64,000 nt of DNA from Tenuifilum sp. 4138str (lineage in GTDB: Bacteria; Bacteroidota; Bacteroidia; Bacteroidales; Tenuifilaceae), in the NCBI RefSeq assembly GCF_041102575.1, contig NZ_JBGCUE010000002.1, positions 186,001-250,000 of the forward strand, given 5' to 3'. The notes beneath the pieces were generated by a model. It saw only the letters and a program-made list of their open reading frames with translations, searched no databases and had not been told where the DNA came from. Below, piece after piece: positions 1 through 64,000 of the stretch. The first letter of the stretch is position 1. Each line of letters opens with the position of its first letter. The translations under genes were made by a program, and so were the position numbers.

Positions 1-921
1 GAAGGCGAAATTACTTTTACCACCAATCGGGGCGAAACGGTAATGCACATTGTTGGCATCCCTGAATTCAATGAGAACGAGCTTGAGACCATACTGTTTG
101 TTGCCCACGATATAACCGAGCAAAAGCAAACCGAAAGGGAAATTCAGGAAAAGAACCGCAAAATCACCGAAAGTATTAACTACGCCCAGCGTATTCAAAC
201 ATCAATCCTACCAAATAACAGAATCATTAGGCAGTACCTGCCCAAATCGTTCATTTACTACCACCCCAGAGATGTTGTTAGTGGCGACTTCCCCTGGTTC
301 TTCATAAAGGATGATTTCATTTACATAGCTGCTGTTGACTGTACTGGCCATGGGGTTCCAGGCGCTCTGCTCTCCTTTATTGGCTACTTTACACTGAACA
401 ACGTGGTTGACCACGACTCATCGTACACAGCTGGTCAAATACTTGACCATCTACATTTTGGGGTTCGTAAAACCCTTAAGCAGGATCGCCCCGATGCCGA
501 TGCCCGCGATGGTATGGATATTGCTTTTTGCAAAATCAACCCCAAAAACAAGGAACTCCAGTATGCAGGGGCTCACCGACCGCTTTACTTTGTACGGAAT
601 GGAGAACTAACTGAATACAAGGGCGACCGCAAAGCAATTGGCGGTATTCCTCATCCCAAAAAGGCCGAAGAACCATTTACCAACTATATCATAGAGTATA
701 AACCGGGCGACAGGGTATACTTTTTTTCCGATGGTATAGTTGACCAGGTTGGTGGCCCTGAAAAGAAAAAGTTTGGAGCTCAAAGTATTCGTGATATCAT
801 TATGAACAACCTAAAAACGCCGATTCACGAACTTAACGACGTGTTTGCAAAAGCACTTACCGATTACCAGGGTGAAAATAAACAGGTTGACGATATACTT
901 TTAATTGGTATTGAATTTTAA
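1..921 (+). CDS. SpoIIE-type PP2C phosphatase, SiaA-like (5' end outside window)
   Basis: The frame is open from base 1, so this is the C-terminal part of a longer protein. The first ~35 residues look like the end of a PAS domain (VAHDITEQK), followed by a short helical linker and a full SpoIIE/PP2C serine-threonine phosphatase domain. Metal-binding signatures are visible: PRDVVSGDF, DCTGHGVPGA and, near the end, FSDGIVDQVGG and QVDDILLIG. Such phosphatases dephosphorylate anti-sigma-antagonist or SiaC-type proteins. The next two genes encode exactly such a kinase and substrate, so a SiaA-like role is inferred. The likely missing N-terminus holds sensory domains. Confidence 0.9.
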   Translation, partial: EGEITFTTNRGETVMHIVGIPEFNENELETILFVAHDITEQKQTEREIQEKNRKITESINYAQRIQTSILPNNRIIRQYLPKSFIYYHPRDVVSGDFPWFFIKDDFIYIAAVDCTGHGVPGALLSFIGYFTLNNVVDHDSSYTAGQILDHLHFGVRKTLKQDRPDADARDGMDIAFCKINPKNKELQYAGAHRPLYFVRNGELTEYKGDRKAIGGIPHPKKAEEPFTNYIIEYKPGDRVYFFSDGIVDQVGGPEKKKFGAQSIRDIIMNNLKTPIHELNDVFAKALTDYQGENKQVDDILLIGIEF

Positions 922-937
922 AAATGTAATATATTTG
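910..937 (+). promoter_or_regulatory. Candidate Bacteroidota promoter for the SiaB-like gene
   Basis: TATATTTG at 930-937 matches the -7 element TAnnTTTG. A weak ATTGA at 910-914 lies where the -33 element should be. It ends 23 bases before the next start codon, so the kinase and downstream genes may have their own promoter in addition to read-through. Confidence 0.45.
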
Positions 938-960
938 TAACTCATATAACTCATCGGGCT

Positions 961-1536
961 ATGGATCGAAAAAACATTAAAGGGTTTCTTGAGTTCGTTT
1001 ACGACTTTTACAAGTCGATGAAGGCTCATGAAATTACTCTCGTTTACGAGGGTGAAATAACCCATCAAATAACCAAAGCCTTCACCTCCCTTACCGAGTC
1101 AAATATGGCCAAGGAGGAGGAGTCGAACTCCGTTCAGAAAAAGGTTTTCCATGTAATGGTGGAATGCCTCCAGAACATCAGCAAACATGCCGATAGTTTC
1201 GGCTCCGATGATTTTCTCTTTGCTGGCCGTGGTATTTTCATGGTTAGCAAAGGTGATTCGGAATACCACGTTACTACTGGCAATGTGATTGAAAACTCCA
1301 AGATTGAGGAGCTCTCAAAAATCCTTGATCACATTAACTCGCTCGACAAGGAGGGTTTGAAGCAACTCTACAAAACCCAGATGCGCGAAGGCCGCCTTTC
1401 CGAGAAGGGTGGAGCCGGATTGGGTTTCATTGACATAGCCCGAAAAACCGGAAGGAAGCTTGAGTACCACTTCCTCCCTATCGACGAGGAAACCCATTTC
1501 TTTGTATTAACTTCAACCATTTCAAGATCAGAATAA
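961..1536 (+). CDS. SiaB-like protein kinase
   Basis: A 191-residue protein resembling the SiaB family of GHKL-fold serine/threonine kinases (DUF6272). In Pseudomonas SiaB phosphorylates SiaC, opposing the SiaA phosphatase. The helix MVECLQNISKHAD (about residues 67-79) looks like the N-box of a GHKL ATPase, and KGGAGLGFIDIARK (about residues 150-163) resembles its G-box. No membrane segment is present, so it is cytoplasmic. It lies 40 bases after the phosphatase and 10 bases before the SiaC-like gene. Family assignment is good; the substrate is inferred from gene order. Confidence 0.82.
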   Translation: MDRKNIKGFLEFVYDFYKSMKAHEITLVYEGEITHQITKAFTSLTESNMAKEEESNSVQKKVFHVMVECLQNISKHADSFGSDDFLFAGRGIFMVSKGDSEYHVTTGNVIENSKIEELSKILDHINSLDKEGLKQLYKTQMREGRLSEKGGAGLGFIDIARKTGRKLEYHFLPIDEETHFFVLTSTISRSE

Positions 1537-1546
1537 CAGTACCGAT

Positions 1547-1930
1547 ATGGAAACCATAAAAATAATGGGGACCGATGATACCCCAACCGTAATTCTGGAT
1601 GCTCAAAACGAAATCTTCGAAATCTCGGGTCGTTCTTTGCCCGAGGACGTTACTGCATTCTACGATCCAATTCTGCAGTGGCTCGATGACTACTCAGCAG
1701 CGCCAAAACCCAAAACCATCTTTACCTTTAAGCTGGTGTACTTTAACACGGCCAGCTCTAAGCTGCTCCTCGATATTCTGATGAAACTTGAACAGCTCAA
1801 GGAGGGCGGTCACGACGTACTTGTGCGTTGGTACTACCCTGAGGACGACGAGGATATGCAGGAAGCTGGCGAGGAGTACGCCGATATAGTTGATGTTCCT
1901 TTTGAACAGATTGGCTACACCTTGAGTTAG
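1547..1930 (+). CDS. SiaC-like phosphoprotein (DUF1987)
   Basis: A 127-residue DUF1987/SiaC-family protein, the switch component that is phosphorylated by SiaB and dephosphorylated by SiaA in Pseudomonas. The conserved segment FKLVYFNTASSK places a threonine at residue 68, the same number as the phosphorylated Thr68 described for Pseudomonas SiaC. The acidic C-terminal half (YYPEDDEDMQEAGEEYAD) is typical of the family. No SiaD diguanylate cyclase follows; an ABC exporter starts 34 bases downstream. The partner that reads the SiaC state here is therefore unknown. Confidence 0.85.
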   Translation: METIKIMGTDDTPTVILDAQNEIFEISGRSLPEDVTAFYDPILQWLDDYSAAPKPKTIFTFKLVYFNTASSKLLLDILMKLEQLKEGGHDVLVRWYYPEDDEDMQEAGEEYADIVDVPFEQIGYTLS

Positions 1931-1963
1931 GTTCTTTTCCGTTTTTTGCCCAAGTGAAGAAGA

Positions 1964-4900
1964 ATGAGTGAGGAGATTCTCAAAGCGTTAATGCAACTCT
2001 TTGCAATCATTGCAAAGCAGGACGAAGGTGTTGAGCTCAAGGAGCGTGACTATGTTGTTAATTTCCTCACCCAGCAACTCAACGATGAGGCAGTAAAGGA
2101 ATACATCAGACTCTTTGATGAGCATGCAGGCCTGCTCGACAAAGAAGATAATGCCGAAAACGATGAGGAAAAGGGCAAACGAAAACTTACTTCGGTAAAG
2201 GATTCCGTTCGTATTCTGGGTATTTGTAAGAAAATCAACAAAACTCTTACCCAGAAACAAAAAATCGTTGTTCTGGTTCGTTTGTACGAGCTTATCAATG
2301 CCGACCGCAAGTTTACTGAACAACGAATGGCTATTATCAATACCGTAGCCGAAGTATTTAAGCTTACCAAGGAAGAAATATCGGATATTGAAAATTTTGT
2401 TATAAAAAATTCACCCGAAGAGTTAGACATTCCAAGTATTTTAACCATTCACGATAAACCCTTTACGGGCAAAAACTGCAAGCACATTGGCACCGAAGCC
2501 CTGGATGGTTATATATATATTCTCCAAATAAAAAGCGAGGACCTTTACTTCCTCCGGTGTACAGGCAATGAGGATATTTACCTTAACGGATTACCCATTC
2601 ACAACCGCCGCATCTATCTTTTTGCCAGCGGGAGTTCACTTAAACTACCTAAAGGGAAGCCGGTTTACTACACCGATGTAGTTTCCCACTTCCTGGCCGA
2701 CTCCACGTCAATCCGCATTTCCTACAAAGTAGAAAATGTTGGTTTTCAGTTTAAAACAGGTGATATCGGATTAAGAAACATTTCCTTTTCCGAGGGGCAT
2801 GGTAAGCTGGTTGGTATCATGGGAGCCAGTGGTGCTGGTAAAACCACACTGCTAAACGTACTTGCCGGTATCGAAAAGCCTACCACAGGCCGTGTTATTG
2901 TTAACGGCTACGACCTTCATAATGAAAAGGAGAAACTTGAAGGTGTTATTGGCGTTATCCCGCAAGACGATTTGCTCATTGAGGAGTTAACCGTATTTGA
3001 AAACCTATACTACAACGCAAAACTTTGCTTTAAGGATAAAACGGAGGAGGAACTGGTAGCCCTTGTGGATAAAACCCTTGCAAATCTTGGTCTTTTAGAG
3101 CGTAAAAACCTCAAGGTTGGAACCCCGCTCAACAAGATGATATCGGGCGGTCAGCGTAAAAGGTTAAACATAGCCCTTGAGCTAATTCGCGAGCCCTCCA
3201 TCCTTTTTGTTGATGAGCCCACCTCGGGGCTTTCGTCGCGCGACTCAGAAAACGTAATGGACCTACTCCGTGAGCTAACGCTCAAGGGAAAGCTCATATT
3301 TGTGGTAATTCACCAACCCTCATCGGACATCTACAAAATGTTCGATAACATGGTTATACTGGATACAGGCGGATACATGATTTACTACGGCAACCCTGTT
3401 GAAGCCGTGATGTATTTCAAACGTCTTGATATGCAGATTAACAGCGATGTTGGTGAATGCCCTGTTTGTGGTAATGTAAACCCGGAACTTATCTTCAACA
3501 TCATTGAGGCACGCGTAGTTGACGAATTTGGTCGTTACACTCCCATACGCAAGGTTTCGCCCCAGAAGTGGGAGGAACAATTCCGTGAAAACATTAAGCT
3601 ATCCCACATCCCCGATGAGAAAGCAGAGCCACCCAAAACCCTAAACATCCCGTCGCGGTTTAAACAGTTCCTCATCTACACCAAGCGCGACTTCATGTCC
3701 AAGGTAAGCAACACCCAGTACATTGTTCTTAACCTGCTTGAGACCCCAATTTTAGCTTTCATTCTGGCTTACGTTATTCGCTACATTGCCGACCCAAACT
3801 CTGACATTTACATCTTTTACGAGAACGAGAATATCCCCATATACCTATTTATGGCACTAATTGTAGCCCTGTTTATTGGCTTAACGGTTAGCGCCGAGGA
3901 AATTTTCCGCGACCGTAAAATACTTAAACGCGAGGCATTCCTTAACTTAAGCCGATCGAGCTACCTATTCTCCAAAATATCGCTCCTGCTTTTGCTATCG
4001 GCTATCCAAAGTGCAACTTTTGTAATTATTGCCAATAGCATTCTGGAAATCAGGGGCATGTACTTTGACTACTGGTTGGTGCTTTTCAGCACAGCTGTTT
4101 GTGCAAATCTGCTTGGCCTCAATATCTCCGCAACATTTAACTCTGCCATCACCATCTACATCGTAATCCCTCTGCTCATGATTCCCATGATGGTACTCTC
4201 GGGTGCAATGTTCAGCTTTGAGAAGCTCAACCGTTCAGTGGGAAGCTTTAACCGGGTACCACTCATTGCTGAGTTCATGATTACCAAATGGGGTTATGAG
4301 GCACTTGTTGTTCACCAGTATAAGGATAATGCCTTCCAAAAAATTTTCTACGACATCGACAAGGTAATCAATAATGCCAACTACAAAACGGTTTACTATA
4401 TAGATGAGCTGGAAAAGCGCGCTACCGACCTCATTGATTTATTGCCACAAAAGGACAACCCTGAAGCACAGAAAAAGATTGCCGATAGGCTAGCTGTACT
4501 CCGAAAGGCAATAATAAATGAAACTTCCTATGAGTCGCCTTCAATAACCTTTGATAAACTCAATAAACTAACAATCAATACAATAGACGAAACAACCGTT
4601 TACGCCATATTCGACTACCTCGACAGGCTTAAGAGCCACTACTCCGATATCTATAGCACCCAGTCGCAAAAGCGCGAGCGAATGATATCATTCCTCGTAA
4701 ATAATAACCGGGAACTCTACGAGGCCAAGCGTCGGGCCTACGATAACGAGAGCCTTGCCGACCTGGCAACAAAAACCTTTGAAAAGAACAAGATTGTGCA
4801 ATACGGCGATGAGCTGGTTCAGCAGTACGATCCCGTTTACCGCGACCCAATCCCAAGGCATTACCTCGATTTTCGTTCACATTTCTTAGCTCCCCGCAAG

Positions 4901-5053
4901 CATTTTCTTGGCATGTATTTTGATACTTTCTGGTTTAACCTGGTGATCATTTGGCTTATGACCATAGTATTATATATAACCCTTTACTACGAGTCGCTAA
5001 AAAAATTGCTCGATTTTTTGGGGAAAATTAAAATTCCAACTCTAAAAAAATAA
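1964..5053 (+). CDS. ABCG-like exporter with TerB-like and FHA-like N-terminal regions
   Basis: A 1029-residue fused ABC transporter. Residues 1-150 are helical and resemble a TerB-type domain. Residues ~160-250 are strand-rich with YLNGLPIHNRR and suggest an FHA-like fold (inference). The nucleotide-binding domain follows: Walker A GASGAGKTT near 287, signature ISGGQRKRLNIALEL near 392, Walker B LFVDEPTSGL near 413. Hydrophobic segments at roughly 590-800 form an ABC-2-type membrane domain. A ~180-residue hydrophilic insert then precedes a last membrane helix near 985-1010. CPVCG near 499 could bind metal. Substrate unknown. The 34-base spacing ties it to the SiaABC-like genes. Confidence 0.85.
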   Translation: MSEEILKALMQLFAIIAKQDEGVELKERDYVVNFLTQQLNDEAVKEYIRLFDEHAGLLDKEDNAENDEEKGKRKLTSVKDSVRILGICKKINKTLTQKQKIVVLVRLYELINADRKFTEQRMAIINTVAEVFKLTKEEISDIENFVIKNSPEELDIPSILTIHDKPFTGKNCKHIGTEALDGYIYILQIKSEDLYFLRCTGNEDIYLNGLPIHNRRIYLFASGSSLKLPKGKPVYYTDVVSHFLADSTSIRISYKVENVGFQFKTGDIGLRNISFSEGHGKLVGIMGASGAGKTTLLNVLAGIEKPTTGRVIVNGYDLHNEKEKLEGVIGVIPQDDLLIEELTVFENLYYNAKLCFKDKTEEELVALVDKTLANLGLLERKNLKVGTPLNKMISGGQRKRLNIALELIREPSILFVDEPTSGLSSRDSENVMDLLRELTLKGKLIFVVIHQPSSDIYKMFDNMVILDTGGYMIYYGNPVEAVMYFKRLDMQINSDVGECPVCGNVNPELIFNIIEARVVDEFGRYTPIRKVSPQKWEEQFRENIKLSHIPDEKAEPPKTLNIPSRFKQFLIYTKRDFMSKVSNTQYIVLNLLETPILAFILAYVIRYIADPNSDIYIFYENENIPIYLFMALIVALFIGLTVSAEEIFRDRKILKREAFLNLSRSSYLFSKISLLLLLSAIQSATFVIIANSILEIRGMYFDYWLVLFSTAVCANLLGLNISATFNSAITIYIVIPLLMIPMMVLSGAMFSFEKLNRSVGSFNRVPLIAEFMITKWGYEALVVHQYKDNAFQKIFYDIDKVINNANYKTVYYIDELEKRATDLIDLLPQKDNPEAQKKIADRLAVLRKAIINETSYESPSITFDKLNKLTINTIDETTVYAIFDYLDRLKSHYSDIYSTQSQKRERMISFLVNNNRELYEAKRRAYDNESLADLATKTFEKNKIVQYGDELVQQYDPVYRDPIPRHYLDFRSHFLAPRKHFLGMYFDTFWFNLVIIWLMTIVLYITLYYESLKKLLDFLGKIKIPTLKK

Positions 5054-5090
5054 AATTTTGTATCTTTACTTTTCGAAACAGGATATTAAA

Positions 5091-6017
5091 ATGAAAAAAC
5101 TGCGTTTTATATACTACCTATCGCTGTTTGCAATACTTTCACAAGTTATTACCGCTTGCAACTCGTGTAGCAAACAAGGGGTTGATGTGACACAGGATTT
5201 ATATGTTCCTGACTCAGTGATTGAGGTTGCACCGCCCCAGGTAAGCAAAGCGGTTACTGAGCAAATGATGCAAAATATTTCGTCGCCAGTTGAAACAGCG
5301 GCACTTATTAAAGGGTTAAAAATACCCTTCAATAAAAACTTTCTGGCCAGCACCAAGCAAGCCGAAAAGTTCAACACAAACTTTGAAAAAGCATTTGCCC
5401 TTGGGCTTTATGGTTGCGATTTGGGTTACCTCAACATGTATGAGAAAACCTCGTTTGTGGTCGATTACATCTCAACCATTAAGCGTTTAGCCGATGATAT
5501 CCAGGTAGGTCAATTCTTTGACTTTAATACCCTAAAACGCCTGGCCACCAATAATGAAAACCTGGACTCATTAATCCTTATCTCACAACAAAGCTTCAAC
5601 CGTATTGATAACTACTTGGCTGAAACAAACCGCTCAATGCTTAGCGCTGTTATTGTAGCCGGTGTTTGGGTTGAGGGGGCTTACCTTTCGAGTCGCGTGG
5701 CTCAAATTAGCAATCATCCCAGGATTAGGGAAACCATTGGAGAACAAAAAACCATTCTCAACTTCCTACTTGCCCTCCTAAAGGTTTACGATAAAGATCC
5801 CAACATGGCAAAGCTTATAACCGATTTTGAAAACATCAAAAAGATATACGATGAGGTAAAAATTACTTACGAAGTTGGAGAACCTGAAATGGTGGAGGAA
5901 AACGGAGTTTTAACCTTCAAGCAAACCGATAAGCAAATAATTCAGATGGACGATGAACTCTACCAAAGGTTGATTGTGGGTATACAGGAATTACGTAACG
6001 ATTTATTAAAACTGTAA
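5091..6017 (+). CDS. Predicted lipoprotein of unknown function
   Basis: A 308-residue protein with a lipoprotein signal peptide: MKK, hydrophobic core, then VITAC with the lipid-accepting Cys at 23. The rest is mostly helical and acidic, without a domain I recognise. An in-frame start at 5058 was rejected because it adds a non-signal leader in front of MKKLR. The gene begins 37 bases after the ABC exporter and is followed 13 bases later by another secreted protein, so it is probably part of the same operon. It could be a periplasmic partner of the exporter, which is inference from position only. Confidence 0.75.
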   Translation: MKKLRFIYYLSLFAILSQVITACNSCSKQGVDVTQDLYVPDSVIEVAPPQVSKAVTEQMMQNISSPVETAALIKGLKIPFNKNFLASTKQAEKFNTNFEKAFALGLYGCDLGYLNMYEKTSFVVDYISTIKRLADDIQVGQFFDFNTLKRLATNNENLDSLILISQQSFNRIDNYLAETNRSMLSAVIVAGVWVEGAYLSSRVAQISNHPRIRETIGEQKTILNFLLALLKVYDKDPNMAKLITDFENIKKIYDEVKITYEVGEPEMVEENGVLTFKQTDKQIIQMDDELYQRLIVGIQELRNDLLKL

Positions 6018-6030
6018 GAAATTTTCAGCT

Positions 6031-6468
6031 ATGAAAAAGATATTATTCTCGTTATTGGTGGTGTTGATGGGTGTTACCTATTTTAACAAAGTAAATGCCC
6101 AATCGGAAGAGGAGTTGGTGCAAATCTGCACCATGGTAGCCGGCGATGCCGAATACCTAAAGGATTTCCGCATTAAGCTCGATGCTGGCGACCCTCCCCC
6201 TGTACAACGATTTCCAATTCTCCTGAAAAAGGATATCAAGTATCGCTTCACGGTTTGCAACTCCAAGGACTATGAAGGAAAGGTAATTCTGCAGCTTTTT
6301 GACAATAACAGGCAGCTGGCTACAACCTATATAGTTGCCACCGGTAAGGATTACCCATATATAGATTGGGTTTGTACCAAAACAGGAGCTTACCATTTGG
6401 TTTACTCCTTCAGGGATGGGAAAGCGGGACTGGCCGTTGGATTGCTCTCCATGGTAGGAACAATGTAA
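6031..6468 (+). CDS. Small secreted protein of unknown function
   Basis: A 145-residue protein with a clear Sec signal peptide (MKKILFSLLVVLMG, cleavage likely after NAQ near 24). The mature part is strand-rich with two or three cysteines and the pattern YRFTVCNSKDYEGKVILQLFD. This suggests a small beta-sandwich, but no named family is recognised. It is the last gene of the operon, since a strong hairpin terminator begins 22 bases later. Confidence 0.75.
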   Translation: MKKILFSLLVVLMGVTYFNKVNAQSEEELVQICTMVAGDAEYLKDFRIKLDAGDPPPVQRFPILLKKDIKYRFTVCNSKDYEGKVILQLFDNNRQLATTYIVATGKDYPYIDWVCTKTGAYHLVYSFRDGKAGLAVGLLSMVGTM

Positions 6469-6489
6469 GGAATACACTATATATTCTAT

Positions 6490-6519
6490 AAAAAAACCGC
6501 CTAAAAGGCGGTTTTTTTT
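6490..6519 (+). terminator. Rho-independent terminator
   Basis: A perfect 11-bp stem pairs AAAAAACCGCC (6491-6501) with GGCGGTTTTTT (6507-6517) around a 5-base loop, followed by more T. It closes the operon above. The T-run at 6512-6519 is also part of the insertion site of the following IS. Confidence 0.9.
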
Positions 6520-6594
6520 GGCTTAATGGACATATTTCAGGCTGGCATAGCGTTTAACTCCAATAAATATCGAACTTTGGAGAATTTGAATGTC

Positions 6595-7529
6595 ATGAAT
6601 AAAAAATTTGTTTTTACTGTGGTTCGAAAAGGACGAAGAAAAATGGCTCAAGGAATGGTATCCAAATCTATAAATGCAACGACTGCCAACGCCAGTTTCT
6701 AGGAGGGCAGCGGATAGACAACCGGACTCTTTGGTTAGAATACACCGAAGGCAAACAAACCTACAGCCAACTGGCATTGAAATATGGTGTTTCGGTAAGA
6801 ACCATTCAGCGACGGCTAGATAAAGTATTTGTATCCCAACAGTTCTATAGGCCTAAGGAAAGTATTGTTTTAATGGATACTACCTACTTTGGACGTGATT
6901 TTGGCGTCATGGTGTTTAAAGATACAGAAGGTCATCACCTGTACTGGAAGTATGTAAAGTACGAGACCATCAGTGAGTATGTTGCGGGCATAAGACACCT
7001 CGAAAACCAGGGTATAAAGGTAAAGGGCATTGTATGTGATGGGAGAAAAGGTTTATTCAAAGCATTGCAGGACTACCCCGTTCAAATGTGCCAGTACCAC
7101 CAAGTGGCCATTGTAACGCGGTATATCACTAGAAAGCCTAAGGTTCAGGCATCGAGAGAGCTGAAAGAAATCGTTCATCTACTACCCCACACGGATAAGG
7201 AAAGCTTTTGGGGTGCACTTGACGAGTGGCATTCAAAATGGGAAGAGTACATAAACACAAGGGCTATTAACCCTGAAACCGGGAAAAGCCGGTATGTACA
7301 CAAAAGGCTGAGGAGTGCCTACAAAAGTTTAGAGCACAATAAGCAATACCTGTTTACCTGGTACGACAACATGGAACTGGGGTTGCCCAACACTAATAAT
7401 CAGCTTGAAGGGACTTTTACCGCTCTGAAAAACAAGCTTCGAAACCATAACGGGCTAAGCCGCAAACGTAAAGAAAAGTTTATAAATGAGTTTTTGAAGG
7501 CATCTGCTCTTGGAATTGTCAATAAATAA
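6595..7529 (+). CDS. IS256-like transposase with zinc-ribbon N-terminus; start interrupted by a frame change
   Basis: DDE transposase of about 311 residues once the start is reconciled. The frame ending at 7529 opens only at 6603 and begins K-I-C-F-Y-C-G, a C-x2-C...C-x2-C zinc ribbon (second pair KCNDC). It has no ATG there. An ATG at 6595 (M-N-K-K) is in another frame and joins it if one base is re-read on the A6 run at 6601-6606. Catalytic acidic residues are visible in VLMDTTYFG, GIVCDGRKGL and NNQLEGTF. A helix-turn-helix follows the zinc ribbon (YGVSVRTIQRRLD). Either slippage restores the protein or a single-A loss has inactivated it. Confidence 0.82.
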
Positions 7530-7551
7530 AGGCTGACGAGTGTCAGCCTTT
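7528..7551 (+). terminator. Hairpin after the transposase gene
   Basis: AAAGGCTGAC (7528-7537) pairs perfectly with GTCAGCCTTT (7542-7551) around a 4-base loop and overlaps the stop codon. The T-tail is short, so it may act as an RNA stabiliser or weak terminator. A second perfect stem, GTCAGGA-TAT-TCCTGAC, follows at 7568-7584. Confidence 0.6.
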
Positions 7552-7676
7552 ATGACCATTCCAGTCGGTCAGGATATTCCTGACAGGTTGCTCTCCAGCA
7601 GAGCCTGTTTCTGCTTACCTGACATACAAAACTATTAATACTATTTGCTTCTTTCGAAAAACATTAAAAATAAAAA

Positions 7677-7695
7677 GCCTGAAAAATGTCCATTA
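7677..7695 (+). repeat. Internal copy of the IS right end
   Basis: GCCTGAAAAATGTCCATTA differs from the terminal repeat core at 7717-7735 by two bases and has the same orientation, 40 bp inside the element. It could be a second transposase binding site or the relic of an earlier end. Confidence 0.7.
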
Positions 7696-7748
7696 GAACA
7701 AACTACCTAAAAAATAGCCTGAATTTTGTCCATTACGCCGTTTTTTTT

Positions 7749-8058
7749 TATTGACTAGTGATTTTTCTCTAAAAATGTTTCAGTATCAACATTTTATTAG
7801 CCCAAATTATTTTGTTTATTCATGGAACTTGAGTTCCACTTTTCACTTTTCACTTTTCACAATTCTTCTAACTTCCTCTAACTTCCTTTAACTTCATCAT
7901 ATTCTGTTTATTCCGACTCATTACTGCTTAAAATCACACATTAAACTTTTAACGGTTCACGGTTCACGTTTAACGGACTAAAACTTCCTCTAACTTCCTC
8001 TAACTACTTCATATTCCCATTCATTCCGACCCATTCCTCAAAAATCATGGCACTTGGT
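7749..8058. repeat. Intergenic spacer with short tandem repeats
   Basis: No gene is seen here. CACTTTT is repeated three times plus CAC at 7837-7860 (period 7). A degenerate period-10 tract of the type CTTCCTCTAA lies at about 7864-7900 and again at 7984-8005. CGGTTCA occurs twice near 7952-7967. The tracts are pyrimidine-rich on the plus strand and lie just beyond the 3' end of the minus-strand kinase gene. Confidence 0.75.
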
Positions 8059-9042
8059 TTAATTTTTCTCTACCTCCAGTACAAGATCTTTTACCTTACT
8101 CCAGCGTGTACCATCCATTTTTGGACCAAGCACCTCAATAACATGTCCGGAGAGAATAGCCCCTATTTCACCACACTTAAGGAGTGAAAGGCCTTTTGAT
8201 AATCCGTAAAGGAACCCTGCTGCGTACAAATCGCCAGCTCCGGTGGTGTCGATACTTGAAACTTCAATTACTCCAACCTCATAGGTTGTTTCACCTTGCT
8301 TAATGATAGAGCCATAGGCTCCCAGCTTTACAACAGCAATATCGGCCAACTTCCCAAGTTCATTCAATGCCTCAACGGGCATTTTACCCGTAAATGCTTT
8401 TGCCTCTTCCTCGTTGGCAAATACAATATCAACATAGTTTTCAACTATTTCGCGGAGGAAATCACGGTTCTCCTCAACTACATTATAGCTTGCCAAATCC
8501 AGCGAAATGCTGCAACCACTCTGCTTGGCAAGTTCCACTGCTTTCCTTACAAGACTATGGTTTTGCACCAGGTAACCCTCAATATGAAAATGGGTATACC
8601 CACTAAATAGTGAGGGGTTAAGGTCGTTAGGGGTCATTTCAATGGCTGCACCAAGGTAAACAGCAAAGGTGCGCTCGGAATCGGGGGTGATAAAGGCCAA
8701 TGCCCTACCCGACTCGGCGTTGCCCTTAAGCATTATTGGTGTAATGCCGTTCTGCGTCATATCGTTAGCAAAAGCCTGGCCAAACGAGTCGTCGCCCACC
8801 TTGCCAATGAAAGCTGTACTCATGCCAAGATTTGCCAAGCCGTGAATGGTGTTAGCAGCGCTTCCGCCTGCGGCAAGGGTACGGGGGAGCCCCTCGGTCT
8901 GGGCCAGTATGCTTTGCATGCGCTCAGCATCAACTAGCTGCATGCTTCCTTTGGGTAAATTCAGCTCAAAGAGTTTTGCATCGTTTGGTAGCTGCACAAG
9001 GATATCAACCAATGCATTCCCAAGTCCAAGAAACTTTGCCAT
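8059..9042 (-). CDS. PfkB-family kinase, adenosine-kinase-like
   Basis: A 327-residue ribokinase-fold kinase that phosphorylates a sugar or nucleoside with ATP. Both PfkB signatures are present: the glycine-rich AAGGSAANTIHGLANLG (near 57-74) and DTTGAGDLYAAGF near 265, with the catalytic base Asp in GAGD. Length and the N-terminal GLGNALVDIL fit adenosine-kinase-like members common in this phylum. The exact substrate cannot be told from sequence. It is a single gene, with a tRNA upstream on the same strand. Confidence 0.85.
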   Translation of the reverse strand: MAKFLGLGNALVDILVQLPNDAKLFELNLPKGSMQLVDAERMQSILAQTEGLPRTLAAGGSAANTIHGLANLGMSTAFIGKVGDDSFGQAFANDMTQNGITPIMLKGNAESGRALAFITPDSERTFAVYLGAAIEMTPNDLNPSLFSGYTHFHIEGYLVQNHSLVRKAVELAKQSGCSISLDLASYNVVEENRDFLREIVENYVDIVFANEEEAKAFTGKMPVEALNELGKLADIAVVKLGAYGSIIKQGETTYEVGVIEVSSIDTTGAGDLYAAGFLYGLSKGLSLLKCGEIGAILSGHVIEVLGPKMDGTRWSKVKDLVLEVEKN

Positions 9043-9086
9043 AATCTATCAGCGGTTTAATCAGATGGTAAATATACAAAAAAATA

Positions 9087-9110
9087 AAACCCCGATTTTC
9101 ATCGGGGTTT
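9087..9110 (-). terminator. Terminator of the tRNA-Asn gene
   Basis: AAACCCCGAT (9087-9096) pairs with ATCGGGGTTT (9101-9110). On the minus strand it starts 2 bases after the tRNA 3' end and is followed by a T-rich stretch (complement of 9078-9090). Confidence 0.85.
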
Positions 9111-9111
9111 G

Positions 9112-9185
9112 CTCCTCATCTAGGACTTGAACCTAGGACCCCCTGATTAACAGTCAGGTGCTCTAACCAACTGAGCTAATGAGGA
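9112..9185 (-). tRNA. tRNA-Asn (GTT)
   Basis: Read on the minus strand, a complete 74-nt cloverleaf is visible. The acceptor stem pairs TCCTCAT with ATGAGGA. The D-arm contains AGCTCAGTTGGTTAGAGC. The anticodon loop is CTGTTAA with anticodon GTT, and the T-arm contains GGTTCAAGTCC. CCA is not encoded. Confidence 0.96.
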
Positions 9186-9278
9186 GTGCTGTTCTGTTAT
9201 TGCGGTGCAAAAATAATATTTTTTGAGAATACGAACCAAATTTTTTAAAAAAATTTTTATCCAAATAGCCCAATACCA

Positions 9279-10229
9279 CTAAACTACAACATTCTGAGGG
9301 TTTTGCAAAATCCACTTTTGGATATTGTCCAGAACAATACTTGCCCGCTTGCCGATTGCCTCGTGGGTGGCGTAGGCAATGTGGGGTAGTAAAATAGTAT
9401 TGGGGGCTTTGAGTAATGGGTGATCGGCCTCAATGGGTGGCTCATGCTCATATACATCAATAGCAGCCCCGGCTATCTGCCCTTTCTGAAGGGCTGTACT
9501 TAAAGCCATACAATCCACAATACTGCCCCTGGCGGTATTAATAATCACCGCCGCTGGCTTCATCAGGCTTATCAGCGACTTATTAACTAAACCCACCGTT
9601 TGTTGTGTTGCAGGTAGATGGAGCGATAAAATATCGGAGTCTCTGAACAGCTCTTCAAGCTCTACAAAGGAAACTCCGGGAGTGGGCTTGGGTGAACGGG
9701 TATGAGCTATAACTTTACATCCGTAAGCTAATGCCAGGTTAGCCACTCGCTGACCAATTGCACCAAACCCAAGTATTCCGAATGTTTTGCCAGCCAGTTC
9801 GCCACCTAAGAAACCACTACGGGTGCCCCCGCTACGGGTTGCAGCATCAAAATGAACAATATTGCGGAGCAATGAAACCGCTAGGGCTAACGTTAACTCA
9901 GCCACTGCTGTTGTACTATATCCTGCAGCATTACACACGTTAATTGAGTGTTCCCTACAGTAATCGAGCGGAACATGGTCGACCCCGGTAAATGCTACCG
10001 AAATTAGCTTAAGCGAGGGGCACGACTGTAGGGTTGATGCTGCAATGGGGTGGTTTGAGATAACAAGCACTTCAGCACCTTGAATGCGCTGCTGCAAATC
10101 GGACTGTGAGGCTGGAACGGTATCGAAATACACCACTTCATAGCCATATTTAAGCATTTCTGCTGCAAACGTGTCTGCCGTTGTCCTGTTAAGCCCTATG
10201 GGCTCAGCAAATACTATTCTTTTACTCAT
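9279..10229 (-). CDS. D-isomer-specific 2-hydroxyacid dehydrogenase
   Basis: A 316-residue NAD-dependent dehydrogenase that interconverts a 2-hydroxy acid and a 2-keto acid. The Rossmann motif GFGAIG is at 154-159. The family catalytic triad is complete: Arg234 (NTARGS), Glu263 (EHEPP) and His283 (LPHIAY). The substrate (glycerate, phosphoglycerate, lactate or other) is not decided by sequence. It lies upstream of the tRNA on the same strand, and the glycosylase gene upstream ends 41 bases before it. Confidence 0.9.
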   Translation of the reverse strand: MSKRIVFAEPIGLNRTTADTFAAEMLKYGYEVVYFDTVPASQSDLQQRIQGAEVLVISNHPIAASTLQSCPSLKLISVAFTGVDHVPLDYCREHSINVCNAAGYSTTAVAELTLALAVSLLRNIVHFDAATRSGGTRSGFLGGELAGKTFGILGFGAIGQRVANLALAYGCKVIAHTRSPKPTPGVSFVELEELFRDSDILSLHLPATQQTVGLVNKSLISLMKPAAVIINTARGSIVDCMALSTALQKGQIAGAAIDVYEHEPPIEADHPLLKAPNTILLPHIAYATHEAIGKRASIVLDNIQKWILQNPQNVVV

Positions 10230-10270
10230 TGCTAAACTTTTTTATCAATACTGCTGGTAATGAATACAAA

Positions 10271-10780
10271 CTAGGTGCTCAGAAGGAACCGCCATGGTAC
10301 CTTTGACCAGTATGGCCCGGCATAGTCAATTCCAATGCGGGGCGTGGTTATGAAACTAGGTGCAACTCCGGTATCCTCTAGCCAAAGGCGATTTGAGGTC
10401 ACCAAATCCTCACCATAAAAGGATTTGTCAATGGCAAGCAAGCGGGTAAGCTTTCCTGGGCCATCGGCTCCTGTTACCCCCCTTACAAGTACGGCCTGTG
10501 GATTGTTTTCAACCGAGGTAACCACATTGAACATCCAGTACATCCCGTAGATAAGGTAAACGTAAACCAGCCCACCCCGTGCGAACATCACCCTGTTACG
10601 CTCGGTCATGCCCTTGCTGGCATGGCACCCCAAATCATCGGTTCCGCGGTAGGCCTCAACCTCGGTGATGGTTACCCGTAACTCGTCGCCACTTTCGAAT
10701 TTTCGAACCAGTGTTTTGCCCAGCAGGTCAGGGGCCACCTCAAGAACATCGCGCTGGTAGAACTGACTATCGAGCCGCAT
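10271..10780 (-). CDS. 3-methyladenine DNA glycosylase (AAG/MPG family)
   Basis: A 169-residue alkyladenine DNA glycosylase, which cleaves alkylated purines from DNA as the first step of base-excision repair. The active-site motif TEVEAY puts the catalytic Glu at 42, as in ETEAY of the family. CHASKGMTERNRVMF, YVYLIYGMYWMFNVV and AVLVRG, all typical of the family, follow in order. It is slightly shorter than many homologues (~190-200). The start overlaps the end of the upstream O-antigen ligase-like gene by 14 bases, implying coupled translation of two functionally unrelated genes. Confidence 0.9.
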   Translation of the reverse strand: MRLDSQFYQRDVLEVAPDLLGKTLVRKFESGDELRVTITEVEAYRGTDDLGCHASKGMTERNRVMFARGGLVYVYLIYGMYWMFNVVTSVENNPQAVLVRGVTGADGPGKLTRLLAIDKSFYGEDLVTSNRLWLEDTGVAPSFITTPRIGIDYAGPYWSKVPWRFLLST

Positions 10781-12347
10781 AATCTTCTTTCTTTACTATT
10801 GGAAAACTATGCCCAAAAAGGAAAAACGCACTGAAGACCGCTACAAATGATATGCCTGTATGGGTAAGCATGGTATCCTCAAAAAGCATCGAAATCAGAA
10901 CCATTATCCAAAAATAGAGTACTGGCATTGCCTTTAGATTCGACGAAAATAAAAAGGGTAGAGCTAGCGAGAGCAGGAAAACTGCTAACCCGATAATTCC
11001 TGCCGAAGCCCAAATTGTTAAGTACTGATTGTGAGGCATAAACCGGTAGCTCTGTGGTAAATCAACCTTATAAATATCATAGAATTGGTTCATGGCAGTA
11101 GGCAAATCGCCGTAACCAACACCAAGTATAGGGCTCCCCTTAATAACGTGCCATGCCGCACGGGCATAAATCAAACGGCGAAGAACAGAACCTCCTGTTA
11201 GTGTGCCTGATTGCCTGAACTTATTAAGTTCATAGAAAAACTCGTAGAGTCGGCTCTCAAAACCTGTTGCCTTCTTTTTGAAAATTGTATTTGTATACCC
11301 AAGTTCAACTAAAGCAATATCGGCCGAATCGAGGTGACTTAATCCGACAGAGTCCTTTGTAAGCCCTGCCGATGTTAAGTAGCGTATTAAGGTGCTCCTT
11401 AAGGGTTGGCCCTTTTTATCGGTTCCATCGTACAATAGATTGCTCCGTTCAGGCCACTCGTTCCGTAGTTCATCTTCGCAAATGTTGATATTTACAAGAT
11501 ACCCATTCTCCGTTTCCTTGGATAACACATCGTGTTGGTAAGGATTTCCATTTACTGTAGTAGTTTTTGGGCTATTTTCCGGGCTAAGCCTAATGGTATT
11601 CATGCTATCATACTTGTGCAATAAGTACGATAACATAAGAAAAATCAATGTTGATAAACCAGTAATAGTAACAAAGCGAGCAACAGAGCCAAGCCCAAAC
11701 AGATACTTTATAGCAATTAGCACTATCAAAAGAACTAGCATTAAAATGCCGGTAAACGAAGCCAAGAGAAAGAGGAAAAACAGAAACCATAACAAAACAA
11801 AGAGATGAAGCAGTATGGCAAGGGTTTTCGTTGGCGGTTGATGTACAATAAAGTAAACCATGATTGCAAGGGCAAGATTTACCATCAGTGCAAGCCTAAT
11901 ATGCGATATGAACGGCGATATTTTTCTAATATCGGCTGTATCGCCGGTAAGGTAATTGTAGGTACCTAGTATTGTAACTATTAAAGTGGAAAGAATAAAA
12001 AGCCAGAGTAAAAACCTAAACTCCTTACCGGTTAATTCCTGGGAAGCAGCAATAATTGGTGGTATCAGTAGAACAGGCAGCCAAAGGCGGATAATCTCAA
12101 AGCCTAAACGATGATTACTGGAAAGCAATCCGCTAAGCAGGATAGGTAAATACATTGCCATGAAGACCAAAACCATTGGTTGGGACTTCAGCCGTTGTAG
12201 CTTTATTGCCCAGTTGCCGCTCAAAAGAAAGTTAACAACCAACGTAATTGTTCCAATGCTTAAACCAATAATTGAGGAGGGTAAACTGGACAGAATTACC
12301 GCAAGAGCGGCAAGATATACTTTCTGATGGAAATGCTCACCAAACAT
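10767..12347 (-). CDS. O-antigen ligase / Wzy-like polymerase family membrane protein
   Basis: A 526-residue inner-membrane protein with about ten hydrophobic segments and one large hydrophilic loop (~250-400). The conserved Wzy_C region is visible near the end of the loop: RAAWHVIKGSPILGVGYGD, then MPHNQYLTIWASAGIIGL with the expected His. Such proteins join or polymerise undecaprenyl-linked glycans at the periplasmic face. ATG at 12347 was preferred over the TTG one codon earlier. No other polysaccharide genes adjoin it, so the acceptor is unknown. Confidence 0.85.
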   Translation of the reverse strand: MFGEHFHQKVYLAALAVILSSLPSSIIGLSIGTITLVVNFLLSGNWAIKLQRLKSQPMVLVFMAMYLPILLSGLLSSNHRLGFEIIRLWLPVLLIPPIIAASQELTGKEFRFLLWLFILSTLIVTILGTYNYLTGDTADIRKISPFISHIRLALMVNLALAIMVYFIVHQPPTKTLAILLHLFVLLWFLFFLFLLASFTGILMLVLLIVLIAIKYLFGLGSVARFVTITGLSTLIFLMLSYLLHKYDSMNTIRLSPENSPKTTTVNGNPYQHDVLSKETENGYLVNINICEDELRNEWPERSNLLYDGTDKKGQPLRSTLIRYLTSAGLTKDSVGLSHLDSADIALVELGYTNTIFKKKATGFESRLYEFFYELNKFRQSGTLTGGSVLRRLIYARAAWHVIKGSPILGVGYGDLPTAMNQFYDIYKVDLPQSYRFMPHNQYLTIWASAGIIGLAVFLLSLALPFLFSSNLKAMPVLYFWIMVLISMLFEDTMLTHTGISFVAVFSAFFLFGHSFPIVKKEDYAAR

Positions 12348-12448
12348 CAACTCAGCAAATTTTTACAAATATAGTTATTTGGAAGGTAGCCAACTGGTCA
12401 AAAGCAATTGGTTATTGATTAAACGAATATGAAAATGTATTTACCCCC

Positions 12449-12717
12449 TTAAAGCTATGTAAATCTAATATATCAGCCTAATCTGCATTCTATTGAATTT
12501 ACTCTCAACTTGTCATCCTGAGCAGCCTGTCCCGCCCTAGCGGTGAGCGAAGGATCTCATTTTTAGTGTGCAGTGTGCAGTGTGCAGTGTACAGTGTATG
12601 GGGGTGGTTAGTGGTTGGTGTTTGGTTTTTAGTGTTTAGTGTAGGTTAATATAACCAGTGTAAATCTAGAAAATCAGCATAATCTGCGTTCTATTAATCT
12701 AACTATCAAACATCAAC
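12449..12717. repeat. Copy 1 of a ~265-bp composite direct repeat
   Basis: It matches 16431-16693 along its whole length with scattered differences. Order: AATCTGC-type module (12461-12490), a CTTGTCATCCTGAG...GCGAAGGATCTCA module able to pair ATCCT with AGGAT (12509-12560), period-7 tracts (TGTGCAG units at about 12567-12600, then GTGTTTR-type units), and a second AATCAGCATAATCTGCGTTC module (12672-12691). The rest of the 555-base gap 12348-12902 holds no gene that I can see. Confidence 0.85.
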
Positions 12718-12902
12718 TAAAAACTACTCACACTAAGTCCTATTGGGTTAAGGAGCCCTATTCAAGGGCAAGGGGGTATATGTTATTTTTTGCATAAATA
12801 TCTACAAGAATAAAATTCGCATTTTTATGTTAAAATATCACCAAGAATTTGATATCGTATTAAATGTTAGTAACTTAAAAGCCTTCCTTATATCATTTTT
12901 GT

Positions 12903-15900
12903 ATGAAAGCAAATAATGCACTATCCTGGAAAATCCTGATTTTACTGCTGTTGAACTGGTTAGCAATTTCGGGGTTTGCACAAAAAGGAATTCCTTTTAT
13001 TACCAACTTCACGCTCCCGGTGAGCATGAGCACTGATAACTATCAGGTTGTTCAGGGTGATAACAATATGATATATGTTCTTAACCAGAACGGCATTTTC
13101 AGTTTCGATGGGTACAACTGGGAACACCTGCCAGTTGGTGGGCAACCCATGGCAATTACTTATTTAGATAAACTATTTGTAGGTGGCGATAAGGTTCTGG
13201 GTTACTTTAAGAAAAATTTGAATGGAATAAATGTTTTTGTTCCCATAGAGCAGAATAGAACTGAATTGTTTTACCTTTTTCATCACTTTAACAATATTCT
13301 TTACGCTGCCGGCGTTGATGGCATTTATAAAATTCGAAGAGTTGAACCTTACAGGGTTGAAAATTACTATACCGAGAGGGATAGTACCCAAATCATTACC
13401 GATATGTTTAGTGTGGGTGAACAATTATTCATTGTAAAAAACAAATCGGCTTTTTTTAGGGTTTACAAACAGGATGCAACACAAATAAATACTTCAGTTC
13501 TGGGGAATAGCGAGATACTGTTCTCATTTAAACATAACAATGAACAAATTATTGGAACAAGTTCCAATAGAGTTTTCAAATTTGACGGAAAAACATTCTC
13601 GCCAATCATTTTAAAAGACCAGAATTACATTGATGCCAGCTACTTAACAAGCGGTATCTCATTTGATGATAAGTCAATTGCATTATCCACATTAATTGGC
13701 GGATGTGTAATTGTAAATACCATTACCGGCGAAACAAGCCATATCATTAACTACTCCAGCGGTTTACCCGATGATGAAGTTAACGCAATGGGTAAGGACA
13801 GCAACGGAGGACTTTGGTTAGTACATGGAATGGGAATTTCCAGGGTTGATTTATCTGTCCCTATTTCGTCGTACCACCACATTTCGGGATTGCAGGGAAA
13901 TATTCTATCTACAGTAAAGTTTAATGGTTCATTATACGTGGGAACCAGCGATGGGCTATATAGGTTAACTGAAGTACAGAATTACTCTACCAAAACCATT
14001 CAGTTCACTACCCAAAAACCCGTTGTAAAAAAAGTAAAACAAGCTGTTCAGCCGCAACCCCCTCAGGAACCTGAAAAAGACCAACAGACAGCTGCAAAGA
14101 AAAAAGGCTTATTTGCCAGAATCTTTGGTGGGGAACGAGCAGAGCAAATGCCAATGGAACCTAGCCAAATCCATACCAATGAAATTGAAACAGAGCAAAT
14201 AGAATACGAAAAAAAAGTAATCAAAAAGAAAGAGCGCTTGTTGCTCTCAAGCAACTTTATTTACCAGAAAATTAGTGGAATAAGTGGTAAAATTAGCGCG
14301 CTTCAGACCTGGAACAATAATCTTTTAATAGCGTCGAGCACCGGATTATACTATATCGGCATTGCTGATCCAAAGCCCATTATTCCCAGCCAATATATTT
14401 TTAGCATCAATCCAAGTGTTTTCGACAAAAATGTCCTATACATTGGTTCGTGGGGAACACTTTACCGAATTAAATACGAAGGAGGCAATTTAAACCCAAG
14501 GGCGGTATTAAAACTTAACAACGAAAAAATTACATCGGTTTCGGAGATAACCGAATCGGAAATAGTATTTACAACCGATTATAAAGTGTACAAAGCAACT
14601 AATATTAACTCAGGTAACCCCAAACTGATTCCCATTTCCGAAGGTAAATACTCGGTTGTATCGCCTGTTGTACGAAAGTTAGGTGCTGAATACCTGATTA
14701 TTACCCCTACTTGGGTATTTAAGTTTTACCATACTGCCGATAGCATTGGTGCACATCCCGAATATGCCCAACAAACCAATTACAAGGCATTCTACTCTAG
14801 CCCCGAGCAAACCTGGTTAAGAGCCGGACAGATATGGTACCCCTTCCCAAAAACGGAACAGAATCAAAGGATTGCAAAGTACATAGGACTGCTTGACCGG
14901 GTTAACTCTATAAGCTATGCCGATAGCAACGAGGTTTGGGTGGTAAATGGTTTTAGCCAGCTATACAAAATCTACCCAACCAAGCAAAACGATACCCTTA
15001 AAGCGGTTAACCTTTTCGTAAAACAGGTTTTGGATAAATCCGGGAATAATCTTAACACCAATTACGTTGAGCTGGAAGCTAACAACAACGCATTTAAGAT
15101 TAAGCTGGGTGCACCCTTCTACCTGAAGGAGAAAGGCGTGGAATACCAGTTCAAGCTTAAAGGGCTTATGTCCGAGTGGTCCGACTGGGGTAATGTTCCG
15201 GAAAAAGACTTCCCATACTTCCCTCCGGGAAACCACGTCCTGCAGATTCGTGCCCGCGACGCCATGAATAATATCAGCGATATTAAGGAGTACTCGTTTA
15301 GCGTTACCCCTCCAATCTACCAAACAATTTGGTTTTACTCACTGGTTGCAGCCATTGCTGTTACCCTTATTGTAGTAATTATTAGAGCTAGGGAGAAAAA
15401 CCTCATCAAGGAAAAACAAATCCTTGAACAAAAGGTAAAGGAAAGGACAAAAACCATTGAGGAGCAAAAGAACGCCATTGAGAAACAGCGCGATGAGCTT
15501 AAAGTGTTGAACCAGGAAATTCTTCAGCAGAAGGAGGAAATTGAAGCGCAACGCGATGAAATAACATCGCAACGTGACCAAATAATATCGCAGAACCAGG
15601 ATATCATTAAGAGTATTTCGTATGCCCGACGAATACAAACAGCCGTAATGCCAAGTAAGGAAGTTGCCGACATGATACTTAAGGATTACTTTATTTTACT
15701 TAAACCCCGCGATATTGTTAGTGGCGATTTCTACTGGATGACCCAGAAGGGGAGCAAAATAATTGTAGCCGCTGCCGATTGTACCGGGCATGGAGTACCC
15801 GGCGCATTTATGAGCTTGCTGGGAATTACCCTCCTTACCGAGATTGTTAAAAACACCAACGATGTTCGCCCTCACATTCTGCTGAATGAGTTAAGAACCA

Positions 15901-16352
15901 ATATCAAAAAAGCCCTAGCGCAGGTGGGCAAGGAAAACGAAACAAAAGATGGAATGGACGTTGCCCTAAGCGTAATTGATTACGATACTAGCACCCTCCT
16001 GTTTGCCGGTGCGTACAATCCGCTCTACCTGATTAGAGACAGAAAATTGATTGAGTACAAGGGTGATAAAATGCCTGTTGGAGTACATATAAACGAGGTA
16101 GAATCATTTACCCTTCATGAGATTGAGATAAAAAAGAACGATTGCATATACATGTTCTCCGATGGATATGTTGACCAGTTTGGCGGGCCCGATAACCGCA
16201 AGTTTATGTCAAAGAACTTCAAGGAACTTTTGCTTAGTATTTCCGAAAAGGATATGTCAGAGCAAAAAACAATTCTTGACGATACCATTGACCAATGGAT
16301 TGGCCCCCACGACCAACTCGACGATATTCTGGTAATGGGAATACGGCTATAG
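12903..16352 (+). CDS. Receptor-type SpoIIE phosphatase with beta-propeller sensor
   Basis: An 1149-residue protein. A signal/anchor (~1-26) is followed by an extracytoplasmic region of repeated strands resembling the propellers of hybrid two-component receptors. It includes an Lys/Pro/Gln-rich insert near 370-435. A Y_Y_Y-type domain (about 725-800, PPGNHVLQIRARDAMN) precedes a membrane helix near 806-827 and a long coiled coil (~830-910, repeated QRDEI). The C-terminal ~230 residues are a SpoIIE phosphatase: PRDIVSGDFYWM, DCTGHGVPGAFMS, FSDGYVDQFGG, QLDDILVMG. It should pass an outside signal to a cytoplasmic phosphoprotein; the SiaC-like proteins in the window are candidates. Flanked by ~265-bp direct repeats. 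Confidence 0.88.
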   Translation: MKANNALSWKILILLLLNWLAISGFAQKGIPFITNFTLPVSMSTDNYQVVQGDNNMIYVLNQNGIFSFDGYNWEHLPVGGQPMAITYLDKLFVGGDKVLGYFKKNLNGINVFVPIEQNRTELFYLFHHFNNILYAAGVDGIYKIRRVEPYRVENYYTERDSTQIITDMFSVGEQLFIVKNKSAFFRVYKQDATQINTSVLGNSEILFSFKHNNEQIIGTSSNRVFKFDGKTFSPIILKDQNYIDASYLTSGISFDDKSIALSTLIGGCVIVNTITGETSHIINYSSGLPDDEVNAMGKDSNGGLWLVHGMGISRVDLSVPISSYHHISGLQGNILSTVKFNGSLYVGTSDGLYRLTEVQNYSTKTIQFTTQKPVVKKVKQAVQPQPPQEPEKDQQTAAKKKGLFARIFGGERAEQMPMEPSQIHTNEIETEQIEYEKKVIKKKERLLLSSNFIYQKISGISGKISALQTWNNNLLIASSTGLYYIGIADPKPIIPSQYIFSINPSVFDKNVLYIGSWGTLYRIKYEGGNLNPRAVLKLNNEKITSVSEITESEIVFTTDYKVYKATNINSGNPKLIPISEGKYSVVSPVVRKLGAEYLIITPTWVFKFYHTADSIGAHPEYAQQTNYKAFYSSPEQTWLRAGQIWYPFPKTEQNQRIAKYIGLLDRVNSISYADSNEVWVVNGFSQLYKIYPTKQNDTLKAVNLFVKQVLDKSGNNLNTNYVELEANNNAFKIKLGAPFYLKEKGVEYQFKLKGLMSEWSDWGNVPEKDFPYFPPGNHVLQIRARDAMNNISDIKEYSFSVTPPIYQTIWFYSLVAAIAVTLIVVIIRAREKNLIKEKQILEQKVKERTKTIEEQKNAIEKQRDELKVLNQEILQQKEEIEAQRDEITSQRDQIISQNQDIIKSISYARRIQTAVMPSKEVADMILKDYFILLKPRDIVSGDFYWMTQKGSKIIVAAADCTGHGVPGAFMSLLGITLLTEIVKNTNDVRPHILLNELRTNIKKALAQVGKENETKDGMDVALSVIDYDTSTLLFAGAYNPLYLIRDRKLIEYKGDKMPVGVHINEVESFTLHEIEIKKNDCIYMFSDGYVDQFGGPDNRKFMSKNFKELLLSISEKDMSEQKTILDDTIDQWIGPHDQLDDILVMGIRL

Positions 16353-16430
16353 AACCCGGAACAGGGCTGGTTCATTGTTACAGCTACCCGCCCGCACGGA
16401 ATTACAATAAACACCTTTATATTAAACCCC

Positions 16431-16693
16431 TTTAAACCGTGTAAAGCTAACAAATCAGCGTAATCTGCGTTCCCTTGAATTTTCTCTCAACTTGTCATCC
16501 TGAGTGGCCTGTCCCGCCCTAGCGGAGAGCGAAGGATCTCATTTTTAGTGTGCAGTGTACAGTGTACAGGGGTGGTTGGTGTTTGGTGTTTAGTGTTTGG
16601 TTTTTAGTGTTTAGTATTTGGTTAATATTACCTGTGTAAATCTAGAAAATCAGCGTAATCTGTGTTCTATTAAGCTCACTATCAATCATCAAC
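16431..16693. repeat. Copy 2 of the ~265-bp composite direct repeat
   Basis: Same module order and orientation as 12449-12717: AATCAGCGTAATCTGCGTTC at 16452-16471, CTTGTCATCCTGAG...GCGAAGGATCTCA at 16490-16540, period-7 tracts at about 16546-16620, and AATCAGCGTAATCTGTGTTC at 16648-16667. The remaining gap from 16353 to 16914 contains the promoter and boundary described next, and no gene. Confidence 0.85.
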
Positions 16694-16743
16694 GAACAAC
16701 TTCAGGTGTTAAGTAGAGTAGTATAAAAAAAATAAAAAGTTCA

Positions 16744-16774
16744 TTTGATGATTAGTGAAAATATTATATTTTTG
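16744..16774 (+). promoter_or_regulatory. Consensus Bacteroidota promoter ahead of the cassette-like array
   Basis: TTTG at 16744-16747 and TATTTTTG at 16767-16774 are separated by exactly 19 bases, the consensus arrangement. Transcription would run into the array of plus-strand unknown genes that starts at 16915. Confidence 0.65.
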
Positions 16775-16791
16775 AATAAACCTTACAAAAA

Positions 16792-16860
16792 GTACGGTTA
16801 TACACCCAAAATAGATGTATATAATTACTTTTGGTACGGTTATAAACGAGTTGTAGCCAA
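16792..16860 (+). other. Left boundary of the cassette-like array
   Basis: GTACGGTTATA is present twice in direct orientation (16792-16802 and 16834-16844). The second copy runs into AACGAGTTGTAGCCAATG, similar in place and form to the ...CCGTTGTGCACAA and ...CCGTTAGGAACC right ends of the later palindromic elements. CCAAAA/TTTTGG can pair between the two copies. Confidence 0.4.
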
Positions 16861-16914
16861 TGCATAAAACGACCAACAGCCTAATAACGAGATAATTTTA
16901 AAAATAAGATTGAT

Positions 16915-17556
16915 ATGTACTATTTGAAATGTAGTAATTGTGGACACTTTAACGAGGTCAAAACAGAGTATTTAGTTTTTTGTGCAAACTGTAATAAAAA
17001 ACTTGATAACAGTTATTCGGAATGGACTAAACGTAATTCCGACAAGTCATTTGATGATTATAAACAGTTGATTTGTACGACAGAGAAAACAGATTTATCG
17101 AAAGATAAACCAAAATCCAAGAAAATTAAAGGACTAAAATATTGGATTGGATTTACTGTTGCATTTGCAATCTTTTATGCTATTGGACAAATCGGAGGAG
17201 AAAAACTTGCTGGATTATTTCGGAAACCTGCATTTGATAAGGCATTAATGGAAACGGCAAGCGAGATTAATAAATCTTGCCCCATAATGATAGATAATGC
17301 AACAAGATTGGATAATGCGATGGCAATGCCTGATAATGTATTTCAATATAATTACACATTGGTAAGCATGATTAAAGATTCGATTAATATTGACGAATTA
17401 AAAGGTTATCTTGAGCCGACAATTACAAATTTTGTTAAGACTAATCCTGATATGAAGGCAATGCGTGATAACAAGGTAACTGTAAATTATTATTATAAGG
17501 ACAAAATGGGAGTGTATTTATTTACAATATCTGTAAAACCAGAACAATATGAATGA
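16915..17556 (+). CDS. Unknown protein with zinc ribbon and one membrane helix
   Basis: A 213-residue protein of unrecognised family. The N-terminus CSNCGHFNE...FCANCNKK is a four-cysteine zinc ribbon (residues 5-27). A membrane helix follows near 77-95 (YWIGFTVAFAIFYAIG). The C-terminal ~120 residues form an alpha/beta domain with conserved-looking NYYYKDKMGVYLF near the end. It is the first gene of the AT-rich array, lies between two boundary elements, and its base composition differs visibly from the chromosomal genes around the array. Confidence 0.7.
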   Translation: MYYLKCSNCGHFNEVKTEYLVFCANCNKKLDNSYSEWTKRNSDKSFDDYKQLICTTEKTDLSKDKPKSKKIKGLKYWIGFTVAFAIFYAIGQIGGEKLAGLFRKPAFDKALMETASEINKSCPIMIDNATRLDNAMAMPDNVFQYNYTLVSMIKDSINIDELKGYLEPTITNFVKTNPDMKAMRDNKVTVNYYYKDKMGVYLFTISVKPEQYE

Positions 17557-17568
17557 TTGATAATTAAT

Positions 17569-17710
17569 GCACTGGCTACAACACGCGGTCATAAAACATG
17601 CCGGTTTCAGTGGGTTTTCGAGCGTTTCGTCCCGCCTCATGGGTTTGTCACGGGGGATACGGACGCAACCTTGCAATCCGGCACGTTTCATACCGCCAAC
17701 CGTTGTGCAC
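17569..17710 (+). other. Imperfect palindromic boundary element A (attC-like)
   Basis: The two ends are imperfect inverted repeats: ACAACACGCGGTCATAAAAC near the left against the complement of the right end ...CGTTTCATACCGCCAACCGTTGT. An inner stem CCCG/CGGG lies between them. It ends CCGTTGTGCAC. It aligns over most of its length with element B (18556-18690), sharing for example CATAAAACAT, GGTTTCAGTG and ACGGGGGATA. Size, folding and position after a gene resemble integron attC sites, but the core is not a clean GTTRRRY. Confidence 0.55.
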
Positions 17711-17765
17711 AATTATAGAGATCAATGCCGACATGAAAAATTGAACTTTCAAATAATTTTACATA

Positions 17766-18197
17766 ATGAGTAAGGAGAATGAAATAAAAGATTTTTTAAC
17801 GGCTGATTCCTCATCGGTAAAGAAAAAACCAGAAGAGTTATTATCCGTTCCTTCTAGTCCATTCCTAAATATCAAACGTGACTTAAATGAAGAAGATTTA
17901 AAAAGTCCCGCAGTACAGAGATTGCTATTAAGTGAAAACGACAAGCTTGAACATCAGGTTCATAGATTGGAAATTTTTGAAGAGAAGTTCCATTCACTTG
18001 ATAAGGAATGTGCTGTGCTAAAAGAAAAGGTAAGTCAAAATACTGCATTTGAGATTATTTTTACAACATGTATTGCGATTGGCTCTGCACTATGTGGAAT
18101 CTCAAGTTTGTATTGGTCTCAAAAAGGATATATTCTTCTATTAATTGGTTTAGGACTTACATTGGGTGGTATTTTAGCTAAAATTGTTAAAAAATGA
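17766..18197 (+). CDS. Unknown membrane protein with coiled coil
   Basis: A 143-residue protein, family not recognised. A polar N-terminal half with several prolines leads into a coiled coil (~60-90, KLEHQVHRLEIFEEKFHSL). Two membrane helices follow (about 95-115 and 121-140) separated by a tight SQKGY turn. It overlaps the next gene by 4 bases (ATGA), so the two are translationally coupled. Both sit in one cassette-like unit. Confidence 0.65.
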   Translation: MSKENEIKDFLTADSSSVKKKPEELLSVPSSPFLNIKRDLNEEDLKSPAVQRLLLSENDKLEHQVHRLEIFEEKFHSLDKECAVLKEKVSQNTAFEIIFTTCIAIGSALCGISSLYWSQKGYILLLIGLGLTLGGILAKIVKK

Positions 18198-18553
18198 AAA
18201 TTCAAATTCATTCATTTATAGACAAGGGAAATATTAATTCTGAACGGATTGCTTTGAGAGCTTCTGCAGATTGTAATCTTAAATTCTTTTGTATACACTT
18301 AACTTACGAATTAAGTTCAGGTGGCTTCTATAATCAACCTAAACATACTTATTGGTTTCCACCTCAGGATATAAAATCCGGAGATTGGATTGTTATTTAC
18401 ACTGGACATGGTAAATCTTCTAGTAAGAAAAATGAGGACGGTTCAACTTCATATTTTTACTATTGGGGATTAGATAATATTATATTTAATAAACCTGAAG
18501 ATACGATTGTACTTGCAGAATTAAATACATGGCAAACTAAGAATAATAGATAA
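18194..18553 (+). CDS. Unknown small beta-rich protein
   Basis: A 119-residue soluble protein with alternating strands and aromatic residues. KSGDWIVIYTGHGKSSSKK (about 74-92) recalls the core of lamin-tail-like immunoglobulin folds, a weak resemblance only. There is no signal peptide. The start overlaps the upstream membrane protein gene by 4 bases, suggesting a two-protein unit. Function unknown. Confidence 0.62.
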   Translation: MKIQIHSFIDKGNINSERIALRASADCNLKFFCIHLTYELSSGGFYNQPKHTYWFPPQDIKSGDWIVIYTGHGKSSSKKNEDGSTSYFYYWGLDNIIFNKPEDTIVLAELNTWQTKNNR

Positions 18554-18555
18554 CT

Positions 18556-18690
18556 GTACACAACATGCTGGCATAAAACATAGTGGTTTCAGTGTAGTTT
18601 GCAAGCTCGTCTCCCGTTGCCAAGGTCAGTAACGGGGGATAGGTTCGCAGCCACGCAATACGCTAGGTTTCATACACATAACCGTTAGGA
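18556..18690 (+). other. Imperfect palindromic boundary element B (attC-like)
   Basis: Left arm ACACAACATGCTGGCATAAA and right arm GGTTTCATACACATAACCGT are imperfect inverted repeats. The inner stem CCCGTT/AACGGG is perfect. The right end CCGTTAGGA is one base off the integron core GTTRRRY. It is homologous to element A. Confidence 0.55.
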
Positions 18691-18714
18691 ACCATTCTGA
18701 AGAAATTATGATGT

Positions 18715-19884
18715 ATGGATAAAAAAACAACACTTGATATACTTTATCAAGAAAGAAACAGATTAAATCAAAAATATAGTACTCATGGATGGAATTTGTG
18801 GGCTGCAATAGGTGCATTATCTGCTCTAACATGGACATTCTTATCTCAAATTGAAACAAAATCATTTGCAACTAAAGAAGTTATTTCTGTTTTTATTATT
18901 TGTTTTTGTCTCTATTATTTATTTTATATTTCATACTCCTTAATCAAACCTAATCAATTTTCAAAAGAACTAATAACTAAAAGATATTACTATTTCGACA
19001 AAGACTTTTCAAATATCAAGTTTAGTATAATCTCTCATATAATTTTATTTAGTTTTTTTATTTACTCTAATTGGAGTTTAGGTTATTTGAGTGGAATATT
19101 CTCTATAGTTTTTATTGTTTTAAACATTGGAATTATTGTTTATCTAGTATTATTATTATTTTTAAGTATTATCAATATTCCTATACCAAAGGATACAAAC
19201 CCTTCCTTTAAATTTACAACAATACTAATTCTTAGACTTTTAATTATTGGAATTATCTTAATAATAATTGGTTTAATAATTAATATTAGAAGTAAAGATT
19301 TAATTTCTTCAATTAAATTTGGCTTTATAATTTTCGGATTTTATTATTTAATTATTTTATTAAATAATATGTTAAGACCGAATAAAATATTAGACAAAAT
19401 TGATGAACTTGTTGAATGTGCACTTTTCGAAAAGAAAACAAATGAAAATATTTTAAATGAACTTGAAATTTTAATACTAGGATTAGAATTAAGAGCATAT
19501 TTCGAAACAACACTAATAAATTATTTCAATGCTATTGATAAATTTGAGAAACATTGTGAGCTTCTAAATGAAGACATTGATGAATTCAAAACTGCTGAAA
19601 AAGATTTATCAACAATTATTGGTGCTATAAATATTGACAATAAAATAGAAGAGATTTTAAAAAAAGTTGATGTTTTAGGCAATGATATAGATGATATTGA
19701 AAAATATAGCAAAAGGATATTAAACAAAATCGCTACTATTATTTTTTATAAAAACACAAAAGATGATATAGTGAAAATTATTGAGTCGGTTAGATTGAGA
19801 TTTAACGAAAGTAAAGAAAAATATAACATTACAAAGAATAAAGTTTTGTCAATGTTAGAAAACTATAGGAATCTTAAAAGATAA
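18715..19884 (+). CDS. Unknown multi-pass membrane protein with coiled-coil tail
   Basis: A 389-residue protein of unrecognised family. Six or so hydrophobic helices occupy ~25-220 (two near 25-80, the rest ~100-220). A long acidic/lysine-rich helical region follows (~225-389) that is probably cytoplasmic coiled coil. The gene is strikingly AT-rich, more so than any other in the window, which suggests a foreign origin. It is the last member of the array and is closed by boundary element C. Confidence 0.65.
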   Translation: MDKKTTLDILYQERNRLNQKYSTHGWNLWAAIGALSALTWTFLSQIETKSFATKEVISVFIICFCLYYLFYISYSLIKPNQFSKELITKRYYYFDKDFSNIKFSIISHIILFSFFIYSNWSLGYLSGIFSIVFIVLNIGIIVYLVLLLFLSIINIPIPKDTNPSFKFTTILILRLLIIGIILIIIGLIINIRSKDLISSIKFGFIIFGFYYLIILLNNMLRPNKILDKIDELVECALFEKKTNENILNELEILILGLELRAYFETTLINYFNAIDKFEKHCELLNEDIDEFKTAEKDLSTIIGAINIDNKIEEILKKVDVLGNDIDDIEKYSKRILNKIATIIFYKNTKDDIVKIIESVRLRFNESKEKYNITKNKVLSMLENYRNLKR

Positions 19885-20028
19885 AAAACGGTGCCTATCA
19901 GGCTGTTCCTTTCACTGGGGCTTATGACGCAGATGCAGAATATTTATTACATTTAACTAACTTTTTAACGGCGGATAACGCCGCTGGCGGTTAACTCCCC
20001 AGCAGTTTAAACCGCCGACCGTTACACA
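19885..20028 (+). other. Imperfect palindromic boundary element C (attC-like, diverged)
   Basis: Left arm AAACGGTGCC...CACTGGGGCTTA mirrors the right arm, whose complement reads TAACGGTCGGCGG...GCTGGGGAGTTA. A GC-rich inner hairpin (GGCGGATAACGCCGC) lies between. The right end is GACCGTTACACAAT. It has the same layout as A and B but little direct sequence identity. Confidence 0.45.
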
Positions 20029-20328
20029 ATAAAATTAACCTAACACCTCTGTTCACTACATTCTAATAAAGCTATTCTTTTGTGAGCTCTAAACTGGGTC
20101 AGGGTAATCACATCATGACAAAGTATGGAAGTTTCTTAATCCCGTCATTTTTACAGTCAACTATCAACAAACAAATATCAACTACCTTCAACGCAATGAA
20201 GTGTAAGCTTGAAGAACCAGGGATGTTGGTTAGCAAGAAGAAATTGTGCCTCATTTAAAGTAAACCCATCCTCCCAATTAGGTTTTACAGAATAGAATGA
20301 ATAAATTCGCGTATCCAAGCGATACGAA
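20029..20328. other. Spacer without visible gene
   Basis: Three hundred bases between the array and the MeaB gene. No reading frame, hairpin terminator or good promoter was found. ATCAAC-type short repeats occur around 20161-20185. Confidence 0.5.
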
Positions 20329-21432
20329 ATGGAACAGAAAAAGAAAGAGGAGAAAAGCGCACTTATAGTAAATCCGGGCATTGAACAGCCACCCATGGTG
20401 AATGAGGATGCCATTAAACGTTTCAAGGCTAAAAAGCGAAAGCTGCTGAGCGCTGAGGAGTATATGGATGGTATAAAGAATGGTAATATTCCCATACTCA
20501 GCCAGGCCATTACCCTTATTGAGAGTTCGCTTCCGCAGCATCAGGAGCTGGCAAGGGAACTGGTTGAGCAATGCCTCCCCCTTTCGGGTCGTTCGGTTAG
20601 GATTGGTATAACCGGTGTTCCCGGAGTTGGTAAAAGCACTTTCATTGAGGCGCTGGGAAGCACCATAACCGCTCAGGGACACAAGCTGGCCGTGCTGGCC
20701 GTTGACCCAAGCAGCGAGCGGAGCAAGGGAAGCATACTTGGCGATAAAACCCGCATGGAGTCCCTTAGCGCCGATCCCAATGCATTCATCAGGCCTTCGC
20801 CCTCGGCGGGTTCACTGGGCGGGGTTGCCCGCAAAACGCGCGAGACCATTATTCTTTGCGAAGCTGCCGGTTTCGATACTATATTTATCGAAACGGTTGG
20901 TGTTGGGCAAAGCGAGGTGGCGGTTCATTCCATGGTCGATTTCTTTCTGCTGCTTATGCTCGCCGGTGCCGGCGATGAACTCCAGGGAATTAAGCGCGGC
21001 ATAATGGAAATGGCCGATATGATTGCCATTACCAAAGCCGATGGAAGCAACATCCAAAAGGCAAAACTTGCTCAGGCCGAGTACCAGAACGCCCTACACC
21101 TTTTCCCTGCCACGGAATCGGGATGGGTACCCCAAGCGGTTACATGCTCATCGGTTAACAAAACAGGTATATTGGAGATTTGGAGTACCATAAACCAGTA
21201 CATGGCATTTACCAAGGCAAATGGCTACTTTAGCCACAGGCGAAGCCAGCAGGCAAAGTACTGGATGTACGAAACCATAAACGAGGAGCTGAAAAACCGT
21301 TTTTACCACAGCACACAGGTGAGTACCATGATTAAATGGATTGAGCACGAGGTTACTCATAACAAGCTTAGCTCATTTGCGGCCGCACAAAAACTAATCG
21401 ATGTGTATTTTGAACAGAATGGTAATAAGTAG
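20329..21432 (+). CDS. meaB: MeaB/ArgK-type GTPase, chaperone of methylmalonyl-CoA mutase
   Basis: A 367-residue G3E-family P-loop GTPase that protects and loads cobalamin on methylmalonyl-CoA mutase. Walker A GVPGVGKS is at 96-103, the family motif VDPSSERSKGSILGDKTRM at 125-143, and the switch/Walker B region ETVGVGQSE at 188-196. AITKADG near residue 234 is the guanine-specificity motif. Length is usual for MeaB. The mutase genes are not in the window. The next gene starts 6 bases later. Confidence 0.93.
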   Translation: MEQKKKEEKSALIVNPGIEQPPMVNEDAIKRFKAKKRKLLSAEEYMDGIKNGNIPILSQAITLIESSLPQHQELARELVEQCLPLSGRSVRIGITGVPGVGKSTFIEALGSTITAQGHKLAVLAVDPSSERSKGSILGDKTRMESLSADPNAFIRPSPSAGSLGGVARKTRETIILCEAAGFDTIFIETVGVGQSEVAVHSMVDFFLLLMLAGAGDELQGIKRGIMEMADMIAITKADGSNIQKAKLAQAEYQNALHLFPATESGWVPQAVTCSSVNKTGILEIWSTINQYMAFTKANGYFSHRRSQQAKYWMYETINEELKNRFYHSTQVSTMIKWIEHEVTHNKLSSFAAAQKLIDVYFEQNGNK

Positions 21433-21438
21433 AATTCT

Positions 21439-22023
21439 ATGACCTTTGATGAGATAAAACAACGTTTAAAGCACTACACGGTTGGCATTGCCGGTGCAGG
21501 TGGACTTGGCAGTAATGTAGCCATGCACCTCACGCGGGTTGGCATTGGAAAGCTGGTAGTTGCCGACTTTGATGTAGTTCAGGAAAGCAACCTGAACAGG
21601 CAGTTCTACTTCAGGCACCAGCTTGGCGCCAAAAAGGTTGAGGCGCTAAAAACAAACCTTTTAGCCATAAACCCGGAACTTAACATAGTAATACACAGTA
21701 TTAAACTCGATGCCCTAAGCATCAAGGAAATTTTTAGTGATGTTGATATTATGGTTGAGGCCTTTGACAGGGCCGAAATGAAAGAGGTAATTGCCGAGGT
21801 TTTCCAAACCGAATACCCCAACATTCCCCTGGTAATGGGCAATGGTATGGCCGGTTGGGGTAAATCGAACGAAATGCGGGTTAACCGGTTTGGCAACCTT
21901 TACATCTGCGGCGATGGAGTATCGGAGATTGCCGATGAACTACCTCCCCTCTCGCCCAGGGTGGGTATCTGTGCAGCCATGCAGGCCAACGTGGTTTTGG
22001 AATTGCTGTTGGGTAGCAAGTAG
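21439..22023 (+). CDS. ThiF-like sulfur-carrier adenylyltransferase
   Basis: A 194-residue E1-like enzyme of the ThiF/MoeB/HesA superfamily, which adenylates the C-terminal glycine of a ThiS-type carrier. The nucleotide-binding GAGGLGSNVA is near residues 15-24, and DFDVVQESNLNRQFYF near 42-57 supplies the conserved Asp, Asn and Arg. It is the short form without a C-terminal rhodanese domain, and the zinc cysteine pairs of MoeB are not evident. No other thiamine gene is in the window. Located 6 bases after meaB. Confidence 0.82.
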   Translation: MTFDEIKQRLKHYTVGIAGAGGLGSNVAMHLTRVGIGKLVVADFDVVQESNLNRQFYFRHQLGAKKVEALKTNLLAINPELNIVIHSIKLDALSIKEIFSDVDIMVEAFDRAEMKEVIAEVFQTEYPNIPLVMGNGMAGWGKSNEMRVNRFGNLYICGDGVSEIADELPPLSPRVGICAAMQANVVLELLLGSK

Positions 22024-22080
22024 TATAAGTCAAGTCCTGCAGCTTCATAAAGAAGCGATAGCCTTTTAATACAAAATCTG

Positions 22081-22113
22081 TTTGAAGCAAAATCAATTTA
22101 TACTATATCTTTG
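22081..22113 (+). promoter_or_regulatory. Promoter of riboflavin synthase gene
   Basis: TTTG (22081-22084), 21-base spacer, TATCTTTG (22106-22113). It ends 24 bases before the ribE start. No FMN riboswitch-like leader fits in this space. Confidence 0.7.
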
Positions 22114-22137
22114 CATCAAAAGTAAAAATCAAACTTC

Positions 22138-22761
22138 ATGTTTTCAGGAATAGTTGAGGAACCGGCAAAAGTGGTTGCGTTGGAGCGGGAAAAGGAGAAC
22201 CTGCATATCACCCTAACCTGCTCGTTTGTAAATGATTTAAAGATTGACCAGAGCGTTTCGCACAATGGCGTTTGTTTAACTGTAGTGAAAAAGGACAACG
22301 CTACTTACACTGTTACCGCCATTAAGGAAACCCTTGAGAAATCGAACCTGGGGCAACTCAAGGTAGGCGATAAGGTTAACGTGGAACGCAGCATGAAAAT
22401 CGATAGCCTGCTCGATGGGCATATGGTACAAGGCCATGTTGACCAAACTGCCGTTTGCACCGATGTTCAGGAAGCCGATGGTAGCTGGTACTACACCTTT
22501 GAGTACGACCCCTCCAAGGGGAATATTACCGTTGAAAAGGGTTCAATTGCCGTAAACGGCGTAAGCTTAACGGTGGTTAACTCCCGTGAGAACTCGTTTC
22601 AGGTGGCTATAATCCCCTATACATACGAGCATACCAACTTTCATGAAATTAAGAAAGGAACCGTTGTAAACCTGGAGTTCGATATTGTTGGTAAATACAT
22701 CACCAAAATACTTAAGCAGTACCTGGAATCGGGCCAGCTTAACAGGCTTACCGGCAAGTAA
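22138..22761 (+). CDS. ribE: Riboflavin synthase, alpha subunit
   Basis: A 207-residue enzyme that converts two 6,7-dimethyl-8-ribityllumazine molecules to riboflavin. The two lumazine-binding barrels are visible as an internal repeat: MFSGIVEE...HNGVCLTVV and DGHMVQGHVDQ...VNGVSLTVV. The N-terminal MFSGIVEE and the C-terminal helix region are standard and length is normal. The histidine kinase gene starts 5 bases after it, an unusual companion. Confidence 0.95.
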   Translation: MFSGIVEEPAKVVALEREKENLHITLTCSFVNDLKIDQSVSHNGVCLTVVKKDNATYTVTAIKETLEKSNLGQLKVGDKVNVERSMKIDSLLDGHMVQGHVDQTAVCTDVQEADGSWYYTFEYDPSKGNITVEKGSIAVNGVSLTVVNSRENSFQVAIIPYTYEHTNFHEIKKGTVVNLEFDIVGKYITKILKQYLESGQLNRLTGK

Positions 22762-22766
22762 AACAA

Positions 22767-23825
22767 ATGACGGTTAAAAAAATCTTTGAATCGCCACGCT
22801 CCCTCTCGTTAACTATTGCATCTATAGTTAGCGTACTGGCTGCAGTATGTTTTCTGTTTATCGTCAACTTTACGCAGGGGCAACAGCTGCTTAAGCTTGT
22901 TGCCTTTACGCTTTCTGTTTTTACAATAACCTTTCTGAGTAGCCTTTTACTGGTCAACCTTTTTGTATCAAAAAGGATTAAGCCTCTATACAAGGCTTTA
23001 TACAGCATTGATAAGGCCAACGCCGACCTTGTTGACGAGCTTGACCAGAACAACCTGTTACAGCGGCTCGAATACGACTTAAGGGTATGGGCCGAAGCAA
23101 AAACTGACGAAATAGACCGGTTAAAGCAGATGGAGCGTTACCGTAAGGAGTTCCTGGGAAACGTATCGCACGAGCTTAAAACGCCTATTTTTAATATTCA
23201 GGGATATGTGCTCACCCTGCTGGATGGCGGACTGGAGGACCCAAGTATTAATCGGCGTTACCTGGAACGTACCGAGAAAAGCATAAACCGCCTAATTGGT
23301 ATTGTTGAGGATCTGGAGCTAATCACAAAGCTCGAGGCTGGTGAGCTGCAGCTCAACCTGGAACGCTTCAACATTATAAGCCTGATTGAGGAAACATTTG
23401 AGGCCCTTGAGGAAAGGGCAAAGCAGAAAAATATCACCCTGAAACTTGACAAGGAGTTTGGCAAGCCTGTTTGGGTTTATGCCGATAAAAAAAGAATCTC
23501 GCAGGTACTTTATAATCTTATTATCAACTCCATTTTTTATGGGAAGGAAGACGGGGTAACCACTGTATCGGTTTCCGATATTGGAACAAGGGTACAGGTT
23601 GAAGTAAACGATAATGGTATTGGGATTGACCAGAAGGATTTACCCCGAATATTTGAACGCTTTTACAGGGTTGATAAAAGCCGTTCGCGCGACCAGGGTG
23701 GAACCGGGCTTGGCCTTGCCATTGTAAAGCATATCATTGAAGGGCACAAGCAGGTTATTGGTGTGCGCAGTAGCCTAAACCAGGGAACAACCTTTAGCTT
23801 TACGCTCGATAAACCTAAAAAATAG
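22767..23825 (+). CDS. Sensor histidine kinase, PhoR-like
   Basis: A 352-residue membrane kinase. Two membrane helices (about 15-35 and 45-67) enclose a very short external loop, followed by a HAMP-like linker. The dimerisation helix carries NVSHELKTP with the phospho-acceptor His135. N, G1 and G2 boxes of the HATPase domain are present: NLIINSIFYG, DNGIGIDQKDL and GGTGLGLAIVKHI. No response regulator gene is adjacent, so its partner is elsewhere. It is likely co-transcribed with ribE. Confidence 0.92.
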   Translation: MTVKKIFESPRSLSLTIASIVSVLAAVCFLFIVNFTQGQQLLKLVAFTLSVFTITFLSSLLLVNLFVSKRIKPLYKALYSIDKANADLVDELDQNNLLQRLEYDLRVWAEAKTDEIDRLKQMERYRKEFLGNVSHELKTPIFNIQGYVLTLLDGGLEDPSINRRYLERTEKSINRLIGIVEDLELITKLEAGELQLNLERFNIISLIEETFEALEERAKQKNITLKLDKEFGKPVWVYADKKRISQVLYNLIINSIFYGKEDGVTTVSVSDIGTRVQVEVNDNGIGIDQKDLPRIFERFYRVDKSRSRDQGGTGLGLAIVKHIIEGHKQVIGVRSSLNQGTTFSFTLDKPKK

Positions 23826-23843
23826 GCAGCACCAAGCTGCGTT

Positions 23844-24719
23844 TTAGTACTCAATGATTTGTTTCCGCCTATCGAGCGAGGGGTAAAGCTCGTATCGCAA
23901 AGCCTGATAGTCGATTAGTTGACCCTCTGAGTTATAAACCGATATAAACTTAAGCATGCCCTTATCGTTGTACTCAAGGGTTGTTCGGCTTAGTAGTTTC
24001 CCCGCAGAATCGAACTCCTCCACCGCTGAGCGCAGGTTCTTCTTGTTATACTCGTATTTAAAGCTTTTAGCTTCCTTACGGCCGTCGGCAAAGGTTTTTG
24101 TAATAGTTTCAGCCACCTTCCTGCCCAAGGTGTCGTAAGTGGGTTTACAACTTAAATTCACTATGGAGTCAACCGGAATATAGCCCTTTGATACTTTAAC
24201 CTGACGTAGTATTTCGGTTCCGTAGTTGTCATAAACCGACTTGGTTCGGTAAACCCGCTTCCCTTTGCTGTTGTGGGCATCAACCTGAATAGGTAGTCTG
24301 TTTTGGTACTTAAAGCTAAGTGTAACGTAATGAACTGTATCGCCAGGGTTTACCAGGTAAACCTTTTGGGTAGCTACTAGCGAATCGGGTGTATAGGTGA
24401 AAAGGCTGTACCTGAAAAGCTTTTCGCTAGCAAATTCATCGGTTCTAACAATTTGTTTCCCCTCATAGGTGTGCCAAATGTAGCGATACACCCCCTGGGT
24501 TTCATAATCGCGGAAAAGAATTGTATGGACTCTATCGAGCGAATCCTTAATCTCCTGCTTAATGGCCCGGCTATTAATTGTTCGTTTTCCGTCCTTTATC
24601 TCATAGCGGCTGGTTACAATCACACGCCTTACATTCTGCGGTGGACGGTTTTGAGCCTCGGCATTTACAAGGCAAAGCATCAGTAACAGAACAACTAAAG
24701 GGGTAACTTTTAGCCTCAT
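23844..24719 (-). CDS. Secreted protein with YD-type repeats, unknown function
   Basis: A 291-residue protein with a Sec signal peptide (cleavage probably after AEA near 22). The C-terminal half has a regular strand pattern of the type YDTLGRKV, FDSAGKLL, YNDKGMLK and YNSEGQLI, resembling RHS/YD or MORN-like beta repeats. No catalytic motif is seen. It is convergent with the histidine kinase gene, only 18 bases apart, with no obvious terminator between. Confidence 0.75.
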   Translation of the reverse strand: MRLKVTPLVVLLLMLCLVNAEAQNRPPQNVRRVIVTSRYEIKDGKRTINSRAIKQEIKDSLDRVHTILFRDYETQGVYRYIWHTYEGKQIVRTDEFASEKLFRYSLFTYTPDSLVATQKVYLVNPGDTVHYVTLSFKYQNRLPIQVDAHNSKGKRVYRTKSVYDNYGTEILRQVKVSKGYIPVDSIVNLSCKPTYDTLGRKVAETITKTFADGRKEAKSFKYEYNKKNLRSAVEEFDSAGKLLSRTTLEYNDKGMLKFISVYNSEGQLIDYQALRYELYPSLDRRKQIIEY

Positions 24720-24817
24720 AGCAATCAGTTTTTATGTTGCAATTTAACGAAATTTTCCCTGAAAGGTTTTACGCTAAAACTGTTTTGAAAATTATGAGCA
24801 GTAAACTACCTATTTGT

Positions 24818-24825
24818 TACATTTG
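24818..24825 (+). promoter_or_regulatory. -7 element of the dapD promoter
   Basis: TACATTTG matches TAnnTTTG, 17 bases before the start codon. A -33 TTTG at the usual distance is not evident. Confidence 0.45.
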
Positions 24826-24842
24826 CAAAAATGTTTGACTAG

Positions 24843-25661
24843 ATGCATGAAGATTTAAGACAACTTGTTGAGCAAGCCTGGGATAACAGGGAACTTCTTA
24901 ACCAGAAAGAGTACATTCAGGGTATCGAGGCTGTTATTGACTTACTCGATAAGGGGCAAATCCGTGTAGCACAACCCATTGAAAAGGGTTGGCAGGTAAA
25001 TGAATGGGTCAAGAAAGCGGTACTGATGTACTTTCCCGTACGGAAACTTGAGGTTATGGAGGCAGGGATTCTGCAATTCTACGATAAAATACCCCTTAAA
25101 CGGGATTTTGCTGCGATTGGTGTACGCGCTGTACCGCATGCCGTAGCCCGCTATGGCAGTTACCTTGCCAAGGGTGTAGTGCTGATGCCCTCGTACGTTA
25201 ACATTGGGGCATATGTTGATGAAGGGACCATGGTGGATACATGGGCCACCGTGGGCTCCTGCGCTCAAATTGGGAAAGGTGTCCACCTTAGCGGTGGCGT
25301 TGGAATTGGCGGGGTTCTTGAACCCGTTCAGGCTGCACCCGTAATAGTTGAGGATGGCTGCTTTATTGGTTCGCGTTGTATCATAGTTGAGGGGGTGCAC
25401 ATTGGCCGGGAAGCTGTACTTGGCGCCAATGTTGTGATAACTCAATCAACAAAAATAATTGATGTGTCGGGCCCTGAGCCTGTTGAATACCGCGGATATG
25501 TTCCGGAACGCTCAGTAGTTATACCGGGATCATACACAAAAAAATTCCCAGCCGGCGATTATCAGGTTTCGTGCGCATTAATTATTGGTAAACGCAAGGA
25601 ATCTACTGACCTAAAAACCTCGCTCAACAACGCCCTCAGGGATTTTGGGGTGAGTGTTTAA
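24843..25661 (+). CDS. dapD: Tetrahydrodipicolinate N-succinyltransferase
   Basis: A 272-residue enzyme of the succinylase branch of lysine/diaminopimelate synthesis, using succinyl-CoA. The left-handed beta-helix hexapeptide region runs from about residue 105 to 225. It contains VNIGAYVDEGTMVDTWATVG, GKGVHLSGGVGIGGVLEP and the Asp/Glu-rich VEDGCFIGSRC typical of DapD. Length matches the family. It stands alone with its own -7 element. Confidence 0.95.
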   Translation: MHEDLRQLVEQAWDNRELLNQKEYIQGIEAVIDLLDKGQIRVAQPIEKGWQVNEWVKKAVLMYFPVRKLEVMEAGILQFYDKIPLKRDFAAIGVRAVPHAVARYGSYLAKGVVLMPSYVNIGAYVDEGTMVDTWATVGSCAQIGKGVHLSGGVGIGGVLEPVQAAPVIVEDGCFIGSRCIIVEGVHIGREAVLGANVVITQSTKIIDVSGPEPVEYRGYVPERSVVIPGSYTKKFPAGDYQVSCALIIGKRKESTDLKTSLNNALRDFGVSV

Positions 25662-25802
25662 CACGAGTACCGTGAGTTGCGCTACATGCAAAGAAATTGC
25701 TAGAAACATTTTCGTATAAAGAAATTTCGGAAACTTAAATTGATTGACAATTGAAAGGATTTAATAAGGCTTAAGACTAGGAAAAGTTAATAACTTTGTC
25801 CT

Positions 25803-26480
25803 ATGAGCCTTGTAAAATATAGTAAAATCAGTGATTATAAAATTAAAAAAGTTCTTCGACATTTTTGCGCCGATGTTGATGCCACAAAAACCGCATACCT
25901 ATTAGGCATTAACCGGAATACGATAAATCGGCTATACAAGATATTTCGGGAAGCCATATATCGTTCAAGGATTGAGACCCTTCAGGCGATACTGCTCACG
26001 AAAGAATTAGAATTTGATGAGGCCTACTTCGGATCTAAGCGCATTCGAGGCAAAGTGGGTATTCATAAAAGGGGGCGGGGAACCTGGAAGCGTCCAGTTT
26101 TTGGTGTATTCGAACGCAACGGAGAGGTGTACACCGAACTCATTCCCGACAGCAGCCGCAAATCGCTTCAACAGGTAATCCTCAAACGTGTAAGCCCCGA
26201 TGCGGTGGTTTACTCCGATGGCTGGAGGGGGTATGATGGGCTGGTTGACGTAGGCTATAGCAAGCACTTCAGGGTCAATAAGTCCAAGCATTTCTCTGAC
26301 GGGAAAGGCGTTCACATCAATGGCATTGAATCTTTCTGGAGTTTCACCAAAAGGCGATTGTCCAAGTTCAACGGAGTGAAAGCCCACTTTGACCTCCACC
26401 TAAAGGAGTGCGAATGGCGATGGAAAAAGTCGGAAGAACAGATGTTCAAAGAACTAGTGCTTTTGTTGAAACGTGAATAA
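25803..26480 (+). CDS. IS1595-family (ISXO2-type) transposase
   Basis: A 225-residue DDE transposase. An N-terminal helix-turn-helix (AYLLGINRNTINRLYKIFR) is followed by the ISXO2-like domain. Catalytic acidic residues are in LEFDEAYFG, VVYSDGWRGYDG and INGIESFWSFTKRRL. The zinc ribbon seen at the N-terminus of many relatives is absent. TAACTTTG at 25791-25798 just before the ATG could be its promoter, overlapping a GGAAAAGTTA/TAACTTTGTCC palindrome. The frame is intact. Confidence 0.92.
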   Translation: MSLVKYSKISDYKIKKVLRHFCADVDATKTAYLLGINRNTINRLYKIFREAIYRSRIETLQAILLTKELEFDEAYFGSKRIRGKVGIHKRGRGTWKRPVFGVFERNGEVYTELIPDSSRKSLQQVILKRVSPDAVVYSDGWRGYDGLVDVGYSKHFRVNKSKHFSDGKGVHINGIESFWSFTKRRLSKFNGVKAHFDLHLKECEWRWKKSEEQMFKELVLLLKRE

Positions 26481-26498
26481 CTCAAAAAACGAGTTATT
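26476..26498 (+). terminator. Hairpin overlapping the transposase stop codon
   Basis: AATAACTC (26476-26483) pairs with GAGTTATT (26491-26498) over a short loop. It has a weak T-tail, so termination is uncertain. Confidence 0.45.
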
Positions 26499-26627
26499 TC
26501 CCGTTCCAACAAAACATCATTATCATAATGTTGAAAAATATTTCATAGTCTAGAGCCTTAATAAATTCAAACTTTTAAAGCATGAGAATGATATCCATAA
26601 ATTATAAACCACTAAAATAACAATGAA

Positions 26628-26843
26628 ATGAAAGGCAGTAAATTAGTTCACTTTTCTTTATTTATCCTTGCAATATTTGTTGTATCAGTTATTTTTACAA
26701 TCATTGACAACGGCACATATACTTCAGCATTTGAAGCTGGAAAAGCAACTGGACAAACCATGAGACATTTCCTGAAGATTTCATTCACATTGGGCTTAAT
26801 AGTTTTAATGTATAGACTTTTCAAAAAGAATGCTCACAAATGA
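26628..26843 (+). CDS. Small two-helix membrane protein
   Basis: A 71-residue protein with membrane helices at about 6-26 and 47-64, separated by a polar GKATGQT loop, and a basic KKNAHK tail. No family recognised. It lies immediately beyond the IS1595 element. Coding status rests on the clean hydrophobic pattern only. Confidence 0.5.
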   Translation: MKGSKLVHFSLFILAIFVVSVIFTIIDNGTYTSAFEAGKATGQTMRHFLKISFTLGLIVLMYRLFKKNAHK

Positions 26844-27301
26844 TTATTCATCGAGAATAAAAACATTGTAACTTATCGAAACGGAAAGTGTTAATTGTTT
26901 TTAGAAAGCCAATAGAATTATTACGGACTTTCAGATAAAATGAATGCACGAAAGCACATCAATTGCTAATTTCCATTGGGGTAAGCAGTTAGATAAGTTT
27001 GTTTTTTGTATATTTGGCTTTATCTTTACCGTACGACCACAGTGCTGCTCCGAACTCCCCAACGTATCTTAGCAGCAAAACGTTTATATGAATGAGTCGA
27101 AATGAGTAGGAATAGTATAATTTGAATGAAGTTGATTACGTTAAATCTTAACTGGGATTTTAATTTTTAAGAAAATTAGTCAGTGAAAAAAGTTGTTTAG
27201 ATGTTTTCAGTATTTCCGTTGACCAATCTCAGTTTAACAAATCTTAAATGTACTAATTCCGCCTTACCTGAAAGCAGTTTCTTTTAAGTGAAGAAAAGTA
27301 T
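26844..27301. other. Spacer without visible gene
   Basis: About 460 bases upstream of the transketolase promoter. I see no supported reading frame, tRNA or strong hairpin. Confidence 0.5.
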
Positions 27302-27309
27302 TACCTTTG
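27302..27309 (+). promoter_or_regulatory. -7 element of the transketolase promoter
   Basis: TACCTTTG fits TAnnTTTG and lies 30 bases before the chosen ATG at 27340. It overlaps, and therefore argues against, an in-frame TTG start at 27307. Confidence 0.5.
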
Positions 27310-27339
27310 TCGGTTAATTATCATGTAAATACAGTTTTG

Positions 27340-28185
27340 ATGGCAGATATTGATTTTCTTAAGAAAATGGCGGCACAGGTTCGCCGCGATGTTATCCGTA
27401 TGGTTCATAAACCTGCAAGCGGTCACCCCGGAGGTTCGCTTGGCTGCGCCGATTTCTTTACCGCACTCTACTTTGAGGTGATGAACATCAATCCAAAAAA
27501 CTTTACCATGGATGGTACCGGTGAGGATGTTTTCTTTTTGTCGAATGGTCACCTATCGGCTGCGTGGTACAGCGTGCTTGCCCGCCGTGGATTTTTTGAG
27601 GTTTCAGAGCTATCAACATTCCGATTAATCAACTCACGTTTACAGGGCCACCCCACCACTGCTGAACACTTACCCGGAATTCGCGTGGCTTCGGGATCGT
27701 TGGGGCAAGGCCTTTCGGTTGCATGCGGTGCTGCTCTGGCAAAAAAGCTTAATGGCGATAAAAATCTGGTTTACACCCTGCACGGCGATGGCGAGCTGCA
27801 GGAGGGTCAGATTTGGGAAGCAGCCCTTTTTGCCGCTGCCAAAAAGATTGATAACCTTATTGCTACTGTTGACTACAACGGAAAACAGATTGACGGCCCG
27901 GTTGATGAGGTGGTTACCCTTGGCAACCTAAAGGCTAAATGGGAATCGTTTGGCTGGGAGGTGCTGGAAACCAATGGCAACGACATGGAAAAACTCGTTT
28001 CCACCTTTGCTCTTGCTAAGAGCAAAACTGGCCAAGGTAAGCCCATTGTCATACTGATGCGAACCGAAATGGGTATGGGGGTTGATTTTATGATGGGAAC
28101 GCACAAATGGCATGGCAAGGCCCCCAACGACGAAGAGTTTGCCCGTGCTATGGCACAACTCCCTGAAACAATTGGCGATTTTTAG
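27340..28185 (+). CDS. Transketolase, N-terminal (thiamine diphosphate) subunit
   Basis: A 281-residue half of a split transketolase, which moves two-carbon units between sugar phosphates. SGHPGGSLGCADF (near 27-39) has the active-site His29. GHLSAAWYSVLARRG and the ThDP/Mg motif GDGELQEGQIWEAA...DYNGKQIDG follow. ATG 27340 was chosen because the longer frame begins inside the promoter. The C-terminal subunit is encoded at 28720, with a methylglyoxal synthase homologue in between. Confidence 0.93.
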   Translation: MADIDFLKKMAAQVRRDVIRMVHKPASGHPGGSLGCADFFTALYFEVMNINPKNFTMDGTGEDVFFLSNGHLSAAWYSVLARRGFFEVSELSTFRLINSRLQGHPTTAEHLPGIRVASGSLGQGLSVACGAALAKKLNGDKNLVYTLHGDGELQEGQIWEAALFAAAKKIDNLIATVDYNGKQIDGPVDEVVTLGNLKAKWESFGWEVLETNGNDMEKLVSTFALAKSKTGQGKPIVILMRTEMGMGVDFMMGTHKWHGKAPNDEEFARAMAQLPETIGDF

Positions 28186-28217
28186 GCTTTAGTCATTAAA
28201 AATAAAAAAGCAAAGCT

Positions 28218-28619
28218 ATGCAGAACATTGCCCTAATTGCGCACGATGCCAAAAAACCTGAACTTGTCAGGTTCCTGAAAGAGCATGAAGACTGGTTACC
28301 GGGTGTAAACCTTTTGGCAACCGGTAGAACTGCTGAGTTCCTAGAGGAACAGGGCATTAAATGCCGTCACCTTAGCCCAGGAAAATCGGGCGGGTATAAT
28401 GAGATTACGGAAATGATTGGTAAAGGTGAAATTGATATAGTGATATTCTTGCGCGACCATAAGGTGGTGCAACCCCACCACGAGGATATCCGCCGTTTGC
28501 TGGAAGCATGTAATGTGAACAACATTCCACTTGCTACCAACAAAGCTACAGCTGAACTGGTTATCCTTGGTCTTATCCGTAAGGAATCCATTGAGCGAAT
28601 GAAACGAAATATCGACTAA
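28218..28619 (+). CDS. Methylglyoxal synthase homologue with altered active site
   Basis: A 133-residue protein clearly homologous to MgsA, which turns dihydroxyacetone phosphate into methylglyoxal. IALIAHD, LLATGRTAEFLE, DIVIFLRDH, QPHHEDIRRLLEACN and NIPLATNKATAEL all align. In E. coli the catalytic base is Asp71 in GPMGGDQQ; here the matching segment is GKSGGYNE, giving Tyr60. His9, Asp10 and Asp80 corresponding to other active-site residues are kept. It may be an altered or non-canonical lyase. It lies between the two transketolase halves, consistent with triose-phosphate metabolism. Confidence 0.82.
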   Translation: MQNIALIAHDAKKPELVRFLKEHEDWLPGVNLLATGRTAEFLEEQGIKCRHLSPGKSGGYNEITEMIGKGEIDIVIFLRDHKVVQPHHEDIRRLLEACNVNNIPLATNKATAELVILGLIRKESIERMKRNID

Positions 28620-28719
28620 AGAACTTTTTCACTTTACTAGAATCAGGTTAACCCTAGCTACAAGGGTAATGGCTTATTAATCAATTTTTACAGTTACAAA
28701 GCAAAAGCAAAAAAACATA

Positions 28720-29670
28720 ATGAAATATACTTCGACTGGAAATAAGGACACCCGTTCCGGATTTGGAGCCGGACTACATGAGCTGGGACGCACTAACCCC
28801 AACGTGGTAGCGCTATGTGCCGATCTTATTGGATCGCTTAAAATGGACGATTTTATTAAGGAGAATCCCAATCGTTTCTTTCAGGTTGGAATTGCTGAGG
28901 CCAACATGATTGGACTTGCAGCCGGATTAACCGTTGGTGGCAAAATTCCATTTGCCGGCACCTTTGCCGCTTTTGCAACCGGCAGGGTTTACGATCAAAT
29001 TCGCCAGGTTGTAGCCTACTCCAACAAAAACGTTAAGATTTGTGCTTCGCACGCCGGCCTTACGCTGGGCGAAGACGGAGCAACACACCAAATGCTGGAA
29101 GATATTGGGATGATGAAAATGCTTCCCAATATGACCGTTATTGTCCCCTGCGACTATAACCAAACCAAAGCCGCAACGCTGGCCATTGCTGACCATGTGG
29201 GGCCGGTTTACCTACGATTTGGGCGTCCGGCAGTACCCAACTTCACCCCAGCCGACCAGAAATTTGAAATTGGCAAGGCTCAACTCCTGGTTGAGGGTAG
29301 CCATGTTACCATATTTGCCACCGGCCATATGGTTTGGAAAGCCCTTGAGGCAGCCGATATACTTGAGCAAAAGGGTATCTCAGCCGAGGTTATTAATATC
29401 CATACCATTAAGCCGCTCGATGAGGAAGCCGTTCTGAAATCCGTTTCCAAAACACGCTGCGTTGTAACTGCCGAGGAGCACATGATGAATGGAGGTCTTG
29501 GCGATAGCATAGCACAGCTTTTAGCACGCAAAATGCCCACACCGGTTGAAATGGTTGCCGTTAACGATACCTTTGGCGAGAGTGGCAAACCTGAAGAACT
29601 ACTGGTGAAATACGGGCTCGATACTCCTAATATCGTTGAAGCTGCTCAAAAGGTATTGGCACGAAAGTAA
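28720..29670 (+). CDS. Transketolase, C-terminal subunit
   Basis: A 316-residue partner of the 27340 product. It contains the pyrimidine-binding domain with the cofactor-activating Glu in [14 protein letters not shown] (about 57-70), [14 protein letters not shown] and [19 protein letters not shown]. The C-terminal transketolase domain follows ([25 protein letters not shown]). Length is normal for split forms. The sigma-factor gene starts 15 bases later, so read-through is likely. Confidence 0.93.
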
Positions 29671-29685
29671 AATAACCATTTACGA

Positions 29686-30234
29686 ATGGATAACCATACC
29701 GATAGCGAGTTACTCGTAATGTTTCGGAATCCCGAAACGAAGCATTACGCTTTTAACTTGCTGGTTAGGAAATATCAGGAACGACTATACTGGCAAGTCC
29801 GCAAAATTGTTATTAGCCACGACGATGCCGACGATGTTATTCAAAATACTTTCCTTAAGGTATGGGGCGGGCTGGAGAACTTTCGGGAAGATTCCCAGCT
29901 CTTTACCTGGTTATACCGAATTGCCACCAACGAGGCATTAACGTTTCTGAAGAAGAAACGTACAAAATTGCTCCTCCCCATTGTTGATGTGGAACAACAG
30001 CTTGCACGAACCCTTGAGGGCGATCCCTTTATTGATGGCGACAGCACAGCACTCAAGTTACAGAAGGCACTCCTTAAACTGCCTGAGAAACAGCGCTTGG
30101 TCTTTAATATGAAGTATTTTGAGGAGATGAAGTACGAAGAAATTTCTGAAATCCTTGGCACCTCCGTTGGTGCGCTTAAGGCTTCGTTCCATCATGCAGT
30201 TAAAAAAATTGAAAAATTTTTAGAGGAGGATTAA
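29686..30234 (+). CDS. ECF-type RNA polymerase sigma factor
   Basis: A 182-residue sigma-70 family protein. Region 2 is marked by HDDADDVIQNTFLKVWGGL (about 45-63) and LFTWLYRIATNEALTFL. Region 4 is a helix-turn-helix, LPEKQRLVFNMKYFEEMKYEEISEILG...ALKASFHHA. It is followed by a single-pass membrane protein and a Spy-like periplasmic protein, an arrangement of sigma/anti-sigma/sensor systems. The target regulon is unknown. Confidence 0.92.
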   Translation: MDNHTDSELLVMFRNPETKHYAFNLLVRKYQERLYWQVRKIVISHDDADDVIQNTFLKVWGGLENFREDSQLFTWLYRIATNEALTFLKKKRTKLLLPIVDVEQQLARTLEGDPFIDGDSTALKLQKALLKLPEKQRLVFNMKYFEEMKYEEISEILGTSVGALKASFHHAVKKIEKFLEED

Positions 30235-30304
30235 ACCTATACCTAAACATACTATCATAGTTTTAGAGAGATATAGCAATAGCGCATTTGGAAGGAGATT
30301 GATT

Positions 30305-30742
30305 ATGAAAAGCATGGAGGAAAAATTCAACAAAAAGTTACCCTTTAAGGTACCGGAAGGCTACTTTGATACCCTACCTCTAAGGGTACAGGAGCGCATT
30401 GCAGCTACCGAAACACAGCACGAACCAAAAGGCCGTTGGGTAACCCTTAAATCGCAGCTGGCATTTGCTGCCGGATTTGCTTTCATGGCTTTGCTAAGCT
30501 ATTTGGGTTATTACATGGCTCGCCCACTTATGGCTGATAAAAAGGCCGTTAAAACTGATTACGTTGAAATTGTAAGCCGAACCATTTATGAGTTCGACGA
30601 TATCGACCTTTACAAGGCCATTGAACAGAAAAAGAAAACCGATAGCCTTAAAGAGGTTTACAACGAAATTCCCCACAGGCTATATGTTAGGAGCAGCAAC
30701 TGCATAACAATTATTGACGAAAAGAAAGAAATTAAACCATGA
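30305..30742 (+). CDS. Single-pass membrane protein, probable anti-sigma factor
   Basis: A 145-residue protein. The cytoplasmic N-terminus contains KLPFKVPEGYFDTLPLRV (about 9-26), a motif I associate with Bacteroidota anti-sigma-type proteins. It is followed by one membrane helix (about 50-71) and an acidic periplasmic tail. AAGGAG at 30291-30296 is a rare good ribosome-binding site and supports ATG 30305 over an upstream TTG. It sits between the ECF gene and a Spy-like gene, overlapping the latter by 4 bases. The anti-sigma role is inferred. Confidence 0.68.
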   Translation: MKSMEEKFNKKLPFKVPEGYFDTLPLRVQERIAATETQHEPKGRWVTLKSQLAFAAGFAFMALLSYLGYYMARPLMADKKAVKTDYVEIVSRTIYEFDDIDLYKAIEQKKKTDSLKEVYNEIPHRLYVRSSNCITIIDEKKEIKP

Positions 30743-31182
30743 GGCAGCTCTTTAGGATACTAATCGTTTTTATATTTATAGCCCTGGGGGCAAAGGCTTT
30801 CTCACAAACCGACGATACCGAGAAAGCCCTTAAGGCCGAAAAGGTCGCTTTTTTGACCAAAAAGCTCGATTTAACCCAGGATGAAGCCAAAAAGTTTTGG
30901 CCTTTATACGATGAGTACTGGAAGAAAAAGAATAAAATACTTAACGACCGTCGCAAGCTTGCCGATGACTTTATCCAAAACATAAACAACATAACCGATA
31001 AGGAAGCTGTTGATTATGCAAATAGATATGTGGAGTCCCAAAAAAGAGAATCGGATCTAATAGCAGAGTATAACAAGCTACTCCTTCAAATACTCCCACC
31101 CAAGAAGGTTATGCTTCTGTACCAATCCAACTACGAGTTCAAGAATTACCTGCTTCAAAAAGTTCAGGAAACAAAAAAATAG
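30739..31182 (+). CDS. Spy/CpxP/CnrX-like periplasmic helical protein
   Basis: A 147-residue protein with a signal peptide (cleavage after SQ near 23). The mature part is all-helical and charged, with the pattern LTKKLDLTQDEAKKFWPLYDEYW, i.e. an LTxxQ-like start of a Spy-type hairpin. ILPPKKVMLLYQ further resembles the second LTxxQ-region helix. In CnrX/ZraP-type systems such proteins sense metals or misfolding and control an anti-sigma factor. Translational coupling to the membrane protein supports that, by inference. Confidence 0.75.
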   Translation: MRQLFRILIVFIFIALGAKAFSQTDDTEKALKAEKVAFLTKKLDLTQDEAKKFWPLYDEYWKKKNKILNDRRKLADDFIQNINNITDKEAVDYANRYVESQKRESDLIAEYNKLLLQILPPKKVMLLYQSNYEFKNYLLQKVQETKK

Positions 31183-31213
31183 TTATAAACATCATAAGTT
31201 TTTAACTTTTTTT

Positions 31214-31221
31214 TACATTTG
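31214..31221 (+). promoter_or_regulatory. -7 element ahead of the second SiaC-like gene
   Basis: TACATTTG fits TAnnTTTG, 29 bases before the ATG. The upstream T-run lacks a clean TTTG at -33. Confidence 0.45.
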
Positions 31222-31250
31222 TCGGGTTACATGTTAATTCTTTTGAGGTA

Positions 31251-31658
31251 ATGGTAAACGAGGAGAAAGTGACTGAATTGGTTGATTTGTTTATTCCGGC
31301 AACAACTGAAACACCTGAAATTAAATGTGAAAAGAGTTCAGGACGAATAATGATGGTGGGCAACCTGATCCCTAGCGATCCCCAATCATTTCTTGCACCA
31401 ATACATCGTTGGCTACAGAGCTACGTTACAACCTACACCCCACAAAATATAACCGTTGAGTTCTACCTAACCTTTATTAACGGATGCTCAGAACATCACC
31501 TTGGGAAGCTACTGAAGTACCTTGAGGAACTTCACATCAACGGGATGTCCGTTAAGGTTATTTGCCACTACGAGAATGAGGATCTGGACATGAAGGAATG
31601 GGGAAAAGATCTAAGTATGGCACTCCGAATCCCCATTGAGTTGGTGGAAATCAACTAA
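31251..31658 (+). CDS. SiaC-like protein lacking the phospho-acceptor threonine
   Basis: A 135-residue DUF1987-family paralogue of the 1547-1930 product. The shared frame is visible: PEIKCEKSSGRIMMVG, a central FYLTFINGCSEHHL and an acidic YENEDLDMKEWG. Where the first copy has FNTAS with Thr68, this copy has INGCS, so the acceptor is Gly78. Ser80 is the nearest hydroxyl. It has its own -7 element and terminator, so it is a single-gene unit. It may be a non-phosphorylatable decoy or constitutive form; this is inference. Confidence 0.78.
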   Translation: MVNEEKVTELVDLFIPATTETPEIKCEKSSGRIMMVGNLIPSDPQSFLAPIHRWLQSYVTTYTPQNITVEFYLTFINGCSEHHLGKLLKYLEELHINGMSVKVICHYENEDLDMKEWGKDLSMALRIPIELVEIN

Positions 31659-31683
31659 GAAATTAGCATCAGTATAATACGTT

Positions 31684-31713
31684 ACAGCAAAGTTTAACCG
31701 CTTTGCTGTTTTT
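31684..31713 (+). terminator. Terminator of the SiaC-like gene
   Basis: ACAGCAAAG (31684-31692) pairs perfectly with CTTTGCTGT (31701-31709), followed by TTTT. Confidence 0.8.
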
Positions 31714-31742
31714 CGTTCCAAAGCGGAAACTGCTTATATTTG
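31711..31742 (+). promoter_or_regulatory. Promoter of the sufE-like gene
   Basis: TTTC (31711-31714), 20-base spacer, TATATTTG (31735-31742). It ends 15 bases before ATG 31758 and overlaps an alternative TTG start at 31740, which is therefore rejected. Confidence 0.6.
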
Positions 31743-31757
31743 CTAAAAAAAATAGAA

Positions 31758-32180
31758 ATGTCAATTAACGAGATTCAGGACGCAATAGTTGAGGAATTCA
31801 GCGTTTTCGACGACTGGATGGATCGCTACCAACAGCTCATAGAGTATGGCAAGGACTTGCCGCCTATAGATGAGCGCAAGCGGACAGAACAGTACCTTAT
31901 ACAAGGCTGCCAAAGCAAGGTTTGGCTCGATGCAGAGCTGCGCGATGGAAAAATCTACTTTACTGCCGATAGCGATGCCATAATCACCAAAGGAATTGTT
32001 GCGCTGCTAATAAAAGTTCTCTCGGGCCGCACCCCCGATGAGATTCTTAATGCTGAGCTTTACTTTATCGACAAAATTGGCTTGAAGGAAAACCTTTCCC
32101 CTACCCGTAGCAACGGACTTGTTGCAATGGTAAAGCAAATGCGTATGTATGCCCTTGCTTTTAAGGCAAAAGCGGAGTGA
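31758..32180 (+). CDS. SufE-family cysteine-desulfurase activator
   Basis: A 140-residue SufE protein, which takes sulfur from the SufS persulfide for iron-sulfur cluster assembly. The acceptor cysteine is in IQGCQSKVWLDAEL (about residue 51), the family's hallmark. YGKDLPPIDERKRTEQ precedes it, and LSPTRSNGLVAMVKQMR near the C-terminus is also typical. It is followed 49 bases later by a DUF59/SufT-like gene, consistent with a small Fe-S assembly operon. SufS and SufBCD are not in the window. Confidence 0.92.
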   Translation: MSINEIQDAIVEEFSVFDDWMDRYQQLIEYGKDLPPIDERKRTEQYLIQGCQSKVWLDAELRDGKIYFTADSDAIITKGIVALLIKVLSGRTPDEILNAELYFIDKIGLKENLSPTRSNGLVAMVKQMRMYALAFKAKAE

Positions 32181-32229
32181 ACCGGTTAAACCTTATGAAA
32201 CAAAAGCTGTTTCTTATAAAAAAATAGAT

Positions 32230-32544
32230 ATGCGCGACGAACTCGAAATTCAAACCGATATTGTCAAAACCCTCAAGGGCATTCACGACCCTGAAATACC
32301 GGTTAACATTTACGATTTAGGGTTAATTTACGAGGTTGATGTTGACGATAATCGTAAGGTTACCATAACCATGACTCTTACTGCTCCTAACTGCCCGCTT
32401 GCCGATCAGGTAGTTGAAGAGGTTCAGGAAAAGATTTCAAAAATTGATGGGGTAACCGATGTAGAGGTACGCTTAACCTTTGACCCTCCCTGGGATAAAA
32501 GCCGTATGAGCGACGAAGCTATGCTGGAACTTGGCTTTCTATAA
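32230..32544 (+). CDS. DUF59 / SufT-like Fe-S assembly protein
   Basis: A 104-residue MIP18-family (DUF59) protein. IHDPEIPVNIYDLGLIYEV at about 19-37 and LTAPNCPLADQVVEEV with its single conserved cysteine are characteristic; GVTDVEVRLTFDPPWDKSRMS closes the domain. Relatives mature Fe-S proteins. The in-frame extension back to 32149 overlaps sufE and was rejected. Position after sufE supports the role. Confidence 0.9.
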   Translation: MRDELEIQTDIVKTLKGIHDPEIPVNIYDLGLIYEVDVDDNRKVTITMTLTAPNCPLADQVVEEVQEKISKIDGVTDVEVRLTFDPPWDKSRMSDEAMLELGFL

Positions 32545-32557
32545 CCATCGGTATAAA

Positions 32558-33469
32558 ATGGAAAAGAAAAGCCAAGGCCGTGCTTACTTTCTGGCATCGT
32601 TTGTAGTTCTCTTTTGGGGCACATCGGCCACAGCTTTTAAAATCGGGTTAGGTCATACAGAACCGGTTCATCTGCTTTTTTGGTCATCGCTTTCGGCCAG
32701 TGTTATACTGTTTGTTTTTTTAGCATTTCAAAAAAAACTACCGCTATTAAAATTCACCAGCAAAAAGGAGATACTTTACTCGCTTGCCGAATCGGTATTA
32801 AATCCTTTCCTATACTACCTTGTGCTTTTTAAGGCCTACAGCCTTTTACCAGCTCAGGTTGCTCAACCCCTAAATTACATTTGGCCAATAGTTCTGGTTG
32901 TTTTGGCGGCATTACTACTAAAGCACCCTATTAGGTTTACTGATATAATTGCATTACTAGTCAGCTTAATTGGCGTTGCGTTCATATCGTCGCAAGGCAA
33001 TATCAATATTTTTGCAAAATCTAATCCGCTGGGAGTTCTACTGGCAGTAGGGAGTTCGGTAATTTGGGCTAGCTTTTGGATTGTCAACATGTACGATAAG
33101 CATCGCCCTGAAGAGGTTAAACTGTTTATAAGTTTTGCTTTAGCTACGGTTCTCACCCTGCTTTACATGGCAGCAACAAGGGATTTACCAGTTTTTAATC
33201 TGAACGCTTTAGCCGCATCCGTTTACATTGGAGCATTTGAAATGGGCATTACGTTTGTGCTTTGGCTAAAAGCACTTAATAGCGCAACAAACACAGCCCG
33301 ATTAGGCAATTTTTCGTATCTTGTTCCGTTCGTTGCGTTAGTATTTGTGAGCCTGGTGCTCCGCGAAAAGATAGTATGGACTACTCTAGTAGGCCTTATA
33401 GTTATTATTGGTGCCATTGTATTTCAACAACTTTTTTCTAAAAAGGATATTAAAGATGAACCGATTTAA
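32558..33469 (+). CDS. DMT-superfamily (EamA) transporter
   Basis: A 303-residue inner-membrane protein with ten hydrophobic helices arranged as two EamA repeats. VLFWGTSATAFKIG starts the first and LAVGSSVIWASFWIVN the second. Each ends in a helix of the type PLNYIWPIVLVVLAALLL or LVPFVALVFVSLVLREK. Drug/metabolite exporters have this layout; the substrate is unknown. ATG 32558 was preferred to an in-frame TTG that overlaps the previous gene. It overlaps the following protease gene by 14 bases. Confidence 0.88.
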   Translation: MEKKSQGRAYFLASFVVLFWGTSATAFKIGLGHTEPVHLLFWSSLSASVILFVFLAFQKKLPLLKFTSKKEILYSLAESVLNPFLYYLVLFKAYSLLPAQVAQPLNYIWPIVLVVLAALLLKHPIRFTDIIALLVSLIGVAFISSQGNINIFAKSNPLGVLLAVGSSVIWASFWIVNMYDKHRPEEVKLFISFALATVLTLLYMAATRDLPVFNLNALAASVYIGAFEMGITFVLWLKALNSATNTARLGNFSYLVPFVALVFVSLVLREKIVWTTLVGLIVIIGAIVFQQLFSKKDIKDEPI

Positions 33470-34709
33470 ACTAGCAATCCTCCTTTTATTAGGATTAGCA
33501 GCATTTACATCGTGCGAGGATGACGAGCAAAAAGTAAATGTTAATAAAGAGGTTTACAACCTCATGAAGGATTGGTACTACTGGTACGACCAGTTGCCCA
33601 ATGTTGATCCCAACAGCTATCCTGACCCCGTTGAGCTGGTAAAAGCCATCCGGGTTAACCCTCCCGACCGTTGGAGCTACGTTACCACTAAGCAGGAACT
33701 TGATGCCTACTATAAACAAGCCGCATATATAGGCTTTGGATTTGGTAGTGCATTTACAGCTGACAATAAGCTAATTATTACATTTGTTTTCAACACATCG
33801 CCACTTTATGCTAATGGTATTGGTAGAGGATGGGAAATTGTTAGTATCGATGGGCAAACCCCAACCCCCGATAACTACACCTCACTAATTGGCCCATCGG
33901 AGGTTGGTGTTACTAAAACCTTTGTGTTCAAATCGCCCTCAGGGCAAACGACTCAGCATACTTTTAGTAAAGCCCAAATTGAAATGAATACGGTGCTGAT
34001 GGATAGCGTTTACACCATTAACGGGAAAAAGGTTGGCTACTTTGTTCTGAAAGGGTTTATTGAAAAAACTGCCACTGAGCTTGAAACAGTATTTCAGAAA
34101 TTTAAAAATGCCGGCGTAAGCGAGCTAATCTGTGACCTGCGCTATAATAACGGCGGCCAGGTAAATGTTTCGCAACTTTTAGGAAATCTTATTGGTGGTA
34201 GTATTGCATTTGGTAGGGTTTTTGGGCAGTACATTCATAATAACAAACATTCCGACAAGAATAGTTACCTGTACTTTTCAACCAATCAGTACTCCTTAGA
34301 AATTCAACGTGCGGTATTCATTACTACCAGCAGCACGGCATCGGCAAGCGAATTGGTAATAAATGCGCTAAAACCCCATATGGATGTTGTGTTAGTAGGA
34401 AGCAAAACACACGGGAAACCGGTTGGAATGTACACATTCCAGTTTAACGATCCAAGTATCGACTGGGCAATTGTACCGGTATGCTTCAGCATAAGGAACT
34501 CCAACAATGAGGGCGATTACTACGATGGTATTCCCGTAACCGTTGAAGCTGCCGATGATATATTTACACCTTTTGGAGAGGTTACTGAAAGTAGCCTGAA
34601 TAGTGCACTCAACTACCTTGGACTTGGAACAAAGGCAGTAACAAAAAGTTATGTAACAGCTCAACCGATAACAGGGAAGGGACTATACGAAGAAATTGGC
34701 GCTTGGTAA
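33456..34709 (+). CDS. S41-family (CtpA-like) protease lipoprotein
   Basis: A 417-residue envelope protease. The lipobox FTSC places the lipid Cys at 20. A helical N-terminal region (YNLMKDWYYWYDQLP) is followed by a PDZ domain (about 95-170) and the S41 catalytic domain. SELICDLRYNNGGQV is the conserved strand, the catalytic Ser is in TASASE near 296, and the Lys in HGKPVG is near 320. The C-terminus has DYYDGIPVTVEAADD, typical of Bacteroidota S41 lipoproteins. The gene starts inside the transporter gene. Confidence 0.9.
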   Translation: MNRFKLAILLLLGLAAFTSCEDDEQKVNVNKEVYNLMKDWYYWYDQLPNVDPNSYPDPVELVKAIRVNPPDRWSYVTTKQELDAYYKQAAYIGFGFGSAFTADNKLIITFVFNTSPLYANGIGRGWEIVSIDGQTPTPDNYTSLIGPSEVGVTKTFVFKSPSGQTTQHTFSKAQIEMNTVLMDSVYTINGKKVGYFVLKGFIEKTATELETVFQKFKNAGVSELICDLRYNNGGQVNVSQLLGNLIGGSIAFGRVFGQYIHNNKHSDKNSYLYFSTNQYSLEIQRAVFITTSSTASASELVINALKPHMDVVLVGSKTHGKPVGMYTFQFNDPSIDWAIVPVCFSIRNSNNEGDYYDGIPVTVEAADDIFTPFGEVTESSLNSALNYLGLGTKAVTKSYVTAQPITGKGLYEEIGAW

Positions 34710-34721
34710 CCCACTAAAATC

Positions 34722-34753
34722 TTTGGTATGGAAGGAATCCAATTATATCTTTG
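34722..34753 (+). promoter_or_regulatory. Promoter of ruvC
   Basis: TTTG (34722-34725), 20-base spacer, TATCTTTG (34746-34753), close to consensus. Transcription would start near 34760 and give an ~88-base leader. Confidence 0.7.
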
Positions 34754-34767
34754 ATTTTTTTCTTTAT

Positions 34768-34844
34768 CCTTTTACCCTTAACTTTTAACCTTTATCCTTT
34801 AGCCTTTATCCTTTAGCCTTTATTATATAACCTTTAACCTTTAA
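34768..34844 (+). repeat. Heptamer tract in the ruvC leader
   Basis: Eleven consecutive 7-base units, mostly CCTTTAT, CCTTTAG or CCTTTAA, with exact period 7. They run to three bases before the ruvC ATG and fill nearly the whole predicted leader. No Shine-Dalgarno sequence is present. Confidence 0.85.
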
Positions 34845-34847
34845 ATT

Positions 34848-35402
34848 ATGCGTACCATACTCGGTATCGATCCCGGCACAAATGTATTGGGTTATGGTAT
34901 AATTCGGTGTAGCGGTCGAAATAATGCTAAACTGGTTGTGTTAGGTGTTATTGAACTGTCAAAATACCGCGATCACTACACAAAGCTAAAGGTGATATAT
35001 GAACGGGTGCAACATCTGGTTGATGAATACAAGCCTAATGAGGTAGCCATTGAGGCTCCCTTTTACGGCAAGAATGTTCAAAGCATGCTAAAGCTTGGAC
35101 GGGCACAGGGAGTAGCCATGGCTGCTGTTCTTTCGCGCTCAATACCCATATATGAGTACGCTCCGCGTAAAATCAAAATGGCCATTACGGGTGTGGGTAG
35201 TGCATCCAAAGAGCAGGTGGCGGCTATGCTTAAAAATATACTTGGCGAAAAAGCTTTTGATAGTGAATACCTTGATGCAACCGATGGTTTAGCAGCTGCG
35301 GTTTGTCACTTTTTCCAAGGTGAACAGAACGAAACCGAAAGCAGAGTCTCCAGCTGGGAGGAATTTATTAGAAAAAATCCGGGACGAGTTAAAGACAAAT
35401 AG
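34848..35402 (+). CDS. ruvC: Holliday junction resolvase RuvC
   Basis: A 184-residue RNase-H-fold endonuclease that resolves Holliday junctions with RuvAB. The four acidic catalytic residues are in place: Asp8 (GIDPGTNVLGYG), Glu69 (VAIEAPFYG), Asp143 and Asp146 (LDATDGLAAAVCH). The C-terminal tail is slightly longer than in E. coli. Translation must start without a Shine-Dalgarno, directly after a heptamer tract. A strong terminator follows. Confidence 0.96.
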   Translation: MRTILGIDPGTNVLGYGIIRCSGRNNAKLVVLGVIELSKYRDHYTKLKVIYERVQHLVDEYKPNEVAIEAPFYGKNVQSMLKLGRAQGVAMAAVLSRSIPIYEYAPRKIKMAITGVGSASKEQVAAMLKNILGEKAFDSEYLDATDGLAAAVCHFFQGEQNETESRVSSWEEFIRKNPGRVKDK

Positions 35403-35406
35403 TAAA

Positions 35407-35436
35407 AGACCCCGAAAAAATCGGGGTCTTTTTTTC
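35407..35436 (+). terminator. Terminator after ruvC
   Basis: AGACCCCGA (35407-35415) pairs with TCGGGGTCT (35421-35429), followed by seven T. The A-rich left flank may make it work for the convergent aminotransferase gene too. Confidence 0.9.
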
Positions 35437-35448
35437 TGTACTCAAATT

Positions 35449-36648
35449 TTATATGGTTCTACCCGGGTATTGCTTTAGTGCAACCTCCAAGCATTCCATG
35501 GCATTGCGGAGATCATCAACATTAAGCACGTAAGCTATACGCACCTCGTTCTTCCCAAGACCTGGGGTTGAGTAAAATCCGGTTGCAGGAGCAAGCATTA
35601 CCGTTTGGTTTTTATGCTCAAAATGTTCAAGCAGCCACTGTGCAAACTTATCGCTATCGTCAATTGGTAAGCGAACAACTGTGTAGAAAGCACCTTTAGG
35701 CTTTGGACAGTATACGCCATCCATCTTGTTTAGCGCCTCTACCATAAAGTTGCGTCGCTTGATGTACTCATCGTAAACCTCCTTGAAATACTCGGTTGGA
35801 GTATTAAGTGCTGCTTCGGCAGCAATTTGACCGAACGATGGGGGCGAAAGACGTGCCTGAGCAAACTTCATGGCAGCAGCAATAACCTCTTTGTTGCGGG
35901 TAATAAGTGCACCTATTCGAACTCCGCACATGCTGTAGCGCTTTGAAACCGAATCCATTAGGACAACATTGTTCTCAAGCCCCTTAAGCATCATGGCAGA
36001 GTAATGAGTAATGCCATCATAGCAGAATTCACGGTAAACCTCATCGGAGAAAAGGTAAAGGTCGTGTTTCTTTACAATGGTTGCAAGCTGCTCCAGCTCT
36101 TCCCTTGAGTAGAGGTAACCCGTTGGATTATTGGGGTTGCAAATTACAATACCTTTAGTCCTAGGGGTAATAAGCTTCTCAAACTCCTCAACGGGGGGTA
36201 GCGCAAAATCGTTCTCTATCCTGGAAACAATTGGTTTAACAACTACGCCTGCCTGAACGGCAAATCCGTTGTAGTTGGCATAGAAAGGTTCAGGTATAAT
36301 AACCTCATCGCCCGGATTCAAACAGGTCATGAAGGCAATGGTAATGGCCTCCGACCCCCCGGTGGTAATAATCATATCGTTGTGGGTGATATCGATGCCT
36401 AAACCTTGATAATACTTGGCAAGCCCTCTCCTATAGCTTTCAATACCTGCCGAATGGCTATACTCAATAACCTTCAAATCGGTACTCTTAACAGCATCGA
36501 GTGCTACCTGTGGGGTGGGTATGTCGGGTTGGCCGATGTTTAGATGGTAAACTTTTCGCCCCTTACGTTTTGCTTCCTCTGCATAGGGTACCAGCTTACG
36601 AATGGGCGAAGCTGGCATGGCTAATCCTTTTTCCGAAATCTTTGGCAT
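35449..36648 (-). CDS. Class I/II pyridoxal-phosphate aminotransferase, aspartate-type
   Basis: A 399-residue fold-type I aminotransferase. VYHLNIGQPDIPTP is the usual N-terminal substrate loop. TTGGSEAITIAF and CNPNNPTGYLYSREEL are cofactor-binding segments. DSVSKRYSMCGVRIG holds the PLP lysine, and NEVRIAYVL contains the carboxylate-binding Arg. Aspartate or another amino acid could be the donor. It is convergent with ruvC, and the DUF1573 gene upstream ends 6 bases before its start, so the two are co-transcribed. Confidence 0.92.
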   Translation of the reverse strand: MPKISEKGLAMPASPIRKLVPYAEEAKRKGRKVYHLNIGQPDIPTPQVALDAVKSTDLKVIEYSHSAGIESYRRGLAKYYQGLGIDITHNDMIITTGGSEAITIAFMTCLNPGDEVIIPEPFYANYNGFAVQAGVVVKPIVSRIENDFALPPVEEFEKLITPRTKGIVICNPNNPTGYLYSREELEQLATIVKKHDLYLFSDEVYREFCYDGITHYSAMMLKGLENNVVLMDSVSKRYSMCGVRIGALITRNKEVIAAAMKFAQARLSPPSFGQIAAEAALNTPTEYFKEVYDEYIKRRNFMVEALNKMDGVYCPKPKGAFYTVVRLPIDDSDKFAQWLLEHFEHKNQTVMLAPATGFYSTPGLGKNEVRIAYVLNVDDLRNAMECLEVALKQYPGRTI

Positions 36649-36654
36649 GGTTAA

Positions 36655-37083
36655 CTATTTTTGGTTTTCCTTTTGATAATTATCGCTATGACTTGGTTTA
36701 ATTTCACCCTTTATGATTAGTAGGATTGGCTCAGGACTTGAATTGGTAAACACCCTGATGCTTTTCCTAAAAGTTCCCGTAATTGAAGTATTGTACTTTA
36801 CGGTGATTGAACCCTTTTCATTTGGTTTTATGGGCTCCCGGGGCCACTCAGTTGCAGTGCACCCACATGACGCTGCCACATTAGTAAGTATTAATGGCTT
36901 TGAGCCGTTGTTTGTAAACTCAAATACGCGTTCGCCGTTGGAATTCTGTGAAATTGATCCGTAGTCAATTTCAGTAGTGGTAAAGCGGATTGAAGGGTTT
37001 GCAGCAGCACTGTCTAAAACATTTTGGGCCCAGCCCCATAATGAGGTTGAGCCCAAAAGTATTGCAAAAAATATTTTTTTCAT
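36655..37083 (-). CDS. DUF1573 periplasmic protein
   Basis: A 142-residue protein with a signal peptide (cleaved near WAQ, residue 20) and one DUF1573 immunoglobulin-like domain. TEIDYGSISQNSNGERVFEF begins the domain. The hallmark ASCGCT is near 69-74, and GSITVKYNTS...FRKSIRVFTN follows. It is abundant in Bacteroidota with unproven function. A Lys/Glu/Gln tail ends the protein. It is upstream of, and close to, the aminotransferase gene. Confidence 0.9.
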   Translation of the reverse strand: MKKIFFAILLGSTSLWGWAQNVLDSAAANPSIRFTTTEIDYGSISQNSNGERVFEFTNNGSKPLILTNVAASCGCTATEWPREPIKPNEKGSITVKYNTSITGTFRKSIRVFTNSSPEPILLIIKGEIKPSHSDNYQKENQK

Positions 37084-37113
37084 TGCAAAAGCAATGTTTT
37101 TAAAAGGCGTAAC

Positions 37114-37443
37114 TTACTTTACGCTATCTGTTTGTTCAGTTGGCATTGGGAAGTTTGGTAGAGCGCTGGGTTGAGTTTCCTTTACCTTGGACTCAATAGC
37201 CGATTTTTGTTCAACCTCAGGCTTTGGCATGGTGATGGTTGCCAGAAAGCTGAGTACTACTAGTGCAATGGCCAATGTCCATGTAGCTTTTTCAAGAAAA
37301 TCGGCAGTGCGGCGTACACCCATTATCTGGTTCGATCCGGCAAAGTTTGATGCCAACCCTCCCCCTTTGGGGTTCTGGGCTAAAACGATAAGTATCAGTA
37401 AAATTGATACTATCACTACAAATGTCATTATAAATGTAAACAT
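37114..37443 (-). CDS. secG: Preprotein translocase subunit SecG
   Basis: A 109-residue SecG, the small accessory subunit of SecYEG. Two membrane helices are at about 3-23 and 50-70. The conserved cytoplasmic loop LVLAQNPKGGGLASNFAGSN and RRTADFLEKATW lie between and after. A ~35-residue charged tail is longer than in E. coli but usual in this phylum. It is in the minus-strand series with the TPR, LptE and sigma-54 activator genes. Confidence 0.94.
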   Translation of the reverse strand: MFTFIMTFVVIVSILLILIVLAQNPKGGGLASNFAGSNQIMGVRRTADFLEKATWTLAIALVVLSFLATITMPKPEVEQKSAIESKVKETQPSALPNFPMPTEQTDSVK

Positions 37444-37467
37444 CGCTTATGGTAATTTATAGTTTAA

Positions 37468-38268
37468 CTATCCTTGTTGTTGCTTTTTAAGCTTTTGAAT
37501 TTGATCGGCAAAGTAACTACTTTTTTCTGGATATTTCAAACGTAATTTCTCATAAACCGAAATAGCTTTATCAATATACCCCTGGAGGGCATAAATCTCA
37601 GCAAGTGTTTCCGTTGCAAGTTCGTCGGGCTCAATAACGGAATTTACGGAGATATCTACAACCTCACCGGTGTCGGAACCCCTTTGCGGAGTAGCAGGAC
37701 GCGGAATTGTAGGTTGCTCAGCAATAAACTTCTCAATTAAATCAACCGGCTCAATACCTGACTCATTGCCATTTTCAATAAGTTCAAGAATGTCAGTATC
37801 ATCGGTTTGCAAGGGCTTGCTTTCAGTAATAATGGTTTTTGTTGGCTGTTCCCCGCTCTCAAGTAACTCAAGGGTGCTATTGGTGTCGTCTGTTTTCTTA
37901 CGCGGCCGTCCACGCTTTTTGGGCGTTTTGGGCAAAGTTTCGGGAGCGGGTTTAACCTCATCCTTTACCTCTGAAATAGGATTAACGTTAACTGCTTCAA
38001 CCCTATCATCGGCTTGAATGTTTGTGCTGGTGTTTTGCAGATTCGAGATTAGCATTGCAAAATATCGGCGGTCAGGGATAAAAAGGGCATGCTTGGGCAG
38101 CTCGATTTTGAAATGTTCAGCATTGGAAATGAACATTTGCTGGAGTAATGCTGAACGCGCAGCGTTAAAGTAAGGGTACCTGTTTACCAGCTCAACCAGC
38201 TCGTTTGTGTTGATTTGTTCTCGTTTACTACCCTTTTCCAGTAGGCTGAATAAACTTTGCTTGTCCAT
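37468..38268 (-). CDS. TPR-containing protein with disordered AT-hook-like middle
   Basis: A 266-residue protein. The N-terminal ~75 residues are helical (ELVELVNRYPYFNAARSALLQQ). A disordered acidic middle contains the AT-hook-like PKKRGRPRKKT (about 113-123). The C-terminus is TPR-like, LATETLAEIYALQGYIDKAIS. The family commonly lies between lptE and secG in Bacteroidota; its function is not known to me. It begins 3 bases after lptE ends, so coupled expression is likely. Confidence 0.8.
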   Translation of the reverse strand: MDKQSLFSLLEKGSKREQINTNELVELVNRYPYFNAARSALLQQMFISNAEHFKIELPKHALFIPDRRYFAMLISNLQNTSTNIQADDRVEAVNVNPISEVKDEVKPAPETLPKTPKKRGRPRKKTDDTNSTLELLESGEQPTKTIITESKPLQTDDTDILELIENGNESGIEPVDLIEKFIAEQPTIPRPATPQRGSDTGEVVDISVNSVIEPDELATETLAEIYALQGYIDKAISVYEKLRLKYPEKSSYFADQIQKLKKQQQG

Positions 38269-38271
38269 GGC

Positions 38272-38787
38272 TTACCAGTTTGATGCCGCTGCATTAAAAA
38301 TATCGTCGATTAGCTTTTCAACTATCTCCTGAACCAGCGCCTGCTCCACCTGGGAGAAATTCTGGCTGCTACTAAATACAGCGTATTGCGAAAATGTTTT
38401 GTCAAAACTTTGTTTTGGGTCAATGGCGTTTACAAATTTCACCTTAACAGCAATGGTTAGCCGGTTTTGAGCAGCAATCTCATTGCCCTGAATAGCCGTT
38501 GGCGAAACATCGTAGGTTACAATCTGGCCGGAAAAGGCAAAATCGCCAAAATCGGCAACCGGTGTTAAACGGGTTTGGGTTAAAAATCTATTTTTTAACT
38601 CCTCGGTAATATAGTTGGCCAAGGTTGGGTTTACAATGCTTGCAAGGTTCTGGAAGAGCTGAACGCTATATGTTTTGGCCTCAGGGGGTATTGATGCCCC
38701 AGTAAAGCTATAGCTCACCTTGCAGCTATTCTGCGAGATCAATGTGAATACTAAAATTAGCGGTATAATGAACTTTTTCTTGGACAT
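38272..38787 (-). CDS. lptE: LptE-family LPS assembly lipoprotein
   Basis: A 171-residue outer-membrane lipoprotein. The lipobox-like QNSC gives the lipid Cys near 22, followed at once by KVSYSFTGASIPPEAKTYSV, the typical LptE start. Strands and two amphipathic helices (TEELKNRFLTQTRL, VEQALVQEIVEKLIDDIFN) complete the fold. LptE plugs LptD in lipopolysaccharide export. ATG 38787 was chosen over an in-frame TTG that overlaps the upstream gene's stop. Confidence 0.85.
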   Translation of the reverse strand: MSKKKFIIPLILVFTLISQNSCKVSYSFTGASIPPEAKTYSVQLFQNLASIVNPTLANYITEELKNRFLTQTRLTPVADFGDFAFSGQIVTYDVSPTAIQGNEIAAQNRLTIAVKVKFVNAIDPKQSFDKTFSQYAVFSSSQNFSQVEQALVQEIVEKLIDDIFNAAASNW

Positions 38788-38789
38788 AA

Positions 38790-40034
38790 TCAAAGGTTAA
38801 TATTGTACTCCTTAATTTTTCGGTAAAGCGTGCGTTCTGAAATTCCCAACTCCATGGCAGCCCATTTTCGTCGACCATTATGCTTTTCAAGTGCCTTAAC
38901 TATCAACTCCTTCTCCTTTTCCTCCAACGAGAGGGTTTCCTCCTGAATTTCCTCAGTATCCTGAATATCATTTAAATCCTTAACAAACGACTTTGTTTCC
39001 GTACCACGAGCAGGTGCCGATGAGATAATTGGATCGACATGCGTAACGCCTAAATCCTGAAATACAGGCGATGAACGAACGTGCTCAGGCGAAACCACGC
39101 CGTTGCGCATGAGATCGAACACAAGCTTCTTCAGCTCATTCATGTCGCTGCGCATGTCGTAAAGTATCTTGTAGAGTATTTCCCGCTCTGTGGCAAAGGT
39201 TTGCTCATCAACAACACCCTTTTTGTGGTAAAGGGTTGGCAGGCGCGAAGCGTTATAATCAGGAAGATAACGTAAAAGCGTTTCAGAATCGATTACCCTT
39301 TTCTGCTCAATTATCGAAATTTGCTCTGTTACATTCTTGAGCTGGCGGACATTTCCTGGCCAGTAGTATGAAATTAGAACCTTACGAGCCTCATCGTCGA
39401 GTGCAATTGCTGGCATCCGATACTTTTCAGCAAAATCGGTTGCAAACTTGCGGAAAAGCAAAGGAATATCCTCTTGCCTCTCGCGTAATGGCGGAATAAA
39501 AATGGGCACCGTATTCAAGCGGTAATATAAGTCCTCGCGGAACTTGTTTTCAGCTATTGCATCAACAAGATTTACGTTAGTTGCGGCAACTACACGCACG
39601 TTGGTCTTTTGAACCTTTGAAGAGCCTACACGAATGAACTCGCCTGTTTCCAAAACCCTAAGAAGTCGAACCTGCGTGGATAAGGGCAATTCACCAACTT
39701 CATCGAGAAAAATGGTGCCGCCATCGGCAACCTCAAAGTAGCCCTTACGGCTATCGGTTGCACCAGTAAAAGCGCCCTTTTCGTGTCCAAATAGCTCCGA
39801 ATCGATTGTACCCTCGGGAATGGCACCGCAGTTAACCGCAATATATGCTCCGTGCTTGCGAGCGCTGTAGCCATGAATGATTTGCGGAAAAACCTCCTTT
39901 CCGGTACCGCTCTCGCCGGTAATAAGTACCGATAGGTCAGTAGGGGCAACCTGCCGGGCTATATCAATTGCCCTATTCAAAGCCGGCGAGTTACCAATTA
40001 TTCCAAACCGTTGCTTAATACTTTGGACTTCCAT
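38790..40034 (-). CDS. Sigma-54-dependent transcriptional activator
   Basis: A 414-residue enhancer-binding protein without an N-terminal receiver domain. The AAA+ domain starts near residue 8: Walker A GESGTGKE at 40-47, the sigma-54 contact loop GAFTGA at 87-92, Walker B FLDEVGE at 109-115, and the R-finger region LREDLYYRL. The C-terminal Fis-type helix-turn-helix is RRKWAAMELGISERTLYRKIKEY. Lack of a sensory domain implies control by expression or a partner. It heads the lptE-TPR-secG series. Confidence 0.93.
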   Translation of the reverse strand: MEVQSIKQRFGIIGNSPALNRAIDIARQVAPTDLSVLITGESGTGKEVFPQIIHGYSARKHGAYIAVNCGAIPEGTIDSELFGHEKGAFTGATDSRKGYFEVADGGTIFLDEVGELPLSTQVRLLRVLETGEFIRVGSSKVQKTNVRVVAATNVNLVDAIAENKFREDLYYRLNTVPIFIPPLRERQEDIPLLFRKFATDFAEKYRMPAIALDDEARKVLISYYWPGNVRQLKNVTEQISIIEQKRVIDSETLLRYLPDYNASRLPTLYHKKGVVDEQTFATEREILYKILYDMRSDMNELKKLVFDLMRNGVVSPEHVRSSPVFQDLGVTHVDPIISSAPARGTETKSFVKDLNDIQDTEEIQEETLSLEEKEKELIVKALEKHNGRRKWAAMELGISERTLYRKIKEYNINL

Positions 40035-40138
40035 TTTTACTTGTTAACTGACAAAATTACATATTTTTCATGAGCTCTGCCACACAATGGCGAGATTTTA
40101 TGTGAAAGTTTGTTGGGTTTCACTAAATATGGCATAAA

Positions 40139-41047
40139 CTAAAGCGGATAGCCCCAATGCCTTAACCTTTTACTGTCAACCCATTGGGATAATGATTGGT
40201 TCGACTCCCTGAACCGCGATTCAATCCATTTATGAACCTCTCTATCAAACTTAAACCTAGGAAAACTAAAGTGCCTATCAATGGCAAGGGTTATTAGTCT
40301 TGAATACCTGTATAAACAGGGAATATTAAGAAAATACTGCTTATAAGGAGTATTGCCAAGTGTAAACCGGTTAAGGAAACGTTGCTTTTGCAATGCCAGC
40401 CACGAGTAACGCATGTTTACTCTTTTGTATGAGAGATTTTCCGGGAACTCAAGCTGCAACCTGCTGCAAAAATGAGCAGTGAACCGCTCGGGGTTTTCAG
40501 CAAAATCCTCGTAGAGAAAAACATGAACCTTATCCTTCCCAAAAAGTGCGATGTAATGCTCTATCAGCTTACTATAATCAAAGAGTTTTGGGTTAAAAAG
40601 ATGGTAGGCCATAAATGGCTTGTTGAACATCGGTTTAATCCCCAAAAAACGTGAAGGAGAGTATGTACCCCCGGCCATTATGTAATGGCTATAGGCTGAC
40701 TCAAGCGCTGTATGTTGGTTTCGTATAAAAACAATCACCTGCGAATCGGGCAAAACCTTGTGGAGCCTTTCCGACATTAGCTTGGCAAACTCTCCATTTC
40801 CAAAACCGATATCCAACCCCCCAACAAGAATCTCATCGCAAATCACAACCCTTTTGCTGCCAGAGTCAGGAGCTAACCACCCTTTGAATTGGTCAGGCGA
40901 AAAGGAGAAAACATCAGTAAAAACAAACCTGTTAAAAACATCAGTTCTTTTTAAAAAATAAATATCTGTTAATTTGGAGTAAAACTCCTCCTGGAACCAT
41001 TTGGTTGCAGTTTTTGGGTAACCAATATGTAAAATTGAGGCGGTCAT
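40139..41047 (-). CDS. Sulfotransferase-like protein, copy 2
   Basis: A 302-residue protein of the PAPS-dependent sulfotransferase fold. The 5'-phosphosulfate loop is HIGYPKTATKWFQEEFY (residues 7-23). The 3'-phosphate motif is VIVFIRNQHTALESAYSHYI near 104-123, with the expected Arg and Ser. VHVFLYEDFAENPERF is also typical. Its start overlaps the upstream paralogue's end by 4 bases. The two probably arose by tandem duplication and have diverged. The acceptor, likely a glycan, is inferred. Confidence 0.8.
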   Translation of the reverse strand: MTASILHIGYPKTATKWFQEEFYSKLTDIYFLKRTDVFNRFVFTDVFSFSPDQFKGWLAPDSGSKRVVICDEILVGGLDIGFGNGEFAKLMSERLHKVLPDSQVIVFIRNQHTALESAYSHYIMAGGTYSPSRFLGIKPMFNKPFMAYHLFNPKLFDYSKLIEHYIALFGKDKVHVFLYEDFAENPERFTAHFCSRLQLEFPENLSYKRVNMRYSWLALQKQRFLNRFTLGNTPYKQYFLNIPCLYRYSRLITLAIDRHFSFPRFKFDREVHKWIESRFRESNQSLSQWVDSKRLRHWGYPL

Positions 41048-41937
41048 AGGTAATAGCCAAAGTTTTCCAGCACCTGTTTATCGAAATAGCTTGTAAGCTC
41101 ACGATTATGCTGGCTGTAAAAATTTTTGATATACTCCAAATCTTTTTTGCTCAGAAAATCATCCTCGTTCAGGTATCGTCCGAAAACGGGCATTGGGTTA
41201 AGGTACTTAATAACCCCACGGCCAACGGTTGTCATACCTGGTATGTGACATATAAATCGTTTACGACCCACCGGTTTCTTGTAAAAATGATTGACCATCT
41301 TAATTAGGGGCATACAAAAACGCCTTAAACCCCTGTTGGTGGGTGTGTAGCTAATGCTATCCCAATCAACCACAAAACCAAATTCCTGGCAAAATTTTTC
41401 CATGAATTTCCTGTTGTTCATCTTAAAATCCTCATACAGGAAAACCTTTACCTGATTGCTGCCAAATAGCTTAATATAATGCTCAATAAGCTTACTATAA
41501 ATCAGATGTTCAAAGCTGAAAACCTCGCCTGAATACAACCAACGCTTAAAGCTATATGTCCCGCCGTTTTTAATATACTGCTGGTATGCCGATGGAATAA
41601 GCGATTGCTGACGGCGTATAAATATTATAATAGTAGCATCAGGAAATGTTTCTTTTAATTTATGGGAAATTCCATATGAAAAATACCCATAATTAAAACC
41701 AGAGTTTATTGCAGTTGAAAAAAACTCAGAGCTTACTAAAAGGTTAGCACCTTTATTCTTAAAAAACTCATCTCGAACTCTTTCGGAATTGTAAGCAAAG
41801 CAACTGGAATTATAGATTAATCGATTGGCTTCGCGCCATGATACATAATGGTAATTGAGAATTTTTGGAAAAAAAATGTCCTGCAACCAGGTGGTGGCTG
41901 TTTTCGGATAACCTATATGAATTAATATGCTTGTCAC
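41044..41937 (-). CDS. Sulfotransferase-like protein, copy 1
   Basis: A 297-residue paralogue of the next gene. Motifs: HIGYPKTATTWLQDIFFP (residues 7-24), IIIFIRRQQSLIPSAYQQYI and VKVFLYEDFKMNNRKF. Both copies share GGTYS and a C-terminal ...LENFGYYL/LRHWGYPL ending. There is no signal peptide, so it acts in the cytoplasm. It is transcribed divergently from the giant secreted protein gene across a 184-base AT-rich gap. Confidence 0.8.
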   Translation of the reverse strand: MTSILIHIGYPKTATTWLQDIFFPKILNYHYVSWREANRLIYNSSCFAYNSERVRDEFFKNKGANLLVSSEFFSTAINSGFNYGYFSYGISHKLKETFPDATIIIFIRRQQSLIPSAYQQYIKNGGTYSFKRWLYSGEVFSFEHLIYSKLIEHYIKLFGSNQVKVFLYEDFKMNNRKFMEKFCQEFGFVVDWDSISYTPTNRGLRRFCMPLIKMVNHFYKKPVGRKRFICHIPGMTTVGRGVIKYLNPMPVFGRYLNEDDFLSKKDLEYIKNFYSQHNRELTSYFDKQVLENFGYYL

Positions 41938-42121
41938 CTTAAAATGTTTTTTTATGTAAATATAGTCTTACTGCTATTACAATATATGTTTCTTTACGTA
42001 TAAATATTGATTTAATTCCTATTTTTGAAATAGTTTTGTAACCTAATTCTGTTTTTTTATTATCAATCATTTATTTATACTTATTGGCTTAATTTTTGCT
42101 TAAGAAATAAAAAAATAAAAT

Positions 42122-45100
42122 ATGAAAGCGAAAAAGTTGCTTTTAACGCTTATAGTTGGCCTAGCAGCAGCTATGGGCTATACCCAAAATGGGTGGGTTT
42201 GGTTAAAGCAGTTCACCCAGTCGCCCAATCCAAATCTGGCAAATGAGCTGGATATATATCAAGTCCGATATGCACAATCCGGTAACATTTATGTTTTAGG
42301 CTCCTTTAAATCGCATTTTATTCTAAATGGTGTTACCTATAATGGTTACTCACCAACCAAACTGGACATTTTTATTGCCAAGTTTGACTCCGACGGAAAT
42401 GTAGCATGGGTAAAAACAGTAGGAGGAAGTGAGGGTGACCAGCCCGATGACCTTGCTATTGACGCCTCTGAGAACCTGTACGTTTCTGGTTTCTTTCAGG
42501 GTACCTGCGATTTCGGAACTGGAAATACTCTTACTTCCGATGGGGGTAACGATGGCTTTTTAGCAAAATACAACTCAAATGGAGTTTTGCAGTGGGTACG
42601 TAAAGCTGCATATGGTTCATCGGGAAACGAGCGAGTATCTGCAATCACCGTTGGTAAGGATGGTAATCTTTACGTTGCCGGTATGTCGCAAAGCACTTCA
42701 TTTACGGTAGGCGATGGAACTAATGGACAAAACTACACCAACGCCGATAGCAACCGCGACCTTTTTACTGCAAGCTTTACCCCTGCAGGTGTTTACCGCT
42801 GGTCAAAGCAAATTCCTGGCAACAACAATTCATCGCTATTTAGAGCAATCGCAGTGGATGAAACCAATTCGCTCTATGTAGGTGGTGCACTTGCAGGCAC
42901 ACTCACCTTAGATGGTACCCCTTACACATCGGCTGGTAGTGGTGACATAATCCTTGTGAAAGCAAGTCCAACCGATGGCACTACTATCTGGGTTCGCAAG
43001 GGTGGTAGTACTTCCGATGATCAACTAAACAGCATTGCTGTTTACGATAACTTTACATACATTATTGGTTATATTCAGGGGACAGGGACAATTGACAGTA
43101 CTGCAACACAGCAATCATCGCAGTTCACTACTGCTGGCAGCAACGATATTTTTGTAGCCAAGTATAACCTCGACGGACGATTAATCTGGAAAAGAACCAT
43201 AGGTTCAACTGGAGGCGATGTGGGATATGGCCTGAACGTTTTCAATAACATTTTGGTAGCCACTGGTTATTTTTCAAATTCCATAAACTTTAACCTTAAC
43301 ACTATTACATCGGGCGGTAATAACGATGCTGCATTCTTTGTCTTCGACGTAGAATCAAATGCCGTTCTGGCTAGGTCAGTATCGGGAACCCAAGACGATC
43401 GTGGACAGGGTATCGCACTTGATACGCTTTACAACGTTTACTTTGGGGGATATTTTACATCACCTACACTAACAGTTGGTACTAACACTCTGACCAATTC
43501 AGGGTCAGGCTATAAAGACCTTTTCCTTACTAAAAATCATAACGATTTTACTGCAGCTTTCACTTACAAGAAGAATGTTAGCTGTAATGGAGGCTCCGAT
43601 GGAGCCCTTACCGTTACCCCATACTTTGGAATACCCCCATACTCCTATAGCTGGAAACTAAATGGGAACCCATACGCGGCAACTGACTCCTCAATTACAA
43701 ATTTGGCTGCCGGTACCTATGAGGTAACCGTAACCGATAACAATTCAAGTCAGTCAACCGTAAGCTACACCGTTACTCAGCCTGCTGCACTTTCACTCAG
43801 TCACACCCAAACCAACGTGAGTTGTTACGGCGAAATGGATGGAACCATTAACCTAACGGTTTCAGGCGGAACTTCGCCTTTCAGTTACTTCTGGACAACC
43901 GAAAACGGAAGTGGGCATGTGATTGATGCTGAAGATCAGAACAGCTTAGGTGCCGGCGATTACCAGGTGACGGTTACCGACGTGAATGGTTGCCAGACAA
44001 ACGATAACTACACCATAACCCAGCCCACTAAAATTTCGATAGCGGGAACGGTTACAAACATTACCGGTGCTGGAAGTAATGGTGCTGTTGATATTACCGT
44101 TAGCGGAGGGTCGGGTACCTACTCCAGCTACTCCTGGAAACTTGGAGTAACCGAGGTGGCAACTACTGAAGATATTTCGGACCTCGATGTTGGTGGAACC
44201 TACAAAGTGATTGTAACCGATAACACTTCCTGCAAAGACTCCAACTCCTTTGTGGTACTCGACGAGAGGAACTTTCATGCTTGGGTTTCAGCCCAAACCA
44301 ATGTTAACTGTAAAGGAGAAAGTACAGGAGAGGTTACCGTATCGTATGCCGAAAATATTGGTACCGTTACGGTTTTATGGTCAAGTGGCGAAACTACATT
44401 CACCATTACCGGTAAACCTGCAGGCAGCTACACTGCAACTCTAACTGACGATAATGACACCCCTGGTTATACGGATGATGATAAAACAGCTGTAGTTGAT
44501 GTTGACATTACCGAACCTGCTCAAATACTCGATGGTACTATTGTTTCGTACCCAACCTCCTGTTACGGCGGTAGCGATGGGATACTCGACTTAACCCCAA
44601 GCGGAGGAACAGGCCCTTACACCTACTCATGGAACACTTCTCCGGTTCGCACAACACAGGATATAAATAACCTACAGGCAGGCACTTACGAGGTTACCAT
44701 TACCGATAGTAAGGGGTGCACAACCGTTAAATCGGGCACGGTTAATCAACCTGCCGATATCTCGTTCGATTTCCTATCAACCCAGCCTACCTGCTATAAC
44801 ACCTACACCGGCTCATTGAGTGTTAACAACCTAACTGGTGGTACGGCACCTTACAGCTACTTATGGTCAAATACTCTTACCACCCCCACAATTTCAAATA
44901 TTAAGAGCGGTAACTATTGGCTTAAGGTTACTGATAGTAAGGGATGTAACAAGACCAATTCAACATACCTTTCTCAACCCTCAGATATTAGCATAAGTCA
45001 CTCAGAGAATAAGCCTACCTGCCCTGAATCGAAAAACGGTAGTATTGGACTAACAGTATCAGGTGGTACACCAGGATACACCTATTTCTGGAGTGGTCCC

Positions 45101-47593
45101 GATATTGTTAACGCCACCGATAAAGACCAAGTAAACCTTGGGCCAGGAACCTATAATGTAACCGTAACCGATGCAAATTCTTGCACAAAGGATTATCAGG
45201 TTATCCTTACCTCGGCAAACCCAACCCCAACTGTAAACCTTACAACCAACGATGCCGATAACTCAATATGTCCGGGTACTGAGGTTATCTTCACTGCTAA
45301 CGGTGGCTCAACCTATGAATTTTTCCTTAACGGATTAACAGTTCAAGGTCCGGGAACAGCCTATGCATATAGCAACTCAACACTAGCTGACGGCGACCAG
45401 GTTTTTGCTGAGGTAACCTCAGCAGCGGGTTGTAAGGCAAGCACAAACACAATAACCATAACCGTGTTCACTCTACCAACGGTTACCGCCAATGCCAGCC
45501 AGAATCCAATTTGCCAGGGCGATGGTGTTACATTAACCGGAGGTGGAGCCGTATCGTATGTTTGGGATAAAGGGGTGATTGACGGGCAGGTGTTCTACCC
45601 TGCATCAACCGATACCTACACAGTAATTGGAACCGATGCTAACGGTTGCCAAAACTCAGCACAAATTACTGTAACGGTTAACCCTGTTCCCAATGCTGTA
45701 ATTAGCACTACCGATCCGCTAGAGTACTGCGCCGATCAAACCGTTAGCACATTGTTTTCCGCATCGCCCTCCGATGGCTCATTCTACCAGTGGATAAAGG
45801 ACGGACAAAATATTTCGGGAGCTCATACCAACACCTATACCGCAACAGAGCCAGGTTTCTACTCCGTTTACCTAATCAAGAATGGTTGTTGGAGCATTAG
45901 CGATGAAATTGAAGTTATTGTTCATCCTCTACCTACAGTTACCCTAACCGACTTTACTCCCGTTTGCGTGGATGCTGCTCCCTTTGCCCTCGATGGCGGA
46001 TCGCCTACCGGTGGGGTTTACTCCGGAAATGGTGTTTCGGGTAGTACATTCGATCCGGCTGCCGCTGGGGCTGGTACACATACCATCACCTATACCTACA
46101 CCGATGGAAACGGGTGCGTGAACTCGGACTCAAAGGATATTACCGTGAACCCATTGCCTACTGTTACCCTTGCCGATTTTACTCCCGTTTGCGTGGATGC
46201 TGCTCCCTTCACCCTCGATGGCGGCTCGCCTACCGGCGGGGTTTACTCCGGAAATGGTGTTTCGGGTAGTACATTCGATCCGGCTGCTGCTGGTGCTGGC
46301 ACACATACCATCACATACACCTACACCGATGGCAACGGGTGCGTGAATTCGGCCTCCAAGGATATTACCGTGAACCCATTGCCTACCGTTACCCTTGCCG
46401 ATCTTACTCCCGTTTGCGTAGATGCTGCACCCATCCCCCTCGATGGCGGCTCGCCTACCGGCGGGGTTTACTCCGGGAATGGCGTTTCGGGTAGTACATT
46501 CGATCCGGCTGCTGCTGGTGCTGGCACACATACCATCACATACACCTACACCGATGGCAACGGATGCGTGAACTCTGAGGCTAAGGGTATTATTGTTAAA
46601 CCTCTACCCTCTGCTACAATATCAACTTCCGATCCTACGGATTGGTGCGAGGGTACAACCATTAACGTAACCTTCACAGCCGAAACTGCCGACAGCTACC
46701 AATGGTTGTTGAATGGCAATCCGATTTCCGGCGAAACGAATCCAACCCTGAATGTTAGCGCTGCAGGTATATATAGTTTAAGCGCAACTACAAACGGCTG
46801 TACAGCCATAGGCAATACAATTGAAATAAGTGTGATTAGCACCCCAGCTGTTTCAATTGAAACCACTGACCCAGCTAACTGGTGCGAAGGCGACGAGGTT
46901 AATGTACTCTTACAAGCTAATCCATCAGGTGGTTCGGCCTACCAGTGGCGTAAGGATGGCAACGATATTGACCAGGCTACCCAACCCCAATACCTGGCTA
47001 CTGAGGCTGGTACTTATAGCGTGATTGCTACCTTTGCTGGTGGGTGCCAGGCCACCTCAAGCGACTTCATAATCACTGTTAATCCTCTACCTGTGATTGA
47101 TTTACCTGACGATACAATCAGAATTGACACCACTCAGCAATACACCCTCGATGCTGGAACAGGATTATCCAGTTACCTATGGAACAATTCAACTACTGAA
47201 CAAACCTTACTGGTTGATGGTCAAACCTACGGTGAGGGTATTTTCAAGTTCTGGGTAACTGTTACCAATGAGTTTGGTTGCGCCGCCACCGATACCGCTG
47301 TAATAAAAATTGCACTACCTAACTCTCTCCCAACCGATAAGATGTATAGCATTAGCATTTACCCAAATCCCACAACTGGTAATTTCAGCATTAAGATTAC
47401 GGGATTTGAACCCGGAAGGTATAAACTGGAGTTTTACAACGCAATAGGAAATAAAGTGAGATCCAGAGATATTACCATTGAAAACACTGAAACTGATATT
47501 ACCGATAATATGGAGAGGCTTCCAAAAGGGCTATACTACATCAGGTTTGGTAACTCAAAGAAGTATCTGATCCGAAAATTAATTCTCGAATAA
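42122..47593 (+). CDS. Giant T9SS-exported surface protein with SBBP, SprB and tandem repeats
   Basis: An 1823-residue secreted protein. A signal peptide (~1-21) leads into an N-terminal propeller of SBBP-type repeats (to ~475, e.g. GNIYVLGSF, ENLYVSGFF, GNLYVAGMS). About seven SprB-type repeats follow (475-1040), each with C-x-G-x2-[DN]G and PYSY-W. Then come Ig-like domains (VTANASQNPICQGDGVTLTG), three near-identical 75-residue units (1271-1495) and further Ig-like units. The C-terminal ~85 residues are a type A T9SS sorting domain (ISIYPNPTTGNFSI...GLYYIRF...LIRKLILE). A role in adhesion or gliding is inferred from SprB. Confidence 0.92.
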   Translation: MKAKKLLLTLIVGLAAAMGYTQNGWVWLKQFTQSPNPNLANELDIYQVRYAQSGNIYVLGSFKSHFILNGVTYNGYSPTKLDIFIAKFDSDGNVAWVKTVGGSEGDQPDDLAIDASENLYVSGFFQGTCDFGTGNTLTSDGGNDGFLAKYNSNGVLQWVRKAAYGSSGNERVSAITVGKDGNLYVAGMSQSTSFTVGDGTNGQNYTNADSNRDLFTASFTPAGVYRWSKQIPGNNNSSLFRAIAVDETNSLYVGGALAGTLTLDGTPYTSAGSGDIILVKASPTDGTTIWVRKGGSTSDDQLNSIAVYDNFTYIIGYIQGTGTIDSTATQQSSQFTTAGSNDIFVAKYNLDGRLIWKRTIGSTGGDVGYGLNVFNNILVATGYFSNSINFNLNTITSGGNNDAAFFVFDVESNAVLARSVSGTQDDRGQGIALDTLYNVYFGGYFTSPTLTVGTNTLTNSGSGYKDLFLTKNHNDFTAAFTYKKNVSCNGGSDGALTVTPYFGIPPYSYSWKLNGNPYAATDSSITNLAAGTYEVTVTDNNSSQSTVSYTVTQPAALSLSHTQTNVSCYGEMDGTINLTVSGGTSPFSYFWTTENGSGHVIDAEDQNSLGAGDYQVTVTDVNGCQTNDNYTITQPTKISIAGTVTNITGAGSNGAVDITVSGGSGTYSSYSWKLGVTEVATTEDISDLDVGGTYKVIVTDNTSCKDSNSFVVLDERNFHAWVSAQTNVNCKGESTGEVTVSYAENIGTVTVLWSSGETTFTITGKPAGSYTATLTDDNDTPGYTDDDKTAVVDVDITEPAQILDGTIVSYPTSCYGGSDGILDLTPSGGTGPYTYSWNTSPVRTTQDINNLQAGTYEVTITDSKGCTTVKSGTVNQPADISFDFLSTQPTCYNTYTGSLSVNNLTGGTAPYSYLWSNTLTTPTISNIKSGNYWLKVTDSKGCNKTNSTYLSQPSDISISHSENKPTCPESKNGSIGLTVSGGTPGYTYFWSGPDIVNATDKDQVNLGPGTYNVTVTDANSCTKDYQVILTSANPTPTVNLTTNDADNSICPGTEVIFTANGGSTYEFFLNGLTVQGPGTAYAYSNSTLADGDQVFAEVTSAAGCKASTNTITITVFTLPTVTANASQNPICQGDGVTLTGGGAVSYVWDKGVIDGQVFYPASTDTYTVIGTDANGCQNSAQITVTVNPVPNAVISTTDPLEYCADQTVSTLFSASPSDGSFYQWIKDGQNISGAHTNTYTATEPGFYSVYLIKNGCWSISDEIEVIVHPLPTVTLTDFTPVCVDAAPFALDGGSPTGGVYSGNGVSGSTFDPAAAGAGTHTITYTYTDGNGCVNSDSKDITVNPLPTVTLADFTPVCVDAAPFTLDGGSPTGGVYSGNGVSGSTFDPAAAGAGTHTITYTYTDGNGCVNSASKDITVNPLPTVTLADLTPVCVDAAPIPLDGGSPTGGVYSGNGVSGSTFDPAAAGAGTHTITYTYTDGNGCVNSEAKGIIVKPLPSATISTSDPTDWCEGTTINVTFTAETADSYQWLLNGNPISGETNPTLNVSAAGIYSLSATTNGCTAIGNTIEISVISTPAVSIETTDPANWCEGDEVNVLLQANPSGGSAYQWRKDGNDIDQATQPQYLATEAGTYSVIATFAGGCQATSSDFIITVNPLPVIDLPDDTIRIDTTQQYTLDAGTGLSSYLWNNSTTEQTLLVDGQTYGEGIFKFWVTVTNEFGCAATDTAVIKIALPNSLPTDKMYSISIYPNPTTGNFSIKITGFEPGRYKLEFYNAIGNKVRSRDITIENTETDITDNMERLPKGLYYIRFGNSKKYLIRKLILE
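45932..46606 (+). repeat. Three 225-bp tandem coding repeats
   Basis: Units begin at 45932, 46157 and 46382 with exact 225-bp spacing (75 codons). Copies 2 and 3 differ at only a few bases; copy 1 differs a little more. Each encodes LPTVTL-[TA]-D-x-TPVCVDAAP...GGSPTGGVYSGNGVSG. The near-identity implies recent duplication or gene conversion. Confidence 0.95.
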
Positions 47594-47598
47594 AAGAA

Positions 47599-47625
47599 AA
47601 GGGGCTACTGTAAATGTAGCCCCTT
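47599..47625. terminator. Bidirectional terminator between convergent genes
   Basis: AAGGGGCTAC (47599-47608) pairs with GTAGCCCCTT (47616-47625) over a 7-base loop. A-rich sequence lies before it and T-rich after, and its right arm overlaps the stop codon of the minus-strand gene. Confidence 0.85.
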
Positions 47626-48718
47626 ACTTTTTCAACCTTTCTATTACATCTATATAAGCCAAAGCAACCTTCTCCCATAAGAAATTGCGCTCAATGGCTT
47701 GAATGTTTTGCTCTTTTACCCTATTTACCTCAACATTGTTTAGTTTTTCAAATTGGGAAATGCAATTCCCCAGTGTGGCTATGTTGTTGAAATATAGTCC
47801 CTGCTCTCCCAGAATATCACGATTAAAAGGATTATCGTGTGCAATAATAAAACAGCCACAAGCCATAGCCTCAAGCAACGAAGGGTTAGTGCCACCAGCT
47901 GAATGCCCATGGATGTACGCTTTGCAGTAAAACCTCAAGCCATTTAAGATTTGCTGGTCATAAATGGCACCCAAGAAATGAATGTTTCTAAAATGACTGT
48001 ATTTCCCAACTATTTTTTTTGCATAGCCTGATGTTAAATCGCCAACAACCAGGCATGATTGGTCGCTATGGGCAAAGTAACTTAATACTGTTTCAACGTT
48101 GTTTTCAGGGGTAATTCTTGTAATGAGCAGGTAATATTCGTTGATATGCAACATGTCTAACACATCTGGCCTGCCAGGGGCTTGCATCAAGGGATGAGCA
48201 CCGTACGGAATGTAGTGAAGCTTTCTTTTATACCTGGTTGAGTAATACTGGACTAACGCCCTGTTGTCGCAAACAAGTTGTGCCGATAGCTTAAAGGCAA
48301 AATACTCCGAAAAGCGCAGGTAACTTTTAGCAATCCAGCCCCATTTCTTACGCTTATGCTCAATCCCATCGGGGTTAGTAATTATTTTCCCCCGTATTGA
48401 CGCCGATATAAAAAGCAGTAACGGGGCAAAAGAGTGCCCGCATTCAATAACTGCATCAACATTATTCCTAATTGCCCATTTAAGGGAGATGTAATCGTAA
48501 TAAAGTGTAGCCAGGTTTGATGTGAGAAATCTTGGTACCCTTAAGTTAACCGTAAAAATGTTATTGGCATTGAGTTCCTTACAGGAGTGAGCTGCAGGAC
48601 TAGTTACATAGACCGTGTAACCCCTTTTGCTAAGTTCTTGAGATAGTTCTTCGGCAAATCGTTCGAAACCACCATACCGGTTGGGAATACCGCGAGTGCC
48701 AAGAATAGCTACTTTCAT
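47624..48718 (-). CDS. Glycosyltransferase, GT4 type with DUF1972 N-terminus
   Basis: A 364-residue GT-B glycosyltransferase. The start MKVAILGTRGIPNRYGGFERFAE is the DUF1972 signature found in rhamnosyl-type transferases. The C-terminal half has YLLITRITPENN and HGHSAGGTNPSLLEAMACGC, the nucleotide-sugar site with the conserved Glu, and AHDNPFNRDILG. It is probably a surface-polysaccharide enzyme, but sugar and acceptor are unknown. The start overlaps the upstream histidine kinase gene by 4 bases. Confidence 0.9.
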   Translation of the reverse strand: MKVAILGTRGIPNRYGGFERFAEELSQELSKRGYTVYVTSPAAHSCKELNANNIFTVNLRVPRFLTSNLATLYYDYISLKWAIRNNVDAVIECGHSFAPLLLFISASIRGKIITNPDGIEHKRKKWGWIAKSYLRFSEYFAFKLSAQLVCDNRALVQYYSTRYKRKLHYIPYGAHPLMQAPGRPDVLDMLHINEYYLLITRITPENNVETVLSYFAHSDQSCLVVGDLTSGYAKKIVGKYSHFRNIHFLGAIYDQQILNGLRFYCKAYIHGHSAGGTNPSLLEAMACGCFIIAHDNPFNRDILGEQGLYFNNIATLGNCISQFEKLNNVEVNRVKEQNIQAIERNFLWEKVALAYIDVIERLKK

Positions 48719-49938
48719 TGCTTTTTCACTTCAATGCGCGGCACAGTGAAGTAAAATGTTGAACCTTTGCTTACCACACTCCTAACCCCAATTGTACCTC
48801 CGTTTTTCTCAACAAACTCTTTGCAGAGTATTAAACCCAATCCCGTACCGCTCTCCTCGTTAGTTCCTAAAGTGGTTGGGTTCGAATCGATGCGGAAAAG
48901 TTTTTGAATAACCTCATCGGGTATTCCGACCCCAGTATCAATTACTGAGACTTTATAGTGATCAGGTTCAGCATCAACCTGAACAACAACCTCGCCATTT
49001 TGAGGTGTGAACTTAATGGCATTGCTAATAAGATTACGAACCACCGTTGTAATCATATTAACATCAAAATATGCGTATGAATCGGTTGGTAAGGCCCAGT
49101 AAAGGTTTATGGATTTGTTATGTGCAGTTCCTTTTAGCAAATCAATGGTGTCGTTTATAACATCGGCCAGGTTTGCCATTTGAGGTTTAGGCGTCAACCT
49201 TCCGGTTTGTAGCATTGACCACTGTAAAAGGTTCTCGAGCAGGTTAAAAGTCTTGTTGGAGTACTTGTAAATCTGCTCAATGAACATTTGCAGGTTGTTT
49301 TGGTCAAAATTGGCAAACTCCTTAGCCAACAACTCCGATAGGGAAAGAACTGTGCTGAAAGGATTTCGAAGATCATGGGCTATGATTGCAAAGAACTTAT
49401 CTTTCATTTGGTTCAGCTGTTCCAGTTCCTTGCTCTGTTGTTCAATTTCCTCCTTTTGTTTTTTTATTTCGAGGTTTTTAGCCGTAAGCTCTGCCTCAAG
49501 TACATTGTAATCCCTTAAGCGCCAAACTAAACCGAGTAAAAGAGCTCTGGAGAGGCTTGGTATTTTTTGTAAAAATCTATTGAATTGTTCCTGGTGTAAC
49601 CTAAGCAATACGGAATCCTCCATGGCAGTTACTGCGGTAGATCGAGCTGAGGAATCGAGAAGTGAGTACTCCCCAAAATACTGATTTGGGCCAAAGGTGG
49701 CAAAGGTGTGGTTGCCATCGTGGGCTTTAACCTTGCCTCTTACTACAATGTATAAAGAGTAGTCCCTATCGCCTTTGTTGAATAACCGTTCGTCTTTTTT
49801 AACCTCACAAGACTCAAGTACTGTTGCAATTTTACGAAGAGTTGAATGATCAACCTCCTTGAAAAGAAGTATTGACCTTAAACAGTCAATCCTTTTTTCG
49901 AGCTCATCATCCCTATGTTTTTTAAATAAGTTTAGCAT
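48715..49938 (-). CDS. Histidine kinase with cyclic-nucleotide-binding-like sensor
   Basis: About 407 residues. The N-terminal cNMP-binding domain (~25-135) has ERLFNKGDRDYSLYIVVRGKV and FGEYSLLDSSARSTAV, the phosphate-binding cassette with Glu and Arg. A coiled coil (~150-190) is followed by FFAIIAHDLRNPFSTV with the phospho-His, then an HATPase domain (NLISNAIKF, DTGVGIPDEV, GTGLGLILCKEF). There is no membrane segment. ATG 49938 (MLNLFKKHRD) was preferred to an in-frame ATG at 50007, which adds an aromatic, poorly typical leader; this is not certain. No response regulator adjoins. Confidence 0.88.
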   Translation of the reverse strand: MLNLFKKHRDDELEKRIDCLRSILLFKEVDHSTLRKIATVLESCEVKKDERLFNKGDRDYSLYIVVRGKVKAHDGNHTFATFGPNQYFGEYSLLDSSARSTAVTAMEDSVLLRLHQEQFNRFLQKIPSLSRALLLGLVWRLRDYNVLEAELTAKNLEIKKQKEEIEQQSKELEQLNQMKDKFFAIIAHDLRNPFSTVLSLSELLAKEFANFDQNNLQMFIEQIYKYSNKTFNLLENLLQWSMLQTGRLTPKPQMANLADVINDTIDLLKGTAHNKSINLYWALPTDSYAYFDVNMITTVVRNLISNAIKFTPQNGEVVVQVDAEPDHYKVSVIDTGVGIPDEVIQKLFRIDSNPTTLGTNEESGTGLGLILCKEFVEKNGGTIGVRSVVSKGSTFYFTVPRIEVKKQ

Positions 49939-50052
49939 GGAAATTTTTTGAATAAAATGGTACTGCCAAATTAAATAAAATTCCTTAATATCTGCATAAA
50001 CAATCATTTTTTTGTAATATTGTGAAACGTAAATGGCATAATTAAAACGGCT

Positions 50053-52344
50053 ATGAGATTAAAACTTACCATCCGGCAGAAAATACTATACTACATCCTG
50101 GGTAGTGCATTTATTATTTTTTCAATAGTTTTTTACTTCATAAGTTCATCGTCGCGCCGTTTAGCATACGAGGAATCCATTAAGCTAACCAATAGTTATG
50201 CCCGACAGTACGCCCTTAACATTGAAAGTTGGATAAACCAAGATTTTGCTGTAACCCGGACGCTTGCTGCAGCATTCATGGAGTACAAGCAAATGCCCTT
50301 TGATCAATGGCAAAAGCTAATCTACCCCATGTACAATAGGGTTATTCTAACCACTCCACATATAGATGCTTACTGGGATAGCTGGGAGCTAAGCAATCTT
50401 GACCCCAACTGGACACTCCCTTATGGCCGGCACTTCTACATAGTTTATAAGCAAGATGGGGTTTACAAAACAAAAGCTGAAATGCGCAGCTTAACCGGCG
50501 ATCCCCCAACCTACGGTAGTATGAAAAGTGCCGCCAAGGAGATCATTGTTGAACCATACATATCGGAACTCCAACGGGGACAAATGATGACCACCCTCTC
50601 ATCGCCACTTCTCGAAAATGGTAAGTTTATTGGTTTAATTGGTGCTGACCTAATACTTACCCGCTTTCAGCAACTGGTAAATACCATTAAACCTTACCCC
50701 AATAGCTACGCCTTTTTACTATCATATAAGGGTGTTTTTATTGCCCACCCCGATTCCTCAATTTTCAAAAAGAATATAACCGAAGTATTACCTGAGTTTA
50801 ATAATCAACACAACATACTAGCCCAGGTTCAGAAAGGGAAAGCCTTTAGCTTCACCCATCAAAATAACAAAGGTGATAAGATTTACTACACTTTTGAACC
50901 TATCCGAATAGGTAATACACAAACACCTTGGTCAATTGCAATTGCTGTTCCTGTAACCGATATTATGGCTCAAGCAAACAAGAGCTACAACACAAGCCTC
51001 TTCATCGCCTTGGTAGGTTTACTGGTAATTATTTTTATGGTTTACTTTGTTTCCAACAACATTACACTGCCCATTAAAAAAATCACCCAAATACTTAATG
51101 AATTTGCAAAGGGAAAGATTGTAAGCAGCATTGATATTAGAACCTCATCGAACGATGAAATAAGCCAAATGGTTGAGGCGGTAAGCGCCTCGCTTGCTGG
51201 TGTAAACTCCAAAACCTCATTTGCCCGCGAGATTGGTGCAGGAAACCTAAATGTTGACCTTGCGCTGCTAAGCGACGAGGATCAGCTAGGTAAGTCGCTT
51301 ATTGAAATGCGCGATAATCTCCGTAGAGCTCGTGATGAAGAAGAAAAACGAAAAATTGAGGAGGAAAAGAAGCGGTGGACCAATGAGGGAATGGCAAAGT
51401 TTGGTGAAATACTTCGTCAGAACAACAATAACCTTAGCCTGCTAAGCCAGGAACTTATTAAAAACCTTGTTTGGTACCTGAACGCTCAGGTTGGTGGGTT
51501 ATTTGTTTTGAACGAAAACAAGGAAACTGGCGATAAAACCGTCGATATGGTTGCCATGTTTGCCTACGACAGGAACAGGGTTATGCAACGAAGCTACCAT
51601 TTTGCCGAAGGTCTTATTGGTGCTTGCGCTGCTGAACGCGATGCTATCATTTTAAAAGAAGTTCCACAGGATTATATAGAGATTACCTCAGGGCTTGGTG
51701 GTATTAACCCCAATTACATAATAGTTGTTCCCTTGATATTTGAGGAGGAGGTTATGGGGGTTATTGAAATTGCCTCGCTTCAGGAGTTTAAAGAACACGA
51801 GGTTCAGTTCCTCAAGGATATTGCCAAAAGCATTGCATCGACCCTGCATACCGTAAAGGTTAATACCCTGACCGCTGAACTTTTAATGAAATCCAAAGAG
51901 CAAGCGGAAATGATGGCTGCCCAGGAGGAAGAGATGCGTCAGAACATGGAGGAACTACAAGCCACCCAGGAAGAGGCTGCCCGTAAAACCCTTGAACTCG
52001 AAGGGTTAGTTAATGCCCTGAATGCTGCTGCTTTTGTTATGGAGTACGATACCAAGGGTTACGTGATTAACATCAATGATAGTTACCTCAACTTCCTTGG
52101 AGCCAATCGTGACGACATAATTGGATTGCACCATGCAGAGAACCTTATACTGTCCGAGACCGAAAAGGCCTCGTACGATAAGATGTGGAGCGATATTCTC
52201 AGGGGAAATATCCGTAAGCATAAAACCCGCATTAGGGTTAATGGACAGGAACATCTACTTCTTGAGACCTACACTCCAATTTTTGACCATAGCGGTCAAC
52301 TGTTGAAAATTCTAAAAATTGCAACGGATATTACCAACATTTAA
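50053..52344 (+). CDS. Membrane sensor with Cache, HAMP, GAF and PAS domains, no output domain
   Basis: A 763-residue protein. A membrane helix (~12-32) precedes an extracytoplasmic double-Cache domain (~35-310, with GLIGADLILTRFQQLV and YAFLLSYKGVFIAHPD). A second helix (~316-336) is followed by HAMP (VSNNITLPIKKITQIL), a linker, a GAF domain (~470-610), a coiled coil (~615-655) and a PAS domain up to the C-terminus (ending TDITNI). No kinase, phosphatase, cyclase or methyl-accepting domain follows; the frame simply stops after PAS. It is divergent from the cNMP-sensing kinase and may signal through a partner. Confidence 0.88.
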   Translation: MRLKLTIRQKILYYILGSAFIIFSIVFYFISSSSRRLAYEESIKLTNSYARQYALNIESWINQDFAVTRTLAAAFMEYKQMPFDQWQKLIYPMYNRVILTTPHIDAYWDSWELSNLDPNWTLPYGRHFYIVYKQDGVYKTKAEMRSLTGDPPTYGSMKSAAKEIIVEPYISELQRGQMMTTLSSPLLENGKFIGLIGADLILTRFQQLVNTIKPYPNSYAFLLSYKGVFIAHPDSSIFKKNITEVLPEFNNQHNILAQVQKGKAFSFTHQNNKGDKIYYTFEPIRIGNTQTPWSIAIAVPVTDIMAQANKSYNTSLFIALVGLLVIIFMVYFVSNNITLPIKKITQILNEFAKGKIVSSIDIRTSSNDEISQMVEAVSASLAGVNSKTSFAREIGAGNLNVDLALLSDEDQLGKSLIEMRDNLRRARDEEEKRKIEEEKKRWTNEGMAKFGEILRQNNNNLSLLSQELIKNLVWYLNAQVGGLFVLNENKETGDKTVDMVAMFAYDRNRVMQRSYHFAEGLIGACAAERDAIILKEVPQDYIEITSGLGGINPNYIIVVPLIFEEEVMGVIEIASLQEFKEHEVQFLKDIAKSIASTLHTVKVNTLTAELLMKSKEQAEMMAAQEEEMRQNMEELQATQEEAARKTLELEGLVNALNAAAFVMEYDTKGYVININDSYLNFLGANRDDIIGLHHAENLILSETEKASYDKMWSDILRGNIRKHKTRIRVNGQEHLLLETYTPIFDHSGQLLKILKIATDITNI

Positions 52345-53147
52345 AAGGAAATATCAACCAAGTATCCTGAATGATTCCGAATATTGATTACAATACCTGA
52401 TTCAAAAATCAGGTATTGTCCTTTTATACCAACCAGTTTCCCCTCAATTGCATTAACTTTTTCCAGGTTAACGGATCTTACCTTATCTGAAAGTTGAATT
52501 ACTGGATAGCTTACACGGTAAACCACATCGCTTTCAGGAATGTAACTTAAATTTTTACCATTTATAAATTCAAGTGCTTTTGCTTTATGGGTCAAAAAAT
52601 CGGGCGGTAGCTCGCTTGAATCGGTGAGCATACGTTGCCAAGCCGTTTTATCGGCAAAAATCTTTTTTAGCTCTACCTCAACCAATCCTGCAGTATAACG
52701 GTTAGGAGTATGACAGATCTTAACGGCAAAGGTTGCTCCCTGATCAACCCATCGGGTGGGTATTTGGTGATACCTTGTTACACCAACCTTTAAACCGCCA
52801 GTCCATGCCAGGTAAACGTAGTGTTGCACAAGACAATTTGCCTTTGCAAATTCCAAATCGCGGGCAATACCCTCGTGTGCTCTGCACAGTTCAGGCCTTA
52901 AAACGCACTCCTCCGCTTCCGGTACCTTTATAAAACATGGGTAACAAAACCCCTGACCAAACAGCTTCTTTGTTTCACGCCCACAATGAATACAGCGATT
53001 AATATTTAGGTACTTCAGCCCTATACCTTTACCAATTAGTTCTGAAAGGTTTACCCTACCTGAATCAAGATCAAGAAAATACTCTGGACTAATACTAACA
53101 TCATTGCCAGTATTAGTGAACCCCATTTTTGTAAGCACACCTTTCAT
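52341..53147 (-). CDS. DUF2797 protein
   Basis: A 268-residue cytoplasmic protein of the DUF2797 family. A zinc ribbon CIHCGRETKKLF...CYPCF lies near 52-71. It is followed by a GIY-YIG-like core VYLAWTGGLKVGVTRYHQIP, TRWVDQGA and CHTPNRYTAGLVEVELKK. The nuclease-like core suggests nucleic acid binding, but the family's function is not known to me. Its stop codon overlaps the end of the convergent sensor gene by 4 bases. Confidence 0.85.
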   Translation of the reverse strand: MKGVLTKMGFTNTGNDVSISPEYFLDLDSGRVNLSELIGKGIGLKYLNINRCIHCGRETKKLFGQGFCYPCFIKVPEAEECVLRPELCRAHEGIARDLEFAKANCLVQHYVYLAWTGGLKVGVTRYHQIPTRWVDQGATFAVKICHTPNRYTAGLVEVELKKIFADKTAWQRMLTDSSELPPDFLTHKAKALEFINGKNLSYIPESDVVYRVSYPVIQLSDKVRSVNLEKVNAIEGKLVGIKGQYLIFESGIVINIRNHSGYLVDISF

Positions 53148-53316
53148 GGCAGATTTATCTTAATTAGAAAGTTGCATTTTACACATGCTCTCCTTTGAAA
53201 TTGCTAAAACACAGAATAAAGAACATAGCTCAACCAGTGAGTTATAAAGATAAACATTTAGAAGAAAGCTTAAGGTTCTACAAAAAGACTGCAATGTTAA
53301 ACCATGTTAAATACAC

Positions 53317-53356
53317 TACTATGTATTGCATAGTATTATTTTATCGCTTATATTTG
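53317..53356 (+). promoter_or_regulatory. Promoter and candidate PadR operator
   Basis: TATATTTG at 53349-53356 is a -7 element. The perfect inverted repeat TACTATG-TATTG-CATAGTA (53317-53335) covers the -33 region, where a repressor would block transcription. A PadR-type regulator is encoded two genes downstream, so autoregulation of the operon is inferred. Confidence 0.6.
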
Positions 53357-53419
53357 TAATGAATAAATACTAGTTATTGCATTGCAACAAACAAAAAGTC
53401 AAACCAAACAGCATGAGTT

Positions 53420-53953
53420 ATGAAACGTACAATTTCAGTGAGTTTAAACGGTAAAGCCTATATGCTTGAAGATGATGCCTACTATGCCCTAGATCGATAT
53501 CTTAAGGGTCTGGAGGCTCACTTTGCAAACGACCCCAACAAAAAGGAAATAGTTGGCGATATTGAAAGTAGGATTGCCGAACACTTCGATGAGTTCATAA
53601 AGGTTCCAGGGCAAGTGGTAAACCTTGAAGAGGTTAATCGGGTAGTTCACCTAATGGGGAACATTAACGACTTTGACCCAACAAACACTAAAGCGTCTTC
53701 CGAAAATGACAGGGTGTACCCAAAACTTTACCGCGATGTGGACGATAGAATTTTAGGGGGGATATGCACGGGAATGGGACACTACTGGAAAGTTGATCCC
53801 GTTCTTTTCCGTTTGGTATTTTTCCTGCTAACCCTTTGGGGCGGTCTAGGAGTGCTAATCTACATTGTTTTATGGGTAGTTGTTCCACCCGCCATTACCC
53901 CAACACAAAAACTTGAGATGAAGGGTGAAAAAATAAATGTTAACAATATGTAA
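53420..53953 (+). CDS. PspC-domain membrane protein, short
   Basis: A 177-residue protein. A ~90-residue N-terminal region (VSLNGKAYMLEDDAYYALDRYL, DIESRIAEHF) is shared with the 54411 product. A PspC domain follows: KLYRDVDDRILGGICTGMGHYWKVDPVLFRLVF with a membrane hairpin at about 133-158 (WGGLGVLIYIVLWVVVPP). PspC proteins take part in envelope stress responses. It is first in a PspC-PadR-PspC operon behind the candidate operator. Confidence 0.88.
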   Translation: MKRTISVSLNGKAYMLEDDAYYALDRYLKGLEAHFANDPNKKEIVGDIESRIAEHFDEFIKVPGQVVNLEEVNRVVHLMGNINDFDPTNTKASSENDRVYPKLYRDVDDRILGGICTGMGHYWKVDPVLFRLVFFLLTLWGGLGVLIYIVLWVVVPPAITPTQKLEMKGEKINVNNM

Positions 53954-54027
53954 CCCATTTTTTACAGCAAAGAATGGGTTGAATCAGAAAATATGCACAA
54001 CATAATAAATACACCTAAGTTGAAGCC

Positions 54028-54369
54028 ATGAATCAGGAAATAGAGAATGCTAAAGCACAAATGCGAAAGGGCGTACTTGAGCTATGTGTTTTGACAGTAC
54101 TATCGAGAGGCGATGCTTACGCAAACGACCTTATAAACCAGCTTAAACAGGCAAAAATGATAGTAGTTGAAGGTACTATTTACCCCCTACTTACTCGGCA
54201 AAAGAATGCTGGTTTGCTCACCTATCGATGGGAAGAGTCGCCGCAAGGCCCTCCAAGGAAGTACTATTCGCTAACCGAAGAAGGCAAAGAGTATCTTGCT
54301 GAACTGCTAAATAGTTGGGATGAACTGGTTGAAATGGTTAGCGCTATTCGCAATCAGAAAAATGATTAA
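54028..54369 (+). CDS. PadR-family transcriptional regulator
   Basis: A 113-residue winged-helix regulator. The pattern KGVLELCVLTVLSRGDAYANDL, then VVEGTIYPLLTRQKNAGLLTYRW and GPPRKYYSLTEEGKEYL is the PadR hallmark. It is a short form with a single C-terminal dimerisation helix. PadR proteins are usually repressors that sense small molecules. It lies between the two PspC genes, which it probably controls through the inverted repeat at 53317-53335. Confidence 0.93.
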   Translation: MNQEIENAKAQMRKGVLELCVLTVLSRGDAYANDLINQLKQAKMIVVEGTIYPLLTRQKNAGLLTYRWEESPQGPPRKYYSLTEEGKEYLAELLNSWDELVEMVSAIRNQKND

Positions 54370-54410
54370 TTTTTAGGTACTATTACGATTTTACCATTAA
54401 TAAAAAACAA

Positions 54411-55973
54411 ATGAATACAACTGTAAATGTAAGTATTGGAGGCTACTCTTTCACACTGGAAGAAAATGCATACAATACGCTCCAGGAGTACCTTAACACG
54501 GTTAAGGTAAAACTTGGCAACGATAAGGTAGCCCAGGAAACTGTGAACGATATTGAATTCCGAATAGCAGAATTGCTATCCGAGAAAATTACCTTAGGTC
54601 AAGTGGTTACCAATGAAATGGTAACGCCAATAATTGAGCAAATAGGTAAACCTGAAGATATTGGTGAAAATAACGACTCAACCAGCAATAAACAGTACCG
54701 TCCAAAACGTTTATATCGTAACCCCGACGATTCAATTATTGCTGGCGTTTGCGGTGGACTGGCAGCTTACTTCAGGGTCGACCCCCTAGTTTTTAGGATT
54801 TTATTTATTGCTCTCTTATTCCTTAAAGGATTTGGCTTACTACTTTACATTCTACTTTGGATTGCAATGCCAAAAGCAAAGACCCCATTCCAAAAAATGG
54901 AAATGATGGGCGATACCGAGAACATTGATGAAATTGGCAGGCGTGTTCGAAAAGAGATTAGCAATGCAAGTGATAATCTAAAAAAATCAAAGGCAGGTAA
55001 CACTGTTAATAAATTAATAAACCTTTTCGGACAGGTTATGCTCTACCTGTTAAAAGCCATGCTTGTTATTGTAAAAGTAATTTCAATTACCATAGGAGTT
55101 CTTTTAATCGTTAGCATGCTACTTATTTTTATAGCCCTTGTTGGCGCTGTGTTTTTTGCATCGTATAGTCCCGATTTTTCCGGAGTTATTGGTGGCGTTG
55201 GAATGACACTCAATGAAATTATTGCATCTGTTCTTGATATTAGTAGTAGCTACTGGATTACAATCCCACTATTTTTAACCCTGGCCATACCAATTGTTGC
55301 ACTAATTTATGCTGGAATACGAATTCTTTTCAGGTTCAGGGCTAAAGATGGCACTATAGGCATTATTGCTACAGTAATTTGGGCCGCTGCTGTTGTAACC
55401 CTTTCAGTCACATTTTTCTTCCAGATGCGAGGCCTCTCTGTTAGCGAAAAAGTGGTAAAGGAATTTGAAGTTTCGCCAGTAAATAACAACTCCAAGATTG
55501 TACTGTGTAAATCATACAACTACTTGACCGATAGTACATCATCGATAGAGGAAAAGGTTCAAATTTTCGATTGGAAAGTTTTTACACTAAAAGGGAAACA
55601 TCATCTTGCAGGCTCGCCAACTCTTATAATTGAGAAAAGCTTTGAAGCGAAACCAAGATTTGAGGTAATACGCAGAGCAAGAGGGGTAAATAGCTTTACA
55701 GCTAAAAATAATGCTAAAGATTTAGTTTACTCCTTAACATTAAACGACACCCTGGCCATTCTGGATCCGTTATACATTATCCCTGAAAAAACAAAGTGGA
55801 AAAACCAGAGCATAACCATTAAGCTCTATTTGCCTGAAGGGTACGGTGTTTACCTTGACGAAACGCTATCCGATATCCTTGATGAATATCAACCCTACAG
55901 CAACTACTGGCCCGATGAAATGGTTGGGAAAACATGGATTATGACCGCAAACGGTTTGCGTATAGCGAGGTAA
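54411..55973 (+). CDS. PspC-domain membrane protein, long
   Basis: A 520-residue protein. The N-terminal region (~1-85) resembles the 53420 product. A PspC domain follows (~98-165, RLYRNPDDSIIAGVCGGLAAYF). Membrane helices occur at about 130-155, 210-240, 282-305 and 318-340. The C-terminal ~170 residues after the last helix are strand-rich and probably extracytoplasmic, like the DUF2807-type tails often fused to PspC. It is third in the operon with PadR. Confidence 0.88.
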   Translation: MNTTVNVSIGGYSFTLEENAYNTLQEYLNTVKVKLGNDKVAQETVNDIEFRIAELLSEKITLGQVVTNEMVTPIIEQIGKPEDIGENNDSTSNKQYRPKRLYRNPDDSIIAGVCGGLAAYFRVDPLVFRILFIALLFLKGFGLLLYILLWIAMPKAKTPFQKMEMMGDTENIDEIGRRVRKEISNASDNLKKSKAGNTVNKLINLFGQVMLYLLKAMLVIVKVISITIGVLLIVSMLLIFIALVGAVFFASYSPDFSGVIGGVGMTLNEIIASVLDISSSYWITIPLFLTLAIPIVALIYAGIRILFRFRAKDGTIGIIATVIWAAAVVTLSVTFFFQMRGLSVSEKVVKEFEVSPVNNNSKIVLCKSYNYLTDSTSSIEEKVQIFDWKVFTLKGKHHLAGSPTLIIEKSFEAKPRFEVIRRARGVNSFTAKNNAKDLVYSLTLNDTLAILDPLYIIPEKTKWKNQSITIKLYLPEGYGVYLDETLSDILDEYQPYSNYWPDEMVGKTWIMTANGLRIAR

Positions 55974-56048
55974 ATAAATTTTTAAAAAAAATTTTGAGGT
56001 TTACTACATTAGTATTAATTTTGCATTGCTTTAAAAAAGCGATAGGAT

Positions 56049-56122
56049 TGACCTATGGTGTAATGGTAGCACAGCAGATTTTGGTTCTGTTAGTCTAGGT
56101 TCGAGTCCTGGTAGGTCAACCA
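56049..56122 (+). tRNA. tRNA-Gln (TTG)
   Basis: The acceptor stem pairs TGACCTA with TAGGTCA. The anticodon arm GCAGA-TTTTGGT-TCTGT gives anticodon TTG. The T-arm contains GGTTCGAGTCC. CCA is encoded at 56120-56122. Confidence 0.95.
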
Positions 56123-56148
56123 AAGCCCCTGAATAAGGGGCTTTTTTA
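56122..56148 (+). terminator. Terminator of tRNA-Gln
   Basis: AAAGCCCC (56122-56129) pairs with GGGGCTTT (56137-56144), followed by T. It begins at the tRNA's last base. Confidence 0.88.
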
Positions 56149-56150
56149 TT

Positions 56151-57680
56151 TTAGAACCGGAAATAGATAAACGGCTTAAGCTCCATAGTTTGAAATTGAA
56201 TGAGAACAACTACTACCAACAGAGCTGCAAAAAGCTTTAAACTTAAAGGCATAGCAATAAACCGACCCCGCAGGTACTCCTTGGCATTATAGGGCAATAA
56301 GTGGACAATAAAGCCCAACGCAAGAACCAGGAATACATCGGAAAAGGCCAAAGCAATATCCGGGACAGTTTTTATACCGAAATTGGTAAATATTTGGCTT
56401 AGCATATCGGTTGCCTCATTAAAATCATTTGCCCTGAAAAAAATCCACGACAAGCAAACCACATTAAAGGTGATAATGCCCCAGACCAATCGGGTTGAAT
56501 GTCTCTCGCTATTAATGTTTACTAATCTTAGGTTGGATAGCAACTTTTCAATTGCCAATCCAACCCCATGAATTCCACCCCAAACAACAAATTTCAGATG
56601 TGCGCCATGCCATAAACCACCAAGTAGCATGGTTATTAACAGGTTTATGTATGTTCTTATCCTTCCCTTTCGGTTTCCTCCTAAGGGAATATATAGGTAA
56701 TCCCTCAACCACGACGATAGCGATATTTGCCACCGGTGCCAGAAATCGGTTAAGCTGGTTGCTTTGTAGGGAGAGTTAAAATTGATTGGAAGCTTAAAAC
56801 CAAGCAAAAGGGCTACTCCTATTGCAATATCGGTGTAGCCTGAAAAATCGCAATAAATCTGCATGGCATAGCCATAGGTGGCCAGTAGGTTTTCAAAACC
56901 TGTATGGCTGAGGGGATTACTAAAAACCCTATCGACAAAGTTTACCGACAGGAAATCGGAAATTACCATTTTTTTCACCAACCCAGCAAGTACTAGAAAA
57001 AGTGCATGGCCAAACTCGTTTTTGCTTAATTCATACCGCCTGTATATTTGCGGAATAAACTCTGCAGCACGCACAATTGGGCCTGCAACCAGCTGAGGGA
57101 AAAACGAAACGTAAAATGCAAAATCAATAATGTTTCTGACCGGGGCGACTTTCCCCCGGTAAACATCAACAGTATAGCTTATGGTTTGAAAGGTATAGAA
57201 TGAAATTCCAACAGGAAGCAAAATGGTGGTAGTGTCAAATTTCGTATTAAGGAGGGCGTTGCCCCAAAGGGCAAGATGATTAACAACTGTTAGGTTGATA
57301 CCTAGAAGGTTATTGAGCAAATCAACAATAAAGTATGCATACTTAAAGTACGACAATACTAATAGGTTTACCAAAACACTTAAGGCTACAAGCAGTTTTC
57401 TGTTTATCTTGCTACCCGATTTAGCTATTGCTAATCCAATTGAGTAATCGACCAATGTTGAAAACAGAAGAAGTGAGAAAAATAACCCGCTTGATTTAAA
57501 GTAGAAGAAAAGGCTAAATACCAAAAGGTAAGCGCTTCGTATAACCGGACGGTTGTATACAAACGTGTAACCAGCCAGTAAAACACCAAAGAAAACCCAA
57601 AAGGAAAGCTGGGTGAACATCAGGGAGTCACCCTCGGTGTAGTGAAGAAAGTTCAGAACTATTTCCTTAATATTGATCAT
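56151..57680 (-). CDS. MBOAT-family O-acyltransferase (AlgI-like)
   Basis: A 509-residue inner-membrane protein with about eleven hydrophobic segments. The AlgI/DltB-type core is clear: ILLPVGISFYTFQTISYTVD, SFFPQLVAGPIVRA, DFSGYTDIAIGVALLLG, FWHRWQISLSSWLRDYLYIP, and LLGGLWHGAHLKFVVWG with the catalytic His. Such proteins move acyl groups across the membrane to O-acetylate exported polysaccharides. It is the last of three genes with two SGNH-type proteins, forming an acetylation set. Confidence 0.93.
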   Translation of the reverse strand: MINIKEIVLNFLHYTEGDSLMFTQLSFWVFFGVLLAGYTFVYNRPVIRSAYLLVFSLFFYFKSSGLFFSLLLFSTLVDYSIGLAIAKSGSKINRKLLVALSVLVNLLVLSYFKYAYFIVDLLNNLLGINLTVVNHLALWGNALLNTKFDTTTILLPVGISFYTFQTISYTVDVYRGKVAPVRNIIDFAFYVSFFPQLVAGPIVRAAEFIPQIYRRYELSKNEFGHALFLVLAGLVKKMVISDFLSVNFVDRVFSNPLSHTGFENLLATYGYAMQIYCDFSGYTDIAIGVALLLGFKLPINFNSPYKATSLTDFWHRWQISLSSWLRDYLYIPLGGNRKGRIRTYINLLITMLLGGLWHGAHLKFVVWGGIHGVGLAIEKLLSNLRLVNINSERHSTRLVWGIITFNVVCLSWIFFRANDFNEATDMLSQIFTNFGIKTVPDIALAFSDVFLVLALGFIVHLLPYNAKEYLRGRFIAMPLSLKLFAALLVVVVLIQFQTMELKPFIYFRF

Positions 57681-57689
57681 AACAATTGG

Positions 57690-58877
57690 CTACTCAATAA
57701 AACCTGAATTATACAGCGCATTATAAAACAACTCGCCTTGGAGCTGATAACCTTTTGCTGTAAGATGAACCCCATCGGGGGCTGCAAGACCATACCTAAT
57801 CCATCCCTGAATACTTCCCTTTCCACCCATAAGGCTATAGAAATCCCACACCGGTAGTTGATGTTTGGTTGAAATCTCTTTAATAACATTGGACGCCACC
57901 TGCACCCTGATGTTCATGTACTTACGATTTAAAAGATGATCGTTTGGCGTGGTAAGAATTATCAATGGGTTAGGTAAAGCGCTTTTTATTGTGTTAACTA
58001 AATTTTCCTGATCACGTGCGAAATTGAGACTATCGAATAAGTTTGAATATGCATCATTGGTACCAAGCGAAACTATTACTATATCGGGTTTAACCAATTT
58101 GATATTGGGGAGCAATTGTTTTGCCAATGAAAATCCGTGGACGGTTGCACCATTTAAGCCTACAGAACTAAGAGAGAATTTCGATTTTGTGTTCCAAAGA
58201 TTCACACCATAAACTGTACACTCAAAATCATTTTTTGCCCTAAACCCTATTACAACACTATCAACTTCGCTCTCAAGTTCAAACTCAGCAAAATTGTCAT
58301 GTAAAATAGGATTTACATTTTTGGGTTCAACCAGAATAGGAGTCAAGTTGGATGAGGCAGATTGGTAGAATACACCTACCCTGTTTACCTGTGTTTTGAA
58401 GAGGGCGTTAGGCTTTACTTTAAACGATAGGGTTGCAAGGCTATCGGTGGTTTTAACTGCAACCCTAAAAATACCTGCATCAACTGGAGCTTTGGCTCCG
58501 TTTACCTTTTGGTACTCCCATCGGCCAGTATGGTATGAGGTGTACTCAACAGGATTATTTGAACCCATTACTGAGTAAGGGAAAACCAATCCGGGCGATA
58601 CATACTGGCTTTGGAACTCGCGTGCAAGAAGCATTTTTACTGTTCTCGATAATATTCCAGCCTGCACATGTGAATCGCCAATATGAACAATTGTTAGTGG
58701 CTTACTGGGTTTAACTAATATTTTTTGGCCAAAGAAATTTTTTATTGTGTTAGCGGAATGGTTGAACAATAAAATGGCAGGTGATTTTGTGGGTACAAGT
58801 AGGCTTACCTGATATGGCAAGAGTGTCAAGATTAAAAAAATGGCAAATCCGGTAATATGTAGTACTAACCTATTCAT
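57690..58877 (-). CDS. SGNH/GDSL-type membrane-anchored esterase or acetyltransferase
   Basis: A 395-residue protein with an N-terminal membrane anchor (~8-28). Block I is VHIGDSHVQAG (near 65-75) with the nucleophile Ser. Block III is VIVSLGTNDAY. Block V is APDGVHLTAKGYQ with the Asp-His pair. A strand-rich carbohydrate-binding-like insert occupies ~130-240. It probably transfers or removes acetyl groups on a glycan in the periplasm, fed by the MBOAT protein encoded 9 bases downstream. Confidence 0.86.
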   Translation of the reverse strand: MNRLVLHITGFAIFLILTLLPYQVSLLVPTKSPAILLFNHSANTIKNFFGQKILVKPSKPLTIVHIGDSHVQAGILSRTVKMLLAREFQSQYVSPGLVFPYSVMGSNNPVEYTSYHTGRWEYQKVNGAKAPVDAGIFRVAVKTTDSLATLSFKVKPNALFKTQVNRVGVFYQSASSNLTPILVEPKNVNPILHDNFAEFELESEVDSVVIGFRAKNDFECTVYGVNLWNTKSKFSLSSVGLNGATVHGFSLAKQLLPNIKLVKPDIVIVSLGTNDAYSNLFDSLNFARDQENLVNTIKSALPNPLIILTTPNDHLLNRKYMNIRVQVASNVIKEISTKHQLPVWDFYSLMGGKGSIQGWIRYGLAAPDGVHLTAKGYQLQGELFYNALYNSGFIE

Positions 58878-60354
58878 AGCTTACTGAATCGGTGAAAGCA
58901 GTGGTCTGGTTATCATTACTCAAATTGTTATTACCTAAGGCCATTAGCAATGCATTAGCCATTTTTTGGCCAAAGCGCTTAGCCCCATAATTTGTAAAGT
59001 GGGTATAATCCTTTGTTGCAAGGGGAGGTTTAGAGTTAACCCATTCAATTATTGATCCTTCCCCACCCATAGCGGAATACCCATCCCAAAACAAAGCTCC
59101 ATTACCTAAAGCCGCTTTTCTTTGTGCTTGCAGCACTTTTTCAACGCTTGGGTTCGATTTCAGCTCGCCATCGAACCGGTTGGCCATATCGGAAACCCCA
59201 ACAACTAAAATATCGGCTTGTGGAGCAAAACGCTTAACCGCTTTTATTTGCTGCTCCATAAGCTTTTGGTAGTAGGCATAGCTTGATAGGTTCGAGGGAA
59301 CCACATTGATTCCAAACTGCATTATAACCAATCGGACATTTAGTATCCTGTAAATTTCCGAGGCAACCCCTGAATCGAAATGGTTAAAAAAGTTACCTGA
59401 TGTTCCCCTTAATGCAATATTGTTAACACTAACACCGCTGCCCGATTCGGCCAGTAAGCCATAAAGCTTAACGGTAGATGGATTCCTTAATTGAATTGAG
59501 ATTCTCTCAAAACGGCTGGGGAGGTTTACATTTACCAATTTCACTTTACTGTAAGGCACAACCTGAGTCTCTAGGGTATCGGTTCCATCAACTATAATTT
59601 TTAATGCATAGGAAGAATCAGAGTTACCTGAAACTATGCTTAAGGTGTTAAAGCTTTGCTTAGAGTTAACCTTTATGGAAACAATCTCGCGATACAAATT
59701 CGACGGGGCAACCTCAGCAATTGACCCAAGCACACAATCGGGCTTTTGTGTTGGTTTGGCCTTAACCGTTGAATTTACGTTTACATGCTCTGATAAGCTA
59801 ACCCTAAAGCCGTACGGCAAATACTCAGTATTCCAAATTGGAATTAGACCCAAACCCTTCCCACCGTACTTTTCCTGAAGGGCAGCTCTCAGCTGGCTGG
59901 TAATCCTATCACCTTCAATTTGCGAATCGCCATAATGCAGCACTCGAACCGTTGTGGCTTCATCGCTATTCCTATATATAGCGCTAATAAAGGAACCTAA
60001 CGCATTAATACCCTGTGGCATTTCAAGGTGTAAGGTTCCGGCTGTAACAATATTTTTTTGGGGAGCTATTGCTGAATCGCTACTCGCTTTTACAGGTTCT
60101 ACATACAATGAATCCAAATTCGGGATTGACTCTTCTGTTATTGTCTTTACTTTTGAATTTACATCGGGTTGAATGGAATCGGTTTTGCTGGATGCTATTT
60201 TTATATTGTCTCCAGCTAATTGCTCAAAGGGTTTTGGAAAACGAAACAAAAAATCATCTACCCTAAAGGTGCTACCTGGCACAATTATGGATAGTAATGT
60301 GTAAAGAATTGCTACCAATAACAGGAAACCCAACGTATGGTACGGCTTGTTCAT
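58870..60354 (-). CDS. Second SGNH-type exported protein of the acetylation set
   Basis: 494 residues with an N-terminal anchor (~6-26). A Ser/Thr-rich linker is followed by an SGNH domain: VLHYGDSQIEGDRI (block I), QFGINVV (block III with Asn) and DYTHFTNYGAKRF (block V). It is homologous in layout to the next gene and overlaps it by 8 bases. ATG 60354 (MNKPYHTLGFLLL) was chosen because the frame's earlier start, 198 bases upstream, would overlap the divergent gene and add an atypical leader. Confidence 0.84.
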   Translation of the reverse strand: MNKPYHTLGFLLLVAILYTLLSIIVPGSTFRVDDFLFRFPKPFEQLAGDNIKIASSKTDSIQPDVNSKVKTITEESIPNLDSLYVEPVKASSDSAIAPQKNIVTAGTLHLEMPQGINALGSFISAIYRNSDEATTVRVLHYGDSQIEGDRITSQLRAALQEKYGGKGLGLIPIWNTEYLPYGFRVSLSEHVNVNSTVKAKPTQKPDCVLGSIAEVAPSNLYREIVSIKVNSKQSFNTLSIVSGNSDSSYALKIIVDGTDTLETQVVPYSKVKLVNVNLPSRFERISIQLRNPSTVKLYGLLAESGSGVSVNNIALRGTSGNFFNHFDSGVASEIYRILNVRLVIMQFGINVVPSNLSSYAYYQKLMEQQIKAVKRFAPQADILVVGVSDMANRFDGELKSNPSVEKVLQAQRKAALGNGALFWDGYSAMGGEGSIIEWVNSKPPLATKDYTHFTNYGAKRFGQKMANALLMALGNNNLSNDNQTTAFTDSVSYE

Positions 60355-60432
60355 GAAATATTTAATGCTAACGGATTTTAAATGTAATTGTTTTTGATAA
60401 ATGGTGTATATTAGGTAGCAATAATTAGAAAG

Positions 60433-60452
60433 TAATTTTGCTTTTAAATTTG
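60433..60452 (+). promoter_or_regulatory. Overlapping -7 elements before the ArsC-like gene
   Basis: TAATTTTG (60433-60440) and TAAATTTG (60445-60452) both fit TAnnTTTG, 28-40 bases before ATG 60480. It is not clear which is used. Confidence 0.45.
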
Positions 60453-60479
60453 ATAAATAGTAACTTACAGGTTGTAATA

Positions 60480-60827
60480 ATGGCAATGATAAGAGTGTTA
60501 CATAATCCACGATGCGCAACCAGCCGGAAGGGGCTGGAGTACCTGAACTCAAAAAATATCAATTTTGAAGTAATAAACTATTTGTCCACCGGCCTAAGTC
60601 GCGATATTGTGAAAGAGATTTTGCTTAAATCAAACCTAAAACCCATTGAACTGGTAAGGACTAAGGAGGAATACTACAAGAAATTTCTGAAAGGCAAGAA
60701 TTTTAACGATGAGGAATGGATAGAGATACTTACTCAAAACCCAAAACTTTTAAAACGCCCAGTTGTGATTGGTAAATATAAAGCAGTAATAGGTATACCT
60801 GTAGAAAATATCGATAAAGTTTTATAA
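60480..60827 (+). CDS. ArsC-family (arsenate reductase/Spx-like) protein
   Basis: A 115-residue thioredoxin-fold protein. HNPRCATSRKG (residues 8-18) contains the ArsC HX3CX3R motif with catalytic Cys12 and Arg16. LLKRPVVIGKYKAVIGIP near 89-106 is the conserved substrate-binding end. No arsenic genes are nearby, so a general glutaredoxin-dependent reductase or stress role is equally possible. The earlier in-frame start at 60438 lies in the promoter and was rejected. Confidence 0.85.
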   Translation: MAMIRVLHNPRCATSRKGLEYLNSKNINFEVINYLSTGLSRDIVKEILLKSNLKPIELVRTKEEYYKKFLKGKNFNDEEWIEILTQNPKLLKRPVVIGKYKAVIGIPVENIDKVL

Positions 60828-60839
60828 ACTTCCATAGCC

Positions 60840-61691
60840 ATGAAATTAGGAAATTTAATTTTAGCCGCACTTACACCGCTATTATTCTCCCCAACAGCAT
60901 TTTCGCAAAATGCCGATTTGGTAAGCATGGAGAATGAAATTCTTAAAATGGTGAACGAGCATAGGAAATCGATTGGTAAATCGGAATTGGTGTTTAACGA
61001 TTATGTTCGCAAAGAAGCATACATTCATTCCCAGAACATGGCATCGGGCAAGGTAACATTTAGCCACAAGGGATTCGATGAACGCTTTAATCGGTTAAGC
61101 GGTTTTCTGGAAATTACAACCGGAGCCGAAAACATTGCAAATGGCCCATTTAATGCAAAACACATTGTTAGTGGTTGGCTTGCCAGTCCTCCCCATAGAA
61201 AAAACATTGAAGATGATTTTAACCTTACAGGAATAGGAATAGCCAAAGCTCCAAATGGCACATACTTTTATACCCAGATATTTGTAAAAAGCGCTGAGAA
61301 ACCTAAGGTTGTACCCAGGGAGTACGAGGCAGAACTTTTACAGCTGATAAATAACCACCGTAAGGGTCTTGGGCTACCTGCCATAAAAAACGACGAAGGT
61401 ATTCATACCGAGGCACTCGGGTACTCCCAGCAAATGGCTGCAGGCAAAGTTCCTATTGGCCCACCGAGTTTCGACAATCCAATTAAATCGCTAATGCGTA
61501 GATATAAAGCATCAAAAATGGTAGAGCTTATTGGATATGATTACCTCAAACCCAAGGAACTATTTGATGCCTGGATGAGCAGCACTAGCCAGCGCGATAT
61601 TATAGAGGGGAATTTCAACCTAACGGGAATTGGAGTTTACCAGTCAGTAAACGGTAAAGTGTTTGTTACCCAGGTGTTTCTGCTTCAGTAA
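60840..61691 (+). CDS. Secreted protein with two CAP (SCP) domains
   Basis: A 283-residue protein with a signal peptide (cleavage after FSQ near 23). CAP domain 1 (~30-155) has [32 protein letters not shown] and [18 protein letters not shown], keeping the usual His and Glu residues. Domain 2 (~160-283) starts [10 protein letters not shown] and ends [21 protein letters not shown]. It lacks the FSH and ENIA motifs, so its pocket is probably non-functional. It starts 12 bases after the ArsC-like gene. Confidence 0.88.
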
Positions 61692-61711
61692 CCAACCTAA
61701 AACTAAATACC

Positions 61712-63331
61712 ATGGCAACACCGGAATTCTTTTACCAGGAAAGATTTCCTTTGGAGAAGGATGATACTGAATACTATCTCCTAACAAAGGATTTTGTTTC
61801 ATCAGCAAAGTTTGAGGGCGAAGAGATTTTAAAGGTCGACCCGGAAGGTTTGGCATTTCTTGCCCGCACCGCAATGCACGACATCTCTTTCTTTTACAGG
61901 GCTGAACATGTAAAGCAAATTGCTGCAATTCTGGGAGATCCGGAAGCCAGTAAAAACGATAAGTTTGTAGCATTGGTCTTGCTCCGCAACGCCGAGATTG
62001 CAGCCAAAGGGGTTTTACCGCTATGCCAGGATACAGGTACTGCTACTGTGTTTGCCAAAAAGGGGCAAAGGGTTTGGACTGGCGCCAATGACTACGAGGC
62101 ACTTTCGCGTGGTATCTACAAAACCTACACCGAGGAAAATTTGCGTTACTCCCAAACCGTACCCCTTGACATGTATACCGAGAAGAACTCGGGGACAAAC
62201 CTACCTGCCCAAATCGATATTTACTCAACTTACGGCAATGAGTACGAGTTCCTCTTTATAGCAAAAGGGGGAGGTTCCGCCAATAAAAGTATGCTTTTCC
62301 AGGAAACCAAGGCACTACTGAACCCCGAAAAGCTGGAAGCATTTTTAGTTGAAAAAATTAAGAATTTGGGTACAGCCGCTTGTCCACCCTACCATATTGC
62401 CATAGTAATTGGAGGAACATCGGCCGAGGATACACTGAAGACCGTAAAGTTGGCATCGGCAAAATACCTCGATAATCTGCCAACCTCAGGTAACATTCAC
62501 GGTAGAGCATTCAGGGATAAAGAGCTGGAAGAGAAAATTCTTAAAGCCACCAACAGCATAGGAATTGGTGCTCAGTTTGGCGGTAAATACCTTGCCCTTG
62601 ACATACGAATTATACGCCTTCCCAGGCATGGTGCATCATGTCCGGTAGGAATAGGGGTATCGTGTATTGCCGATAGAAATATTAAGGCAAAAATTAACAG
62701 CCAAGGGATTTGGATTGAGAAGCTGGAGAAGAATCCGGGCAAATATATCCACGACCAATGGCGTAAGCCTGAAGAAAACGATGCTATAAAAATCGATTTG
62801 AATCAACCCATGCAAGCAATTCTTTCGGAACTCACCAAGTACCCTGTAGGCACAAGGCTTTCGCTCACCGGGCCAATTATTGTAGCCCGCGATATTGCCC
62901 ATGCAAAGCTGAAAGAGCGGTTAGATAAGGGTGAAGGGTTACCCGAATACGTTAAAAATCACCCTATTTACTATGCTGGTCCGGCAAAAACACCAGCCGG
63001 AATGCCCTCGGGTTCGTTTGGTCCAACTACTGCAGGGCGAATGGATTCATATGTTGACACATTCCAATCGCAGGGTGCAAGCCTGGTGATGATTGCCAAG
63101 GGTAACCGCAGCCAGGCTGTAACCGATGCCTGCAAGAAATATGGAGGTTTCTACCTCGGGAGCATTGGCGGTCCTGCAGCCATACTAGCCCAGGAAAACA
63201 TTAAAAAGGTTGAACTAATTGAGTTCCCTGAACTGGGAATGGAGGCGGTGTACCGAATTGAGGTGGTTGATTTCCCTGCATTTATACTGGTTGATGACAA
63301 AGGAAACGACTTTTACAAGCAGATTAAGTAG
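61712..63331 (+). CDS. Fumarate hydratase, class I
   Basis: A 539-residue iron-sulfur fumarase converting fumarate to malate. The N-terminal alpha domain has [19 protein letters not shown] with a cluster cysteine (near 108), [11 protein letters not shown] and [20 protein letters not shown]. The C-terminal domain has [46 protein letters not shown] and [15 protein letters not shown]. Length equals E. coli FumA. It is a single gene 20 bases after the CAP gene with its own terminator downstream. Confidence 0.95.
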
Positions 63332-63353
63332 CTTCTTAAGGCTTTCGAAATAA

Positions 63354-63378
63354 AAAAGGCCCGTTAACAGGGCCTTTT
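63354..63378. terminator. Terminator between fumarase and queA
   Basis: AAAAGGCCC (63354-63362) pairs with GGGCCTTTT (63370-63378). A-rich and T-rich flanks allow it to serve both convergent genes. Confidence 0.88.
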
Positions 63379-63397
63379 GCTTTTAGTATTTTTCATT

Positions 63398-64000
63398 TTA
63401 AATGATCAGCATAGCATCGCCGTAAGTGCCAAAGCGGTATTTCTCCTTAATGGCAACCTTGTAAGCATCCATAACCTGATCGTACCCGCCAAATGCACAA
63501 ACCATCATTAGGAGGGTTGATAAAGGCAAGTGGAAGTTTGTAACCAGCATGTTTGGTACAGCAACCTCGTATGGCGGGAAGATAAACTTGTTAGTCCACC
63601 CGCTGTATGGCTTTAGGAAGCCATCGGTTGTCACGGAGCTCTCAAGGGTGCGTAGCACGGTTGTGCCAACAGCGCAAACGTTGTGCTGGTCGCGTTTGGC
63701 CTTGTTAATGATGTTGGCGGCATCGTCACCTATCCAGATCTGTTCCGAATCCATTTTGTGCTTGGTCAAATCCTCAACATCAACAGTTCTGAAGTTGCCT
63801 AAGCCAACATGAAGGGTAATCTCGGCAAAGTTTATTCCTTTAATCTCAAGCCGTTTGAGCAGATGCTTGCTGAAATGCAGGCCTGCGGTTGGAGCTGCAA
63901 CTGCACCCTCGTGCTTGGCGTAAACGGTTTGGTAACGCTCACGATCTTCGGGTACAGCCTCGCGCTGTAGGATATGCTTTGGAACAGGCATCTCGCCTAA
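63398..64000 (-). CDS. queA: tRNA ribosyltransferase-isomerase QueA, C-terminal part
   Basis: The frame continues past the window edge, so about 200 C-terminal residues of a ~350-residue enzyme are seen. It converts preQ1 in tRNA to epoxyqueuosine using S-adenosylmethionine. [47 protein letters not shown] and the C-terminal [19 protein letters not shown] are all diagnostic. The ATG at 63991 is internal to the protein, not its start. Confidence 0.95.

Follow-up and report, generated by a model that had tools for sequence, protein, structure and literature searches.

A gene-cassette array with attC-like sites in Tenuifilum sp. 4138str, very likely an integron-like platform of Bacteroidota

The array in the window and its variation among relatives

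The window, a stretch of 64,000 nucleotides from Tenuifilum sp. 4138str, carries three gene cassettes (16851-17702, 17703-18684, and 18685-20021), each ended by an attC-like site of about 135 bp, and all four of their open reading frames, two of which share cassette 2, lie on the plus strand, as do all the features described here. A sequence-only reading had placed three palindromes at this locus, and these were confirmed, with the endings CCGTTG, CCGTTA, and CCGTTA. What that reading missed was a fourth site, the match between each site and the start of its own cassette (see below), and the region in front of the array (16729-16850), consisting of the 3' remnant of an integrase gene of the I2-less kind (16729-16755; it reads KIKSSFDD-stop) and an attI-like site (16756-16850) with direct repeats GTACGGTTATA at 16792 and 16834, a centre TATACACCCAAAATAGATGTATA, and a core TATAAACGAG^TT.

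Cassette 1 runs from the G^TT of attI to that of site A (17574-17708; 92.7 bits, E 2.5e-19), encodes a protein of 213 aa of unknown function with weak zinc-ribbon similarity (16915-17556), and starts with GTTGTAGCC, the exact reverse complement of the R'' box of site A, GGCTACAAC. Cassette 2 encodes two unknown proteins (gene a, 17766-18197, 143 aa; gene b, 18194-18553, 119 aa) and ends with site B (18556-18690; 49.8 bits, E 2.2e-9), whose stem is weaker, and whose R'' box, TGTACAC, is complementary to the cassette start, GTT+GTGCACA, at 6 of 7 positions. Cassette 3 encodes an unknown protein of 389 aa (18715-19884), its N-terminal half hydrophobic by eye, and ends with site C (19891-20027; 48.0 bits, E 5.8e-9), with 8 of 10 positions complementary, by eye, between the start GTTAGGAACC and the R'' box GGTGCCTATC. 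The fourth attC-like site stands alone at 26952-27088 (45.6 bits, E 2.1e-8), and these four, all on the plus strand, are the only matches in the window at E 0.01. The scores are those of R2, a covariance model built without window sequences; its training sites, which lay near recombinases, were found with a model, R1, that included sites A and B, and neither strand nor position was used in training. Sites B and C fit R2 much less well than A does.

The claimed homology of the first two palindromes also held, sites A and B sharing, without gaps, 70% identity across 80 nt and 79% identity across 42 nt. Site C represents a sub-type of which the same genome contains many close copies; those on contigs C2, C3, C5, C9, and C16 are 77-98% identical (the 98% copy over 44 nt only). 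Folding of single sequences is weak evidence and inconclusive for these sites: the bottom/top strand z-scores are -2.52/-0.37 for A, +1.03/-0.80 for B, and -1.74/-2.68 for C, so that the bottom-strand fold of B is no better than shuffles, and the better score belongs to the top strand in both B and C. None of the four array reading frames matched Pfam over the cut-off, no HUH transposase was found among the seven window proteins scanned (a subset of the reading frames), Rfam at the gathering threshold recovered two tRNAs only, and BLAST of the array gave one 39-nt match among phages and none among plasmids.

The tail of the window remnant compares with KIKSPFDDL-stop, the consensus of 25 recombinases, and with KIKSSFDYL-stop in L059, and the remnant aligns at the DNA level with further remnants. 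For the remnants L189, L195, and L202 the protein-level matches are short (E 0.2-0.5) and individually not significant, and the window remnant is absent from these tblastn matches. Very likely, the locus is what remains of an integron-like platform whose integrase gene has been lost except for its last codons, and the array would therefore be mobile only with an integrase from elsewhere. One copy in the same genome (G000:C2:107765-108837) retains an open C-terminal part of 281 aa, with an N-terminal piece in another frame. The sequence-only reading had suggested that the locus might be a CALIN-type cluster or else a Bacteroidota cassette system of its own kind, and both suggestions held in part. 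The locus is CALIN-like because it has no integrase gene, and with three sites and an integrase present only as a 3' remnant it meets the CALIN criterion, with sites of a new family; it is distinct from canonical integrons because the attC family is different and the recombinases lack I2.

That reading would have been refuted had the three genes always been inherited together, and they are not. In two members of the genus (G003 and G002) the flanks of the locus are 0.1 and 0.8 kb apart, versus 7.9 and 8.7 kb in the window, and a genome of the same species has different genes at this locus. In a further member (G001) the alignment covers the MeaB side only, and in two more (G004 and G005) the contigs end at the locus. 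At one locus of the same species (L182) the remnant is present and no R2 site was found. The cassette-1 gene has matches in 11 of 148 genomes, its own counted, three of these over the N-terminal part only, and none in the genus members G001-G005, while gene b of cassette 2 is found in 2 of the 148, again with its own counted. Relatives of two cassette genes seldom adjoin a site (one of the eight loci scanned, with 12 fetched outside the own genome).

The site family and its link to I2-less recombinases

Alignment A4 was rebuilt from 17 sites, without L011, L014 (misaligned in A3), L017, L020, L031, and L035, and alignment A6 was fitted to the R1 structure. Covariation supports 18 of the 19 stem pairs, with 403 double-change cells versus at most 91 when slid, and one position never pairs. 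Among stem cells that are not Watson-Crick, 102 are A.C, which read from the bottom strand is a T.G wobble, versus 11 that are G.T; of 59 sites, 46 fold better from the bottom strand than from the top (p 6e-6), and an A.C mismatch is nearly invariant (58 of 59). The sites are mostly 130-138 nt long. Their R'' box is complementary to the start of their own cassette at a mean of 6.17 of 7 positions, versus 2.70 for the next cassette and 2.68 for other cassettes (63 pairs), a level reached in none of 20,000 permutations; site C, without AAC, was left out of this count. The R' core retains GTT, followed mostly by a purine and by two free positions. Canonical integrons have the R' consensus GTTRRRY, and the window cores GTTGTGC, GTTAGGA, and GTTACAC do deviate from it, as the first reading had noted, but are normal for this family. 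Bottom-strand folding and R''/R' pairing are traits of canonical attC sites (PMC2727003), and from sequence alone we infer that the attC traits (R''/R' boxes, structure conserved over sequence, bottom-strand folding, and unpaired features) are present.

A lack of similar sites beside unrelated genes elsewhere would have counted against the first reading, but such sites do occur: 38 are found on 10 contigs of the same genome, one example adjoining a metal-efflux region (L006), and of 60 genomes, the own one counted, 41 have sites by R1. Among 296 Bacteroidota genomes, R2 sites are present in 153 (a count without an R2 control from outside Bacteroidota), the recombinase in 96, and both in 85 (odds ratio 15, p 6e-20); of the 153 genomes with sites, 68 lack a recombinase at E 1e-60, and among the 96 with a recombinase, 11 show no site. 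At 80 loci fetched by recombinase, all 90 R2 matches at E 0.05 are on the recombinase strand and 86 are downstream, despite the larger flank upstream (627,799 versus 234,872 bases), with the reservation that these counts are not fully independent, as near-copies are seen by eye (L111/L112 and L157/L170). Behind the recombinase stop codon, 60 of 71 loci have an attI core, against a background of 9.1%, and the cassette start behind attI matches the first R'' at 6 or more of 7 positions in 27 of 28 loci. A full-length recombinase on a Chryseobacterium plasmid (L231) has no R2 site.

Could these be dispersed palindromic repeats (terminators, REP/MITE-like elements, or ends of rolling-circle IS) that lie behind genes by chance? 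The many copies per genome, 38 in this one, and the IS91-type transposases near some plasmid loci (L231 and L232) would agree with this. However, it leaves unexplained the complementarity to the own cassette start, mostly 0.4-3 kb away, the way strand and position are strictly fixed with respect to a single recombinase family, and the attI core, and we regard it as practically ruled out.

The recombinases, of approximately 340-390 aa and mostly with an extra N-terminal domain, meet the criterion for tyrosine recombinases related to IntI. The I2 insertion, the additional domain of IntI, is present in one IntI (L039) and missing from all nine other aligned proteins. TIGR02249 matches four of the recombinases in two stretches each, below its cut-off (E 5e-58 to 4e-64), with positions of about 181-237 unmatched. 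The best structure matches are XerA/XerC-like, with IntI4 (2a3v) also among the best, and an unrooted tree places two 'long' I2-less enzymes as sister to IntI (97/97).

A second alternative is that a canonical IntI, with I2, acts in trans on ordinary attC sites, the I2-less recombinases being bystanders. In its favor are the canonical traits of the sites cited above (PMC2727003), the one genome of 60 (G032) with an IntI above the curated cut-off, and the listing of integrons for Bacteroidota by a review and a survey (PMC8618304; PMC2426708). Against it, no IntI is above the cut-off in the other 59 genomes, the own one included, the recombinase adjoining attI is I2-less in both orientations found, and the attI core and the first cassette match one another directly behind it, making this alternative unlikely. 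A third, that host XerC/XerD move the cassettes in the manner of pdif modules or IMEX, finds support in Xer-like proteins of this genome (C1:213466 and C5:34263) and in the structure matches, but the position and strand of the sites follow the I2-less recombinases, and we consider it very unlikely; dif sites were outside the search.

Proposed mechanism and relation to known integrons

We thus return to an integron-like gene-capture platform of Bacteroidota, and that the array belongs to one and acts as an integron is very likely, recombination itself not being shown. The parts, their order and orientation, the covariation, the bottom-strand bias, the cassette boundaries, and the strain differences are shown by the sequences. 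In the proposed mechanism, an I2-less tyrosine recombinase would capture circular gene cassettes at attI, just behind its own stop codon, the cut would fall at G^TT, the attC-like site would be used as a folded single bottom strand, and excision would restore the circle, with R'' pairing with the start of its own cassette. Catalysis, the single-stranded substrate, and the assignment of the reaction to the I2-less recombinase, and not to XerCD or a canonical IntI, are inferred from sequence alone. I2 has been reported as necessary for cassette capture by IntI, and a capture enzyme without it therefore conflicts with the current model, but direct proof that I2 caused the single-strand activity is missing (PMC7790495).

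As to canonical integrons and CALINs, the likeness includes the integrase, attI, co-oriented cassettes, sites foldable as bottom strands, G^TT cores, integrase-less arrays, and the complementarity of R'' to the start of its cassette. Canonical cassettes share one orientation, are mostly promoterless, and are read from Pc; of these traits, the single orientation is seen here for the sites at the recombinase loci and for the genes of the window. The differences are recombinases without I2 and mostly with the extra N-terminal domain, an attI behind the 3' end of the integrase gene, which shares its strand with the cassettes (G098, G106, and G256 have the divergent arrangement), an R' of GTT plus mostly a purine, and the stem A.C mismatch. 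Membership among canonical integrons thus fails on I2 and on the GTTRRRY core, while the attI/G^TT and attC criteria are met. The 'reverse' integrons of Spirochaetota likewise have the integrase gene reversed relative to classical integrons (PMC9668308); they differ in carrying a canonical IntI. The I2-less proteins may be members of the 'Integron-like' subgroup of tyrosine recombinases (Smyshlyaev et al., 2021; PMC8138268), but no arrays or sites are tied to I2-less members in the relevant passages of that work.

A survey from 2008 kept as integron integrases only proteins with the additional domain (PMC2426708), and this domain is still termed a defining trait in the paper on archaeal integrons (PMC9668308). 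As the recombinases examined have no I2, surveys requiring it would miss them. IntegronFinder 2.0 listed one complete integron in Bacteroidetes proper (Salinibacter ruber), plus those in Chlorobi and Ignavibacteriae (PMC9024848). We found no description of this system in the literature searched (preprints and most subscription papers were outside its scope). The 'attC' of one paper (PMC12561888) is a direct-repeat sequence. If our reading is true, a platform whose sites are present in roughly half of the 296 Bacteroidota genomes sampled would have been missed by definition, and the origin of the single-strand recombination of integrons becomes testable with natural I2-less enzymes.

Resistance-gene cassettes

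Two plasmids, from Empedobacter and Sphingobacterium, carry the tetracycline-resistance gene tet(X2) as a precise cassette of this type, with an R2 site on each side (E 1e-11 to 6e-11) and an R'' matching the own start at 7 of 7 positions in both. The sequence shared by the plasmids starts 20 nt ahead of the annotated gene, two bases upstream of the core G, and stops 145 nt past the gene, at the last T of the core; the same cassette is thus present in two settings, and the identity stops at the cores. Relatives of tet(X) occur in 295 plasmid records, of which three from Bacteroidota were examined, two with the cassette and a distant one, from Spirosoma, without; the distant tet(X)-like gene (L254) has no R2 site. 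If the platform is real, it would supply a step in mobilising the last-line resistance gene tet(X), here a precise cassette.

A bolder reading, toward which we lean only slightly, is that of a second kind of integron, phylum-wide in Bacteroidota, with I2-less recombinases acting on folded single-stranded attC sites despite lacking the domain credited with making integrons possible, representing either an independent solution or a retained stage that preceded I2, to which the two 'long' enzymes in the tree would point, and with tet(X) and blaVEB having reached Proteobacteria from its cassette pool.

In Riemerella, a resistance gene, aph(3')-IVb, was integrated into the chromosome with 27 bp of 5' and 140 bp of 3' sequence in the absence of flanking homology, by an unidentified mechanism, and the 3' part folds like attC (PMC13148043). 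The short 5' part, the attC-like 140-bp 3' part, and the lack of flanking homology resemble the present system; the difference is that enzyme, attI, and family remained unidentified in that study.

R2 found no site on the loci of Klebsiella blaVEB-3 and Acinetobacter tet(X3). Inspection of these loci by eye reveals a recombinase tail and attI-like sequence, and the 5' half of a site behind tet(X3).

Sites and cassette boundaries

The system works like an integron, with direct proof of recombination still missing. Three palindromes closing gene units had been proposed from sequence alone, and inspection of the window found all of them as described: sites A, B and C close cassettes 1 (16851-17702), 2 (17703-18684) and 3 (18685-20021). 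The homology of A and B but not of their genes likewise held (ungapped identity 70% over 80 nt and 79% over 42 nt, genes unlike), and Pfam gave no match above cut-off for any of the four array ORFs. Single-sequence folding was little informative (z, bottom/top strand: A -2.52/-0.37; B +1.03/-0.80; C -1.74/-2.68), and comparison with other genomes was therefore needed. When one mismatch at most was allowed, a 17-nt core pattern matched 41 times, in 18 of 60 genomes (this one counted), versus 3 times for the reversed control, part of the 41 being judged by eye as non-sites. A covariance-model search in this genome and others, a check proposed by the sequence-only reading, was run with R1, a model built from 17 aligned sites (alignment A4, including A, B and two further sites of this genome), and it detected sites in 41 of the 60 genomes (E 0.01). 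A second model, R2, and its alignment, A6, were made from sixty R1 matches taken at 80 recombinase loci; R2 includes no window sequence, yet its members were picked by R1. In the window, R2 gives A 92.7 bits, B 49.8 bits and C 48.0 bits, and it detects a fourth site, 26952-27088, at 45.6 bits. An IS1595-family (ISXO2-like) transposase gene (25803-26480) lies about 0.5 kb ahead of this lone site. The genome as a whole holds 38 sites on 10 contigs (E 0.001), and sites are present in 153 of 296 Bacteroidota genomes and 86 of 140 genera, in a survey of genomes at least 90% complete whose filters drop weak matches.

The stem in A6 has standard pairs in 88.3% of cells, and both sides change in some sequences at 18 of 19 pairs (403 cells, versus at most 91 with a slid partner); A6 had been fitted to the R1 structure, and pair counts thus lean towards it. 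Non-Watson-Crick cells comprise 102 A.C, 11 G.T and 29 others. At one position A faces C in 58 of 59 sites; with this nearly invariant position excluded, 44 A.C stand against 11 G.T. A top-strand A.C corresponds to a T.G wobble when the bottom strand pairs; it is thus the bottom strand that is kept foldable, and its fold is the more stable of the two in 46 of the 59 sites (Wilcoxon p 6e-6). The bottom strand is likewise the active one in canonical attC sites (PMC2727003).

In integrons, the R'' box pairs with the start of its own cassette, because the two meet in the cassette circle. Here, R'' (7 nt before AAC), compared with the reverse complement of its own cassette's start (7 nt after GTT), matched in 6.17 of 7 positions on average, versus 2.70 for the next cassette's start and 2.68 for those of other cassettes; the observed 6.17 was attained by none of 20,000 permutations (63 neighbouring-site pairs from 109 sites, of which 3 lack AAC and 1 lacks GTT; neighbours more than 6 kb apart excluded). 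Five of the 63 pairs scored 2 or less, possibly reflecting an undetected site in between. An attI core was found in 60 of the 71 loci that had enough sequence, compared with 9.1% for random stretches. In 27 of 28 loci the start behind this core and the first R'' matched at 6/7 or more, the exception (locus L142) being probably a misassigned core. In the window, cassette 1 matches exactly (start GTTGTAGCC, R'' GGCTACAAC), cassette 2 at 6/7, and cassette 3 at 8/10 by eye, with a degenerate AAC.

The recombinase and its arrays

A search of genome contigs with the recombinase returned at least 583 relatives; 77 of the 80 kept as loci are, judged by record title, from Bacteroidota, cultured Flavobacterium among them. 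R2 found 90 sites at these loci, all on the recombinase strand, 86 downstream and 4 upstream (three at L130, one at L134), even though more upstream than downstream flank was covered. Across the 296 genomes, 96 have the recombinase (E 1e-60) and 153 have sites: 85 genomes have both, 11 have the recombinase alone, 68 have sites alone and 132 have neither (odds ratio 15, p 6e-20). Among 48 pairs of site and recombinase on one contig, chosen by eye, the two are within 25 kb of each other in 42: 37 on the same strand downstream, none on the same strand upstream, and five on opposite strands. These five belong to three genomes (G098, G106, G256) whose I2-less enzymes are short and diverge from the arrays, the orientation of classical integrons; in G256, attI matches the first site 7/7 by eye. 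By eye, 29 of the 80 contigs (L095-L174) stop within 320 nt past the recombinase match, and draft assemblies therefore seem to break at these arrays. Two Chryseobacterium plasmids carry full-length recombinases, one (L230, NZ_CP041688) with five R2 sites downstream on the same strand, the other (L231, NZ_CP094530) with no R2 site within the fetched stretch.

The integron integrase model TIGR02249 exceeded its cut-off in only 1 of 60 genomes; many of the 60 have a recombinase matching it in two stretches flanking positions ~181-237, part of them immediately upstream of arrays. One locus (L063) reads recombinase, attI-like site, then six genes with one site after each, on a single strand. The IntI insertion of a true IntI (L039) is absent in all nine other recombinases aligned with it. 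In four recombinases scanned, TIGR02249 stayed below cut-off, and NF040815 (site-specific tyrosine recombinase/integron integrase) was the top NCBIfam model for three (223, 222 and 219 bits; cut-off 220). The catalytic residues (R, K, H, R, H and Y) are invariant across 25 aligned recombinases, and a predicted structure (mean pLDDT 82.5, pTM 0.53) is closest to XerA/XerC-like and IntI4 structures. In a 45-row tree, of unknown root and with long Xer branches, the 28 main enzymes form a single clade (100/99) separate from IntI (100/100), and of the five longer I2-less enzymes, two (including one of this genome) are sister to IntI (97/97). Contig C3 of this genome (L006, L061) has eight co-oriented sites (44-101 kb), with a metal-efflux gene region among them. 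On their strand, at 105-106 kb, lies a 587-aa I2-less recombinase, which groups with IntI.

The window locus and its relatives

Window positions 16729-16755 read KIKSSFDD-stop, the recombinase end consensus being KIKSPFDDL, and the attI-like region (16756-16850) follows; the integrase gene therefore seems to have been lost, and it is likely that the array remained without it. A CALIN-type cluster, as had been suggested, thus holds in part: the array lacks an integrase gene apart from this 3' end. Similar ends with attI occur at DNA level in several further places in this genome and the same-species one, as stubs too short to score at protein level. The truncated end with attI recurs (window 16647-16850, L189, L195, L201, L206, L202) with partly common sequence upstream of the break, as if, possibly, the truncated platform itself had spread. 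A tyrosine recombinase gene elsewhere, which was also to be sought, was found frame-disrupted at C2:107765-108837, its catalytic part open and an N-terminal piece in a different frame, and the genome also holds broken copies. When the locus was compared between strains, as also proposed, two genus members differed in flank spacing (G003, 0.1 kb versus 7.9 kb in the window; G002, 0.8 kb versus 8.7 kb), the window stretches including a SpoIIE-type gene (12903-16352). In G001 just one of the two sides aligned, and the contigs of G004 and G005 stop at the locus. In same-species G060, by eye, the recombinase end and attI-like sequence precede different genes, a cytosine-methyltransferase-like one among them, with no R2 site at that locus. 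The SpoIIE-type gene has copies of a dispersed intergenic repeat (GTGTAAATCTA..AATCAGCGTAATCTGCGTTC) on both sides, at 16439-16490, at 16634-16685 and, judged by eye, at 12440-12700.

Canonical integrons and resistance genes

The integrase of canonical integrons carries I2, which is described as required for the capture of cassettes and as found in no other proteins (PMC7790495), and one integron survey selected proteins for it (PMC2426708); the recombinases here, tested for it, do not meet this criterion. Nor do the sites meet the GTTRRRY core of canonical integrons, a deviation noted in the sequence-only reading, whose 'distinct cassette system of Bacteroidota' thus held for the I2-less recombinase and the cores, recombination being without direct proof. 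Integrons from Bacteroidota have been reported (PMC8618304, PMC2426708, PMC9024848), and the NCBI protein name of the recombinase already hints at integrons. No description of this system was found in the literature searched, preprints and most subscription journals being outside its scope.

In Empedobacter and Sphingobacterium plasmids (L252, L253), tet(X2) (3998-5164) has an R2 site on each side (3789/3851-3986 and 5179-5313; E 1e-11 to 6e-11), and R'' matches its own start 7/7 in both. The two records share a sequence that begins 20 nt ahead of the gene, two bases ahead of the core's G, and ends 145 nt behind it, at the last T of the core. In both of these Bacteroidota plasmids, tet(X2) forms a precise cassette of the system. 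For Riemerella, a 2026 paper (PMC13148043) reports that aph(3')-IVb, together with 27 bp on its 5' side and 140 bp on its 3' side, integrates in the absence of flanking homology, the 3' part folding attC-like, with no mechanism given. R2 found no whole site at the Acinetobacter tet(X3) or Klebsiella blaVEB-3 loci; by eye, tet(X3) (L228, L232), directly behind a truncated recombinase relative, has the same start of its cassette, with only the 5' half of a site next after the gene, and blaVEB-3 (plasmid, L229) lies behind another recombinase tail of this sort and a core resembling that of attI.
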